Below are positions 1 to 64,000 of a stretch of DNA of 64,000 bases, piece by piece (positions within the stretch are counted from its first letter, which is position 1; every line of letters begins with the position of its first letter). The translations under genes were made by a program, and so were the position numbers. A model generated the notes under the pieces. The model worked only from the letters and a program-made list of their open reading frames with translations. It searched no databases and was not told the origin of the DNA. Source of the stretch: Coleophoma eucalyptorum (Eukaryota; Ascomycota; Leotiomycetes; Helotiales; Dermateaceae); contig JALRME010000018.1 in the NCBI GenBank assembly GCA_026120035.1, forward strand, positions 310,001 to 374,000, written 5' to 3'.

Positions 1-486
1 GACACGTATTCGGAAATGAGTCTCGTGGCCACATATGCCCGGTTACATCAGATACAAACGAATTATAGGCATGCCCACCAAGCCCGTGGATAAAATAAAG
101 ACTGCTTGTGATTAGTGTTTAATCAAAACGGAGGGTAAGAACCGAAGCACTTACTCGAACTGTGGATTCTCATGCTCGGCGAGAATAGTTGATCCATAGA
201 ACTTGATGTTGACCTGGACCTTGGCATGTTCCCCACCTCCATGCATAGGATAAATTTCCTGCTCATTAAGCTTGTGTACAGCCGCTTTTGAAATTGTTTC
301 GTTCTTGAAGCTAATAGTGGTGCAAAGACGATTCTCGGCGGACTTTTGTGGGTCGAGTACTAAGGAATGCACCTTGAAAACTTGGCTCCTGAATCGTGCC
401 TGGACAAAAGCCTCTAGATCTTCCTTTCGTGTTGAACTTGGCAGATTACGAACCGCAACCGCGGACATCAACGGTTGCTCAGCCAT
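1..486 (-). CDS. NLR-like protein, N-terminal part (RRM-like segment plus alpha/beta-hydrolase domain), 3' truncated by window edge
   Basis: Exon 1 spans 486-155 and exon 2 runs 101-1 and off the left edge; the 53 bp intron (154-102) has GTAAGT and CAG borders. Exon 1 begins with an RRM-like beta-alpha-beta pattern (VAVRNLPSSTRKEDLEAFVQ) followed by a hydrophilic stretch ending EHENPQFD. After splicing the frame continues into LYFIHGLGGHAY and MWPRDSFPNT. This HGLGGH...WPRD signature marks the DUF676/SesB-like alpha/beta-hydrolase domain that opens many fungal NLR (NACHT or NB-ARC) proteins. The domain may act in heterokaryon incompatibility or innate immunity in the cytoplasm. The nucleotide-binding and repeat domains would lie outside the window, so the NLR assignment is inference; a stand-alone SERAC1-like hydrolase is possible. 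Confidence 0.75.
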
Positions 487-1165
487 GTAATTTAGAGTGT
501 GGGATTTATGTAACTATGCGCGAGTAACGAAGACTTGGAAGACTGGAGAGGGAGATCAGAGGGAAATAAACCGCCCAAGCTTTGCAGAGCCTCATCTGTA
601 AACAGGCATAAGCCACTCTCGTTGTGTCAGATTCATATTCTTCTGCCTTTTTGGACACCGATATAGTATTTTCTGATTGGTCCAATGATTAGCAGGCTCA
701 GCCAGCCATAGAGTGGTAAGCGGTATACAGTTGTTATTCCTTTTCCCATGCCGAAATAGGGTTTACAATAACGCAGCCCACCCAAAGCAGTCTCGGTCTC
801 CGATTTGCATGTGCCCAAAAAGCGCAACTCGGGGGTTGAGAGACACAAAGATAAGAATCAAGCAACTTGCAAGTTAATTCAGACTCGAAAAGTCGTCAAG
901 TGCTCTTCCCGCAAATAGGAAATAGGCATTGCATAAGTCGAAATGGCAACAACCTTTGAAGTGGCGAAGGCGACAGGCAAATGCGCCTTCGATACGCCTT
1001 CGATGTGCCTTCCCATCAGTATCGATGTGAGCCTTACACAGCCGCCACTTCTGAACCCTTAGAACACAGCAAGCTTCGATGGCTCGAAGGTGTATAAAAT
1101 CGAGAGATCTCTAAAACTAAATCACCCATTTCAAAACATACCAAATAACTGAGTTTGTTGTTACA
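487..1165. other. Intergenic, shared 5' region of divergent genes
   Basis: Separates the divergent NLR-like gene and the esterase. Contains short repeats of GCCTTCGAT around 985-1010 and a TATAAAA near 1093. No credible coding sequence seen. Confidence 0.6.
1093..1099 (+). promoter_or_regulatory. TATA box of the esterase gene
   Basis: TATAAAA lies 67 bp upstream of the ATG at 1166, a usual fungal spacing for a short 5' leader. No other element was assigned. Confidence 0.45.
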
Positions 1166-2224
1166 ATGTATCCACTTTCTAGGAGCACAACGTCTGTTTC
1201 GACTTTGACGTTAGGGAAACAGACTCAGCCTTATCTGGAGCCTCGATTTCATCTTCGGATCGCATATTTTATTAGCATATGGTCGTTGAAGGCAGTCCTT
1301 ACTATTGGACTAAAGGCCAGCCGATTCTTTCACAAGAGAAATCCCGATCTTCTTAACCCTATGATAAAATGCTATCCTATACGGCCGAAGCTCAAGAACC
1401 GTATTTTCCGCCCCCCTGGATTAACAAAAGACAAACTTCCATTGTATCTTGATGTCCATGGAGGCGGTTGGGCTACGACAGATCCGGAGACGGATGATGA
1501 GTTCTGTTCGTTCCTTGCCAAACATTTCACCATGGTTGTCGTGTCTGTCAACTATACCAAATCACCAAGGAGCAAATTTCCTACTGCAATGAAAGATGTT
1601 GCTGCGATAGCAAACGCGATTATTCATGATGAGAGTTTGGATATTGACCCGTCGAAGGTCGCTATTGGAGGCTTTTCTGCGGGTGCCAATCTAGCCCTAG
1701 CAGCTTGCCAGACGGATGACTTACGAGGATTAGTTCAAGCTGCCGTCCCTTTCTACCCAGTGTTGGACTTATCGGAAACAAAGACAACGAAACTTGAACG
1801 GCGTTCGAAATATAATGGGTCTGATTTATTAGCTTCCAGCGGCGAATTTCTCTGCTGGGGATATTTACCACATGGCATAGATCTCCAAAATCCTTTGATA
1901 TCGCCGAGCTATGCGAATCCGGGTGACCTTCCCAGGAATGTATATTTTATAGGAGCAGAGTACGATATGCTTTGCTACGAGGCTAAAGCAATGGCTTGCT
2001 CGCTTGCGGGAGGTCGATATAATAGCTTAGGAGTAAGCCAGTCTATGACAAGGCTTGCCGAGTGGAAACATGGTGGGATTAGGTGGGAGTGTGCTCGTGG
2101 GAGAAAACATGCATTTACCCATATTACGCAGAAAAGGCAGAAGGAAAAGGAAAGGATTAAATTCTGTGAAGGGTTATACAGTCGGGTTGGAGATTGGCTG
2201 TTACAGGATGTATGGGGTTGTTAG
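1166..2224 (+). CDS. Alpha/beta-hydrolase (HSL-type esterase/lipase)
   Basis: A single-exon 352-residue protein. It carries the hormone-sensitive-lipase family oxyanion motif HGGG (residues 98-101), the nucleophile elbow GFSAG (169-173, Ser171), a plausible Asp267 in GAEYD and His315 in GRKHAF, so the catalytic triad looks complete. The family hydrolyses short to medium acyl or acetyl esters; the natural substrate cannot be read from sequence. Residues about 28-50 form a hydrophobic helix that may anchor it to a membrane. A TATA box lies 67 bp before the chosen ATG. Similar genes occur as deacetylases in secondary-metabolite clusters, but nothing here ties it to one. Confidence 0.88.
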   Translation: MYPLSRSTTSVSTLTLGKQTQPYLEPRFHLRIAYFISIWSLKAVLTIGLKASRFFHKRNPDLLNPMIKCYPIRPKLKNRIFRPPGLTKDKLPLYLDVHGGGWATTDPETDDEFCSFLAKHFTMVVVSVNYTKSPRSKFPTAMKDVAAIANAIIHDESLDIDPSKVAIGGFSAGANLALAACQTDDLRGLVQAAVPFYPVLDLSETKTTKLERRSKYNGSDLLASSGEFLCWGYLPHGIDLQNPLISPSYANPGDLPRNVYFIGAEYDMLCYEAKAMACSLAGGRYNSLGVSQSMTRLAEWKHGGIRWECARGRKHAFTHITQKRQKEKERIKFCEGLYSRVGDWLLQDVWGC

Positions 2225-3831
2225 GTTAAAATAAAGCGGAAGTCAGTATATAAGGACTTCTAAGCTCCCATATCAATAATATCATAGCTCCTAGAATATA
2301 TTTAGCGGTAAAAGATAATTTTACAGGAAAATGATCCTAGGGGAAAGTCCCTGTGAGACTCTGACTCCAGGATAGAACAGGTCTTAGGAAAATGGAGACT
2401 ATTATGGGGGTGACGAAAATGCCGGAGAGACCATAGCGCAAGCGGGATGTACTGTGTATATAAGTTCTCGTTCCCTTGGATCGGCACTGCGATTTTCACG
2501 TAGCTATATCTCGAAGCTAGTGTTTTGAAACAGCGTCTATGCCCTCTTAAAACAGCAATCTAGACCATACAAACTTGACTTTTGTAGGATTCTGAAGGCC
2601 CTGGGACCTCTGGGCTGCAAATCACGTGACATTATTTACCTGACACGACCATAAAGACGGTAGGAGATGACGGTATTGTGAATAACCTCGTAGGTTCCCC
2701 TTCACCTTCTTCTTTCATTGTACCTAGATTCTTGTCAATAACAATTAATTGACTTTTTGTAACTCGATCGGTTCTCGTGATACTTAAAACATAGGCTACA
2801 AAAACGCCAATCAAACTATTATCCTTTCTCAACTGGGCCGTGAGCGTCGGAAATAGGGAATAGTCAATGGAAATCGTACGGCATCTCCCTCCATAAAAAG
2901 TCCACCTTCAGTGTGTTTGCTGTATGTGTATAAAGTCACTGTTCCCAGCTGAAGGGAAAGGCGTGAAAGATGAGACGAGAATCCTTCCATACAAAAGGCC
3001 ATCACGAATGTCACGAGCCGAGAAGTGAACAGTGCTGCTGGAAGGGTTTCAAAGGTGTTTGGAAAGCGCAATGCTATGCGGTGTCATCGGTGCAATTGAT
3101 CTGATGGGGTACTCCAGAGCAGGGAGATCTGCTGTGCAATTTGATTAAGGAGCAACTTTTGACACGCACCACATACTTGCTCGTCCGAATTCTTTGCAGG
3201 GCGACGCGTCTTGGCCCCAGTCAGGTGACCAAGATCGTCTCGCCATTCTTGACGGGGAGAGCTTGGAGCACTCAGTGATCGAGCAACTGCAGTCGCCTTC
3301 ATTTCGTGACCACTTCACTTCCATTTGCGCACCGAAACTGTTTCGGATATCTATAGACCCATCATCAGGATGCCTCTACCACGCGTCAATCAACATGCTG
3401 TGCTGCTGTATTCTCTGTGTGGCCTCTCCGATCTGCATCTCCGCACCTGTGAAGCGCCAACATGAGATAAGCATGAGCTTTATGGACCCCTGTCGACAGG
3501 GTTCTGTGATTTATCCGGAGGTCCCAGCTCTGTGCATCCTGGCCATATCTTTGTCGTGTCTTCCATCCCAAAAGAAGGGACGGTCTTCCCTTTGACTTTT
3601 CTTTTTCCTACACCCTTCTAGAAGACTATGATACGCCCAGGAAACATCCAGAGAACACCGAAAGCATTCCTGCAATTCATGTAAACAGCCCATTGACAAT
3701 AAGCAATAAGACCTCCAAATCTACATTCGTTCGGTCTTATTCCAGATTGGAATCTGTAATAGGAATCACGCCATCCATCATAGCCAAGACATAATTTATT
3801 TCTAGTACAGATTGTACAGCCTCGAATAATC
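2225..3831. other. Gene-free intergenic stretch
   Basis: Only short overlapping ORFs in all frames, none with a recognisable motif or supporting splice structure. Probably the 3' region of the esterase and the 5' leader/promoter of the lipid kinase. Confidence 0.5.
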
Positions 3832-5502
3832 ATGGCACCGCAAGAGCCGTCCGTTTCCGAGTCTTTGGCTGCATTAGGTGTTGAGAATCCGACCGTGGAT
3901 GGTTTATTTGATATCGAATCGACTCTGTTCATCAGCGACTCTACCTCCTTCACTCTGAGTCCAAAGTCACTCATTATCCGAGGTTGGTTGACAGTATTAT
4001 ATCGTGAAACTCTACTGACCTTTTATAGCAAGTGATGGTGCGAAAAAGAGTGACAAGAAGAGCGCCAAGCCTGTTGGCCAGTCTTCGCGGCGCTCTGTAA
4101 CTCTTGATGCAGCTGCATACTCGGAACCCATGGGTGCCGCTAACACACGTGCTATTGCATTGCACAATATCCTATGGGCTGAGACAACAGAATCTGAGCT
4201 CATCATTCACTATGCTAAACAAAACTCCAAGATCGGCGTCGAAGCTGCAGTTTTAAAATTTGAACATGAGGATCGTGACCGTACCGACTCCTGGATTGAG
4301 AGATTACTTGAACGGGCATATGGTAAGGCCCAACGGCAAAAACGAGTCAAGGTCCTCATCAATCCAAAGAGTGGAAAAGGTGCAGCAGAGAAAATCTACA
4401 ATCGCTATGTTTTACCAATGTTCGATGCTGCTAGATTAGACCTTGATGTCACAGTCACGAAACATCAGGGTGAAGCCAGCGAGATTGCTGAAAGCATTGA
4501 CATCGAAGCATACGATATAATCGTTTGTTGTTCTGGAGATGGGCTGCCGCACGAAGTTGTTAATGGTCTTGGACGGCGAAAGGATGCCACACACGCTCTA
4601 GCGAAGTTAGCCATCTCACACATCCCTTGCGGCTCAGGAAATGCAATGCATTGCAATCTTAACGGGAATATTGGTAGTCCCAGCGTAGCAGCAGTATCTA
4701 TCGTCAAGGGAATCAGGACGCCACTTGACTTGATTTCAATCACGCAAGGAGACACTCGATACTTGTCATTCCTATCCCAAGCCCTCGGTATTGTGGCCGA
4801 ATTTGACCTTGCTACTGAACATCTACGGTGGATGGGTGGTACGGCAAGATTCACTTATGGATTCCTAGTCAGGGCCATACAGAAGAAGATATATCCTTGT
4901 GACATTGCTGTCAAAGTGGTTGTCGACAACAAGGAGGATATCAAAGAACACTATCGCCAACAGGCGAGCAAAGCGCTCACTAATCCGGAGTTTGTAAGAG
5001 ATGAAAGCGATAGTGAGAGCGGATTGCCGGCGTTGAAGTATGGAACCGTTAAAGATACGGTTCCAGAAGATTGGGAGATTGTTTCGCATGACAAGATGAG
5101 CTCATTTTATTGCGGTAACGTAGGTGATATCTGGGACGTCCCAAAAGGTTAATACTGACCAATGCATAGATGTCCTGGATGGCAACGGATGTCAATTATT
5201 TTCCAGCAGCGCTACCGAATGATGGGTGCATGGATCTGGTTACGATAGGCGGCGATATTAGTCGCGTCTCAGCCTTAGGACTACTACCGGCTGTTGAAAA
5301 TGGAAAGTTCTTTGGTTTGCCTCATGTGTCCTATCGAAAGGTCCATGCTTATCGGATCACGCCGAAGCACCAAGCCGATGGGTACATCAGTATCGACGGC
5401 GAGCGTGTGCCTTTCGAGCCATTTCAGGCTGAAGTACATAGAGGGCTTGGGACAGTGCTTACCAAGAATGGTTGTTTGTATGAAGCCCCAGGGCCACAGT
5501 AA
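3832..5502 (+). CDS. Sphingoid long-chain base kinase (LCB4/5-like, DAGK_cat family)
   Basis: Three exons (3832-3982, 4029-5119, 5170-5502) give 524 residues. The introns of 46 and 50 bp are supported by the frame joining FYCGN directly to MSWMATDVNYF. The protein has the lipid-kinase catalytic motifs VLINPKSGKG (about 159-168), CSGDGLPHEVVNG (about 218-230) and IPCGSGNAM, the three nucleotide-binding signatures of sphingosine/diacylglycerol kinases, and the conserved FFPAALPNDG-type segment near the C-terminus. It should phosphorylate sphinganine, phytosphingosine or sphingosine at internal membranes, controlling long-chain-base phosphate levels. A single housekeeping-type copy with a normal domain order; the length suits a compact fungal LCB kinase. 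Ceramide kinase is the main alternative. Confidence 0.93.
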
Positions 5503-6132
5503 TGTTTATAAAGGAATATACCCAGGGAATACTTAGCATTGTTGAACGAATTAGAACATTTCCCACTGCCGGCGAATGGTGCATAATACATCGGCTTGTT
5601 TTGAACTTTATCGATCAAAAAAAGTGCGCAATAGCCTTGGAAGTCCAGAACAAAGGCGTTCAAAGGCCAACAGCACGAGCAACTCTTACAACTACATGTA
5701 TCCCAGTAGCTTGACCTAAGATAGTTAAGCTGTAAAGTAAGATAGAGTCGGAAAGAAAGGCGGTCGGCTGAAGAAACGGCCGAGCGGTGTAAGTGCCAAA
5801 ATCGAACGGCACGTGACCCAGATCACGCATCTTCCCGTCCATCTTGCGTCCGAAAAGTTCTCAGGGGAATCCACTTGCTGTAATCACGCGCGCCAGAGGA
5901 GCATCGACTTACCCAAGCTCAAGCTGCCGCTGAGTATCATGTCACTGTATCTCCAGAGATGCTTTGAACCTCTGGGTGGGATACTTCTGGCTTCGAACTC
6001 GTACTTGCATGAGTCATCGCCACTATCGCCTGAAAGCATTGAGAGTGCCTCCGTTATCGCGGAGATCGTCTACACTGCTAGAGAGGTACTCGACTAGTCT
6101 ACCATCCTCCAACATATATATATGTCTTCGCA
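5503..6132. other. Intergenic region upstream of Zn2Cys6 gene
   Basis: Holds a run of TATATATATG just before the regulator start and several unconvincing short ORFs. A 94-residue plus-strand ORF at 5813-6097 has no recognisable motif. Confidence 0.45.
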
Positions 6133-8514
6133 ATGGCATCGCTACCCACCCCACGCCATCCTGCTGCTCTGCCTCGCCGCCGAAATGGGAAGGAATACGC
6201 CTGCGAGCCGTGCAGAAAATCTAAGGTACGTGGGATCCTAAGGTGGGAGGTGAGGTTCAGCGGGAATTCTGTAGATACAAGCACGTGAGCAAGTGCGCTC
6301 GATACTGTAGACACCCCGCTGGAGCCGATCCTCTCCCTTGCAGTAAAGCCATATAAGGCTGACCTATGAATTAAGATGCGATGCGATCATACTTTGCCAA
6401 CCTGCTTGAATTGTGAGCGGCGCAAGATTGTGGAAAGATGCATATATCTACCCGCACCTGAAACGCGGCCACATAATAAACGCTCCACGGGCTCTACGTC
6501 GTCCCTGGTATCTCCAATTCGAGATACTTCTCTTAATGACCAGTTGCCGGGACTAGAGCTTTTGAATGCTCCGGGCTCTAGTGACGAAGATAATGCAGAC
6601 GACGATGCTGCGATCTTAAAGCCTTCTTCCGGTTTCTTTGGGCCTACAAGTTTCTCAGCTGTCTTCCTAGATAGCATGGATGGTTTGGCCTCGGATGTTA
6701 CCAGTCCTTCCAAAGATGATGATCATGCTCACTTTCTGGAAGAAGTAAAAGTCAACGTATACCGAGCCAATGAAGAACAAGATGCTCATATGACGCTCGG
6801 CGTCAAAGTTCTTGGACGATTACCGGACCAGGCGACATGTCAAAGAATTGTCGAGGTCTATGCAGGAAAGAATAAATATGGAATGGACAAGAGCTTTCAC
6901 AAGCCTGCATTGATTCATTGTATGGCATCACTTTGGTCAACATTTGGAGTTGCCTTGAAATCACCGAGAAATCAGCGCAACATCAAAGAGATGGCCAAAA
7001 TCTTGACGCGCAACACAAAATCTATCTTGCGGGACACTGAGGATGGTGCATCATGGCTTGCATCAATATCTGGGTGGAAGGTCCGCTGGGAAATGATAGG
7101 GATTTTATTTGCAACGCTTGGCAATACAGCGTTGAGTATCCTGGAGACCGATCCTTTCTGGGCAACACAACCAGGTTCCCGCAAATCTCGAATTCAGTTT
7201 GCCTCAGAAATGGTTCAGTGTTCAAATTGGTGTATTCAACTTAGTTCGCAGAAGGATAACATCAATTACTTGATGATTAGCCTTCTCTTCAAGCGAACGA
7301 TTTTGGAGAGTCAGTGTACTGGGGATACTAGTAAGTTGATGAAATCAAACCACTTATTGTTTAACGCGATATTGACCTTTCATAGGCCTGGTTCTTTGGA
7401 GACAACACGGAGACCTAATAGCAGCAACCACTGGACTAGGACTCCATCGAGCGCAGGATCTCGCTGCGCCTGTTACAATATCATCTGAAATGAGAAGGCG
7501 CATATGGCTGGTTGTTTTTGCTGTTGACAAAACACTCGCGACATTTACTGGAAGGCCTCCCGGACTAAGTCACCGTTACATGTCATGTCCTATGCCTCTG
7601 GACCTTAGTGACGATATCCTGCTTGCTCCTAGAGAGGAGATCGAGAAGGCTATTAGCGAGTTGGATTCTAATGGATGGAATACTAAAGGCGAGCTGTATA
7701 CAGCTACTAACTTGAGAGCGAACATGGTACATGCGCTCATATCGAGTGAGATTCTCGAGATTGCACTTGGAAACAGCTCTCAATATTCGGACGAGCGACT
7801 TATGTAAGTGAGCATATAGTATTGCATTTGCAAAAGCTAACAATTACCAGAGACCTCAAGATCCGAAATGAGCAAACCTTGAACTCATACCCACCGTGGT
7901 TGCATTACAGCAAAGACTCTGCCAACCCGCACTATCTACAATGGACAAGACTGTCATTACGTTTTAGATATCTGAACTGTTGTCTTCTCCTCGAACAATT
8001 ATGGACAAAGAGAGGCCATGCAGATAAACAACCCTTATTAGATGTTGCTCGGGAAATGCTCGAGCTTACCGTTTTCATGTGGACAGAGAGAGACCAATTT
8101 CGAGACCGACACTACGACTACGACTTTATGATCATGTTCTACGGAATCCCCGCCGCGGGCGTCATTTGTGTTGAGCTACTTCGACAAATGAAACAGTCAG
8201 CTCCCTCACACTTACACGTCCCGCGTTCAGAAGTTATACCCAACCTCAGCTTACTTGTCGGCTTTTTGGACTGGGTGCAACCAACAGCCGCTAATAAGCA
8301 ATTGTGTATAAGAATGAGGGCAGTGATCAAGGGTATTCTAGATCGTATTTTAGATGCTCCTCCCGCATTAGAGATTGTGCCCGCCCTTGAGCACTTTGAT
8401 ATCGCCCAGATGGATGTCGATGATCTTAAATGGCTGGATTCGATTGATTGGACAAGGGGTCCATTTGTAGATCTTGGTATGGACGGATTAGATAGTTATG
8501 CGAATTTTTCTTGA
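6133..8514 (+). CDS. Zn2Cys6 transcription factor with fungal-specific TF domain
   Basis: Four exons (6133-6225, 6376-7330, 7386-7803, 7851-8514) encode 709 residues. The zinc cluster is split by the first intron and reads CEPCRKSK then MRCDHTLPTCLNC after splicing; its six cysteines lie at 24, 27, 34, 41, 44 and 53. A fungal_trans middle homology region follows, with the typical motifs WRQHGDLIAATTGLGLHR and MRRRIWLVVFAVDK, which only appear in frame once the 55 bp intron is removed. The family binds CGG-type half sites as dimers in the nucleus. Its target is unknown. It lies just upstream of the arylsulfotransferase-family gene, which is convergent with it. Confidence 0.92.
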
Positions 8515-8755
8515 GTAATTACATAGTGTTGAGTAATAGTTTTATCGCTGGATAGTCAGACATTTTGACACTATTTATGTCTTCCTGAGCACTGTGTGGT
8601 GAATACTTAAGTTGTCATTAGTTAACTGAAGTTGTGACTCCTTCAAGTATGTAATTCTTTGGAGCGCAAGCACTTCCGATACTTGCTGGTTGAGATCCAC
8701 TCTTGTATTAGGGGACTATAATTTGCTCCCATTGCATAAGCCTTCTTTTCTATGC

Positions 8756-10665
8756 TCACAATGATCCATTGAAGGCACCAACAACCCATTTAGGTCTCCT
8801 ATTCATCCTGCCAGCGTAAAAACCAATACTGAACAACCCAGCAACACCAACAATTATCGATAAGTACCGCCTATCAATTCGACACTTTGCAACCTCCTTG
8901 ACTTGTGGAGTAGGTTCTTTCACATTCATGAATTGTGGCGGTTTTTGGCCGTCGTTAAAATCAGACTCTGATGGCTGTTGATCAGCTTGGGCTGAACAGT
9001 GCCAAGTCTTGCACTGTGGCCGCAGCTTTTCAGATGGGATGACTGTCGTCTTCACAAGGGATGTTGCGAGAACTTTGTCATGCTTATCGACGGCTTCTAC
9101 ATATCCAGACGTGATATTTTGCAGCGCAAGGTATTGTGTCTCGAAATCCAGCTTTTCGACACTCCCGAGAAATTCTGGCCTCGTAGGGGAGCTATTCCCC
9201 ATCCCGTAGACTTTCCAACTCGATACCTCGGTGGCTCCATTCCAACTCATGTAGAAATAAGTAGATTCGGTTTCCGAGCGAGCATAGATATATATATCGG
9301 GGACGGTGTCTGGTTTGCCAATCCAACCATGTTTGATGGTCCGATACGTGGCTACCGTGTGACGTTCGAATTTCACATCCAAAACACGCTCCCCATCTGG
9401 CGCGAACTCACTAAATTGTGGAATTCCACCCCAGCTCACAAAAGCATTACCATTCTCAAGGAATCTTAGGCTTCCTTCATGTCGTGAAAGTCCACCGTTG
9501 AGCGGTGACCATTCTTTCAATACGCTCGCTTTCATCTCTTGCTTATTCAGTTCGAGCACCATGGCTACCGAGTCATAGCGTGTTTGTGTTGCTCCATTCC
9601 AGCCGTTGTTGAAAAGTGAAATCTGCTCCTTCTCGTTACCTTCTTCAAAGATTCGTACATCGTGCTGTGCCGAAAAGGTGAAATGTTCAAGTTCAAAGTC
9701 AGAATTAGCACCTCCTAATCTCCAGATGATTGATGAGTCCTTGTGGGAGACCCTGTATATTGTATCGGTATGTCTTGAGGAAATAAGATAATCTCCATTT
9801 TCGTACTTCTCAACCGAATTGATGTGGCTGAATCAAGTCAGCAAGATCCAACAGGGGATATGGAATGTCCTTACAAATAGTCCCACGGCTTCCAAGTCGA
9901 ACTTCCAACACCATGGAGTAGATTCATCTCCATGACTGATTCTTCGATAGGTACATGATCTAGCGAATTCCACTCAAAAAGTACTTTCCCCGTCTCAAGT
10001 TCGTATTCCCTAAATCTACAGTCGTACAACCAACCCAATCCAGCAGTATAACCCTTTGACGTGAGATCCGTTTGCACTGCAGTATACATAACCACAATAG
10101 CAACCCGTCCGTTATCGATCAGATGGAAATCATGTGCATCAAGTGAAGTTCCTTCCTTTCCCGCACTGATGGTGCGGTACAATTTGTATGACTCGTCAAG
10201 AAGAATGATCTGACCAGAGCCGTGGCCACGCTGCATCGACCCACGAAAGAAAGCAAGTCCCTGGGCAGTCGTGTTGAGCTGGACAACTTTGAAGTCCCAC
10301 GCCATGACATTACCAAACCCAGCATTGTAACCGGACCAGACAAGATTCTGCATTGTTAGCCACCTTTCGCTTTTCTTTCACACAGGTTCTTTTGGACCTA
10401 CACCAGCATTGTCGTAGATGAGCGGTGCAGATTGGTGTGGTCCAGTCCATGGAGCCACAAACCAGTATCCAGGAGCACATCGCTCCACCTCGTTTACACG
10501 AATATCAAAAGTAGGTATATTCAAGTCGGGTCTCTGGGAGAAAGTCACTTCTCTAGTTTAAGTGGCGAGCTCAGAGGTACTTACGGATAAAAAGGACAAC
10601 GCAGAAGCATATTGCCTGGGCATCCAACTCAGGAAGCACAGTTGAAAGAGCAGAATAATATTCAT
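8756..10665 (-). CDS. Secreted/membrane-anchored arylsulfotransferase (ASST)-family protein
   Basis: Four exons on the minus strand (10665-10585, 10533-10384, 10347-9875, 9827-8756) give 591 residues. Exon 1 is a signal peptide (MNIILLFQLCFLSWMPRQYA). The body shows family hallmarks: APGYWFVAPW, DAHDFHLIDNG, FHINSVEKYENGDYLISSRH and FTFSAQHDVRIF. These belong to the fungal Arylsulfotran_2 (PF14269) beta-propeller family. A C-terminal hydrophobic helix (YLSIIVGVAGLFSIGFYAG) close to the end predicts a single-pass anchor with the propeller outside or in the ER lumen. Bacterial ASST moves sulfate between phenols; for the fungal family no reaction is established. The middle intron is only 36 bp but is needed to bypass an in-frame stop. 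Confidence 0.88.
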
Positions 10666-11647
10666 GATCACATTCGAACAAACTTAAGGAAGCATCATGA
10701 CCGTGAAAACCCTTTCTACTTGAAGGTCCCCATCATGATGTATGGGGAGAATGAATTGTATAGCTTAGCGAGGGGCTGCAGCGACACTGAGAATGTACGA
10801 GGCATAAAGACCCCTTGTACTGTGAGACTCGAGCATCTTGGGAATGCAACATGTAAGACAGATTGTACGTCGGAATGTGCATTTCGAATTCAATGTTACA
10901 ACCCGCGTCTCCCACCATTTCTCGCATCTCGAGAGCGCGCTTGTTCGAACGCCTGAATGCTATCAAAATAGGGGTCTCTAACTTGCTTTGGGACCTCTAG
11001 CTAACCTTTTGTGCCAGTTTTTGATCTAAATGAGGGTATAAGTTATGTTGTTTCTCACCTCGATAGATAAGTTGTACGCCAAGTCTTGGCCTAGCAAGAC
11101 TTCAGATGGCTTCAGTCGGTTTTGCAATCACCAGATTTGGATTGGATTGACAAGTTTTATCGCGTGCACTAAACAAGGACTCTTGTTTGTGAACAGCTTT
11201 GTGCAGCTAGCTCCAGTGCCTCCCCGCCCGTGCCGATTAGCTGTGGGATTGTTGAATTCTGTTCCGTATCATCTATTTTCTTTGCTCTATGGTACAGTAA
11301 CGGTAGACGAATATTTTCTTTATTTTTATTAATTCACACCAAAATCATGCGCAGGATGTCCATTGGTATTCATTTGTATTAACTTGATCATATGGGATCA
11401 TATGGGATCAAATGGGTCCAGAACGCTCCAAGGCGCCCCGTCTCCTCCCCCACGGCATCTAACCCCGAATCTCGGATCGCGATAAGGGCGATTGCGGGAA
11501 AGTGACAAAACGAATGCAAAGGGAAGATAAAGCAATCTACACCTTCATGTTCTTCAATCCCTAGGGCCGCAAATGCATACCACGCCCTTCCATTGCTTCC
11601 CCAATGGAACTGCGCGCCAGCCGTAAACCTTCGAGAACCCTAGAGCC
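10666..11647. other. Intergenic stretch with a short tandem repeat
   Basis: Upstream regions of the divergent ASST-family gene and the next Zn2Cys6 regulator. It includes a 10-bp tandem repeat near 11386-11419. Short ORFs here have no family signature. Confidence 0.5.
11386..11419. repeat. Short tandem repeat, 10-bp unit
   Basis: Three slightly diverged copies of TATGGGATCA lie in tandem about 230 bp upstream of the regulator start. It could be a regulator binding array or simple slippage; no function is shown. Confidence 0.6.
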
Positions 11648-13311
11648 ATGACCAAAAACCAGAGCCTGACCGATCCAAATCCGAAGCTTTTGCGCTCCTA
11701 CGCCGGCTGCACCCGTTGCAAGAGACGACGACAACGCTGCGATGAGCAGAAGCCTCAGTGCGGCCGCTGCACAGGTGCCAATGTGACTTGCGAGTATGCA
11801 ATGAATCTGCGATGGGGAGGAAGGGACTTTCATCGCTCGCGGTTTGGGCAGTGTATGAAGGAGAACGTATCTAGGTTAGGTAGGTACTAATCAAATGTTT
11901 CGCTAATGCCCAGAAGAGACCGATATTAATATTTTCTACTATAGATGATTCTAGCGCGGGATTTGTCTACACGTCTCATTCCTCCTCCTTAACAAAACTG
12001 CCGGTTGTACAACAAGAGGCTCTATTTACTCTTCCGAATGAAATCCAACTTCTATCATACCTCTCGGTCACGGAACGAAGTCTCTTACACCACTTCATAA
12101 ATGAAGCATCGAGGATTACCTCGTGCAACTCACACGTGCAGAAGGAATTATGCCAACTGGTACTGCCTTTGGCGGTTGACTCGCCTGCACTCATGTATGG
12201 GACATTGGCCTGGGCTGGGATACATAGTGTTCAGCAACGAGGCATGATAGACAATGTGAGCAATCCAGATGTGTTTATAGCAGGATTGAAGGCGAAAAGC
12301 CTATCGGGGCTACGGACAGAACTGGACCGGCCTGAAAAAGCGAGAATGAATACTTTACTTGCCACAGTCAGGACTTTATGCCAATGTGAAATACACTCCG
12401 GCAGTGATGGGACCAGTACTTGGAGAGTGCATATTGAGGGCGCTAAAGCCATAATGGCTGCTGCGAAGAATTCACAATCAGAGGATGGCCATAGAAATAT
12501 TGATATCCGCCCTGAGGAGCGTTTGTTATACCGATGGTACGATTCTCTAGATTCACTTGCCGCTCTCACATCTTCCGGAAACCCTGCGAATTCCGGGTAT
12601 ATGATTGAAGCTTTTGATTATGAGATGCAACCAGATGAGATCTATCTCGATGACTACAACGGCTACTACACAGATCTTTCGATGCTGCTGGGGAAGATTG
12701 GACTTGCTATCAGAGCGCTGCGTGAGCAAGGCACGCTCATGGGGAGCCCTGCAAGCATGGAAGCAGTTGCAGATTTCTTTGAACAGAAAGTCCAAGAGAT
12801 GATAGCACGAGACCATAATTCGCTGCCGAAGTTCTATTCTGGTGTTATCGAGAAATTGACCATGCAGGGGATTTATGAGTATGCACTCTGCAATGAGAGT
12901 TACCTGCAGTTAGCCCTGATTCATATCAATAGGCGGTTACGAAAGCTCTCGTCACGCGCACCAGTAATACAGGCATCAGTGAGGAAAATCATCGAGTGTG
13001 TCAAAGCTATTACTCCAGCAACAGGGTCATCACCACTAATTGTGATGGCTACGCCGCTGTTTACTGCAGGCTGTGAAGCTCATAGCGAAGATCGCGATAC
13101 AGTGAAAGAGCTACTACTTCAACTCTATTCGAGTCTAAAGATCAGGAATATTAAGTTGGCTTTACAGGTGCTCGAGGCTTATTGGGCCCGTGAAGTCGAG
13201 GACGAGAACTGGGAAGATATTCTGAGTAAGTCTTCCAATGTTCACATTACCCAATTATCTTGATGTTAATGCCCAACAGAGAAAAGAAATTGGGACTTTA
13301 TTCCATACTGA
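11648..13311 (+). CDS. Zn2Cys6 transcription factor, probable pathway regulator of the RiPP-like cluster
   Basis: Three exons (11648-11879, 11945-13225, 13280-13311) encode 514 residues. The last exon is only 32 bp and supplies the end KKRNWDFIPY. The N-terminus carries CTRCKRRRQRCDEQKPQCGRC, with cysteines at 21, 24, 31, 38, 41 and 48, the standard Zn2Cys6 spacing. The rest resembles the fungal_trans_2 type (for example WRVHIEGAKAIM and RLLYRWYDSLDSLAAL) common in short regulators that sit inside secondary-metabolite clusters. It is immediately upstream of a P450 on the same strand and next to the UstYa/tyrosinase block. A role as the local activator is inferred from position only. Confidence 0.9.
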
Positions 13312-13967
13312 AGATTGGCATTTTAGCCAGATGCGAACCAGCATCTAGCCTAGTACTCGATCAGTGCGACATGCTTATTTGTTTAAAAATCATCATAATG
13401 ACAACATGCTGCACTTTTTTTCTTCTAGTATTCTCAAAGGCTGCAAAGGTAAACCTTAATTAATAAAACATCACTAACATTTGCTATCCGAAGAATATTC
13501 AGGCCTTATCAAGAGGTTGGTGATTCGAGCGGAAGATACTGCATGTTATGACCAAAATATGAAACACTCTATCATAGAAGATCAATATTGCCAATAATAT
13601 AGCAGACTTTTTAGTAGCAAGAATATCTTCAGAGGACAATCTCGTGACCGTCACTTATCATGCGTATCGGCACAACTTTCTTTTTTGGGTGTAGTTCCAG
13701 ATGTGGATTGACCTCACCTCCCACTTTTATCACCAAAAGTGCCACTCCTGGTATAACTTATTCATCACCGTTCACCTACTCTCAACATTTCTCGAACTCT
13801 TTCCCTTCCTAGTCATACACATCCTGTATCTGGCGCAAATATCATAAAACTTTAATTCACTAGTAGAAAGGCTGCATTATAAGAACATGTCTAATTCCCG
13901 GTGATTGATGAAATCCGCAGACCAAGTAGCATCACTGAAGACCCAATCTCGAAACTGCGCTATCAAC
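13312..13967. other. Intergenic, promoter of the P450
   Basis: AT-rich with pyrimidine-rich tracts near 13680-13810. No coding signal was found apart from an optional in-frame upstream extension of the P450 from 13905. Confidence 0.5.
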
Positions 13968-15660
13968 ATGTTTCTCGAATCATGGCCAGTGCTAGCAATA
14001 GCAGCTCTTTTTATTCTGATCTTTACAAGCCTGATCAGGCGAGCACGCTCACCTATAGCCACTATTCCTGGTCCCTTGTATACCAAATTCACCAGTATTT
14101 GGCTCATGCGCCAGGAATTTACTGCCAATCGCCGTCCATATATACACCAGCTTCATGAAAAGTATGGCCCAGTTGTGAGACTGGGTCCGAATGAAGTTTC
14201 GTTCTCATCTGGAGAAGCAATCAAAGAAATTTATGCGTCAGGTGGAAGTGGCTATGATAAAACGGAATTCTATACACTGTTCAAGCAATTTGGGGTTAGG
14301 TTAGTTATACTAGGCCTCCTCAAGGCTGAATGCTAAATCTTCTTAGGACAATGTTTTCGACGCTTGTCAAGGGCGATGTAAGTACATGCAACCCTACGGC
14401 ATGTCAAGTCTCGTTACTAATCCGGTATAGCATAGCCAGAAAAAGCGATACATTGCTGGCCAGTATGCGAACACTAATATCATGCGGCCTCAAGTCATGA
14501 GTGGCATTCAAGATCGAGCAGATGCTTTTGTTCAAAAGTGCAAGGACTCTGCAGGAGCGAGTACCGATGCCTATGTTAGTAGTATCCTGTTAATGGACAT
14601 ACATGATCTAATATTTAGCTAGATATCGCTACATTGCTTTGCGCTCGACTGTGCAACCCATCATTTATTCCACCCTTACGGCACGCATTCTATTGAATGT
14701 GATGAGGATCTGGGGTTAATGAAGGAGCTTTCCTACCACAATAGTCTCCAGAGTTTGTTTCTCCTGAAGACATATCATACACAGCTCGCTAATGAATATC
14801 AGGATACCTATGCCAATACTATTTCCCAGATTTCTGGAACTTTTTCATGAAATTCAGCAAGCCGAAACGCAGCCCTGATTCAAATGAGTACGTCTTAAAG
14901 ACAAACGAGCAAAGCGATCTTGGTGAATGTACCTTGCTACACAAGCTGCAAGCCAGCAGCAACTTCTTTCAAAAGACAGAGATGGCTGCGGAGTGTATGG
15001 ACCACATGGCTGCTGGTATAGATACCACAGGCGATGGTCTCTGCCTTCTGATGCATCAGATGTCGCTACCAGAAAGTCAATATGTCCAAAAGAAGCTCCT
15101 TGAGGAATTCAATCAAGAGCCCAACAAACCGCTAGATGAGTTACCATACTTAGACGCTGTTGTCAAGGAAGGTTTGCGCTGTTTCCCGCCCATTCCCATG
15201 AGCCAACCAAGATATGTCCCGTCAGGTGGACGGACTATTGACGGCTATTTTTTCCCTGCGGGGACTATTGTAAGTTGTCAGGCCTGGACAGTCCATCGCT
15301 TGAATGAGTCTGTCTTCCCCGACGGTAACAAGTTCTTGCCTGAAAGATGGCTGGATGAGAAAGGTAGTGTAGAGAGAAATAGACTATACTTCTCTTTCGG
15401 AAGTGGTGGTAGAGGATGTACTGGCAAGCAGTAAGATTTCCCTTTCCACAGAGCTTTATACAAGGTCTTGGGGATTCCTTCACTAACAGGCTTCTAGTTT
15501 GGCAATTGCAGAGATGAAGGTTTTGCTCAAGGAAGTTTACTCTCGCTTCGCCACAACCATTGCGGATGACATGGTCGGCAGCATGGAGTTAAGTGATCAA
15601 GTCATTTCAAGCCGGCCTCTGGACCAAACCTGCAAGCTTGTATTCGCCGAAATTAAATAA
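13968..15660 (+). CDS. Cytochrome P450 monooxygenase (candidate RiPP-cluster tailoring enzyme)
   Basis: Six exons (13968-14299, 14347-14377, 14431-14574, 14623-14752, 14803-15430, 15498-15660) give 475 residues. The start at 13968 places the membrane helix (WPVLAIAALFILIFTSLI) at the N-terminus, followed by the proline hinge IPGP; an in-frame ATG at 13905 would add 21 residues. Motifs: I-helix AAGIDTT, ExxR in KEGLRCFPP, FLPERW, and heme loop FSFGSGGRGCTG with Cys418 as thiolate ligand, completed across the last intron (GKHLAIAEM). The intron at 14753-14802 is required for frame and yields LQRYLCQYYFPDF. An ER-bound oxidase; substrate unknown. Gene order next to UstYa and tyrosinase genes recalls the P450 of the ustiloxin cluster, but direct orthology is not shown. 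Confidence 0.9.
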
Positions 15661-15769
15661 TACATACCGTAGGACAAGTTGTGATAATTGTAGGAGAATT
15701 TATTCACAGTAAACAATAATAAGTTACTTGTACAGACACAATCTATTGATTATATTTCCAAAAGCCACT

Positions 15770-16867
15770 TCATCCTGAATCTGGATGCGGGTGCGGATGT
15801 GAATGTGAATGTGAATGTGAGTGGACGCCTTGGCTAGCAGCATGACTAAAGTCCGGTCGGGGAAACAACTTAACATTGGACCAGTCTCGACACTGATGAG
15901 CTGCTCCCCATCCACTAGTGCCTTTATACGAATGTTCCTTTACAAATTCAGGTCTCTCAAGTGTTAAATCGCCAAAACAGAGCACAACCTAATTTGGGGA
16001 TAATCAGCAATGAACCAAATAAATGCAAGACGGACGGACCTGGCGTAAATATTCAATACAGTGTGTTACATGCTCTGGACTTGAGATAGATCTCCCTTGT
16101 TCAACCTCTGTAAAAGCATGTTTCAACTCACCCTATTTTATGATCATAGTTAGCACAAAGATCGTAATGATCCTGCCTTGGGTGAGAAATATATTGGGAG
16201 AATGGAATAACTAACAATGCAATGGATCTGATGGAACATTGAAGGCACAAAGGCCTCACTCTCAGGTGCCAAGCTGTTGTTGTAAAATTGAGAAATGGGT
16301 AGACCTCCACTAAGACCATATTTGGCAGGATGTGCAATTTCGATCCAAGCACCTAGGTCCACATTAGATCTATTATTCAATTGCTTGGAGTGTCGCTATA
16401 TCTTCTCACCTGCGTAAAGCTCGTCCCAAGGCGTGCTCGTTTCTATGTTTGGTCCTGAGTCCCATTTCCCATCATGTGGATCAGAATTTACAAATCGCAC
16501 GTCATTTTGAAAGATTGAATGGTAAGCCGGTGCTAGATACAGATCTATCGTTAGTCGATGGCCGTTGAAAACTGAGCATGAGCGCCTGCTTACTATGTCC
16601 AAAGACTGCATTGTGCGCAAAATTATCGTGATCCCCTACTCTTGCTTGCCAAATAGCGAATGCGCTTATTGATGTGAGTGAAGTGAGAGCAACCACGCCG
16701 ATGATGCTTGCTATGAGTTGTCGTTTTGTGAGGTGAACACAGCTTGTCGGTGGCATGTATTCTAGGCCCTCCTTTGAGGAAAGGCCAGACTCGACGGTTT
16801 CATAACGATGAGAGTTAAAAATTGAGCCTATGTTGAAGCGAATCATATACTTCATTGTGAGACCCAT
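15770..16867 (-). CDS. UstYa-family (DUF3328) oxidase A with histidine-rich tail
   Basis: Five exons on the minus strand (16867-16594, 16532-16410, 16352-16216, 16132-16040, 15988-15770) give 281 residues. A single membrane helix (about 51-73) makes it a type II protein with a luminal catalytic part. Both diagnostic motifs are intact: HQIHC (173-177) and HVTHC (199-203), the latter followed by IEYLRQVVLCFGDLTLE. UstYa-family proteins are metal-dependent oxidases that cyclise or oxidise RiPP core peptides or related metabolites. Oddly, the C-terminus ends in an alternating run HSHSHSHSHPHPHP (265-278), encoded by an imperfect GAATGT-type repeat at 15781-15825. One of three UstYa paralogues within 4.6 kb. 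It is convergent with the P450, whose stop is 109 bp away. Confidence 0.9.
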
Positions 16868-18042
16868 AAGTCAATAGAAAGTGTCGTCCTTATTTCGTCT
16901 TTGCTAGGCATGAGATGTAAGTATGCTGAATTGATGCTCTAGAATTGTGCTCAAAGTGTCTTTTGCTTAGAAGCTTTCCCGCCTAGGACGTGATTCTCAA
17001 CAGAAACAGTAGGTTATCGAGGGGTTCTGCTTACAGGAGCATCCAGTTTACTCACCACATCATCTGTCCCATTTGCCGGTTCTGCCAGAATGATTAAGCG
17101 AGCTAAGTGAATACCCTTTTCGGCTTTCATATGCTGGCATCATCATGAACTATAGAGTCAAGCTGTGGGTCAATGAAGTGCGAACCAATCGGGGTAATGA
17201 TTCCATTTTTGACATAATATATGAGTTTCACACTTTTGCTTCGACTAAGCTACATAAAAGAGTTGCTTTATCCGGGGTAGGAAGGTGCTACTGAATTTAC
17301 CCATGGGGATATGTCATGCATCTGTGCCGCAGGCTTTTCAAGCTTATTGTAACCGCAAGGCTATTTAACCAAAGTCAACATAGCGTATCGTATGCAAGTA
17401 AAATATTTTGCATGCTATAAGGCCGAAGTACCCCCATGTAACTCTTTTTGATTATTGGAGCATCGAAAGGAGGCGTGGCTGGTCTTAAGCTTCAGCGCTT
17501 GCAGCATCTTATGTACTTCGTCGGATAGTTCGTCAGCCCGCGGCACATTTAAGGCGATCCGTTCCGTAAGTGAGGAGTGCAGCAAGTGGGGGAGGTCAGG
17601 CGGAATTCAACCTCCATCAATGAAATCACAGCCTATCATATGGCTGCAATGACCCGGAATTTGTTGAAGATGTCCAAGTTTCTACCTTCTACTTATGCAG
17701 GAATCGTCTCTGTACGGTACCATTTGCGTACATGTTATAAGAATAAGCTTACCACCCAGCTCTTTATGAACCTAATCATTCTTGAATTCGGTCTTTTTCG
17801 AATATTAACCGTAGTGGTGGTTTACGAGACCCCTCCGAGTAGTCCTGACCTAGAGCTCTACACAATGCCTTGCAAGTTTCCACCGAGTATACAGGTTTGT
17901 GGCCTGTATATAGAAATCCCTACCAAGCGCAAGTGATGAATTTCTTAGCCTTTTCTCAATTCTTGGCATGCAACGTCCAAATGATCCATTTTATGGCGCT
18001 CAAATATTCCAATCGTTTGCCTGTATCTTCTGCCTCCAGATA
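16868..18042. other. Intergenic, possible gene relic
   Basis: No intact gene. On the minus strand about 17650-17430 an open stretch of roughly 60 codons reads in a coding-like way (for example RIALNVPRADELSDEVHKML), interrupted upstream by a stop. It has no start, splice context or recognisable family. It could be a decayed gene fragment or chance. Confidence 0.25.
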
Positions 18043-19052
18043 TCAATGAATTGTGCCAACCGGCATTGGTGGAAGTGGATGACCATGTTCTTCCGTCCAA
18101 GCAAATAGTGCGTCTTTGTTGCGACATACATGCCGTTGCCCATTTGGAATGCCAGGCCATACGAGACTCAAATTTATGAGTGTGGGATCCATGAAACAGC
18201 TCACAGCTTGACGAACAGCCTCAATACAGTGAAGAACGTGGTCCCATAAGATAGGATCGGTATTTGTTGATGTCCCGTTCAACTTATAAACTGTTTCTCG
18301 TACAACTTGCTATAGAGGCTATCGTCAGCGAAATTGTATGGAAATTTGGCTTTTATCTTATAGTTACGTACCAAGCAGTGCATTTGATGGTATCCTGCCA
18401 CCATATAGTGCATTTCTGAAGAATTGTCCCCCGTCACATCACCGAGGGGTAGGCCATACTCCGCCGCATATTCAAAAGAAAGAGCTACTGATCCTCCATA
18501 CTCTATTTGTTTATATGTATTAGTAACTGTTATATGAGACCATCGTATACCTCGTGGGAGATACATGGAATGTTCTCACTTGGATATGTATTCTTCCATC
18601 TGTCGTCTGCATATTTGACTCCATTTATCTCCACGTCACCAAGGTGATTCCAATCATGATCAAAAGATGTCAAGACTTTTTCCGGCTTTCCAACTATGGG
18701 AATTGTTAGTTGATTTCTAGCCAAAGAACCAGCAGAAATACATACAGTAAGTTAGATCTGTAACTCCCCCAGACTGCTGCTTATTCACAGCTGGAAGCCG
18801 CCAGTACCAAAATAGGTTCGAAAAACACAGTAAGAGGATTAAGAAGCACCCAGAAACTCTGTAAAAACGAATACTTGCAACAGTCTTGCTTCGATCACGG
18901 AGTGTTGGTATGTTGTCTGTTGCTTCTAAGGAGGATGTTTCTGATGATGCCTCGAGTAGTTTCTCGCAATCCTCATCCATCTTGCCAGCTGCCATTTCTC
19001 GATTCATAAAATTGAAGATAAGACTAAGAGAATGACAAGTTGCTACTTCCAC
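18043..19052 (-). CDS. UstYa-family (DUF3328) oxidase B
   Basis: Four exons on the minus strand (19052-18746, 18693-18541, 18502-18372, 18309-18043) encode 285 residues. A membrane helix lies at about 64-83. The motifs are HQMHC (192-196) and, after an intron, HVLHC (221-225) followed by IEAVRQAVSC. The segment EVYDEYGGSVALSFEYAAEYG matches in position the WDELY...Y(G)LP region of paralogue A, which supports a 38 bp intron (18540-18503) despite its small size. In-frame methionines at residues 16, 20 and 25 make the exact start uncertain. It should sit in the ER/Golgi membrane and oxidise the same precursor as its neighbours. It is divergent from paralogue C across 481 bp, so the two may share a promoter. 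Confidence 0.88.
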
Positions 19053-19533
19053 GAGGATGGTGTATGATCTTCAAAATTGTGTGTGCAAAAGATGCAACAA
19101 CGCCACCGAATATCGAAAGGAATGAATCAGTTCGTAAAGGGATGTATGCCCGTTTCACAAGTATACCTCTTCCGCATGTATGAAGATGACCTTGGTTGTG
19201 CCGCAGTGATGCAGCGCGTAAAGTCCTCCGAACAGGAGGGGTGTTAATGAAGGACCGAAGCGAGCAGAAGTGAGGCGAGGTAGCAGTAGGACCGAAACCT
19301 GCATATGCATCTGAGGGGAAAATACCCCATGTGGGGTATCCATGTGTATATTAAAGACATTTTTAAAGTACAACGTTGTATTCAAAGACATTGCCGCTTT
19401 ATTGGTTTCCCTAGGCTCTGTGGTTGCTGCGTCTCAGAGTCCCACGATCTAAAGCGAATCTCAGAATTTGGACGACGCAAACAACTACTTTGCGCTTGAC
19501 GCGGTCAAGAAAGTGCTCGCCAGCTCGGTCACA
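19053..19533. promoter_or_regulatory. Divergent promoter region of UstYa genes B and C
   Basis: A 481 bp interval between two head-to-head UstYa-family genes. No coding sequence was accepted; an in-frame extension of gene C from 19468 is possible but would push its membrane helix further from the N-terminus. Confidence 0.45.
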
Positions 19534-20313
19534 ATGAAATACGAGACTTTGTTACAAGAAACCAATAACGATGAAAATATAGCAACGTCTGAGGATACTC
19601 AACATGAGAGAGCATCAAAAGCCATCGAGCGGAAAGCAACGAGAAGATTGATGTGGGCAGTCCTAGTCAACATCTTTCTTACCGTGCTTCTGCTTGTGTC
19701 GCTCAGCTTTCATATATTTAAGCCTACTACAAGTAGAAACTCGGTATTCAAGGCTCAATATGGAAGGAATTATGACTACATGACACTAGATCATGAGTTT
19801 GACCATCTGTGGGATGGTCCAGCTGTGGAAACGGGTGGATATATTGTGATGGCAAAGGACGAGTATGGAAATCCAACAGAGCATGGGGCTATCGCAATGT
19901 AAGAATTCTTCTGTGTAGAAAAAAGGGTACTTTGAATTTTGTGAATTTATATATTCATTCATCTTAGGTTCCATCAATTACATTGCATGAAAGCTATACG
20001 CAAAGCGCTACAAGATGGATATGCTGGCAGGTTGATGGTTAAGGATTGGAGAATGGATGGCCATTGGCCACATTGTATGGACTATTTGAGACAGGTAAGA
20101 CCCAATCTCTCGGGGTCTTCAGTGTTGGTATTCAAAATTCGTGATGACTGATTTATGTTCTTGTGTTAGACAATATTGTGTTCCGCCAACGGACAGATCG
20201 AGCGAGAGACAGAACTGAACGGGACAATTTTTGTCGACGGTGCACTAGATTGGCGGGAATGCGGAGATAGAAATTCACTATACGAGATGTTTGTCGAAAA
20301 GAATATATCTTGA
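19534..20313 (+). CDS. UstYa-family (DUF3328) oxidase C
   Basis: Three exons (19534-19898, 19968-20094, 20170-20313) give 211 residues, the shortest of the three paralogues. A membrane helix spans about 39-61. HQLHC (124-128) lies right after the first intron and HWPHC (154-158) is followed by MDYLRQTILCSANGQIE, the closest of the three to the canonical HCxDYLRQ form of the family. The ATG at 19534 was chosen over 19468 because it leaves a short cytosolic tail as in paralogues. The stop codon is 51 bp from the end of the convergent tyrosinase gene. Such spacing and shared oxidative chemistry argue for a common pathway. Confidence 0.9.
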
Positions 20314-20364
20314 CAAGATTATCAGTATCTGCCACAGTTCCAAATGATTATTTTCAAATCTATC

Positions 20365-21664
20365 TTAATATCTATAACAGAGAATGTCCGTCTGGGTACT
20401 CATTGCCTGAAACACTTTGAAGTTTTCACCAACACCCGTATAATTCATGGTATCTTTTATAGATGCCGGCCCTGAAGTTGATGTATTAAAACCCTGTCCA
20501 GCATACTCAACGAGGCGTTTCCCGGGGTTCTCTTGCTGCCACAACCACCACAGCCGATCAAGTTGGGCGTGATGTAGCCAAAACAGCGGGTCTATTTGTC
20601 GTAATTAATGGTTAGTCTGCGCCAGTTTCTCTTATGAAGTATTGCTTACCATTTGCAGCACTGGTTTGACCAAAATCACCTCTAATGCCCCAGTGCATCG
20701 CATTATGTACTGTCCATTCTACCATTTCCCGAAAGTGGTCGTACGTTCGAGCTGTCACAAGTCTCCCGATCTCAAAGGGTTTGAACTGTTCCCCAAACAA
20801 ACTGCCAAGCTCTTCTGTGTCATAATTTTTAAATCCTCTAGTTAAGCAATGTGGGAGCTTAGTCTTGTTGTAGAACAACAATTGCATGTTACTAAAAGGT
20901 CCTTCCGTCACGCAATTTCCGTCTGCGATTTGCGATTTGGCGCTGACATTACCGTCGCCTCCAAACCCGTGGACCTTATCCCAGATTGAAGAGGTATCAA
21001 GACTCTGCCAATCCACGGCCCAATCCCAATAGCTTAGGAAAGTTAGCAATTGGAGAAATTTGAGTCAGCTGGTGACTTACGGGATGTGACCTTTGAATCC
21101 ACATTTGTCAATCAAGGTATTTTCATAGATATGGAGAAACATCCTATGCCATGGCAGAAATGAAGCAGCAAAGTGCGCTTATAAAAAGATCAGTATTCAA
21201 CAAGTTCTGGGGAGATTTTCGTCGCCTACATTCTTGTCCTATGAACATATGTACATAGACAAAATCATCATACAGCGTTCCATCGGTCCTCATCGCAGAC
21301 GGCAATTCCGCCAAACATTTCACGGCTTCTAAGTAGTTCTTCTTCTCCGAATTGCGCAGACTTCTCCATTCTCGACGCGTCGGAGGAACCTCACAGACCG
21401 AGGAAGTTGATGCAGGAGGTAATGTAGTCGGAGCGGTGATAGTTGTAGAGACATACGTTGCTGTCAAGATGCTAGAGGCGATACAAGACACAAGAAGGGT
21501 CAAGGCAAAGCCGCCATAGTGAAGCCAATTGCTTTTGTTACGTCTAAAACGGCAAATTTAGCAATTCTGTTTCTAAGAAATGTAGCCCCGTCGCAGACAC
21601 ACCTCTTCTCGTCGATGCTTCCATTTTCTGTGTCTGAGACAGCTGTGTACTTCACACGTTCCAT
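20365..21664 (-). CDS. Membrane-anchored tyrosinase (UstQ-like)
   Basis: Five exons on the minus strand (21664-21603, 21543-21230, 21177-21081, 21032-20650, 20591-20365) encode 360 residues. The N-terminus is a type II anchor (hydrophobic about 30-52). Copper site A: His119 in VYVHM, His127 in SHFAASFLP and His136 in PWHRMFLH. Copper site B: His267 and His271 in VHNAMHWGIRG, plus His292/293 in DPLFWLHHAQLDRLWW. All six ligands are therefore present once the introns are removed. It also has CGFKGHIPYWDWAVDW. Small luminal tyrosinases of this type hydroxylate or couple tyrosines of dikaritin RiPPs such as ustiloxin. It is divergent from the tyrosine-rich peptide gene, sharing a 627 bp 5' region, and convergent with UstYa C. 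Confidence 0.92.
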
Positions 21665-22291
21665 AATTGGCAGCTTTTATTAAATTTCAGACATTGGACC
21701 ACGCGGTTTTCAAGAATAATGTAAAATGCTCGTTCTCGCAGCCGAAAATGAATGGGAATAAAGGTCGGACAATTTGTTAGTACCCACAACCAAATTAGAA
21801 AGTACATGATAAAATCACTCACTGTCAAGAGAGAAGGGCATGGCGCCTATCCCAGATGCCGATGAAAGATCCATCGCCGCTCTTGACTACCTCCCCATGG
21901 CAATATTGCTGACTGTGCCACAGGCACACATCGAGACTTCAGATGTAAGACCGCTCGGCAAAACTCCCATGCAATCATGTGCAGTATGATGAGCTTGATA
22001 CTGCACGAAGGTTGTATTTCCCAATTCATCCAGCGGCCCGATTCAAGAAACCTGTGATCCTAGGACTAGAAACCCCCCGTACAGGAAAATAATCGAGCAT
22101 CCTCTCAGTATGACGGGACCAAGCATCGTGACTAGACTTGGCAAGCGTTAACAGTGTCTATAAGTCAAGTACCGTCTGCCATCGAATTCTGGTCCGTATC
22201 CAAAGCAAATCATTCATCTCCAAGAACCTCTGATATCTACTTCCAAATCCACTAGTAGCTCTGCTCGCTTCAAATCAACCCAACTTTCAAC
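21665..22291. promoter_or_regulatory. Shared 5' region of tyrosinase and precursor-peptide genes
   Basis: Between head-to-head genes. On the plus strand TATAAG at 22159 precedes a pyrimidine-rich leader and a CAACATG start context, features of strongly expressed fungal genes. No coding ORF was accepted. Confidence 0.45.
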
Positions 22292-22468
22292 ATGCAGTTC
22301 ACCAAGATCTCTGCTGTTCTCGCACTCATGGTCGCCTTCGTCGCTGCTGCACCGATCGCCGACCCTGCACCAGAAGCTGCACCAGAAGCTGCGCCAGCTG
22401 AAGCTCCATACTCGCCAGCCTACTACTACTCCTACTCAACCGGTGCTGAAGCCGAGGACAAGAAGTAA
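22292..22468 (+). CDS. Small secreted tyrosine-rich peptide, candidate RiPP precursor
   Basis: A single-exon 58-residue ORF. Residues 1-20 are a clear signal peptide (basic K5, hydrophobic core, AAA cleavage region). Residues 21-39 form an acidic Pro/Ala/Glu pseudo-repeat (PEAA units). The tail holds Y40, Y44-Y46 and Y48 in PYSPAYYYSYSTG and ends AEAEDKK. Five of 19 residues from 40 to 58 are tyrosine. Head-to-head with a tyrosinase and beside three UstYa oxidases, it is the natural candidate substrate. The tyrosine-rich segment recalls known dikaritin cores such as that of asperipin-2a, but unlike those precursors there is one core, and the only dibasic site is the terminal KK. An unrelated small secreted protein cannot be excluded. 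CDS confidence exceeds that of the precursor role. Confidence 0.68.
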   Translation: MQFTKISAVLALMVAFVAAAPIADPAPEAAPEAAPAEAPYSPAYYYSYSTGAEAEDKK

Positions 22469-24100
22469 ACATCTCATGCGTATTTAGAGACAACCAGAGC
22501 GTTATTGGAAGACATATACAACAATGTTTGGGCTGGTGGACCAGAGTTGGGTTTTAGTCAGGCTTTTGCATATTGGTCGTTATGTTTGTATGTGTGTGCA
22601 TGTATGTTGTTGAAGAGGAGCTGGGCCGAAGCTCGTGTGGACTGGGCAATGATAACCCCCAAGAGTAACCTAGGCGTGTTGCTGGAGGAAGATGATATTG
22701 CTTTTCAACAATACAATATATGTCATTGTCTGTCCTGAATTTCTTCTGATACAATGATTGCATAAAGGATATTGAAATATACATGTGACAGCAAGCATCT
22801 TCATGGCAGCTACAACCGTACGAAATCCTACTTATGATTCAATGAGGGATATGACCTTAGGATAATACCCATCGACTCAGAAGGCAAGAGAGTGTATCTG
22901 ACGAGAAGTATGGCGTGCCAGTCGACATATACGCATGTGCTGAAGCTCTTTTTGTTTTCCAAGCAGAGCCATTAGCATATTATTATGAACGTGACAGCGA
23001 GAGTGATCTGGTGTATGCAACTTATTTGAGATGTGGAATTTTGATTCATTTGAACAGCAGTATTCGCGCGACTAAGAGGTATTTTAGCGACGTGTGCTAA
23101 TGTGAAAATAGAGAGGTAATTCGTGGATTGGGTAGAAGCCAACAAATTCCGAAGGGCATTCAATGGGATTGAGAGACTCCCATCCCTATTTTCACCTACT
23201 AGCTCTTTAAGATCTGAGACTGTTCTTACAATGGCTCAGAAGGCTGTCGCAGTTGCTGACTAGCCCGTCGCCGTGGTAAAGTATCCGTCATGTCCTTCCG
23301 AGGCGTCTGGGTGACCGTGAGTCCAGACGGTTTCTAGCGGATTTACTGAAGTATCCATGCTGTCGCAACCACTTGACGGATGCCTTAAGGCTTAGTTTCT
23401 CAGCCTAGAAGCACTTGTTGCTCTTCACGATCCCCCAAATAGCCTCAATGCCTTCTTTATGCAAGGCTAGCAGACCTTGTCTGGAGAACCTACGGCACCT
23501 TGGGAATTAGGGACCGCCGATAAGTCAATCTTGGACAGAAGAAACTCATAATCAAAAGGTTTATCATAGAGCGGCAGAGCTTCGACAGTAGTATCGAGCG
23601 CATATGGACGATCCTGCATGGCCGAACCTTGAGGAACATGTAGTCTGACTGGTGTCCGGAACTCACCTTGGGCCAGAGGTTGTGCTGTTGCCCTGTTCTG
23701 GTTAGCAATTGTTAGTAAGCAAAGGCTTTGCCGCGTCCGAGCTATCACGGCAGATGTCTTTGGAGCGAGAGCGGGGCATTCTCAGTGCTGGGCGTGAGGT
23801 AGAGAGCGAGAGGTAGGTATGCTCGGTGGGTTAACCAACGGCGCTGCTTATGTAATGATGTAAGATACCACCTGTTCCTGTATACGGGAACGAGAGCGGG
23901 AACGAGACCACAGGGGCGACAAGGATCTCGTCCCTGAAGGGGAAGTGGGATGTAGTATTTGGACATGATTCCACCCCTCATCTCAGCGGGGTATAAAGCG
24001 AAAGGTAAGTTCAGATAGTTGCAATTCTTCACCACGCCCTGGGTTATCTTGCGCCTGGTGCACTGAACGCATCCAAAGTCCGCCAATCTCGCCGTTCACA
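22469..24100. other. Intergenic region with possible decayed coding material
   Basis: The first part is the 3' side of the peptide gene. On the minus strand, 23745-23230 holds stretches that look coding-like in two frames (for example KPFDYEFLLSKIDLS, and EGIEAIWGIVKSNKC in a shifted frame) separated by stops, suggesting a broken gene or element. I do not recognise the family. Confidence 0.25.
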
Positions 24101-24712
24101 ATGGCATCCACCATTGAATTTAAGTATGCCAATTATGAAGGAACCCCTCCTTCGGCATCCACCACCTCCTTCACCATCACTCCCAAGGTCGGAGTCGACA
24201 TCTGGCGAAAGCCACCGGCCACCCACGTTTTCGATGCTCCTATGCTCTACAAGAGCTTCCCGCTCTCCAAATTCCTCCGCACTCGCGTGACCGTGTCCGC
24301 CAAATGGCAAACCCTCTACGACCAAGGCGGCCTGGTCTTTATTATGCCCCAAGCCGACGGCACAAAGAAGTGGATCAAGTCGGGCATTGAGTTCTACAAA
24401 GGCCAGCCCTTTGTGAGTACAGTCAGTGCCGATAACTGGGCCGACTGGAGTTTGGCCGAGACCGACAAGGCAAAGCCCGAAGAATTGACCTTGGAGTTTG
24501 AGAGGATGCCCAAGGATGATACTCTCTGGGTCTACATTGTGCGAGGCGGCGACAGGATACCCGTCCGGGAGGTGACTTGGGCTTTGGATGATCCTACGGG
24601 TGCTGCTGAGTGCTGGGTTGGTGTGTATGTTGCGAAGCCTACACCTAGCGCCGAGGGCGTTGAAGATTTGGTGGCGTCATTTAAAAATTTCCAGCTTGAT
24701 CTCCGCGATTGA
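24101..24712 (+). CDS. DUF1349 family protein
   Basis: A single-exon 203-residue protein with no signal peptide or membrane segment. The pattern (DIWRKPP near the start, KWQTLYDQGGLVF, KSGIEFYKGQPFVSTV, LWVYIVRGGDRIPVREVTWA, CWVGVYVAKP) matches DUF1349 (PF07081), a concanavalin-like beta-sandwich family related to YesU-type proteins, found in bacteria and fungi and usually cytosolic. Function is not established; carbohydrate binding is suggested by fold. It lies 87 bp from the end of the convergent PLP decarboxylase. GC-rich relative to its AT-rich flanks. Confidence 0.85.
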   Translation: MASTIEFKYANYEGTPPSASTTSFTITPKVGVDIWRKPPATHVFDAPMLYKSFPLSKFLRTRVTVSAKWQTLYDQGGLVFIMPQADGTKKWIKSGIEFYKGQPFVSTVSADNWADWSLAETDKAKPEELTLEFERMPKDDTLWVYIVRGGDRIPVREVTWALDDPTGAAECWVGVYVAKPTPSAEGVEDLVASFKNFQLDLRD

Positions 24713-24739
24713 ACAAATATTTAATACAAATGAGAGCAA

Positions 24740-24765
24740 ATTATTATTATTGTTATTATTATTCT
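24740..24765. repeat. TTA-rich microsatellite
   Basis: An imperfect ATT/TTA trinucleotide run in the short gap between the convergent DUF1349 and decarboxylase genes. Non-coding. Confidence 0.7.
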
Positions 24766-24799
24766 TTAACTGGATAAAAAGCGCTGGTGAGAAACGTCC

Positions 24800-26326
24800 T
24801 CAGACTTTCACCACTTCTTCCAATACCTTCTTTATGAGCTCCAGATCTCTGTTAACGTCTACCTTCCAGGTGCTGACGGCAAATCTAACTGCTGGTTTCC
24901 CATCCCATGCGGTCCCACTGACATAGATCTTTCTAGTTCCGTTTATTCGTTTAACCAATTCTGCATTCGTAGTATCGTCCTTTGCTCGGAATAAGACCAC
25001 AATATGTGTGTCCTTAAAGTCGTCCCCACTCGCAGCAAGCACTTCATAAGCTCCATGACCATGCAAAAAGCTAGCAATGCCTCTGGCTAACCTGACCTGA
25101 CGGACAAACATCTCTTGCATCCCAACCAGCCCATAAGATACCAGTACCGCATATACCGGCAGTGCTCGGAATCGGCGTGAATTTTCCAGTCCGATGTTAA
25201 TCGGCGAGGGGATGGAAGATGGGCCAGCGGAAAGATATGCGGCATTTGGGTTCTGGAATGTCTTGGGTAGAATCTCCGCAGATCGGCTCAAAAAGAAACC
25301 ACAGTCGTACGGAACGTTGAGCATCTTGTGACCATCACCTGTAATTGAGTCTGCAAGTTCAAGACCAGATGTTGCTGTCCGCAGAGCCGAAAATTCCGGA
25401 GTGTCTGGCAGAGCGCGAGCAAAGAGACCAAATGCTGTTGGAAAATTGTCAGTAAATATCTTAGCAAAGAAGATGAAGCACATACCTCCATCTACATGTA
25501 GCCACGCCCCATATTGGTCACACAACTTCCGGATCTCCTGCATTGTCTCTAAGCCATCTGTCGCAAATTTACCGGTGTTGACTTCACCAGCACTAATCGC
25601 AACAATGCTCACACAACCGCTTTCAGCAAGCTTCAGGTTTTGCTCTAGGGCCTTTAGATCAATTTCCCAAGGATTCGCTCCTGAGATAGCCTTTACTGAA
25701 GCTCTGCCCAGGCCAACAATGCTTGCGGCTTTGTATAGCGAGCTGTGGCCGATAGATGTGAGGACCTGAACTTCAGTAATTCCAGCCTTGGCACAAGCCC
25801 GGAGGAGTCCCAGCTCGCCCACGCCTTGTTGCTCGCCAACCTTCTCAAGTCGCTTTGCAATAACGGCTTCCCTTCCACAGGCTAAGCCCAAGGTATTGGC
25901 TCCAGTAGCACCTGTGGTGAAAGTCCTTCCTAGCCACTGATCTGGGGATCCAATGTCAAGAAGTTCAATCAACATAGTCAGCGCCCTGTCTTCGACAACA
26001 GTGCTAACACTCTGATCTGGTAGATGCACGTGCACATTCTGATCAAATGCTGTGACAATATTGTCTGCAACCTCAGCAATTGGCAATACACCTCCAATTA
26101 CGAATCCATAGTAGTTTGCCGAAGTCTTGGGCCCATTGAAGCCAGGTGCTACGTCTTGGAGAAGATGTGTTGCTGTTGCTTCTTCTCCGAGGCCATTGTA
26201 GGGCAAAGAAGCGGGAAGAGAGTTGGCTGCTGCGGTTAGGGCAGCCGGTGAAGGAAGAGTATCTCCTGGCGTCGAATCAAGCACGGCACGAATCTTTTCG
26301 TATGAGGAAGAAATTGAGAAAGCCAT
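24800..26326 (-). CDS. PLP-dependent decarboxylase (aromatic-L-amino-acid/tyrosine decarboxylase family)
   Basis: Two exons (26326-25486 and 25434-24800) give 491 residues. The 51 bp intron (25485-25435) has no stop and is a multiple of three, so an unspliced read would also stay open, but splicing restores HVDGAFGLFARAL. Family marks: TTGATGANTLGL phosphate-binding region, Asp279 in HVDG contacting the PLP ring nitrogen, and the Schiff-base Lys317 in SITGDGHKMLNVPYDCGFF. Group II decarboxylases of this fold act on Tyr, DOPA, Trp, Glu or Asp; the substrate is not readable. It lies 2.3 kb beyond the tyrosine-rich peptide gene. A tailoring role is possible, but PLP enzymes of known dikaritin clusters (such as UstD) are a different fold type. 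Confidence 0.92.
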   Translation of the reverse strand: MAFSISSSYEKIRAVLDSTPGDTLPSPAALTAAANSLPASLPYNGLGEEATATHLLQDVAPGFNGPKTSANYYGFVIGGVLPIAEVADNIVTAFDQNVHVHLPDQSVSTVVEDRALTMLIELLDIGSPDQWLGRTFTTGATGANTLGLACGREAVIAKRLEKVGEQQGVGELGLLRACAKAGITEVQVLTSIGHSSLYKAASIVGLGRASVKAISGANPWEIDLKALEQNLKLAESGCVSIVAISAGEVNTGKFATDGLETMQEIRKLCDQYGAWLHVDGGMCFIFFAKIFTDNFPTAFGLFARALPDTPEFSALRTATSGLELADSITGDGHKMLNVPYDCGFFLSRSAEILPKTFQNPNAAYLSAGPSSIPSPINIGLENSRRFRALPVYAVLVSYGLVGMQEMFVRQVRLARGIASFLHGHGAYEVLAASGDDFKDTHIVVLFRAKDDTTNAELVKRINGTRKIYVSGTAWDGKPAVRFAVSTWKVDVNRDLELIKKVLEEVVKV

Positions 26327-27283
26327 GGTAAAGCAAGTAAATAAGTGTTATAATGAAGGACCACGCTTTTTGGGATGGGAGAGCGAAGCGTGAAGGAGAA
26401 GGGAGTAGACAAGCACACTACCGTAGAGCCAGGAATGAAGATAATATACCAAGTACCCGCTCTTCTAGATCAACTAACAAAGGCTTACCAGCCAGGTTTA
26501 CACTTGTTGTGTGAGTCACATAAATCCCCTATGCTCGTACCTTCGTGTGCCGCACGGTTATGGTTCTGACAGTTGAAGTTGACATTCACGCCTTAGTAAT
26601 TTATGTCGGGGCGATGAGAGATCGCAAACTCCTTCCTCCATCCTCAGGCCTTTACGTAAGCGACATCGGCATCTCAGTCTGGTGGGTCCTGGCACAGCAC
26701 CGCGAAGTCTCTCAGCGCCAGCTCATTGACAATAACAACGACAATCTCCATTTCGGGCCATCGAATCCATTTTAAAGGCTATCTCATGGTTCATCTAATC
26801 CCATCGGGATTTGATCTGATGTGAAGCCACGAAGCCTGCGGCAATCATTCCAAGAACTCCGAGAATTGGTCGATTGCAGAGTTGTCTCTTTTTCCGTGGA
26901 CAGACCTTGGACTTTTTCAGGTTGACTCGTAACGATTTAGCATCGTCGAGCTGGGGGTTTTGCCTTATAGGAAATTATCGCAGAAAGTGTCAAAATAGCT
27001 ATTTGTTTGTCGCTTCACAAAGGACGCCTTGTTTGTAAAGCGCTTCTTTGCTGGTTGTAAGTTTAACAACAGCGGCAGATTTATTGGTTACGATCATTTT
27101 GTTTCCATCTAGCTTTGAAGACGCATTTCATGGCCTTATATCTACCCACTTGGTTTCGAGACCGGTGCTTCTGAATTAGACAATATGAAAGATAAACGGC
27201 ATGGAGCAGACAATGGAGTGAAATGTAGGAACACTATTCTGAAATTACCTTTGGGGGTTTAAGATACTTTCTGTCCAATCTGC
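26327..27283. other. Intergenic stretch
   Basis: Upstream of the decarboxylase and downstream of the amidoligase. Only short motif-less ORFs. Confidence 0.5.
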
Positions 27284-28357
27284 TCAGTTCGAGGTAGTGT
27301 ACTCTACGATGTCGTGAATATCTGCCCTCTTTGCATAATAATCGGCCTGTTCATCCAATCCAATCGCCTTTAGAAGATCGATAACCGTGGTTCTGTCCTC
27401 TTCTGGCTGTAGAGCATGGACATCTTCGTACACAGTCATCTTCTCGAGCAAGGCGTCAAACTGGTCAGTTCCTGAAGTGCATCGACAGAACTGTATGATG
27501 CCTACGCAGACGTGTATCCATTGGGAAATCACGTCTTCGTCTAGCGACCCCTCATGCTGTCGGAACTCGATGGTGTTTTTCGTCTCGAAGTCGAATTCGG
27601 CACCACGCAAATTGAAGAAATTATATGCCATGTCTCTGGTACTGCAAGCCGAACCTGCAAGAACAGAAAGGCTAGTGAACGGTGTAGTAAGAAAGTGTCG
27701 GATCCCGTTCTCAACGGTCTCTATGCGATAATTTTGCTTCACCCATCCACTACTGTATCGCATCGACTTGCAGTACAGGTTAGATATGCGGTGTCTGGCA
27801 TGCAGGGTGTCGAAATAGTTCTCGAAGGTCCAAAAGAATGCTGCTAGGCGCCGAACAAGTGGCATATCGTATTCTTGGTTCCCTAGGCCGACATGAACAT
27901 GGTAGCCTGTACTCTTATTGGTGTTTAGCATGTAGTTTTCTGCCAGGACTCTGCATACTTTCTTGATATCAGCGATGGCATCTGGATAGTAATATCGTGC
28001 CGGGGATCGCAATTCAATGCCATACCAGTTGAATCTGTCGGCATCTCGGCCTACGGGGAACTCAATACTAGCGTCTCCGCCAAGTTGCCATTTTGTAAAG
28101 TCTTCTTCTCCATTCATATCCACGTTGCAGTCGATACCTGCATTGACTAATACCTGGCACATGTGTTCCTGGACTGTTAGCTTCGATGGTGCAATAGGAA
28201 TCGAATCACCTTCCTCCCAGTTTCTGGCATCCATTGCTGTCGGTGGGATGTATTGGCATCGGGTTCGATATTCTTCTGCTGTAAGTGCCTCATGTGGGGT
28301 TTTGAGAAAAGCGACTGAAAATTCTAGTTCAATTCCGAAAGATAGTGCTGTTTCCAT
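27284..28357 (-). CDS. Amidoligase-family protein
   Basis: A single-exon 357-residue protein. It opens with SFGIELEF, then shows WYGIELRSP, KSTGYHVHVGLG and TKNTIEFRQHEGSLD, the ordered signatures of the amidoligase family (PF12224) within the glutamine synthetase/GCS2 fold. The paired acidic residues of GIELEF and the EFRQHEG loop are expected metal/ATP ligands. Family members are predicted to form amide or isopeptide bonds, often on peptides or proteins; fungal members are uncharacterised as far as I know. No targeting signal, so probably cytosolic. Its closeness to the putative RiPP block (about 5.9 kb from the peptide) is intriguing but not proof of linkage. Confidence 0.85.
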   Translation of the reverse strand: METALSFGIELEFSVAFLKTPHEALTAEEYRTRCQYIPPTAMDARNWEEGDSIPIAPSKLTVQEHMCQVLVNAGIDCNVDMNGEEDFTKWQLGGDASIEFPVGRDADRFNWYGIELRSPARYYYPDAIADIKKVCRVLAENYMLNTNKSTGYHVHVGLGNQEYDMPLVRRLAAFFWTFENYFDTLHARHRISNLYCKSMRYSSGWVKQNYRIETVENGIRHFLTTPFTSLSVLAGSACSTRDMAYNFFNLRGAEFDFETKNTIEFRQHEGSLDEDVISQWIHVCVGIIQFCRCTSGTDQFDALLEKMTVYEDVHALQPEEDRTTVIDLLKAIGLDEQADYYAKRADIHDIVEYTTSN

Positions 28358-29206
28358 GACAATTGGCTAACTGATGAAGGCTACTAATTAAAGTAGTTCT
28401 GATATGAAAATTGTTTGTAAAATGGGGAATATGGTGATTAGTTCCTGGTTTCACAGTTGAGTGTTTTGCAAGGTAATTGTATTCAGCTCTTTGGTTAAAT
28501 ATTGAAGGATCGTTCTTTGATACCAGAGCTTTCAAAGCAGGCAAAACAATGCTCTTTATTGATTTGAACCATTAAACAAAAGGAAATGTGATTAAACAAA
28601 AGTGCCACCACAGAGGAGAGTCTCGGCTTTATGATATGACAAAGGACGTAGAATAAGAAAAGATAGATATGTGATCCTTTGTTGGAAATTTGGACATTGG
28701 ATATTTTTGCACTGCTCTGTATCATTCTGAGTGGGAACAAAGTGACTTTCTGGGGCGAGGAAGTATCACTGGAAGAAAGCGACAAATGAATCGAAGATAG
28801 CACCTCAAGACTTAGCATAATCCAGAATACACATTTATGGAACTACGCTATTCAAAGTGTGGCACTAGGCTGACTATAGCATGGAAGTTTGAATTCATAA
28901 AGGTTGCTTGGTGAAGGGTAGAGGGGCAATAAGCCAAAAGTATCAAGGCTATAGTTTTGCACCTTTTACTAAACTATAGATAGAGTGAAATATATCGAGT
29001 TAGAACGTCTTTACCCGCATAAACTGCGCGGAATTTTGCTATCAGGCTACTGTCAGGATGTTTACTTGGTCTTAGTCTCTCCCATCAGCCACAGCCGAGC
29101 AACGCCGAGCCCCGCCGGCAGGTTAAACTATTAGGTTGCTTAAATGTCTTTAAAGATGCTGCATCATTTCAACATACCATGAGATAGCCGCGATACTGCC
29201 AAAATT
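28358..29206. other. Divergent intergenic region
   Basis: Lies between the head-to-head amidoligase and SMP-30 genes. No credible gene. Confidence 0.5.
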
Positions 29207-30328
29207 ATGTCTCCGCCCGTTGAGACAGTAACAATTAATGAAGTATGGCATCGCAACACCCCCGTCAACAAACTCGGCGAAAGTCCTATTTACCGACCGA
29301 GCGACTCCACCTTGCACTGGATTGATATGATGAGCTCTCCCTCCGAAGTACATATTCTTCACATAGACCCAATTTCAGGAGATGCTCTGGAAGGCCAATC
29401 AAAAATCCTCAAAGTTCAAGGAGACTATAGTTTGTCATGTATAGCCTTCCGAGAAGGAATCCCCGATAGCTATATCGTTGGCTATCGGTATGGAATTGCA
29501 TTCCTTGATGAGAAGACGGGGAAGCTGGATGTTGTGAGGGAATTGGTTGAGAAGGAGAAGAGGGAGAGTTTGTGGTGTAATGACGGTGCCGTGGATCCAC
29601 AAGGACGGTTTTGGATCGGTGAAGTTGATTTAACGACGGTGAATGCCGTGGTTCAAGGAAAGGCTTATGAAAAGCCAAGAGGCAGGTTGTGGAGGTTTGA
29701 TGGTAGATCTGGTGAGTGTGTTGTTATGAAAAGTAGGATTGGCTGTGGAAATGGTTTGGGCTGGACGATGGATGGGAAGAGATGTGAGTTGAATACCAAT
29801 GCTATTCAAATACTGTTATTGACAGGCAAAAGTCTTCTATAATGATTCCGTAACTCAGGTCGTCAGTCGATACGACTTCGACGGTATGACTGGGAATCTA
29901 TCGAACCAGAAGGACATTATAAGCGGTCTTGATAATGGACGTATTAAGCTAGGAGTTTTAAATGATGGAATGGTTATTGAGTAATATCCACATCCCCTCG
30001 CTTCCCTCAACCACTAATATTTGGCAGCCAGAGTGACAATATCTGGATTGCAATGTGGATGGATTCTAGCGTTCAGGTCTACAATCCCGACGGTATTCTC
30101 TTGAAAAGGATTTTCTTCCCAGCGAAGTGTGTTGCGTGCCCTGCTTGGGGTGGAAGAAATCTCGACTTTCTATATATCACCAGCGCACAACCACTTGTGG
30201 AGAAGCCTGCACCTGGTGACAAAGGTGGTCATATCTTTCGCTATAAAGAAGATAATGTACGAGGGGTTGCAAAATGTGAATTTGTTGGAGGCAGACTAGG
30301 TGGCTCGCGCGTCAAAGGCAAGCTGTGA
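29207..30328 (+). CDS. SMP-30/gluconolactonase/LRE-like family protein
   Basis: Three exons (29207-29783, 29833-29980, 30028-30328) encode 341 residues. The second exon must start after an AAG acceptor (not the earlier CAG, which leads to a stop), giving DGKRFFYNDSVTQVVSRYDFDG. The beta-propeller family marks are LGESPIYRPSDSTLHWIDM, metal-site CNDGAVDPQGRFWIGEVD, GCGNGLGWTMDGKR and DNIWIAMWMDSSVQVYNPDG. Glu24 of LGESP, Asn in CNDGA and the GNGLGW asparagine are the usual divalent-metal ligands. Such enzymes hydrolyse sugar or other lactones in the cytosol. The substrate is unknown. An alternative is a diisopropyl-fluorophosphatase-like lactonase of the same fold. Confidence 0.9.
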
Positions 30329-30489
30329 TATTGTCGTAGGTTCCGAGCGACGAAGGTCTCTAGGCGCAAGCTTTAATCTCATAATTTTGGCATAGTAAAA
30401 GTGTTTTGAAGTCCATATTTATATCTCACAACTATAGTATTTACGTCAGAGCGCTGACACGAAATATTTACATAGAAAAATGCCAAACA

Positions 30490-32793
30490 CTATACAACAC
30501 CGGTGACTAAAGGAGCTACCATACCGGCATAAGTCGGATCCGCACCATCTTTCAGAGTCACACTACTCATCTCTCCTTGGAAGTCGTCGCCACCAATAGC
30601 AGCTATGGGAGCCTCAATACTCATAGGGATTCCCCAAACGAAAGAATTGTCATAGTAACCCAGTGTCGCAGTGAATTCGTATGTCGTAGAGGTTGTGCTG
30701 TTTTCCGGTGTTACGCTGAAGTAGGTTGCGTTATTAATACCGACAACATCTACATTGGTCCAGCTACCAACTGGCAAGGTGTAGTTGAGTATAAATGAGT
30801 TACCATGGGTAATGAACATCACATTGTCGATACTGCCGTTGCCAGCTTTCAAAGTTGATGCATTTCCAGAGAAGAGAGTTCCTGGAACACTGGAAGTCGG
30901 CTTTACTGAGAAGGAGAGGGTGTAGTTGCGTCCTTTAGATGCGAGTGGCGTGGTGACCGAGCATCCTGGGCTCAACTTCAGTACTGAACTTGAAATGCTG
31001 CAATTGCCAACTAGCTTTCCATCGTAGCCATTTCCAGACTTATCAGTAATGATAGAGGAAGAGTTCGCAAAGTCGTAGGAGAATATCGTGCTCGTCTTGG
31101 ACGCAACAATTCGGTCGAGGTTCTGTCCTGGGATAGCAGCGTGCAGTGTCTCGAAGATCTCATAGTACTCATCCTCGAGAAGATCACCACCCCATTGCTT
31201 GTCGCCAAGTGCCGGAAGCGCATCGCGAACTGCATAGTATGCTTCAATAACTGAGCTAACGTTTGGACCAAAGTCATTCCACAAGACCGGCATCTGACCA
31301 AGGACCATAGGATTGTCTCTTGGGGGATTGTTAGTCGCGTTGCTCGTATCAAAGATATTGGGGGCGTATGGTCCGCCTCCTGGAGCTCCATAGAAGACTC
31401 TGGTCAAATTCAGCTTCTGTGGATAACTACCGGACCATTTGTTCACAGCATAGAAGCCATCGTCGGAGTTCAAGACACTGTAATTGTTCATGATGAAGTC
31501 GTAATAAGGGTTGGCCTCGAAGAATTCCCAGTGTTGAATAGAGACCTCGGTGCTGACTTGAGTGCCGCCAACGGAATCAGAAGGTGGAAATGTTCCCCAG
31601 ATTCGAACACTCTTGTTCGATAATTGACTAACGTATTCGTGGAGAGTGTTGACATAATCGTTATATTCTGGAATCTCTGAACTGCTATATTCATCTGCAC
31701 CTAGGTGAATTGTTTTTGAGTGAAACCACGGAATGAAAGTACTCCAAATAGTCTCCATCGTAGGTATCGTGTCCGGGTATGAGATATTCAACATGCTAAA
31801 ATCGGTGCTGAGAGCTAATTCCGGCTTCCACTGTGTAATGACTAAGCTATGTCCAGGAGTATCGAATTCTGGTATGATAGTCACTCCTCGTGATGCACAA
31901 GATTGCTGCATGTTCTCCATATCAGATTGGTAGTACGACTCGTTAGGTCGGATGTTAAGTCCTTCAAGTGCTGGTTCAGGTGAGTTCGGTCTGAATGCAG
32001 AGTACTGAGAAAGCTTTCGATCCATAGTGATGTCTGGATTTAAATTCGATGCATCACTCATGTGCACGTGGAATGTGTTCTGCTTGAAGAAAGACAAATA
32101 GGAGCACATCTCAATAATGAACTCAGGTGGGTAGTAATAACGTCCCGCATCGATCTGTTGTCGCGATTAGCAAAGGAATCGGAGAATAAAGAGCCCAAAA
32201 GATTTTACCATGAATCCTCTGATACCCCAGCCAGGTGAATCAGTAGCCGTTCCCAAGCTCAGCTCATTGTTTCCTAGGACAGCCTGTTGCATAATGGTTC
32301 TGGTGGCCCACCATGCACCGAGCGGGCTTGCTCCCTCGACTACGATTCCATCTGCAGTGATGTCAAGAGAGTAGCCTTCAGAGGTATGACGACCTGCAGC
32401 ATCGAGATAAGCGCTTGAATTCCCGAGCGTCAAAAATATAGAGCCGGAAAGTGATCCATTGCCAGTAGTAACAGGAATGTCCAATCCAAGAGATGAGGAA
32501 AGGTCAGAGCTGAAAGTTTTCGCAAAGCTCAATAATGTTGGAGGAATTAATGTCTCGCCATCATTGTTGACGGCGTCTTTGTATGCTGCATCAACAATTA
32601 TGGACTTCACCAAGTCCAGGGAAAATGTTCCCGTGCTGTTGGACTGAACGAATGGTACTGTTGGAATTCCAAGCAATCTAGCAGCTATCATCAAGATTAG
32701 TTCTTGTGCAATTATAATTTAGATGGCAGATTTACAAGTGTGGGTTGGAAGTAGAGCCCCAACTAGGAGTGCTGCCTCAAGAGTGAACTGCAT
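30490..32793 (-). CDS. Secreted GH20 beta-hexosaminidase-like protein
   Basis: Three exons on the minus strand (32793-32736, 32684-32209, 32154-30490) give 732 residues. Exon 1 is a signal peptide (MQFTLEAALLVGALLPTHT). An N-terminal GH20b-like domain (about 25-170) precedes the TIM barrel, which opens after the intron with IDAGRYYYPPEF and HVHMSD. Catalytic Asp-Glu lies in HLGADEYSSSEI (about 332-333), the substrate-assisted pair of GH20, and PEFDTPGHS is also conserved. A C-terminal beta-sandwich (about 520-720), rich in N-x-S/T sequons, resembles a LamG/concanavalin domain. It probably releases N-acetylhexosamine from chitin oligomers or glycans outside the cell. Confidence 0.9.
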
Positions 32794-34065
32794 TGCTAGA
32801 TACGGGATGATGCCAAGCACACACCACAGATGCGATGGAAATCCCCAAGTCATTCTGCTCGTCCATTTATATACAATATCAGGAGTAGAGGAGTAGCCAT
32901 CCGCAAAGCTACCCATGTCGGGACGGAAGCATCCCAAATGAGTTCAACGACAAGGAAGGTAACGTTGCCAAACTCTGTTTAATTTTGCTTCTGCCCTGAA
33001 CGACTTCATCGCAAGCACAAGTCCCCCGAAAGTGGGGTAGGGAGTGGGGCAGAGATATCGCAAGATAACGGAGATAAATCCATCCAGCTTTACAATTGGC
33101 AAAGCAGTTTGGGTCATACCCCTCCCCCTCCTGTTTTAATTTCCAAGATCACGAGGACTTGAAGACTAAAATCGCACTGAAGACTTGATTCAAGAGGTTT
33201 TGGTGTCGGTGCCTGACGATTCCGTTCTGCCGTTATGCAGCAACTGGCACTTTAACCGGTGATCGACACAGGGGTTATGGGATGTTGTGCCTGGCTTGTA
33301 CGTTCTCGGTAGGTTACAAGCATTTGATAAAGATCAGATGTAACAATACCATCGTATGGCGCAAGATCCACCGAAAACAACCCCAAATCTGCACCGTTTT
33401 CTCTTCTGGTAACAGCGTCATACATCGTAAGATTTACTCTCCTCGGCTAAAATATCAACGGTCAACCAAAGCCTTAGCGAGCGAGCACGGTTCCTCAAAA
33501 ACTTCAGCTTCCAAAGACTTGTTGAACCAGTCTCATTCAACGGAGCTACTACGACCTGTGACTTGGCTCCGGTATCGCTTATTGCTCTAATCTGAGTCAT
33601 GTATGCTTTTCAATGCTCTGATGGCTATGTTTCTTGAATCCTATAACCTACACGTCTTAGGAATAGGCAGAATATCCTCGGTGGCGACCAAGATGTAGAC
33701 TCCCCGTGAATATTAACCCAAATAGAAGGTTATGAAAGGTCATCTGATAATTAAGCATTAAGAGGTTCAATTCTACCTACTAGAGTAAAGGGAAAGTTCT
33801 CGGTTATTTGTTACCTCGTTTGTGAGACGCTGGTGCGCATATGCTCCCTTCTAAATGTTCACAGGTCCCGCGGATCCTAATAAGACTGTGTGATGGGGGA
33901 TAATGCTGATTAAATAGGCGTAGATCACCAAATATTATCTAGTCAATGAATAACTGCTTCGCTTTCTTATGCGAAAGATTGACAGGCAATTGAAGAATGA
34001 TACTATTCATAATAAGAAGTTTTCATCCTTAGAAGATATTTAAAACCCCTACAGCCTTTCATTTA
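32794..34065. other. Gene-free intergenic stretch
   Basis: Upstream of the hexosaminidase and 3' of the P450. Only scattered short ORFs; AT-rich toward 33,900. Confidence 0.5.
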
Positions 34066-35699
34066 TCACTTCGACATCCTTATTCTGATGCCCTTCGAGC
34101 CATCCTTTACCATTGGGAATAACGCATCACGATACATCGCCACGTCTCCAATATTAGTCTCAAACAGATCCATAACGCCAACGTCAGAGCTCCCCTTCAC
34201 AGCAGCAGATCCAAATACCCTGAAAAGTGTGCTCAAGCCGATATATAGCTCTGCCCATGCCAGATTAAGGCCAAGGCAACCTCTTGGGCCCTTACAGAAA
34301 GAAACAAGGTATCTATCAAGTCGTCCAGTTGTGTCATCGGTCCATCGCTCTGGGTGAAATGCATGCGCGTCTGGAAAGACTCGCTCGTTTAGGTGCACAT
34401 CCGGAATAGCCATGCTGACAGGGACGCCCACAGGAATTTCCCAATCTTTAAATTTCATTGGCTGGTCAAGTGCTATCCTAGGGATCCTGCTGGTATTCCC
34501 GAATCCAAGCCGTAGTCCTTCTTTGATAACGCCTGTGAGATATGGAAGCGACTCGAGGATTGGAAGTGGTGTACTTTTGTTCGGATCAGGAATGGCGTTC
34601 TCGAGCTCCTCTTTCAGTTTCTTAAGTATCTCTGCGTCAGCCAACAAGTGGTAGATGGCGACGCTTAGAGCCCAAGATGTAGTATGAGTGCCGGCTCCAA
34701 CAAGAAGCACGGCTTCCTCAGCAAGTCTCTCTGTGCTCTTCTCCTCGTCTGGAAGATCGCTATTCAACAAATCGTGAAACATGGTTCTATCAGTCTCGTC
34801 AAACTTTTCAGCTGTCCGATTTCGAATCTTTTCGATTTGATCAACTCGTTCCTAGCAGCTAGTTAGGAACGTGGTTTGCAAGCAATATTTGCATCACTTA
34901 CTCGTTTCAGTATTATGAATGACGACATTTCAGGTAATTTCATGGCGATACTTTCGGGAAGTGCTTTCGTAAGTTTCATGATCCAATTCATATTTCTCAT
35001 CAGCGTGTTAGCTGTGCCTGCAGAAAATGAGGTATCGTGAAAAAAAGGGTCAAATCCTTCTGCTTCGAGTTTGTGATCTTGCCTGCCAAAGCAGAATTGC
35101 ATTACCACATCTATTCCTTATAAGTTATCGCAATTGTTAAAGTTGGAGTCGTGCTTACCATTTGTATATGCGGCAAATGCATGGTTCATCACTACCACTT
35201 CTCCAGTGTGGCAGAGCTTCTCGAGTCTTGATACCAGCATGTTTGCTCTCTCTTCGATGACCGGCTGGAGCTTCTGCACATTTTGCTTGGAAAAGTAGGG
35301 ACTCATTGCAGCACGTCGTCGGCGATGTAACCCTTGCTCGATCGTACCCAGCATCGAGTTTGTAATACCCAACCCTGCAGTATACCACCCCCATCTATCT
35401 TTTCTATTCGAATTGGTTGCTGCGTACAGAGTATCGTAGAAATCTGGGTCGGAGATGTGCACTTCGTGCGGGCTGATGCGGACGATTGGTCCGTATTCCT
35501 TGTGGAGGTCGGTTACTTTGAAGTAATATCTTCCATAGTTGATAACATCATGATATAACTCATACCACTGTGTTACTGCCGCTATTTTTGGGCCAGGGAT
35601 TTTTGAAATTGGTGATAGGTAAAGTCGATAAACGATGCCAAAGATAACATATAGCACAACCATGGCGGCTGAGCCTTGTAAAACGGTCGACTCTAACAT
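34066..35699 (-). CDS. Cytochrome P450 monooxygenase with an unusual I-helix
   Basis: Three exons on the minus strand (35699-35159, 35110-34902, 34851-34066) give 511 residues. An N-terminal membrane helix (about 12-30) is followed by ISKIPGPK. Motifs: I-helix GAGTHTT with His306 where an acidic residue is usual, ExxR in KEGLRLGF, FHPERW, and heme loop FCKGPRGCLG with Cys442. The layout (HRRRRAAMSPYFS, DVVMQFCFG) is that of the large fungal group containing trichodiene-oxygenase-like enzymes. ER-bound, substrate unknown. It is head-to-head with a Zn2Cys6 regulator 546 bp away, a common arrangement for a dedicated regulator and target, though no further biosynthetic core gene is adjacent. Confidence 0.92.
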
Positions 35700-36245
35700 G
35701 ATGAAAGAATTAAATATTCCGATTATGATAATGGAATGGAACTATCAATCACCAGCGAACCTTCGTCATTATATACATTTAGCCTCAATGGCGACGTTAT
35801 AGTTTGGAAGCCGTATATATGTAAGATACTCGTGTCTTTTGACGAATCACAGATTGCTGACAAGCACCCACTACCTCATTCTCAGATTGGTCCTCGACAA
35901 ATAAGTGCTCGTTCACAAGCATTGCCTCTTCATAGCGTCTGAAATCGACGCCCACCTATCCAGAGTAAGTTAAGATTCAGCCTCGAGAAAAAACAATAAA
36001 TCTCAATCTTACACACCCAACTCGGTAAAGGTAGTAGAGGTATCTATAGCCCACAGTTTCACATGTCACGTGCACGCAGCGTCGTGATTGGACAAAGCTT
36101 ACGAGTTGCACCGAGCTTCCTTGAACATCCATCTTCCGCAACTCAAAACCCGATATGGTCCCTATCGCATAGGAGCCCTCACACTAGTTTCAAGACATCT
36201 TCTGCCGCCTTGTGGGCATGTGCTTCGGCCACTTTAGGGCTGAAC
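35700..36245. promoter_or_regulatory. Divergent promoter of P450 and Zn2Cys6 genes
   Basis: A 546 bp bidirectional interval. It contains TATATA-type runs near 35770-35820. The regulator frame stays open upstream to 36063, but this extension has no motif. Confidence 0.4.
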
Positions 36246-38027
36246 ATGTCGAGTAACCTGCACAGCAGGCCCGTTCCTCAGCGCAAATGGCGCCGCACAG
36301 GCAAACCGAAGAGCACCACAGGTTGCCAGACATGCCGACGCAGACGTGTAAAATGCGACGAAGGGAAGCCGGCATGCAACCGGTGTGTGAAAGGAGGGAT
36401 TTTATGTGAGGGATATAGTATCCCCAAGAAACCTTCGAAATCTTCGAATTCCTCAAGCAAGGAGCCGAGGCCTATTTTGCCCAAAGCCCCACAGACTGAT
36501 GGGCCGCTGAAGATTGCTCCTGGTGGAGTTCTTGTGGCAAATGACACGGAGAGTCGGTACATGGTGCATTTTGAAAACAAAGCGAACTCTGGGATTGAAG
36601 GGATCATGGACTGGCCTCTCTGGAAACACTTAGTTCTGCAGTTGTGTCACCAAGAATCATTTGTCAAAGATTCTGTCATTGCTATTGGAGCCTTGGTCAA
36701 GTCAGTTGAGACTACCGCTGCCCTTAGGAGGCGTCCTACAGGTGCAGTGACATCCAGCCTCGCTAAGATGCACAAGCAGTTTGCCCTGATGAAATATGGC
36801 AAAGCACTACATGCTATGCAGATTGCATTGGCCAACGCGAAGCCACGAGAAGTTCTGATTGCTTGCATCCTTGTCTACTCCTTCGAGGTCCTCCTCAATA
36901 ACCGTCATCTGGCTCTCACTCATGCCATGGCTGGCCATCGTCTTCTATGTAGCTGGCGTGGAAAACAGACCCAAGGTTTGGACATCAACAGGGATGGCCT
37001 ACTGTCACCTGCGCCCCTTGATGTCGATGATGAGCTTGTTGAAGCATTCGAGCGCTTGAATATACAGATATCAACCATATTTGATCCACGGCCAGTGGAG
37101 GTTCATCAGAGTTTAGTCAACGAAGCACGTCTTGTGACACAACGCATGCCTCCAGTATTCGATAGCATGATCCAAGCAAAACGATATCTTAACGCAGTGA
37201 TGCGACGTTGCCATCATTTCCTGGCAACAACCTGGCCCAATTCAGGAGCTGGGGCGCTTTATCGAGATATAGCCAATACCCTAGGAGGAGAAGTGGTTGT
37301 CACGACAGGAGTCAACATCTTCAGTACAGCACTTAAAGTCGACGACTCCCTCCAAGAAAAGGTACCGGAATTTATGAATGATATCACATCATGGATGCGT
37401 AGCTTTGACCCTCTATTTCGAGAATCGCGTTCTCTTGAGAAGGTTGGTCTGCGAAACCACATAATTGCCACACTCCTTCGGCTCCACTCCATCGCAACCA
37501 AAATTGTTGTTGCAGGAGTCTTGTTCAAAAATGAATCATCATATGATATCTTCCTCCCTGAGTTCAGTGAGATGATTGCATTAGCAGACATCGTTGTTAA
37601 ATCCCAGTCCCTAGAGATTAAAAATCAGAACCAAGGGCTGCGCGGCTTCATGCTAGATCATGGGATTATAGCACCAATGTTCCTATTAGGCATGCGATGT
37701 AGAGATGGTGTTCTGCGCAGGAAGGCTATCCAAATATTGTCGTCGTGGCATGACGAGGCATTCTGGCAAGCTGCGCTAATCGCAAAACTCTGCCCCTTTA
37801 TCATGGAGGTGGAGGAAGCTGGTATGGTCGACGGACATATTCCTGAGTCAGCGCGTGCTGTCATTACAGCGGTTTGTGAGGGCCCAACCCCGGACGATGG
37901 TGGACCCACGGAGGTCTTGGTGCAATGTGTACAGCGGTACGGAAGTCCAGATGGTGGACCAGCTTGGCATGAGAAGAGAGTTCGATACTATGATATTGCG
38001 GAACCGTACCACCCGAGCCACTCTTGA
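36246..38027 (+). CDS. Zn2Cys6 transcription factor
   Basis: A single exon of 593 residues when started at the ATG at 36246 (MSSNLHSRPVPQRKWRR). The frame is open back to 36063, which would add 61 residues without motif. The zinc cluster has cysteines at 27, 30, 37, 44, 47 and 54 (GCQTCRRRRVKCDEGKPAC then NRC), preceded by a basic stretch. The C-terminal part carries the fungal_trans_2-like helical pattern ALMKYGKALHAMQIALAN and HALAGH-like LTHAMAGHRLL. Nuclear DNA-binding regulator, target unknown; the divergent P450 is the obvious candidate. No introns, unlike the other two regulators in this window. Confidence 0.9.
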   Translation: MSSNLHSRPVPQRKWRRTGKPKSTTGCQTCRRRRVKCDEGKPACNRCVKGGILCEGYSIPKKPSKSSNSSSKEPRPILPKAPQTDGPLKIAPGGVLVANDTESRYMVHFENKANSGIEGIMDWPLWKHLVLQLCHQESFVKDSVIAIGALVKSVETTAALRRRPTGAVTSSLAKMHKQFALMKYGKALHAMQIALANAKPREVLIACILVYSFEVLLNNRHLALTHAMAGHRLLCSWRGKQTQGLDINRDGLLSPAPLDVDDELVEAFERLNIQISTIFDPRPVEVHQSLVNEARLVTQRMPPVFDSMIQAKRYLNAVMRRCHHFLATTWPNSGAGALYRDIANTLGGEVVVTTGVNIFSTALKVDDSLQEKVPEFMNDITSWMRSFDPLFRESRSLEKVGLRNHIIATLLRLHSIATKIVVAGVLFKNESSYDIFLPEFSEMIALADIVVKSQSLEIKNQNQGLRGFMLDHGIIAPMFLLGMRCRDGVLRRKAIQILSSWHDEAFWQAALIAKLCPFIMEVEEAGMVDGHIPESARAVITAVCEGPTPDDGGPTEVLVQCVQRYGSPDGGPAWHEKRVRYYDIAEPYHPSHS

Positions 38028-38504
38028 TCCGGATATATTTCGTTGGATTTCGACCATAAGGGTCCTTCACTCATTGAAATCATATGTATAGTTTCATGTG
38101 AATAGTTCTCTATGTTATCTACTAAAGATCTATCTAGCGCTGTGGCATGATGTAGAGCGCCCAGGCACATGAGTGACCTGGAAGAGCCGGAAGCTGGGAT
38201 CTCGGCAACTAAGTTTCCACTCAGAGGCAGAGGCGGAACAGGTAGATTTTAAAAAAACCCAAGCAACAAGAAAGTTAAAAATAGTCGGGATTAGGATGGA
38301 AATTTTCATATATTACCTGATATTTCACATTGCTATTACCATGGTCAACTTGCTGATGCATTTATAATGTAAAAGTCTTATCAATCATGGGCCGTGGAAT
38401 AAGCAGGTACGTTGAAACGTGGAATAAAATACCAACTGTCATTATATACAAGAATTATATACACTTTTATTACACCGCGCTTACCCTCCATGCTAGGCAG
38501 GGTC
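38028..38504. other. Convergent intergenic region
   Basis: 3' sides of the Zn2Cys6 regulator and the polysaccharide deacetylase. Nothing else seen. Confidence 0.5.
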
Positions 38505-40982
38505 TTACAAAGGCGGCGCGTTCGGATCCTCCATACATTGGTCCACCCTCATCAACTGCTTCCCAGTCTTCTTGGCAATAGCGATGAACTGCGGGATGTA
38601 ATCCACCGTGCTTTGATACAGGTAGTGCATCACTACCAAGTTTCCCCCCTTGTTGACATCGTCCTGGAAGGCAGTCAGCTGCTTCTCTGGCGTGGTGCTT
38701 TCCGCCCATAGGTAATCCTGCACGTCCACGGACCAAGCTATGAACTTGCTGTCAGGGATCAGCGCGGCGAGTCGCTGCCGGATTCGAGCACCTTCGGTGC
38801 CAAAGGGCGGGCGGAAGTACGTGGAGGTTATCCCCAGGGTCTGGGATACGGCGGCGATGTCGTTGTTCAGCTCCCAGTCGATGGCGGCGAGAGTTGGCAG
38901 CCCTTCCATGGGCGGATGAGTGTACGAGTGATATGCTACTTGATGACCGGCTTTGAGCATGCCATTATACACACTGGAGAGATTGGTGGTAGGGTCAAGT
39001 AGAGCTGCTCCAACGGTGAAGAAAGTAACATGGATACCCGCGGCTGCGATGGAATTGACGACTGTTTGCGCGAAGCTGGGCGTGCCGTCGTCAATGGCGA
39101 AAGCGAAACTGTTGGGACGCGTGCAGGAGAATAGCAATGGAGCTGTAGGCAGCTTAGAAGGAACGAGGAAGCCAGCTGGCACGGTCTTGACAAATTCAAT
39201 CTTGGTAAACACGGTTGGGTTGCTTGTATAAAATCCTTTGAGAGAGAAGCCAATGGTCTTCGTGCGATCGATGTTGAAGTGTGACAGTGGAATATAGATG
39301 TCTGTCTTCGCAGAGTTGGAGTAACGGGAAGCCTCCACTGAGTCCCAGGTTTGCGGATATGGGGACAGGTTTTCATTACAGGTCGGGTTATGCTGTAGCA
39401 GAGCGACTGTAAATGCGTTGCTCCCAGTAAATGCTAAGTGAACGTATCCATTTTCATTTGGCGTGATATTGGTACAGCTATCGGTGATTTGTGTGTACCA
39501 GGACAGATCAGAATTGCCCTTTGTATTAATGGTCAACTTCCCGGCCGAGATTTTGTATGTCGTAGGATCGTCGCCTCCATGATAAAAGCCCAAATTGTTG
39601 GAGTCTGCTTTTCCAAAAGTATCAATAACTAGGGCAGAGGCGCCAGTAGTTGCAGGGACTGTAGAACTAGGCTCAACGATGGCCACTGTAGCTGGGACAG
39701 GATACGCAGTGCCTGTGGCACCGCAATAAAATGCCAGTGGACCAAAAGTTACAGCATTATTAAGACTTGAAAAGAGAACAGTGACAATGTGATCAGTATC
39801 CAGACCTTGGAACTTAGAGAATGGGATGGTGTAGTATTTCTCGGTACCATCAAAAGTCCATCCAAGGTCGGTTGAAGAAACATCGTTCAATGCTGGGTTT
39901 GTTGTAGTGCAATCCTTTGCCGTTTGCAATTCGATGCCCATGGTGGTTCCTTTTGGTGCTTTGATAGTCAAGCCAATCCCTCCATACACATTAGTAGCCT
40001 TCACACAGCCCGTATTGCTGTACCAGTACGATGATTTGTCTTTGGGAGTAAGGGTGAGATGATTATCAGACACAATCACAGAGGTTGAAGTATCCGCTCT
40101 GCCGGTAACTGCTTTCATTGTACCGTCATCCGATGAAGGATTAAGCATAGCATTGTAGAACAGGAATGTAAGACGTGACTGCGAAGCAAAATCATCGATG
40201 AGCAGGCCTGAGCAAGATCCTGCTGGAGCCGAAGGTGTGGCACTGCTGACAGGTTTGACCGCTGAAGCACTTACAGTGCTTGAAGGCTGGAACGAGGATA
40301 CACTTGAGACTGTGCTTGAAGATGTCACACTGTTGGAAAGCGCGGTGGCCTTAGTTGAGCTTGACGCCGCTGGAAGCGCAGTAGAGCTACTTGACACAGC
40401 ATTTGCACAAACAAACTGTGTGCTTCCAATCTCCCAAGCACCAGCTACACTGAAACTCCCAAACACTACTGATCCGACCGCATTCAGATTCGCGCCTGTG
40501 AATTTGCTCAATGGTACCGTGATTACTTGCGTTGCACCGGTCATACCCGTAATATCGTAATAATAGCTTTTATAACTTGCCGTGCTGGTACACGAAGTAT
40601 ATGTTTGGAGCTCCAAGGTCAATTTTGCACCGGCGGGACCCTTGATAGGAAACGTCAGACTGGTATACTGATCCGTAGTGGCCTTCTCGCAACCGAAGGT
40701 TGTATAGAAGTAGCTTTTGGCTCTGGCTGTAAACGTAATTTTCTTGTTCACAGTATCGGCTTTTAGGCTGGTAGTAGTCCCATCATCTTGGAGCTGTTAG
40801 CATACTTAACCATAAAAGTCACGAACACTGAATAATTTACCACTTGTATACTGTCCTAAAGCATTGGTATGGGACGCATACTTGGAATAATCGTCAACGA
40901 GAAGATTGCTTGTGCATGCCGCTTGAGCTAGAGCCAAATGAAAGAGCGGCAGCAATACCTTGAAAGAGGATGAAAGTCTCAT
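38505..40982 (-). CDS. Secreted polysaccharide (chitin) deacetylase with three tandem beta-rich domains
   Basis: Two exons (40982-40841, 40786-38505) give 807 residues; the intron uses an AAG acceptor to join QYTS to DDGTTT. The start at 40982 puts the signal peptide (MRLSSSFKVLLPLFHLALAQA) first; an ATG 18 bp upstream is optional. Three related about 140-160-residue segments follow, each opening with a LLVDDY/LLIDDF/LVIDTF motif, and the first two share an SDDGT motif. A Ser/Thr-rich linker separates segments 1 and 2. The C-terminus is a NodB domain with AIDDGT, HSYTH metal motif, FRPPFGTEG and YLYQS. It should remove acetyl groups from chitin or related polymers in the wall or host interface, with the N-terminal domains probably binding polysaccharide. 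Confidence 0.9.
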
Positions 40983-41867
40983 TGTGAGTGGGGCAGTCAA
41001 TCTAAAATGAATGAAAAAGAGGAACAGACAACAAGAAGATGGTTGGATGGTTGAGGCCTTATATTCGAGCAGTTACAACGCGCCAATGTCTCCATCATCT
41101 CGTGAGCCAGATTTCTTTCACCCTCCACAACCATAGTCTCCATGTAAATGTACTATTTTACGAAAGAGCCCAACCATTTCTGTCCCCTTTCTCCCTTTCC
41201 AGTAAGGCTCGAGAAAGTTAGATCATTTGTCACGGGCGCCTTGGCTGCGCCAAATGCGCCGCCTGAGCCTGCTCCGCTTGGCGTCAACATCTCGAGGCTT
41301 CGCATGCTGACATATCGTATTATGCATCGATGTTGGCTTGTGAATAAGCCTTAAGGGTAGCAGTGACGTGCATCTTTGATTTTGTCCAGTTCATACTTTC
41401 GAATGTTCTTCGGATTTATGAGGTGTTTTTCTGGCATCTAGTCCGCATATGACACTTTTCAATTTGCAGTTGTTTGGTCTTGGGGCCAGACCCCTATAAA
41501 CATTCGCCTGCTAGTGGCGCTACCCAGCCGCTGTAGATCAGATTTAGGCTTAAAAGTAGCCCGAGCGCTGAGGTGGAGCTCCCTGGCAGAATCAGGGGAC
41601 TCCAGCCAAATCTACTTGCCCCTACTGAACTTTACCGAACTCTGGCTGGCTCGTTGTACGCCGTCCAATCCAATCCCCAATGAAGGCTAGGAGATGCGTC
41701 ATGGCAGCCCAGAGCACCGTAACTTCTGGCCTTGAATGTCAATTCAATTTGCACATGGTTTGGCAGTGAGGTCTTGAGTTACATGGTTTCTATTGGGATG
41801 ATGCTTTGAATGCATATCCAGCTCGTGAGAGCAACCTCTTCCTGATCCAAAACGCCGCCTTAGCCAC
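40983..41867. other. Intergenic stretch
   Basis: Promoter of the deacetylase and 3' region of the TFIIIC gene. No gene recognised. Confidence 0.5.
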
Positions 41868-43255
41868 TCATTGCCATCCATATTGCATCTGGGTATCATC
41901 ATCTTCGCCTGGAGCATCTACTTCGTACATTTCGTCATGGCCCGCCTGGTAATTGGCATCCCCATTATCCTCGCCATACATTGGCTGGTCGTAGGCATTT
42001 CCCATGCCCATTTGCGCGTCTTCGTCTTCATCTTCCCCATCTGACCATTGCTGGGGCGTGGGCACGGGAACAGTATCACCGTACTGAGAGCCTTCTACAG
42101 AGCCCATCACGGAAGAAACTCCGAAAGAATGCTGCTGCTGCTCAAAAAGGGTCGGGGGTCTTTCAGCCTCCTCCAATGTTTGTTTCTTTGGCCGACCAAT
42201 GATTCTCTTTTCTCGACCTCGTGCAGCATCCTTGAGCGCTACTTCCGTACGCTTCTCCTCATCTTCCTCGTCCATAACACCAAGTCTCTCCCAAGCCTTC
42301 TCAGCGGTTGTCCCTCCCCTTTTGGTTGCCTTTTGCAACTTGGCACGCTCCTTCTTCCGTTCCTCTGATATTACCTTAAGCCACTGATTTCTAGTCTTCC
42401 TCTTCCCCGCGACGACTGTAACAGCATCTTGCTCGCCTTTCTTGCGTTTAAGCTCTATCATTCGCTCCAAGAACCTCGCCTGGTCTTTCCTCTGTTCGCT
42501 CGCATTCTGCCCAATTGGGATTTTCGTTTTACTGGCTATGTCCCCCCCTGGTGGAAATCTCGCACCAGCAACTTTTTGTGCCTTGGGGGAAGGGCTTCGG
42601 GCCTTGCGATCGAGGCGAATTTGTTCGGAGACTATTCGCGCTGACGAGGTGGCCAAAAGATCGACGCCCTCGGGCAAATGCCTTAGAACTGGAAGAGGGT
42701 CGTTGGGATCGTGCTCTTTGAAGAGTAGCTCAGTGCCGATATTCTCTTCCCAGCGACACGAATATACTATTCCTCCAAAGGACACGACGGGGTGCTCTGT
42801 GTCTAAATCAAGGATTTGGACTTCTCCGACTCGATCTGCGACTTTTTGCAGTTGTCCAACATCTGTTCCGGGAACTGGTGTCGACTCTTGTGCTTGTTCG
42901 CCTTCAGGAACCTTGTTCTTATTCGAACGAGCAGCCTGCAATTCGGGTGGCATAACCCATTGTACTTTGCCAGTTCCGCCTCCACGATTCTGTTGGGTCT
43001 TCTTCTGCTGTGCTATAGCTGGCGTCGTGAGATCTAGAGTCACATAGTAAGTCTATATAGATAGGGTCAGTTTAGTACATCAAAGCATAGAGCTTGTAAA
43101 GTATGCAGTACCTCTGTCTCCGTAGTGGAGTATTCATATTCCCATTCCTCAGTAGCCTCTTCTACCTCTAGAGGGGTCGGGATTGCAGAAGAGGGTGAGC
43201 CATCGAGTGCAGGATCGATTGGTATGGCGAAAGAGGATAAATTAGCATAAGCCAT
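41868..43255 (-). CDS. TFIIIC subunit, tau55/Sfc7-like (triple-barrel domain)
   Basis: Two exons (43255-43112, 43052-41868) encode 442 residues. Splicing the 59 bp intron creates EWEYEYSTTETETYYVTLDL, the hallmark of the TFIIIC_sub6 triple-barrel domain (PF10419), with the remainder of the barrel (VQILDLDTEHPVVSFGGIVY) continuing to about residue 155. The rest is charged: basic segments (RKKGEQ...KRKTRNQW), an AT-hook-like GRPKK, and an acidic tail rich in Asp/Glu and Met/Gly. The subunit belongs to the tauA half of TFIIIC, which binds the A box of tRNA genes for RNA polymerase III. A nuclear housekeeping gene. Confidence 0.88.
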
Positions 43256-44177
43256 TAGGCAGCGGAGAAAGTAATCGTTTTGGTGAACTTTTAGGCATTG
43301 AAGTATCTGCCAGCTACAGCGGAGCGTAGAGATCAAAAGTTGTATACAATGATGCAAGGCTACGCTTGTTGCGTAGAAAAAAGAGTGCTTCGCGGGTCAA
43401 GGCCGAACGATATCGATTATGTAAGCAAGGCAGCGTTGGGCTGGTGGGTGGGGCAAGTTCATAAGCGGCATTCCCCTTTCTTATGCTGTTGGTTCCTCCT
43501 CCCGTCTTAACCTCCTCTTGGACGTAAACGCAGTTGGGTTTATGCTGACATCCTTCATGGGCTAAAGTAGAGCAGCGTCAAGAATCCGATCCTAGCGTTC
43601 GGGATTCGTTCATAGTTTCGACCAGCAAACCCCAACTAATTCCTTACTAAAGCTTGGGATTCCTGTCCTCGACGCTTTTTCATGGAGACTTAAGCAGGTG
43701 CTAGGACTCAAGATATTGCATCAAGTTAGCGACCAAGTGCTGGAGCATTGTACATGACACAGAGTCGTGTTTATTTTTTTTGTTTTTTATTTCTTTTATG
43801 GGTCATTAATTCATTATATGCCTCATCCAACCATGATCAAACGCCATTTTTATCCCTTTTTTTCCGGCCGTGAGAAGTACAGACAAGTAAAAATCGACAG
43901 CCAAGCTCTGGTAGTTCAGCATAGGGCAGAGCTGAAGCCGTCAAGCCGCCTTGTGTCTTGGTGCCACAGCGATCAAGTACCCTCCTACACACATATATCC
44001 GTTATTGGAGCGAAAAAAACTAAGCTTAACGAGTGCAGACCCAGGAGTCCCTGGTGTCTATGGGCCGTATAGGTGTGGGTGATATTAAAGCCAGCTTATC
44101 GATATCACGTATAAGTCTGATGTGAATTCAAAGTGGATCCTCCGCATGGAGTCAGGCCGCGAACTGGATCATGCGTC
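43256..44177. other. Intergenic stretch
   Basis: 5' region of the TFIIIC gene and 3' region of the aquaporin. Contains a T-rich tract near 43770-43800. No gene recognised. Confidence 0.5.
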
Positions 44178-45317
44178 TCACGAGATGAACTTCGTGGTGG
44201 ACGAGAGACTACTCGCAGTGTTTGAACGCGAATGTTTACTACCGTTCATAACACTGCCGACATCCTTTTGAACGACATGGTAAACTCCGCGTCCGTCATC
44301 ATCTTGCCCCGGGTTACAAGTCTCATATTCAAGGACCTTCAGGACCTTGTAGATAGCGACCGCGATGATGGCACCCAAGGCAGGGCCAAGCCAATATATC
44401 CAGTGGTAAGTAGTAAAGGAACCTAAGACGACATCTGGTCCAAATGCTCTGGCGGGATTGATGCCTGCGCCCGTGAAGTTGATGGCTATAGAGATCGCCA
44501 ATTAGTTTTGCAGATCATATTTGAAACTCGGGTAATTAATTGCCTACCCATCAAATGCCCGAGGAGCAAAGACATTCCGATAACTAATGGAGCGATGAAT
44601 GTTGCTCGACTCTTCTCCACAGCCATCATCAAGATGGTCAAGACCAAGAAGCCGGTGGTGAACATCTCGATCATCAGACCTTGGATTACCGTGGCTCCAC
44701 CACCCAGGGAAACGGCGACGGTGAGAGGTCCTGGGAAGATCACAGATGCAAGAAATGATGCGACGATGGCGCTGAGGACTTGAGTAGGGACGAGAAGTGC
44801 ACCTCTCACCCAAGGAACTGCACCTGCCATGCATAATCCGAACGTCACCTGTTGCTACGTCAATGGTTTCCTTGGCGGGGTTCGTTGGGCATCAACTTAC
44901 AGCTGGGTTGAACATGCCTCCACTAACACGGAAAAAGAGGAACACGGTCGTTGCCAAACTCACACCAAATCCCAGCGCGATATACAACACCTGCTCAACG
45001 CTAGACCCTGGAGTGGCAGATGTCAACAGGCATCCTGCGGCTAATTGTGCTGGCTTGCTATTCGCGACCTGGCCACCGGCGAAGGAAAAGAACAGGAAGA
45101 TGAAAGTCCCAATGAATTCTCCCAACATCGCGATCAAGTGATTGCGCGCCACATCACTAATCCAGTATACACGCCTGTTCGCCGACCCATACTTTTCAGT
45201 CTCCACCGGCTGGAAGACAGGCAGAATCATCCTGGAGGGCTTCGGTGGAGGGCTTCGAGGCGAAAGGAAGCTGCCGTTTGTCGAGGTATGAGGAGAGTAT
45301 GCCACTGGAAATGGCAT
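44178..45317 (-). CDS. Aquaporin (MIP family), first copy
   Basis: Three exons on the minus strand (45317-44901, 44848-44548, 44485-44178) give 341 residues; an ATG 30 bp further upstream is possible. Six membrane helices are evident. The first pore loop reads [12 protein letters not shown] across intron 1 and the second [13 protein letters not shown] across intron 2, both canonical NPA boxes. The half-helix context ([16 protein letters not shown]) is that of fungal orthodox-like water channels with long tails rather than glycerol facilitators, which carry a longer loop with Asp after NPA. The N-terminal tail is Pro/Ser-rich. Located in the plasma membrane or vacuole; permeant solute beyond water unknown. 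Confidence 0.93.
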
Positions 45318-48263
45318 GCCGTTGCAAAAGCAAGCCAAATCTAGCAATATTATTTTATCTGTTCGTATGGTAGAGATGCTTAAGGATGGGAGTATTATAG
45401 GAGCGGGAATTCTTAGAGTTATAGCAGCTCACATATATGGGCGACAGATCTCGAACTTCATCACGTCCCCAGATGGCCAGGAAGGTACCTCTTTCAAAGG
45501 TCGTTCTTTCATGCATCAAGTTGCCTCAGCCAGCTTCCAATAGTATTTCTCGAAATGCCGTCTATCAAGAAACGCACGGGGTCAATGACGAACTATATGA
45601 TACCGCATGATAATGGCTATACAAGGTCTGCCTCCGTCTTGTGGCAACTAGCTAAGGTCTATTTAGATAGGCGTGCCTTCCTTGCAGATAGGACTGATGA
45701 ACAAAGGATCTCCCCCGTAAGAGTCTCGAAAAGGGCATCGCTCACCAGGCCCTTCCCGACCATCCGGAGGATATAGACTTTCTCGAAGGAGTGTGATTCC
45801 TGTTATACATCTTTACAGACGATGAGACAAGTCAACTTCGCTGGCTATGGAATTTGGATGACACCCACGCCTCGTTTTGGGTGGTGCCCTTGAAACGTGC
45901 TCGGTCCGCGTGAGTAGTAGAGAATCGACCGCCATCTAGCCTTTCAATAAGTAAGGCGACTAAGCGAGGAGTCGAAGCTACTGTTGCAGTTGCAACAGCT
46001 TGACTCGAAACGAGGATTCTCTTGCTCCTCACCTCAACTCTGTGGCAGCGTTGAGGGGATCCCCAGTCCCAACTATGGGAGGCAGGCTAAGGATATTTCC
46101 GCAGACTAAGGTGCTTCAACTAATATTAGAAGGGACGCAACCGCTGCGGATTGGACGCTTCACAGCTGGCAAGCGATGGCTTTTCGGGCCTACCACTAAT
46201 CACCATTGTTTACAAACCCTCCGAATCTCCAGGATTCGGAACGCAACCTTCCCATCTCCTATAATAGCAGTTTTAAGTGCAGACAGTGGATGAGAAGACG
46301 GCAATAAAATGAGGCTTCATATCGTTCATGACTAGATAGGTTATGTTTCCGCGCGGAGGTTCGCCGGCTCATGCGAACCATTCTCACTGAACACCTGGAG
46401 AAGAACGCAAGAAAGTAAGGCTTTCCTTAATGACGAGCAGATGAGTTCACGCATTGCCACTGGCGTAAATACACATACAATACGTTCTCACACTAATGTT
46501 TGCAAACGGCTGTTGCTTTTCCCTTGATGTAATGGAGGCGAAGCTTGCCGATCAGCACAGATCATTGCTGTCATAGCACCTACCTAGCCCTAGGAGCAAA
46601 GGAAACTCGATCGTGCCGCTCAATTCAGATGTAAGACAGAAACGACAAAGACCAGAACAGATGCTTGCCGTTTGAGAAGTAGGTCTTGGGACCGCACATC
46701 TGACAAACGTTGAGATTCGGCGCAGTCCCGCGCGAGATGTATCGGATTATTTCTCTCCTAGAATTCCATGTTTGATACCAGTACAGAGGGAGACATCGGA
46801 CTGACTCTTTGCCACAGCAAGGTCTGTCGGTGTAAAACCATCCTGTGTTCCATCATCTCATGACATCTTTTGCCATCAAGGGAGTACGAGTTGTATCGAT
46901 GACAGCCATGATGTAAGTATTGCGAAAATACCTATATCCCAGAAAAAGACTTAATGACAACCCGATATTATTGGTGGTGGATCTACTGCGCAGCAAACCC
47001 CACGATCGCGGGGGATCTGCTCCGGGAAGCCGTTCTTAGGTGGGCTCTCGGCCAGGGCTAGACTCGCTCTTCGCAACGGCCGCTTGACAGCTGCTGGATG
47101 GGCGACCGGCATGCACTTCGTACGACGTGCGTATAATGAAGCTCTAGTATAGTATGTATTGGTGACTACTCGTAGCTTCCTAGTCAATTTGCGAACCACT
47201 CATAAATCTGCAGGTTACTAGGGTGGCAGAGAAACTTAATGCATAAGTTGGTGCTTCAGGTGCGGCAGCGCGTATGGTAGTGCTGACGCAAAGCTTCCAC
47301 AGGCAGTGTTGCAGTTTGACAGTTTGAATAGTATTCGAATCTAAGCAAAACTCCCCCGACGAAAACTATTACCATGTGGTTTTCCTAAACTTCTTACAAT
47401 GAAGTGGTCGCAGCTGCGGCCACTGTAAAACATAAAGAAAATCTTTCGGGATGGAATAATGAAGAGGGACTACGAGTACTACGAGTGTTGCAGTCTGTTA
47501 GGGTGGTTTTCTGGGACGCCCCAGCTTCTCGCTTAAAATGTAACATTCATGCTTTAACCCACGCCCACCTCCTCGACCGCACATCTTTCAGTTTGAGCAA
47601 TCATATTACCAGGTTTGAAAAGCAAAGAAAAAGATGATGAAAACATCTCTGTTTTTTTTTTCTTCTCGGTTGTTGGGGAACCCGTAATGGTCTGTTAATG
47701 ATACAGTTGCACAGTTCTCGATTTCGCAGCACGGCCATCCTGCCGCATGAGCGAGAAAGTCAATTGCTTCAACTCTGGCACAGCTATTGGCTGTGGGAAT
47801 TCTTGGCGGTCAACGTCAAAGTCGGAAACAAGCTTTCGAATTCCCGGTCTGCGCAGTCTCTTGTTTGAATACAACAGATGTAATATAGCCAGCCCACTAA
47901 GATTCTCTTATCGCGGTTTCTTCCTTTCCTTTTGTCCCCTCATCCCTGGTGACAGAGCCGGTATTGTATGAGGCCTTGTAATGGCAAAATACCTTGTTTT
48001 AAAAGGCTGATAGGACAAACGTTTTGCCTGGTCGGCCGTTCTGTTGCGTTGCACCCACAAGCAGCCTGTCTATTAACTTCACACAACTCTCTCTTTCTAT
48101 TAGGTATGAGATAAAATTACAGGTAATGAAGGAATGAATGCTTTTCTTTTTGCATGCTTATATCCATATCTCTACTGCTCCTCCGCTCCAATGGCAAACG
48201 AGAAACAACCGTATACATTTTACCCAATGCCATGGTGCGGCCGAAACAACGCAACCACTAGAG
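45318..48263. other. Nearly 3 kb gene-free stretch between two aquaporins
   Basis: No ORF with family motif or splice logic on either strand; longest open frames are below about 100 codons. Simple T-tract near 47651. It may hold a long promoter, a non-coding transcript or decayed DNA. No inverted or direct terminal repeats were noticed. Confidence 0.45.
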
Positions 48264-49827
48264 CTATGCAATGCTACCATCTGCCCTTTTCTCATTCGTC
48301 TCACGTTTGATTTCGGGGTTCGTGTCCTGATGCTGGTGCTGCTGGAGATAAGACATTTTTGACTCCACGGCTTCTTCGCGTAGTTGTCGATGATAGGGCG
48401 GTGCGAGGTGGTACACAACACTTTGCACCAGCCCACCCGTGACAGGGCCAAACCACCAAATCCACTGATCTATTCGACGCCATCAGTTCAACAAAGTCTT
48501 CCTTGAAAGGGCATACGCATAAAATTTGTTTGTAAATTTTGTCAAGCAGTAATGAAAAGAGAAAAACTCACACTTGAAATCCCCTCGACTGACAGCAAAC
48601 GCAAAACAGCGCGCGGGGTTGAGGCCTGCGCCTGGATAACCCTCGCCGAGGCCGACACTGGAGAAGCTCACCAATGCCAACGAACACGCAACCAGGAAGG
48701 GACCTAGTTTTGGCCCAAATACTGCATGTTGTCGTGGATCCAGACCGACTCCAAATGAGAGGAATCTTGTCTCGTTAGCCAATTGGCCCCTTCATGTGAA
48801 GAGGAAATGGTTGATTTTGGTAATTTAATAAATATCGATAAGTTCTCCACTCATCTCATAGATAGGCTGGGTGAATATCTAGAAGAAATGATAATAACTC
48901 ACAGTTGACAAAAGCTCAGCACCGACTCGATCAGATATACCTGCCCAGCTGTCATGAGTCCAGGCTGGAAGACACACCCACCACCGCCATATCTAGCACA
49001 TCTTAGCGACTAAATCCTCATTAAAATCAATAAAGTCAAGGACTCACTCCAACGTCAAATTCCTGCCAAAACTTCCTCTAATCAATCCACCCGCGAGCGC
49101 GGCACCAGTTGTCTGAGCGATTAGATACAGCACACCTCTCGAGAACCCTGTCAAGCCAGTGGTCATCGTAGTGAAGGTGATCATGGGATTGATATGGCCA
49201 CCAGAAGCCGGAGCGAGGCCATAAATGAAGAGACTCAAGAGGCAGATGTTAGTCACGGCCACGAACGCGGCTGGCATTGTGGTGCCAGAGTTGATGATCG
49301 TGGTGTGGATCATTCCTGCGAGGTATATGAGAGCTGTCGAGCCTACGAACTCAATGAACTATAGCATGGCAGCATTAAGTAACCATCCTCTCTACATCAT
49401 CTTGCAGGGGAAAGCAAGGTTAGGCAGGATTTCTTCCACTTACAGCACTCTTCCATAAACTAATGTTTCCCCACCCGTCCGTAAGATACGTATGTACTAC
49501 ACATCTCCACGAATCTCCATTAGGCTTCGTCCTCCCATCCCTTCTCAAATCTGCTGCGAAAGAGCCAGGAAACTGCGCACAAGGGGCAGCAGAATATTGT
49601 CTCGCCCCTAAAACCGGCTGGCCATTGTGAAGAATGCCATTCTGCTGCTGCTGCTGCTGCTCCGGATCTCCTGCGGGAGCTATAGGACGGGTTCCTGAGC
49701 TCCCATTCTCTAGTTGTAGATCGTTCCTCGCTCTGAAACGGAGATCCGGAGCAAAAGAGCCAGGGAAGTGGGCAGTTGATGACGGTGTCAGAGAATTTTG
49801 CGAAGGAGGCGATTTAGTAGAGTTCAT
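48264..49827 (-). CDS. Aquaporin (MIP family), second copy, with NPM first pore box
   Basis: Five exons on the minus strand (49827-49444, 49358-49048, 48992-48903, 48765-48572, 48469-48264) encode 394 residues. The long N-terminal tail has two PGSFAPDL/PGSFAADLRRDG motifs and a run of six glutamines encoded by CTG/CAG repeats near 49636. The first pore box is GHINPMITFTTM (NPM, not NPA); the second is GAGLNPARCFAFA (NPA). Spliced segments LSFGVGLDPRQHAVFGP and YQWIWWFGPVTGG support the hand-built introns, one of which is 137 bp. It belongs to the fungal X-intrinsic-like or SIP-like divergent aquaporins; the solute is unknown. Confidence 0.85.
49636..49665. repeat. CTG/CAG microsatellite encoding polyglutamine
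   Basis: An in-frame triplet run in the N-terminal tail of the second aquaporin encodes about six consecutive glutamines on the minus strand; length is likely variable between isolates. Confidence 0.75.
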
Positions 49828-50474
49828 TTTCCTTCCACGCTGATGCGTTCGCAATAGCTCGTTCCGCTCTTGACATATGTTACAAGGTCGTCGCCTGGTG
49901 TCAGCGTAGCTCTTCTCCTCCCCGCCTCACTTATTCTTTGGTGGTTTCAGAGCTGACAGTTGACTGGGTCGTTGATGGAGGGTCAGTGACTTGCCAAGAG
50001 TCACAGCTTAGAATCACTATCACCTGTCAAAGACTTGGGAGACTTAATCACATTGTAAGAAGTCTGAGGAGTAAGTGTTGGCAGTTTCTTTCAGTTGACT
50101 AATGCAGGCTTGATGAGTAAGAGCATCGCTTCGCGTAGCGAGAGGAGCGACAGCGAGGGATGCTAAACACGTGAAGTACTTCTTTAAAACCGTCAAATTC
50201 AGCTCGTCATTAATGTACAATCAATATGTGCAGACCGTTGCTATTTATTTATCTCTCCCTTATATTGTAAGTCATTATATATACAACAAGTTTTCAAGAT
50301 GATTCATATTATCCGAATTTCTTGCCCTATATCCCATTTCCTACTTGACGCCTTGATATCATAAAAAAGCAAAAAGGTATCATCATCATTTCAAAAGCCG
50401 AAGAATAAAAAGGTATAACCCAACCCTCCATAGCAAACGCCTGTGCAAATCGTAATATTTTTTTGTTGTCATAA
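49828..50474. other. Intergenic stretch
   Basis: Aquaporin promoter and patatin-gene 3' side. Palindromic CGCTTCGCGTAGCGAGAGG near 50125-50145 is the only notable structure. Confidence 0.45.
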
Positions 50475-52410
50475 TCATCGGCCTCTGTAATCTGGCTTTC
50501 TCGCCATGTTGACCACAGGTGGCGGTCCATCATCGAGTGGATAAGGAGTCACCATTGGTCGGCCCCTACCACCTGTGGTCATGTTGATGGGGGTCTTGGG
50601 TGGTAATGGTGGTGGTTCAACTCTGCCCCCGATCATCGCTCGTCCTCCAGAAATCTGCGCACCAGGATGATCCTCTTGGTTGACAATGGCGATCTTATCT
50701 ACTCCACCGGCAGTTCTGTACTGACTCGGGGTAGGTGCGTTGACAACGAAGCGATCGTCTTGTATCTTGGGTGAAGATCTCTGAGGTTGTGCTTGTTGTT
50801 GCTGGGCCTGGTTCTCGTTTGACGAGCGTGGCGAAGGTGTTTTGTGTTTGCGGGGAATCTCAAGTGTATCATGATGTCCTGATTCATAGGATTCGTAAGA
50901 GGGACGGGGAGGCGGAGTTCTCTGAGGCTGGACAAGCATATCTGGAACTTCAGCTGGCAGTTCAATAGCGGTTGGATATGCTTCCGGAACATCCTGGAGA
51001 TACTTGTATTCTCCACCAGCGGTAGTCCCTTCTCCTCTGTCGAAACGTGCCTTTGCTCGGTGGATCTTTGATAGCTTTACTGCTGCATCGTGATTCATCT
51101 GCTGGATATCGCTCTTACCCAAGTAACGTCTTGTGCCGGTGCTGATATCCGCAAGACGATGCCACTCATTCATACCAAATTCTCCTACTCCAATCTCTAC
51201 GTTGAGGCGATAGTAGTTTTCGATGTTCACGCCACGCTTGCCGAGATACTCTCTTTTCATATATTGGTGTGTTTCCTCACACCCTTCAATCTTCGAGATT
51301 AATCGTCGTCGTGCCTCAGCAAACTCTCCCATGAAGCCTTCGTACCAGAGGTGCTGGTTGTGATCGCTTCCTGAGGGTCGTTTACCCGTGCCGATGCTCA
51401 CGAAAACGCCCACTTCTCTACCTGGCCACTCATTTATCACTGCCTCGTCGAGAACAAATGGTGCCGGGTTATATTGTCCAGCTCCTTCGTCAATGAAGAC
51501 AGACTGTCCTACAGTAATAGGCTTGAATGCCAGACCAGTGGCCGATGTTGCCCGGCCGGCTTGCCATATTGTGCAATTGAACTCTGGTGAAGGTTCCTTT
51601 CTCGAGTCGTAGGATCGCAGGATTGCCGGTGCTCCGTTCTTTGGTGTGCCTTTGTATATCGCGGTCACCGCACTGCCAGTGGTTAGTTTGGATTGAAGCA
51701 GGAGGAAAAGCTAAAGAAAACTCACGTCTTAGTTCTGTTCTCTCTCGCGTCATATAGTGCCGCGTTTGGATTTCCCCATCTCAAACCTGACATAGGTCTG
51801 GTAGTGTAGGTCTGCGGACTCCTTGCACTGAAGCTCGCCACACTGGCATTGCTTGTGTGCCTCTGAGGCACGCTGGATCGACTAAACGGACTCATAGGAC
51901 TGACTATATCCGATTCTTCGCCATCATTGCCTTCCTTCTCATACACTGTATGTTCCCTTACGCATTCGCGAATAGCCTCCTCCAACTTGCTAGCCTTGAA
52001 TAGCGTTGACCGATAAGGAATTCCGGCAATGGTCTTATCGGTTTCGAAGACCTTCCGCGTCATACGAACATAGACCTCTTTGCATGTCTCCAAATCCAGC
52101 CGTAGTCTGCCCAACATGATAGCTATCAAGCCTCCCGTTCCCGTACCACATATCAAATCGAAATGGTCGCATGGTTTCGGAATTTCTTGTCGTCGCGGTG
52201 CGCGTCCTTCAATCTCGACGAACGTTCTGTGCATCAACTCTTGGATGATGATGAGCATCGAATAGCCTCGTACGCCACCTCCATCTACGTACAAAATTAG
52301 CGTGACCCTTTAGCATGAAGAAGAAGTGACCTACCTAGCGACAGGATCCTCAAAGGTGGTCCTTTGGTGGTATCTTTGCGCCGCAGCGCACCGTCACTGT
52401 TATTGTTCAT
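50475..52410 (-). CDS. Patatin-like protein lacking the nucleophile serine
   Basis: Three exons (52410-52335, 52284-51726, 51672-50475) give 610 residues. The glycine-rich oxyanion motif DGGGVRG (26-32) forms across intron 1. The nucleophile elbow reads GTGTGG at 72-77, with Gly74 in place of the serine of GxSxG; the downstream acidic site reads FIDEGAGQYNP (Asp273) rather than DGG/DGA. Other conserved parts are FDLICGTGTGGLIAIMLGRL, ENRTKTAVTAIYKG and GVFVSIGTGKRP. The C-terminal 200 residues are Pro/Gln/Ser-rich and probably disordered. Active patatins are phospholipases A2/acylhydrolases; this one is predicted catalytically impaired and may bind lipid or act as a scaffold. The GTGTGG form occurs in other fungal patatin-like proteins as I recall them. 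Confidence 0.88.
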
Positions 52411-54422
52411 CGGGGGTAGACTCGCAATCTTCTTGCCTGCTCCCAAACCCTCCAGCGAGGGTGTTCTTATGTTGGCTCAGGCAGCCGCGGGTTGGGTGAG
52501 TTCAGCCTTCAGCCAAGGACGTATTGCAGGAGTAGTGTAATGATGACTGTAACGTTGCTAATCAAATCAATATAAGCGGTGAAGCAGTCAGCAGTGCAGA
52601 GTAGAATTGCAAATGAAGAAGTAAAGGCAAAAGCTCTTCGTGGCTTCGGGTCGTCGTGATTCTGTGGTTAGTGTTAAGTACAGGCAGGAGCTTAGTAGGG
52701 TTGAAAGTGTGATTGTGTGGTGGGGTTCCTGTCAGCGAGGCTATGCTGGGAAATGGACTTTGGCACTCTACGCTTTTGACGCACGAGGTTGGGACTTGGG
52801 CGAACGGGCGAGTTAGAAGACGTCCTGACCCGAGGGATTCAAAAGCTCTGCAGTAGGTCCCGCCATACGGAAGGTGCACCCTCTACAAGCGAAAGGCAAA
52901 CCGCTTTGAGGATCCCTGCTGGGTGATAAAATCTCGATGACTTCACAACTCGCGTATGGAGGAGGAGTTTCTGGTGATGTTTTCTTTTGCGAGCTCTCCA
53001 GGGTTGAGCTTAACGGCTGATTCGATTCCAGAGTTGCAACTACTATGTTCAGATTCACGCCTACCGCAATGGCTTACTTGCTCCATGGCCATCACTCATC
53101 ACCCCTTGGCTCTTTCGTATCGTACTGTCATCTTCTTCGCCTCGTCGCAGCGCCCTCGGACAAGAGCGAAAGCCCATCATTCCAGCCGGGTGTGATTGGG
53201 CCGCCAGAGGATGACGTTGGGATGGGCGGTGGGGATTAGAGAGATCTCTGGAGGAAATAAAGTGTAAGGCCTGTTAAATGTGCAGCCGGCTCGGGATCTG
53301 ATTGCTGGATATGCGGGTGCGGCGTTTCATCATAAGAGGAACTCGTGGCTGTGCATTTTACCAATATTCTTCCATGGAACCTTCTTTGCATCGGTGATAA
53401 GTCGGTACAGAGTGAGAAGGGACTTTACCATCACATCTGCCGTTTCTTCCAGACCAGAATCCCATTCTTTACCATCTGATCTGAACTAATCTCCGAACCC
53501 CTCTTGTAAAACCTGTTTCTTTCGTTGGGTGAACGCTCGGTGGTTGTGGCGCAGGCTTGATCCTGGGAAGCAGTTGAGACTTTTGCCTTTCCTAATAGTC
53601 ACGTGACAGTAGCCCATGATTACGAGTCTGCCAGTCACATTCCGTGCCTGGCGAGCCGAGCTGCAGGCTTTCCTGGCATTTTTAACTCCTACACCAACTC
53701 TAAACTGCCTGTTTTTAGATCTACCTGAATGATGCGGTTGCAACCTCTTATTCGACATGTTCTACATCGGATAGAACGGTAAACTGCTTGCGTAGGCCTC
53801 TCTAAGAGTGTCAAAGCTTCAAGGTTCTGTAGCTCCACAATTTGCTGACTGATCATCACAGCTTCACCTTGTCGTTCGTTCGGTCGTTTGGGCTCTTCTA
53901 CGTCGTATACGGGGACTCTTGGGCAGGCACGGGTACCTTGCAGAACAAGTTACTCAACCTACCAAATTCGCCGAGTTCAGCCGATTTTATATAAGCAGGA
54001 GAGAGCAGTCCACTCGGAGCACATCGGCTTCGTCTTGTGGGGTTTGCTTGTCTCCTCAGCCTCGAATAACCTTCGCCGCTTACTCTATGTGCGCAGCGAG
54101 CGCGGCGTCATAACAGGGAACATTGGACTTACAGTCAGTAGATAGCTAGCCGATTCCTGACGATCAGAAAAGTAAAAGAAGATCAGGTGTGAGCTCTATC
54201 TCCACAATCCTTGAACTCAATTCAAAGAGGTATGCTAGCTTCATGGATAAGTCTTTTGACACGAGGGCAAACCGGTAGTTCTGCCTAGTTATGATGACGA
54301 GTACTCGCAGGCTAAGACTCTTAAACATATTTGTTCTTGAGCCGACATGGCAGCAACAAGTTCTATTGGCAAGCGACGGGTGGCACTAAAAATACACTAA
54401 CCTGCTAACTCATCCTCCAATC
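52411..54422. other. Two-kilobase gene-free stretch
   Basis: Patatin-gene promoter and 3' region of the NmrA-like gene. Several short ORFs below 95 codons without motifs. Nothing else supported. Confidence 0.45.
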
Positions 54423-55602
54423 CTACTCATCCTGCTTTGCAAAGAATGCCTCCCAGTCCTCACTTTCAAAATATTCCCGCAGGCTAGTAAGCTTAAGGTT
54501 CGGGTCAATCTATTCACAGAATCAGTACAGCCAAATCTTGATCTGGAAGGATTCACTAACCTCCCAAGGCAGAACCACTGTGCCCTCTCTCTGCCCCCAC
54601 CCAAAATCACTACTGCAAGCAGTACTCTCGCCAGCTTCTCTGCCAACACCACCAGGAGCAGCCTTATCACAGTCTTCAACTGAGATCTCTTTTACTTCAA
54701 AAGGCACACCAGTCACTTCAGACCAAATCTTGATGAATGACACGTAGTCGGTCATTTCGTTGCAAGCGAGCAGATTCTTTCCTGGTGCAGTTCTGACAAG
54801 GAGGTCTACGAACTTTCCTGTATCGCTCGTAACAACAAACGGATGGATTGCTGTGTTCTTTCCGGGCTTCTCCATTATATACTTTCCAGTCGCTTTGTCC
54901 TGCCCATTCATCAGTTCTGCTTTACTTTATATAGATAATCGAGGCAGCAAGCGAAAATCGAGTGAGAGTACCTTCGCAATGCCCATCAGCCCCCCGTACT
55001 TGATCATATTGGATGTATAAAACCCCATAGTCAACAAGCTAGTCCTCTCCCATAACTTTGGTTGTTTTTCACGGATATAGTCCGCCACCTCGGCCTTAGA
55101 ATCAAAATGGTAAATATAAGTATATTTTCCCCCACTCAGCTTCTTCGTTGGTGGTAAAGAACTCCAGATGAACCGCTCCAGAGTCCCTTCTTCTTCGAGA
55201 GCCCTCGCAGCAGCATCCACGATCGTCTTACCTCGTGCCACTTCTACCGCATACCCATACTCACCGGCTGCACGATCAGACTTCTTCGACAGCTCGGCAA
55301 ATGAGGCGAAGAACGGTTGCCAGAAGTCTGTCATGGCGAAGATTACGTGCGCGCCGCTGAAGACATTAGTAAAGCTTGATGGCTTATCAACGTCTGCTGC
55401 GATGAGCTCGATTCCACGTGAGGCAAGGGCTGTGGCTGCTGTGGTTGTGTTGTTGCGTGTTACTCCCTTCACGTTCCAGCCTTTGGAAAGGAATTCGGCT
55501 GCCACTGAGCCGCCCTGGTGCTGCTTAGCCGGGTTTCTATAAGTTGAGAGGTTGTGTTACTTGGGTTCCTGTTACACCTAAAACAACGATTGTCTTTGCC
55601 AT
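54423..55602 (-). CDS. NmrA-like family NAD(P)-binding protein
   Basis: Four exons on the minus strand (55602-55561, 55520-55000, 54924-54561, 54509-54423) give 337 residues. The N-terminus, split by a 40 bp intron, reads IVVLGVTGTQHQGGSVAAEF, an NmrA-type glycine-rich Rossmann motif (GxTGxQGG). Further family marks are VIFAMTDFW, RFIWSSLPPTKKLSGG, LTMGFYTSNM, HPFVVTSDTGKFV and a C-terminal LREYFESEDWEAFF. NmrA-like proteins bind NAD(P) as redox-sensing regulators or reductases in the cytosol or nucleus. The exon 2/3 border (54999-54925 intron) is chosen because a nearby alternative GTACTC donor leads to a frame break; that junction is the least certain of the model. Confidence 0.83.
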
Positions 55603-57093
55603 TTGGATATTTAAACGATTAGGTCAAATTGGGTCGTTTGCTTGTTTGACTTTGGGGTTCCAGGCAAGAAAGAAATAAGGCAAGTTGAAGTCTTCAGTTG
55701 AACTCGATGAGTAAAGGATGCTTTTGCAAGTTGCAGATGAATGGCTTTCTCAAAGACTTGAACGAGTGATTCAAATCTCACACCACCTCAGAGGGAAAAT
55801 GGGCCAACCTTTATACACCCATCCTCACTTGACCCCAAACGCTCGATAACCTCAACCATCCCTTTCCAGGACGCTACTTATCACTCCCATCTATGGGAAC
55901 TCCACAACGAAGCACAAGCGCAAGTAAAAGGCATAATCAGACCAGGGTTTGCAGATGTATCCTCCCAAAGGCGTGCGCCCTTTGAAATCAAAATTGTATT
56001 TGTCAGAAGTGTCAATGATGCTGTCTTTTATTGGTTTGGCTCGCTCTCTTGCATTGAGGATTTGAGGGAATTCGGCACTTTTGTGCATTATTTGCATAAA
56101 GTTGGGAATTCGGCAAATTTTGTGCCATGTGCAAAACTTGTGCAGGGTTGTGCGCGAAACGAGTAAGCTGATGCGAGGGAAGGGCATACAGAGACCTGTC
56201 TTACGACCTTTGATGTGTTTAGAATAGAAGTGTTTTCCACATATTTGGTAGATAATACGAGGGATAAATGATTATAAATCTTCTGTGATAATTTCTTGAG
56301 CAGGTTAATGAAGGTATCTTCCCACCTCAAGCCAGATTGATGGACAGGTAATCCATTTTGCTACAACCAACCAAAGAATCTACCTAATGGCCACAATTTG
56401 AATCGGTAGATTCGGAAAAGAACCACTACAGCTTATGTTTGTCAATTTCAACACAGCATGAGTGACAGACTTTCCATGTTATGGTGTACTACGCATATCT
56501 GAGTCTCACACCATCCATTACTTATTCATCGAAAATCAAAACCTTCTCAAAGTTTCTCATTTAGCCCGAGATATCAGATTATATAATAGTTCCTTCGTGG
56601 TGACTTAAGTTTCTGTTTGCAAAATCATGGCATGATGAAATATCTGTTTTCCTTGTACAGTTTTGACGTAACTTCAGGCTTACAAGCTTTCGTCATTTTT
56701 ATATGAGTAACATTTCAATAACTATTTAAGTCGAGTGCATTATTATGGCTTAGGCTTTCAGGACTTACTTCTCACTTCTTGCAATTGGCGTAAGGCTTAT
56801 TTGTGTGATAGCATATCCCTGAAATCTCAATATCTTCAGCAAAACTGAAAGTATTAATATCTGAGGATCTTCTGTCTTCATATAGACAGCGGTCGCAATC
56901 AGACTCCATCTTGTGAGATTAACTGTTCCGCAAACACGGTGATATTCTTCATAATGGAATGGTTAAGATGATCAGACCCAACATAATCAATTAACACTTA
57001 AATATTCAGTGAACTCAGAACCACTGGTCCCGTGTAGAGCCAGCCTGCTCTCTATTATCTGACCCCTCAGCCCCCTCAAATATCACTTAGTAT
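55603..57093. other. Gene-free AT-rich stretch
   Basis: Between the divergent side of the NmrA-like gene and the end of the RTA1 gene. Contains imperfect repeats of GAATTCGGCA around 56070 and 56105. No gene recognised. Confidence 0.45.
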
Positions 57094-58122
57094 TTACTTG
57101 CTCTGCAGCTCAACGGTCGAGAGCTCAACGCTTGAGCCCACACCCTCCTCATCCTCTATAGCTTTTCTCGCTTGCTTTGAGAAGTGCGACGGGTACCAGA
57201 TGTTGAAAATAACCATCACTGCAGCCATTGGCACTGCATCAAAAACATAGAGATAAACCTCGTGCTTCAATATTTTCCCGTCAAACCCCTCGATGAACTC
57301 TGCTACCCGTACAATTGATCGAATCATGATGAATGCACATGTAATGTACACTATGTACAGAAACCTCGCCCAAGGTAGCGAAGGGTCGTGGGATTGGCTA
57401 ATTGGCGTAGCGCGCAATCGAAGATGGAAGACCAGAGAGACGACGATGAAGAAGCCGAAGATTATGATCTGGATTAACAGTCCCCCTAAGATCAGATGGG
57501 AGCCTAGATTTGCTGTTGATGCTTTTGAACTAGCCATTAATCCACCACCTATATGGAGTTAGAATATGTAATATTAGATTTTCGAAGCCAATTGGAAATA
57601 GAACTAAGTATTTTATACGTACCACCAAGCTGGATAAAGAAAGAGAGAACATCGCTTGTCACGAAGACCTTCGTCAACCATCTTTTTCTGATCAGACTAA
57701 GAGATTCCCCATCTACGCTAACAATAATGCGGCCTAAGATCATGTATATACTAGCTGCGAGGAGTGCTGGAGCGATGAGTATAAGAAGGGTTTGGATGAC
57801 ATAAGGGGCGAGAGTCAAATTTAGCATTTGGTTGCTCGACACTCCACGGGCGCCATATCCAATGACTTCAACTGTGGCAATAAATGTTAGCGGACGTTTC
57901 AAAAATGAGATTAATAGAGTAGAGGTCGAGAAGAGCAAGGCACATACAAATCCCACCAATAAGTAAAGGTACGAAGTACCAAGTCTTGTGCTTAGCGATT
58001 AGGATCAAATGCCAAGTACTTGATAACCCGAATAGAACCGCAAAAACACAGGCACCAGCCAAAGACGGATGGTAGTGATAGTATTTATAGTATTTGACGT
58101 TTGTATCTGAGTCTGATGACAT
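57094..58122 (-). CDS. RTA1-like membrane protein
   Basis: Three exons on the minus strand (58122-57948, 57871-57623, 57548-57094) encode 292 residues with seven predicted membrane helices. The family pattern is clear: YHPSLAGACVFAVLFGLSS, FEVIGYGARGVSSN, LAPYVIQTLLILIAPALLAASIYM, VFVTSDVLSFFIQLGGGGLM and RSIVRVAEFIEG, matching RTA1 (PF04479) in order. Introns of 76 and 74 bp restore GGIFEVIGYGARG and QLGGGGLM. RTA1-type proteins are linked to lipid translocation and resistance to membrane-active compounds such as 7-aminocholesterol. The ATG at 58122 was preferred over one at 58212 because it starts right before the first conserved segment. Confidence 0.92.
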
Positions 58123-59391
58123 TTTCGATAGCTTTTTGGTCCTTTTGAGAGATTTGTAATTTCTTCTTGTATTAGAAATGGATGAGTATGAGGATAAAGT
58201 ACGCGTCGCCACAAAGAGCTTATAGCAAAATCAACAACAGCAAGTATCGAACGTATTATGAGAACTATTAAATGATGAATTGCCCTAGATAAATACTGCT
58301 ATTGCTCCATATATATACCTCTGACAGGGCTGTATTGAATTCAACAACAGAGTACTTGTAGACGGGGCCGGGGCAAGTTATAAGCATCCGAGATTTTCGA
58401 ATTCCAATATTACTGACCAAATGGACGGGGCCGGAGAAAGTCGTAAGCACCCGAATCTTCGAGGTTCAATATTAGTGGTCAAAATTTACGAGCTAAAAGA
58501 AGAATAAGAAATTGGTACTTGGAACTAAATTTTCTACAAAGGGGAATCATCAGACGATCTTGTACAAAGACGCACGCTGTGGTTGTCGGTGCTGGCCTAG
58601 GGAACGATAGCACTAGCAGACATTTCTGCCTTCCTCGATCAACCCTATAACAAAAACGTCGAAGACACTAGGAACCAGTAATCTGGTTTCTCAATATTTG
58701 GGAGATAAGTTACTGCCTTGAGGTTCTCGAAGGTTAACATCATAGGTTGCGTTACACGCCACCTTATAATAAGTAGTGTATGAATTGTATTAAGAAAGAT
58801 CCTCGCCGTTGTACTTCAAATTAATCGATTTATAGGGTTATCGCTACTGAGGTCTGATTATTACAAGTTCAAATCTACTAAGACAGCCTATAACTACTCT
58901 TTAGGGCAAAATCGTGCACGTCTGCTCTGGCCGTTTGGGGGGGGGGTGATTTCTTGTACCTCACTACACATTGTTACAATCGCATATCCATCACACCTCT
59001 CTTTAAAATACTTCAGTTTTTGTGATGTGCATTCTGGAAATATATCGAGAAAAATACATGTAGGCTTTATTGAGGGTCAAAACATTACATTTTGCAACGC
59101 AAGGATGAGGGATCAGTGAAGAAATAAACCATATATCGAGATATATAATGATGAGAAGACTGCTTGCAAAGATTATTTGCATTTAGGTATATGTCGCATG
59201 AGAACCTGACTCTTTGACTTAAACAAAGAACATTCGTGAATGCAATACAAATCAATCAAGTCCTTGCAGCAAACTAGTATTTTCGAAGTTATGGGGAAAA
59301 TAAATCTCTCGTTCCGCTATAAACCTGACTGCCTTCCATAGAACATTGGTGTACGTATAATAATAAATAATGCCTCCCCGTCATTAAACAT
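58123..59391. other. AT-rich intergenic stretch with tandem repeat and G-tract
   Basis: Contains a diverged roughly 63 bp direct repeat (58361-58486) and a ten-base G homopolymer near 58938. No gene recognised before the tRNA. Confidence 0.5.
58361..58486. repeat. Diverged tandem direct repeat, about 63 bp unit
   Basis: Two adjacent copies both begin GACGGGGCCGG and continue AAGTT/CATAAGCA...CCGA...TTCGA...CAATATTA..GGTCAAA/GACCAAA with scattered substitutions. They lie upstream of the RTA1 gene. Function unknown. Confidence 0.65.
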
Positions 59392-59498
59392 GGTCGGGTG
59401 GTGTAGTTGGTTATCACGTTTCGTTAACAGCATGTTTCGGGCTTCGGCCTGATTCCATCTGTCCCGAAAAGGTCCTGGGATCGAGCCCCAGCCTGATC
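59392..59498 (+). tRNA. tRNA-Val (anticodon AAC) with intron
   Basis: The acceptor stem GGTCGGG pairs with CCTGATC (with G-U wobbles). The D arm is GTGTAGTTGGTTATCAC. The anticodon stem TTTCG/CGAAA encloses a loop TTAACA.C, so the anticodon is AAC (valine). The T arm is CTGGG-ATCGAGC-CCCAG. A 34 nt intron (about 59430-59463) sits one base 3' of the anticodon, the canonical position, and can form a GGGC-TTCG-GCCT hairpin. The B box GGATCGAGCCC and A box TGGTGTAGTTGG are visible. A T-rich stretch near 59525 could be the RNA polymerase III terminator. Confidence 0.93.
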
Positions 59499-60015
59499 AT
59501 TTCCTTTTGCCTCGGGGAGCTTATTTTTTTTTTCTTCAAAATTGTTCTTTAGAGGATTTATTTTCCACCTTTTTTCTTCTTCTTACCTGATCCTTATGAG
59601 TAGAAGGGAGGCTCGGGAGGGTCGTGCGAAGCGAAATTTAGGTTATGGGGCAGTGCGGTTAGCGAGTCTAGTACCGTAGAATCGTTGGTGTTTGGCTTTT
59701 GCTTCATGGAAGGGCCTGTGGTAGCAGACTTTGGTATTACATTGTTTTCAGAATGATGCACAGTGATTTATAACTTCTTTACAAGGGGAAAACACACGCT
59801 TCCTTCTTGCAAGCCAGGCAGGCGAAATCATAACATAAGAGGGAACGAGAAAATAAGGTCAATTTCTTCGGTATTGTGGCTGTTTGTGGTAGCCCGAACA
59901 TGCCATATCCTGAACGACTTAGTTTTTCGTGGACATAGCATTGTTGTATTAGATTAAATGTTTACAGAGAATTAACCCCACCTTCTACCCTTCCATAATT
60001 TCTGACTAATTTCGA
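59499..60015. other. Intergenic stretch after the tRNA
   Basis: 3' side of the tRNA and of the convergent amidase gene. No further gene recognised. Confidence 0.5.
59523..59534 (+). terminator. Probable RNA polymerase III terminator
   Basis: A run of about ten T residues some 27 bp past the tRNA-Val end, suited to Pol III termination. Confidence 0.5.
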
Positions 60016-61967
60016 TCAAACATTATTGATGGGCACATTCTTGCTCCTATAATCATACCACAATGGGCTCGTTCTTCCCACACCTTTGCTGAGCTGCAAA
60101 TCCTCAATAGCACTTGCCCATTTGATAAGCTCTCCTTCGCTCCATGCAGTCCCCATCAATGCCAACCCAAATGGCATACCTGTCTCATCAGTAATACCAG
60201 CAGGCACAGTAACAGCAGGATATCCAGCTTGAGCAGCAATCTGATATGTTTGGCCGACATCGGGTGGTACAAGAAGAGCCATGACGGAAGTGCCATTGTT
60301 GTACAATGCAGCGTCAATACCGTCTTCTCGCGTAGTGCGATGGCAGAAGTTCAACGCAGCCCAGTAAGTATCATCCATAATGCCGCCTGTTTCTAAAGAT
60401 GCGTTGAACCCATCTTGGCCTGATTCAAATGCGGGATGAATACCAGGAATACCGCCTTCAGTACCAACATTATCGATGTTGTACTGTACAATGTCTTGTA
60501 TAGAGCGAATCGCTGTGTTGTTCAACTCAGCTAAGTATTTAGCAATGTCGTTGTAAAAGTCGACTTTGACATAGGTATACTCGGATTCATTCGAAAAGCC
60601 CCGGGTAGTTCCATAATCCCAATTCCATCCATCAGGAGATACGATTGTCTGCCAGTATGGTAGCTCGGTGCCGTTTATGATCGTTGCCCCGGCTTCCTCG
60701 ATCAAGGAAATTAAGGCAAGAAGTTTTGTTTGCTGCTCTTCTGTAGCTAGTTGCCAGAAAGATAGCCAAGGAAGACCAAATACAGCGCCTTTCAGCGATT
60801 CTTTGGTTGTGAGGAATTGTGCATATCCCCCGTCAGGTACTTGTTGAACAAGTGTGTAGTTATCTCGTGCATCAATGCCGTAGATTCCATCTAGACAATA
60901 AGCTCCATCACGAACTGTCTTAGTCAGGCATCCGACAGTGTCTTGATTGTGTGACTCGGGGATAACTCTGAAACTTTTTAGCAAAAGACACTTAGAGAAA
61001 ATGAGTACTCACCCATCACGAGAAGTCAACCCGACGGTGGGTTTAATCCCCACCAGAGCATTCCTCTCAGCTGGATTAATGACACTACCGTCTGTCTCCG
61101 TCCCAAGAGCAAACGCCACCAAGTTCCCAGCAACGGCTGCGGCGCTGCCTGAACTACTTCCTCCTGGAGTTGTAGTCAGGTTGTAAGGACTTCTTGCCTG
61201 GCCACCTCTTGCAGAATAGCCTTCAGAATAGATGTTCGATCTCATATCAGCCCATTCACTCAAAGTCGCGTGACCCATCAACACTGCTCCAGACTCTCTA
61301 AGTCTTTTCACCACATGGGCATCTCTTGGAACTATGGATCCGAGCAGCATCCAGGATCCAGCTGTTGTTTCCATTTTGTCCTTTGAGGCAATATTATCCT
61401 TGATTAGGAATGGGATTCCATGCAATGGACCGCGGACAGTACCCTGCGCTCTCTCAGCATCAAGAGCAGCTGCAATTTCAAGAAAGTCGTGATTGAGCTC
61501 CATGACAGCACTAGAGATAGATCAGCAGCAATCCTGGGAAACCTGCTAACAACCTACTCAATGTACTCATCAGTCTGGAAAATCCTTTGCATGTAACACA
61601 TGACAATTTTAACCGATGTTAGGGAGCCATTTGACATGCCAGCTTGGAGCTGATCAATTGTGGCTTCCTCCAGTTTAAAGCCATGGCACAGTGGCATTGG
61701 AAACAGTCCCGCGTCTTCGAGCGTCCCATTTTGCAAGACTGGGAAATCATAAGGACTTGGTGATTCAAGGACCTGGCTTTCTATGACCTGCGAAGCATTG
61801 AAGTATTCTAATGGAACGGAACAATTGGAATATTGCTTCGCAAAAGATGTTGATGGAATACTCAGAATAGCAATTGCTGCTACTAGAAACGACGACCCCA
61901 ACATAACGACGGTGAAGGATGGTTTGTAAGAAAGAAGATTTCTGCATAGAAAAGTCCTCAGAGACAT
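60016..61967 (-). CDS. Secreted amidase-signature hydrolase
   Basis: Three exons on the minus strand (61967-61558, 61510-61013, 60967-60016) encode 619 residues. A hydrophobic signal/anchor lies at about 22-43 (an internal ATG at residue 22 would make it a standard signal peptide), and there are many N-glycosylation sequons. The amidase-signature triad is complete: Lys174 in FLIKDNI, cis-Ser near 256 in GGSSSGSAAA and nucleophile Ser279 in TETDGSVINPA. Also typical are HGIPFLIKDN, SRDGVIPESHNQDTVG, and the C-terminal GYPAVTVPAG and FGLALMGTAW. It hydrolyses amide bonds of small molecules or fatty amides outside the cell; substrate unknown. All introns join with intact frame. Confidence 0.93.
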
Positions 61968-62602
61968 CCGCAGGGATTTATCTCTAAGAGTGGGAAGGAG
62001 GTCTTGATAACATGTCTTGTCACCGTAAGTTCATTACGTACGGGCTAACTGCGCGGCAAGTTAAGCCATTTTAATGGTGCTTCCGAACTGCGCATGGCAA
62101 TCCCGCATGATAAGACAACAGCCGAAATATATTATTTCGAAGATGTGGAAACAGAATTTACTAAAGAAAGTAAAATTGATTACGACCAAATACCTTCATT
62201 AATGCTTCTGCTGTACATAAACAATAGAAAAACCCTCTGCTCTCAATACAAAGCAATAAGCTCCTAGGATTGGAACTCTGAGATTGCACGGAAACAGAGG
62301 TTGTGCCTTTCTCTTCATTCCACAAAGCTTCCGGTGTCCAAGATTGATCCAGGGCTTCTTTACAATTTTTGACTGGAGGAGAAGGATTTTGACAGGAGAT
62401 GGACCCGACTGAAATGTTCAACTCATCAGATACTTCTATATCATCACGTGATACCCCACATAATGACATCGCTGACATCGCCTGCCTATTCTCTCTTATG
62501 TGCTTATGGTTCTCCTGAGACTCCAAGCTCCAAAGGTGCAACGAAGCAGCTCTCGTTGACAACGTACAACTCTGAGTCGATACAGAGGCGTCAAAGTTCA
62601 CG
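61968..62602. other. Divergent intergenic region
   Basis: Between the amidase and DUF92 genes. A minus-strand ORF at 62161-62664 overlaps the DUF92 start and has no motif. Confidence 0.5.
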
Positions 62603-63754
62603 ATGAAAGCTATAATTGCAGGGCCGATCACCTTGCTGATGGTATACAGAGCTTGGTCGCACAAGTCTCTTACACCAGCTGGTATCGTTGCTGCAACTTT
62701 AACAGCTATTGCACATGCCGTTCACCCTTGGAACTTACCCTTCGCGCTGCTCATAATATTCTTCCTGGCCGGAACAAGAGTTACCAAGGTATATATGTCC
62801 AGCGTAGTCCGGAGCTTCTGCTAAGATAGCTATAGATCAAACATGATGTCAAGGCCAAGTTAACAATCTCAGCTGGAGGTAATCCAGGTGGTGAAGGTGC
62901 TCGCACACATGTTCAGGGTAACAACCTTCTAGATTCTGCCTTTGGTAAGTCTGCTAACGTTTATAGTTTTTGCGAACTCCGCTGTAGCATCAATCCTCTC
63001 CCTCCTTCATGCCTACCAACTTCACCAACGCGACGCATCATGTTATCCTTGGGCGCAAGACCTCTTGCTTGTCGGCATCGTCGCAAATTATGCTGCAGTT
63101 GCTGCGGATACTTTTAGCTCTGAACTCGGCATCCTCTCGAAATCTCCGCCTCGTCTGATTACATCGCTGAACTTGAGAAGAGTTCCGCCAGGGACAAACG
63201 GAGGCGTCACACTCTTTGGGCTGGCTGCGGGCCTATTAGGCTCTATCGTCATGGTCACAGCATCCATGGCATTCATTCCATTTTGCTCACCTAAACTCCA
63301 TGGTAGCACAGTAGGTTGGACTTTCAAGGACAGACAACGTTTTACTTTTGCCATGACATTGTGGGGAACTCTTGGGAGTGTTCTGGATAGCTTTCTCGGA
63401 GGCTGGCTGCAGACGAGCGTGGTGGACACACATACAGGGAAGGTCATTGAAGGAGAGGGAGGACGAAGAGTTCTTGTCTCAACTACAGGCCCGACAAGTA
63501 TGCACTATAAGAAAGAAGCCGAAATCCAGGCACAGCTTTTAAATGGAGAAGGAAAAGCGGCAGTCGAGAAGACAAACACGGGGATGGCGGACAAGCAAGC
63601 CAATGAACATCCGGGCCGAGTCATCGAAAGTGGTTCGGGTTTATTGGACAACAATGAGGTCAACTTTCTCATGGCCTTGACTATGAGCCTTGGTGCTATG
63701 GGCATTGCTAGCTGGGCATGGGGCATTCCGATCCAAAGTGTTGTTGGATATTAA
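62603..63754 (+). CDS. DUF92/TMEM19 family membrane protein
   Basis: Three exons (62603-62788, 62836-62917, 62967-63754) give 351 residues. Removal of the 47 and 49 bp introns joins GTRVTK to IKHDVKAKLT and then THVQ to VFANSAVAS, the conserved core of DUF92 (PF01940; TMEM19 in animals). Several membrane helices, a glycine-rich GGNPGGEGAR loop, DTFSSELGILS and WGTLGSVLDSFLGGWLQ are conserved. Its general function is not established; plant and archaeal relatives include polyprenyl-phosphate-related enzymes. A hydrophilic insert between the last two helices (about 275-320) is fungal-type. Likely in the ER or vacuolar membrane. Confidence 0.9.
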
Positions 63755-64000
63755 TCGTGAAGAACTTGACAAAGTAAAATGAACTTCATTCAAAAATGTC
63801 CATCTCCTGAAATGCAGCTATACCCACTAAATTCAAAATACATAACGCCGTACTCATATCCGCAACGAGATAGTATCAAAGATAATAGCCGGACAAAATC
63901 TGGTGAATAACTCCACGCTACCATCAAACCAGAGCAAAACAGTCGTAAATAACATCAACATGGCCAATATGCAAAACCGGATTTTTTTTGGGGTCCTCTG

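Follow-up and report, generated by a model that had tools for sequence, protein, structure and literature searches.

The ustiloxin, phomopsin and asperipin clusters have precursors in which, by published accounts, the core is repeated and Kex2 makes the cuts (PMC7329392, PMC6514808), and the first cyclic ustiloxin intermediate is reported to be made by a tyrosinase together with UstYa/UstYb (PMC6514808, PMC12048977). PMC12048977 quotes a five-gene definition of dikaritin clusters by Ding et al. 2015, which lists a repeat precursor with leader, a tyrosinase, multiple DUF3328 proteins, a methyltransferase, and a transporter or peptidase; it also quotes the redefinition of Montalban-Lopez 2021, in which the enzyme that defines the class, within a pathway for a ribosomal peptide, is a DUF3328 protein. 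DUF3328 proteins are presented in PMC12435403 as a binuclear copper family, with oxygen-dependent oxidation by binuclear copper in CctR, and copper and oxygen dependence is cited there for ApnU and AprY. A large fungal precursor survey sought repeated cores between Kex2 sites (PMC7329392). A lichen survey of 2025 reports UstYa clusters without a precursor, one clan of which (Clan R1) has a tyrosinase, and its authors suggest that a single core peptide could be among the reasons why no precursor was found (PMC12048977).

Here we describe a locus in a 64-kb stretch of Coleophoma eucalyptorum DNA (the window). The locus is probably a UstYa/tyrosinase RiPP cluster, in which a non-repeat, single-core precursor would give a modified, probably cross-linked peptide.

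Gene content of the locus

Gene models were predicted from the sequence with GT..AG introns. All seven genes that a preliminary description had placed within 11648-22468 were recovered at their positions as predicted spliced models. A Zn2Cys6 regulator (11648..13311, + strand, three exons, 514 aa), with PF00172 and PF11951 above cut-off, is followed by a cytochrome P450 (13908..15660, + strand, six exons, 495 aa; PF00067, 168.7 bits) that has an N-terminal hydrophobic stretch by hydropathy and the sequence FGSGGRGCTG, which we take to be the heme-loop motif. Next come three UstYa-family proteins: UstYa A (15770..16855, − strand, five exons, 277 aa; PF11807, 76.7 bits; HQIHC/HVTHC), which has a histidine-rich C-terminal tail, UstYa B (18043..19007, − strand, four exons, 257 aa; PF11807, 74.5 bits; HQMHC/HVLHC) and UstYa C (19534..20313, + strand, three exons, 211 aa; PF11807, 57.2 bits; HQLHC/HWPHC). 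Each of the three has the two expected HxxHC motifs and one N-terminal hydrophobic stretch, read as a membrane helix by hydropathy. The least certain detail of the models is the weak splice donor GTCCGT in the last intron of UstYa A. A search for solved-structure relatives of UstYa A gave none, its eight matches all being at chance level (E from 0.012 upwards).

A gap of exactly 51 bp (20314-20364), as previously noted, separates UstYa C from the tyrosinase (20365..21664, − strand, five exons, 360 aa; PF00264, 138.4 bits). The description of the latter as a membrane-anchored enzyme with all copper ligands was borne out: the six expected histidines are present at 119, 127, 136, 267, 271 and 293 (presumably the copper ligands), and the anchor is its one N-terminal hydrophobic stretch. 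The profile searches that had been proposed for the spliced proteins placed PF11807 above its cut-off (25 bits) in all three UstYa proteins and PF00264 above its own (22.6 bits) in the tyrosinase. A head-to-head intergenic stretch of 627 bp (21665..22291) then leads to the candidate precursor peptide gene (22292..22468, + strand, one exon, 58 aa).

No methyltransferase, transporter or peptidase was found by Pfam among the seven genes. The 13 flanking ORF pieces that were scanned belonged to other families or had no match, with no methyltransferase among them. An arylsulfotransferase-like gene (8756..10377, − strand; PF14269 in two unspliced ORF pieces) is a possible but unproven member of the cluster; of 15 loci of this type in the genome, two have UstYa matches no more than 10 kb away.

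The tyrosinase was placed in a quick tree of 119 rows with a midpoint root, from which two over-long matches were excluded. It falls in a 19-row clade (support 98) inside a 43-row group (93), and the same group includes a 23-row clade (99) with an Aspergillus parasiticus protein named UstQ. The window tyrosinase is thus akin to, and outside, the clade of that UstQ. The ustQ label is also borne by a Fulvia protein that lies far outside the 43-row group.

The candidate precursor and its relatives

As the preliminary description had it, the 58-residue peptide is tyrosine-rich and secreted-looking, the signal being read from hydropathy. Residues 1-20 are signal-like, residues 20-39 are rich in Ala, Pro and Glu, and residues 40-51 form the tyrosine-rich stretch YSPAYYYSYSTG, with five tyrosines in twelve residues, before a tail that ends in KK. 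There is a single core, without repeats and without an internal dibasic site, the sole dibasic pair being the last two residues. The peptide therefore differs from the Kex2-processed repeat proteins (KEP), which combine a signal peptide with Kex2-bounded repeats. X-Ala or X-Pro pairs occupy 9 of 10 steps of the pro-part, and 10 of 12 steps in the C. cylindrospora relative described below; because shuffled residues perform as well (P 0.15 and 0.49), a dipeptidyl-peptidase ladder is kept merely as an idea.

No family was assigned to the peptide in Pfam or NCBIfam. A search of 5.8 billion proteins, covering annotated proteins that share exact 5-residue words, gave one match at E ≤ 1, C. cylindrospora BP6252_04451. 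The two peptides agree at 16 of the 17 positions of APYSPAY[Y/F]YSYSTGAEA; their alignment has internal gaps within the pro-part, and their tails are unlike (EDKK in the window, a 13-residue end SSKDLGIIGDQIP in BP6252_04451). The peptide is unique in its own genome, where a second match (E 0.435, residues 1-37) was rejected as a paralogue since it sits in an unrelated 134-aa ORF.

By locus tag, BP6252_04451 comes directly after BP6252_04450, the tyrosinase orthologue (86% to the window protein), with BP6252_04448, the UstYa B orthologue (85% over 237 residues), close by. The peptide is therefore not a stray ORF, its sole relative being numbered right after the tyrosinase orthologue. The preliminary description had asked whether the peptide goes missing where the UstYa/tyrosinase block is kept; in the part of that comparison carried out here it does not, the C. 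cylindrospora peptide being numbered beside the tyrosinase. No UstYa C orthologue of C. cylindrospora was seen among the protein-search matches. The link between peptide and enzymes is drawn from gene order in close relatives, which can reflect mere collinearity.

The window was also scanned for intron-free, ATG-initiated ORFs whose start is signal-like. There are 39, nine of them in the 8-26.5 kb region: the 58-aa peptide, three that belong to the genes for the P450, UstYa A and UstYa C, four ORFs of 30-36 aa with 0-1 tyrosine, and one within an ORF of no assigned family at 7750-8514.

Clustering, regulation and alternative explanations

Intron-blind searches of the C. eucalyptorum genome gave at least 47 UstYa matches in at least 26 loci (merged at 15 kb) and at least 28 tyrosinase matches in at least 15 loci; these counts are lower bounds, as the window's own UstYa A is absent from the matches. 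Among the 15 tyrosinase loci, only that of the window has a UstYa match within 20 kb. With 0.36 such loci expected (P 0.30), this proximity alone is not improbable. The cluster is convincing because three UstYa genes and a tyrosinase lie in 6 kb, and because the UstYa B, tyrosinase and peptide orthologues are numbered together in C. cylindrospora.

It is conceivable, if rather unlikely, that the enzymes act on another substrate, be it a small molecule or a precursor from some other locus, and that the neighbouring gene codes for a small secreted protein that takes no part in the pathway. UstYa proteins are described in NRPS and PKS pathways as well (PMC12048977). The upstream stretches would also fit such a reading: no 7- to 10-mer common to the five of them exceeded dinucleotide shuffles, and a shared regulator site was rejected on this ground. 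CGG half-site pairs have one spacing in at most 3 of the 5 stretches, as a plain count set against no null; a CGG-19-CGG pair, for example, is present ahead of the regulator gene, between UstYa B and UstYa C, and between the tyrosinase and the peptide. Further, among annotated proteins sharing exact 5-residue words, no peptide match was found in C. crateriformis, which has a UstYa A orthologue (BP5796_01600, 89% over 252 residues), nor in Talaromyces proteolyticus and Xylariaceae sp. FL0016, where UstYa B-like and tyrosinase matches are apparently paired. The lack of peptide relatives elsewhere is nevertheless weak evidence, because RiPP precursors are highly variable according to PMC12048977. 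Against another substrate, no NRPS- or PKS-sized frame occurs among the complete ORFs of the window, the longest of which (763 aa) is a polysaccharide deacetylase, and the peptide is kept beside the tyrosinase with its tyrosine-rich stretch conserved.

The peptide could also be structural, with the tyrosinase producing dopa or quinone that cross-links it into cell wall, spore coat or adhesive, and no small cyclic product being made. Its density of tyrosines, its signal-like start and the absence of an internal protease site are in keeping with this role. However, three UstYa oxidases and a P450 would be unexpected for simple quinone cross-linking, and a peptide of just 58 aa has one tyrosine-rich stretch, so that we regard a structural role as improbable.

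That a classical multi-core dikaritin precursor lies outside the window or was missed, the 58-aa peptide being a decoy, is very improbable: 3 of 20 stretches around other UstYa loci in the genome do contain dibasic-bounded repeat ORFs of classical type, and an intron-split precursor could escape scans of single frames in the window and those 20 stretches, but two such scans of the whole window gave no dibasic-bounded repeats, and the longest of its 10 short tandem arrays (33 bases) lies inside the 58-aa peptide gene itself.

Proposed pathway and comparison with known systems

For the UstYa/tyrosinase RiPP cluster that we favour, we infer the substrate, processing and product as follows. The Zn2Cys6 protein would turn on the cluster genes, and the 58-aa peptide would enter the ER through its signal-like sequence. 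Once the peptide is in the lumen, its core tyrosines may be oxidised to ether or other cross-links by the tyrosinase together with the copper UstYa proteins, and the P450 may contribute further oxidation, as the enzyme families suggest. The Ala/Pro/Glu-rich pro-part might then be cut without a repeated Kex2 site, perhaps by dipeptidyl or other peptidases, or might be kept, before the modified peptide is secreted. Overall this would be a dikaritin-like pathway with one core in place of many. In its favour, the predicted enzymes appear intact with their metal motifs, and the peptide gene adjoins that of the tyrosinase here and, judging by locus-tag order, in C. cylindrospora, where the tyrosine-rich stretch is conserved; the apparent pairing of UstYa B-like and tyrosinase matches in T. 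proteolyticus and Xylariaceae sp. FL0016 points the same way. Against it, the peptide has no repeats or internal dibasic site, there is no common promoter word, and enzyme-bearing relatives gave no peptide match. A more speculative and doubtful proposal is that the locus represents a separate fungal RiPP route, in which UstYa proteins and a tyrosinase act on a single-core precursor, the pro-part is removed without Kex2, and the neighbouring arylsulfotransferase possibly O-sulfates tyrosine.

Open-access titles and abstract openings gave no account of this cluster or of a proven single-core UstYa precursor, and a route to a modified peptide from a precursor without the usual repeats looks unstudied. 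Non-repeat precursors of this kind would be missed by repeat-based mining. The locus offers a concrete, conserved single-core candidate next to a tyrosinase gene, and classical repeat ORFs occur near other UstYa genes of the same genome; if the link were shown, precursor-less UstYa clusters could be searched through their small tyrosine-rich secreted neighbours.

The dikaritin label given in the preliminary description stands in part. The locus resembles dikaritin clusters in its UstYa oxidases, each with a pair of HxxHC motifs, in a tyrosinase related to UstQ, in a secreted-looking tyrosine-containing candidate precursor and in a zinc-finger regulator. In the terms of Ding et al., the tyrosinase and multiple DUF3328 proteins (three) are present; a leader with repeated core and recognition motifs is absent, as are a methyltransferase (seven genes and the 13 flanking ORF pieces) and a transporter or peptidase (seven genes, with the flanks scanned in part). 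In the terms of the 2021 redefinition, DUF3328 enzymes are present and the 58-aa peptide is the candidate substrate. The further claim of a match to the minimal content of ustiloxin, phomopsin and asperipin clusters is not supported: the candidate precursor has a single core without dibasic-bounded repeats, in contrast to their repeated Kex2-cut cores, and the seven genes include no methyltransferase, transporter or peptidase. A P450 is shared with the ustiloxin cluster as described. The peptide gene adjoins the tyrosinase here, whereas PMC7329392 gives a distance between the two of 7 genes for the ustiloxin and 8 genes for the phomopsin cluster.

With asperipin-2a and AprY the locus shares a UstYa enzyme and an aromatic core with several tyrosines, the asperipin core being FYYTGY (PMC6514808), and a similar modification may be expected here. 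Unlike the window, the asperipin-2a system has repeated sequences, one UstYa homologue, and four genes that include an isoflavone reductase and a transporter and no tyrosinase. The UstYa proteins resemble the DUF3328 copper hydroxylase CctR, as described in PMC12435403, in their membrane helix, HxxHC(x)nHxxHC arrangement and further C-terminal cysteines. CctR acts on cyclochlorotine, a non-ribosomal compound, whereas the activity of the window enzymes is a predicted one.

The lichen RiPP Clan R1 likewise combines UstYa-like genes and a tyrosinase with no repeat precursor found (PMC12048977). It differs, in that account, in having an O-methyltransferase and an FGE-sulfatase and no identifiable precursor, whereas the window has a conserved candidate. 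If the separate route suggested above is real, precursors of this kind could explain why clusters such as Clan R1 have UstYa and tyrosinase genes but no known precursor.

Gene content and enzyme motifs

In the 45 Mb, 101-contig assembly of C. eucalyptorum, spliced models of all seven genes at 11648–22468 read through, with every intron of the GT..AG kind. Six of the products (the Zn2Cys6 regulator, the P450, UstYa A, B and C, and the tyrosinase) exceeded the curated Pfam cut-offs in the profile search, which returned no Pfam family for the 58-residue peptide. The gene set named in the preliminary description was confirmed by the spliced models and, for these six products, by Pfam.

UstYa A (15770–16855, minus strand), UstYa B (18043–19007, minus strand) and UstYa C (19534–20313, plus strand) each have a single hydrophobic stretch close to the N terminus, a pair of HxxHC motifs separated by 26 to 30 residues, and two cysteines further on, so that the pair of motifs previously reported for each protein is present in all three spliced models. 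The layout is like that of CctR, a copper enzyme whose N-terminal stretch, paired HxxHC and later cysteines are described in PMC12435403. Because UstYa B and C are only 22% and 29% identical to UstYa A, the three are not a recent tandem expansion. UstYa A also carries a histidine-rich C-terminal tail, HSHSHSHSHPHPHP, kept in a shorter version in C. crateriformis, and this tail could possibly bind metal.

The tyrosinase (20365–21664, minus strand; PF00264) shows one hydrophobic stretch, at the N terminus, that fits the membrane anchor previously ascribed to it. Its histidines at 119, 127, 136, 267, 271 and 293 we take to be the ligands of a type-3 copper site; on that assumption, the full set of copper ligands reported earlier is in place. 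Among the 120 relatives listed (331 matches were found), these columns hold His in 115, 118, 120, 119, 57 and 120, respectively. The H271 column is without His in 63 of the 120 (P0002–P0121), and a cruder pattern count at this position gave His in 49 and Pro in 35 of the 94 relatives recognised. His is kept there in A. parasiticus UstQ, and Pro is found in PhomQ1'.

A tree with midpoint root, made by a quick method, compared the window protein with 118 of the 120 listed matches (119 rows in all), the two matches longer than 450 aa being omitted. The tyrosinases of the window and C. cylindrospora fell in a 19-row clade (support 98), which also takes in T. proteolyticus and Xylariaceae. A 43-row group (support 93, inner order open) unites it with a Xylogone protein and with a second clade of 23 rows (support 99), in which an A. 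parasiticus protein named UstQ is placed; PhomQ1' and a Fulvia protein labelled ustQ lie outside the 43-row group. The separate 19-row and 23-row clades inside the shared group argue that, as judged from sequence, the window tyrosinase is akin to UstQ but is not a UstQ orthologue.

Chance proximity, conservation and neighbouring genes

An intron-blind search of the genome gave at least 47 UstYa matches, which a 15-kb merging distance reduces to 26 loci, and at least 28 tyrosinase matches in 15 loci; both counts are lower bounds, the window's UstYa A itself being absent from the UstYa listing. One of the 15 tyrosinase loci lay near UstYa (0.36 expected within 20 kb, P = 0.30), so this proximity taken alone is unremarkable. 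The case for a cluster comes from finding a tyrosinase gene within the same 6 kb as three UstYa genes, plus conservation.

By protein, the closest relatives are Coleophoma (Leotiomycetes, Helotiales, Dermateaceae). C. cylindrospora BP6252_04448 and BP6252_04450 are orthologues of UstYa B (85%) and the tyrosinase (86%), and BP6252_04451 is a relative of the peptide (62% over 98%); gene order is read from the numbers of these three locus tags alone, and BP6252_04449 is expected to be the UstYa C counterpart. The UstYa A orthologue in C. crateriformis is BP5796_01600 (89%). UstYa B-like and tyrosinase matches also occur on equal-sized contigs in Talaromyces proteolyticus (3906961) and Xylariaceae sp. 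FL0016 (385476). At least 3 of 31 UstYa matches, Coleophoma among them, pair in this way, with equal contig size as a proxy for one contig and the comparison made with those 119 of the 120 listed tyrosinase matches that have a contig size, of 331 found. We regard the block at 11648–22468 as very probably a biosynthetic cluster.

Arylsulfotransferase-like pieces (PF14269) lie at 8756–10377, on the strand opposite to the regulator and about 1.3 kb upstream of it. Of the 15 arylsulfotransferase loci in the genome, two have UstYa matches within 10 kb (0.19 expected, P = 0.015; P = 0.049 within 20 kb), in a test that was chosen after seeing the pairing and that used these two distances only. The second locus (C7:962154–962955 in the genome) belongs to a group that also has the repeat ORF L024, considered below. 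This proximity is suggestive of tyrosine sulfation, no more. We found no evidence for membership of the Amidoligase_2 gene (PF12224; 27284–28366, minus strand), about 5 kb beyond the peptide, or of the PLP decarboxylase gene that adjoins it (24800–26347).

The candidate precursor

The 58-residue peptide (22292–22468, plus strand) is encoded beside the tyrosinase. It begins with MQFTKISAVLALMVAFVAAAP, signal-like by hydropathy and plausible as a signal sequence, followed by an Ala/Pro/Glu-rich stretch, YSPAYYYSYSTG, and the tail AEAEDKK. With five tyrosines among the twelve residues of YSPAYYYSYSTG, its earlier characterisation as tyrosine-rich holds, and that as signal-peptide-bearing is plausible. 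The genome search found it single in its own genome, and a protein search covering annotated proteins with common exact 5-residue words scored 39 candidates, one of them at E ≤ 1. Between the peptide and its sole relative, the signal part is identical at 18 of 20 positions and APYSPAYYYSYSTGAEA at 16 of 17; the middle part aligns with two internal gaps, and the tail is unlike in sequence and length.

In the window, 39 single-exon ATG ORFs of 30 aa or more begin with a signal-like sequence, nine of them in 8–26.5 kb. Three of these nine fall within the P450, UstYa A and UstYa C genes, another is within an ORF at 7750–8514 of no identified family, four are 30–36 aa long with no or one tyrosine, and the last is the 58-aa peptide. 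Upstream of UstYa C, at a distance of about 80 bp, a 36-aa ORF (19342–19452, plus strand) with signal-like ALLVSLGSVVAAS may be a relic or encode a tiny peptide. We favour the 58-aa peptide, with moderate confidence, as the precursor of the pathway.

The first cyclic intermediate of ustiloxin needs tyrosinase and two UstYa proteins, according to sections of PMC6514808 and PMC12048977. By analogy, the window's tyrosinase and its UstYa enzymes would work in the secretory pathway, where they would oxidise the tyrosines of a single core and introduce cross-links; the peptide is here a putative substrate, and the kind of cross-link, removal of the pro-part, export and role are likewise inferred.

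Comparison with dikaritin clusters

The block had been described as a candidate new dikaritin-type RiPP cluster. Dikaritin precursors, in the sections of PMC7329392 and PMC6514808 that treat them, have a signal peptide and repeated cores flanked by Kex2 sites, whereas two scans of the 64-kb window found no Kex2/dibasic-bounded repeats, its tandem-repeat arrays being short. Of the 25 other UstYa loci in the genome, 17 were covered by 20 stretches that served as a positive control for the repeat scan. Three of the stretches (L024, L039 and L041) have dibasic-bounded repeat ORFs of the classical-precursor kind, that of L039 running from about 6340 on the plus strand; a signal-like start is visible in L041 only. 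Another UstYa-locus stretch, L032, has near its UstYa match an 84-aa signal-like tyrosine-rich ORF (L032:2461–2715, minus strand) that contains KR sites as well as imperfect SYGTY/YASYG motifs, a second tyrosine-rich candidate.

Ding et al. name five kinds of gene: a repeated precursor, a tyrosinase, several DUF3328 genes, a methyltransferase, and a transporter or peptidase (as quoted in PMC12048977, section 23). The block has two of these, the tyrosinase and several DUF3328 genes; the repeated precursor, methyltransferase and transporter or peptidase were not found among the seven genes. The same section records functioning clusters without one or more of the five kinds. A later DUF3328-only definition would admit the cluster, provided that the peptide truly is the substrate. 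With two of the five kinds present and the later definition hinging on the peptide, we therefore use the term dikaritin-like for the cluster rather than counting it among the dikaritins.
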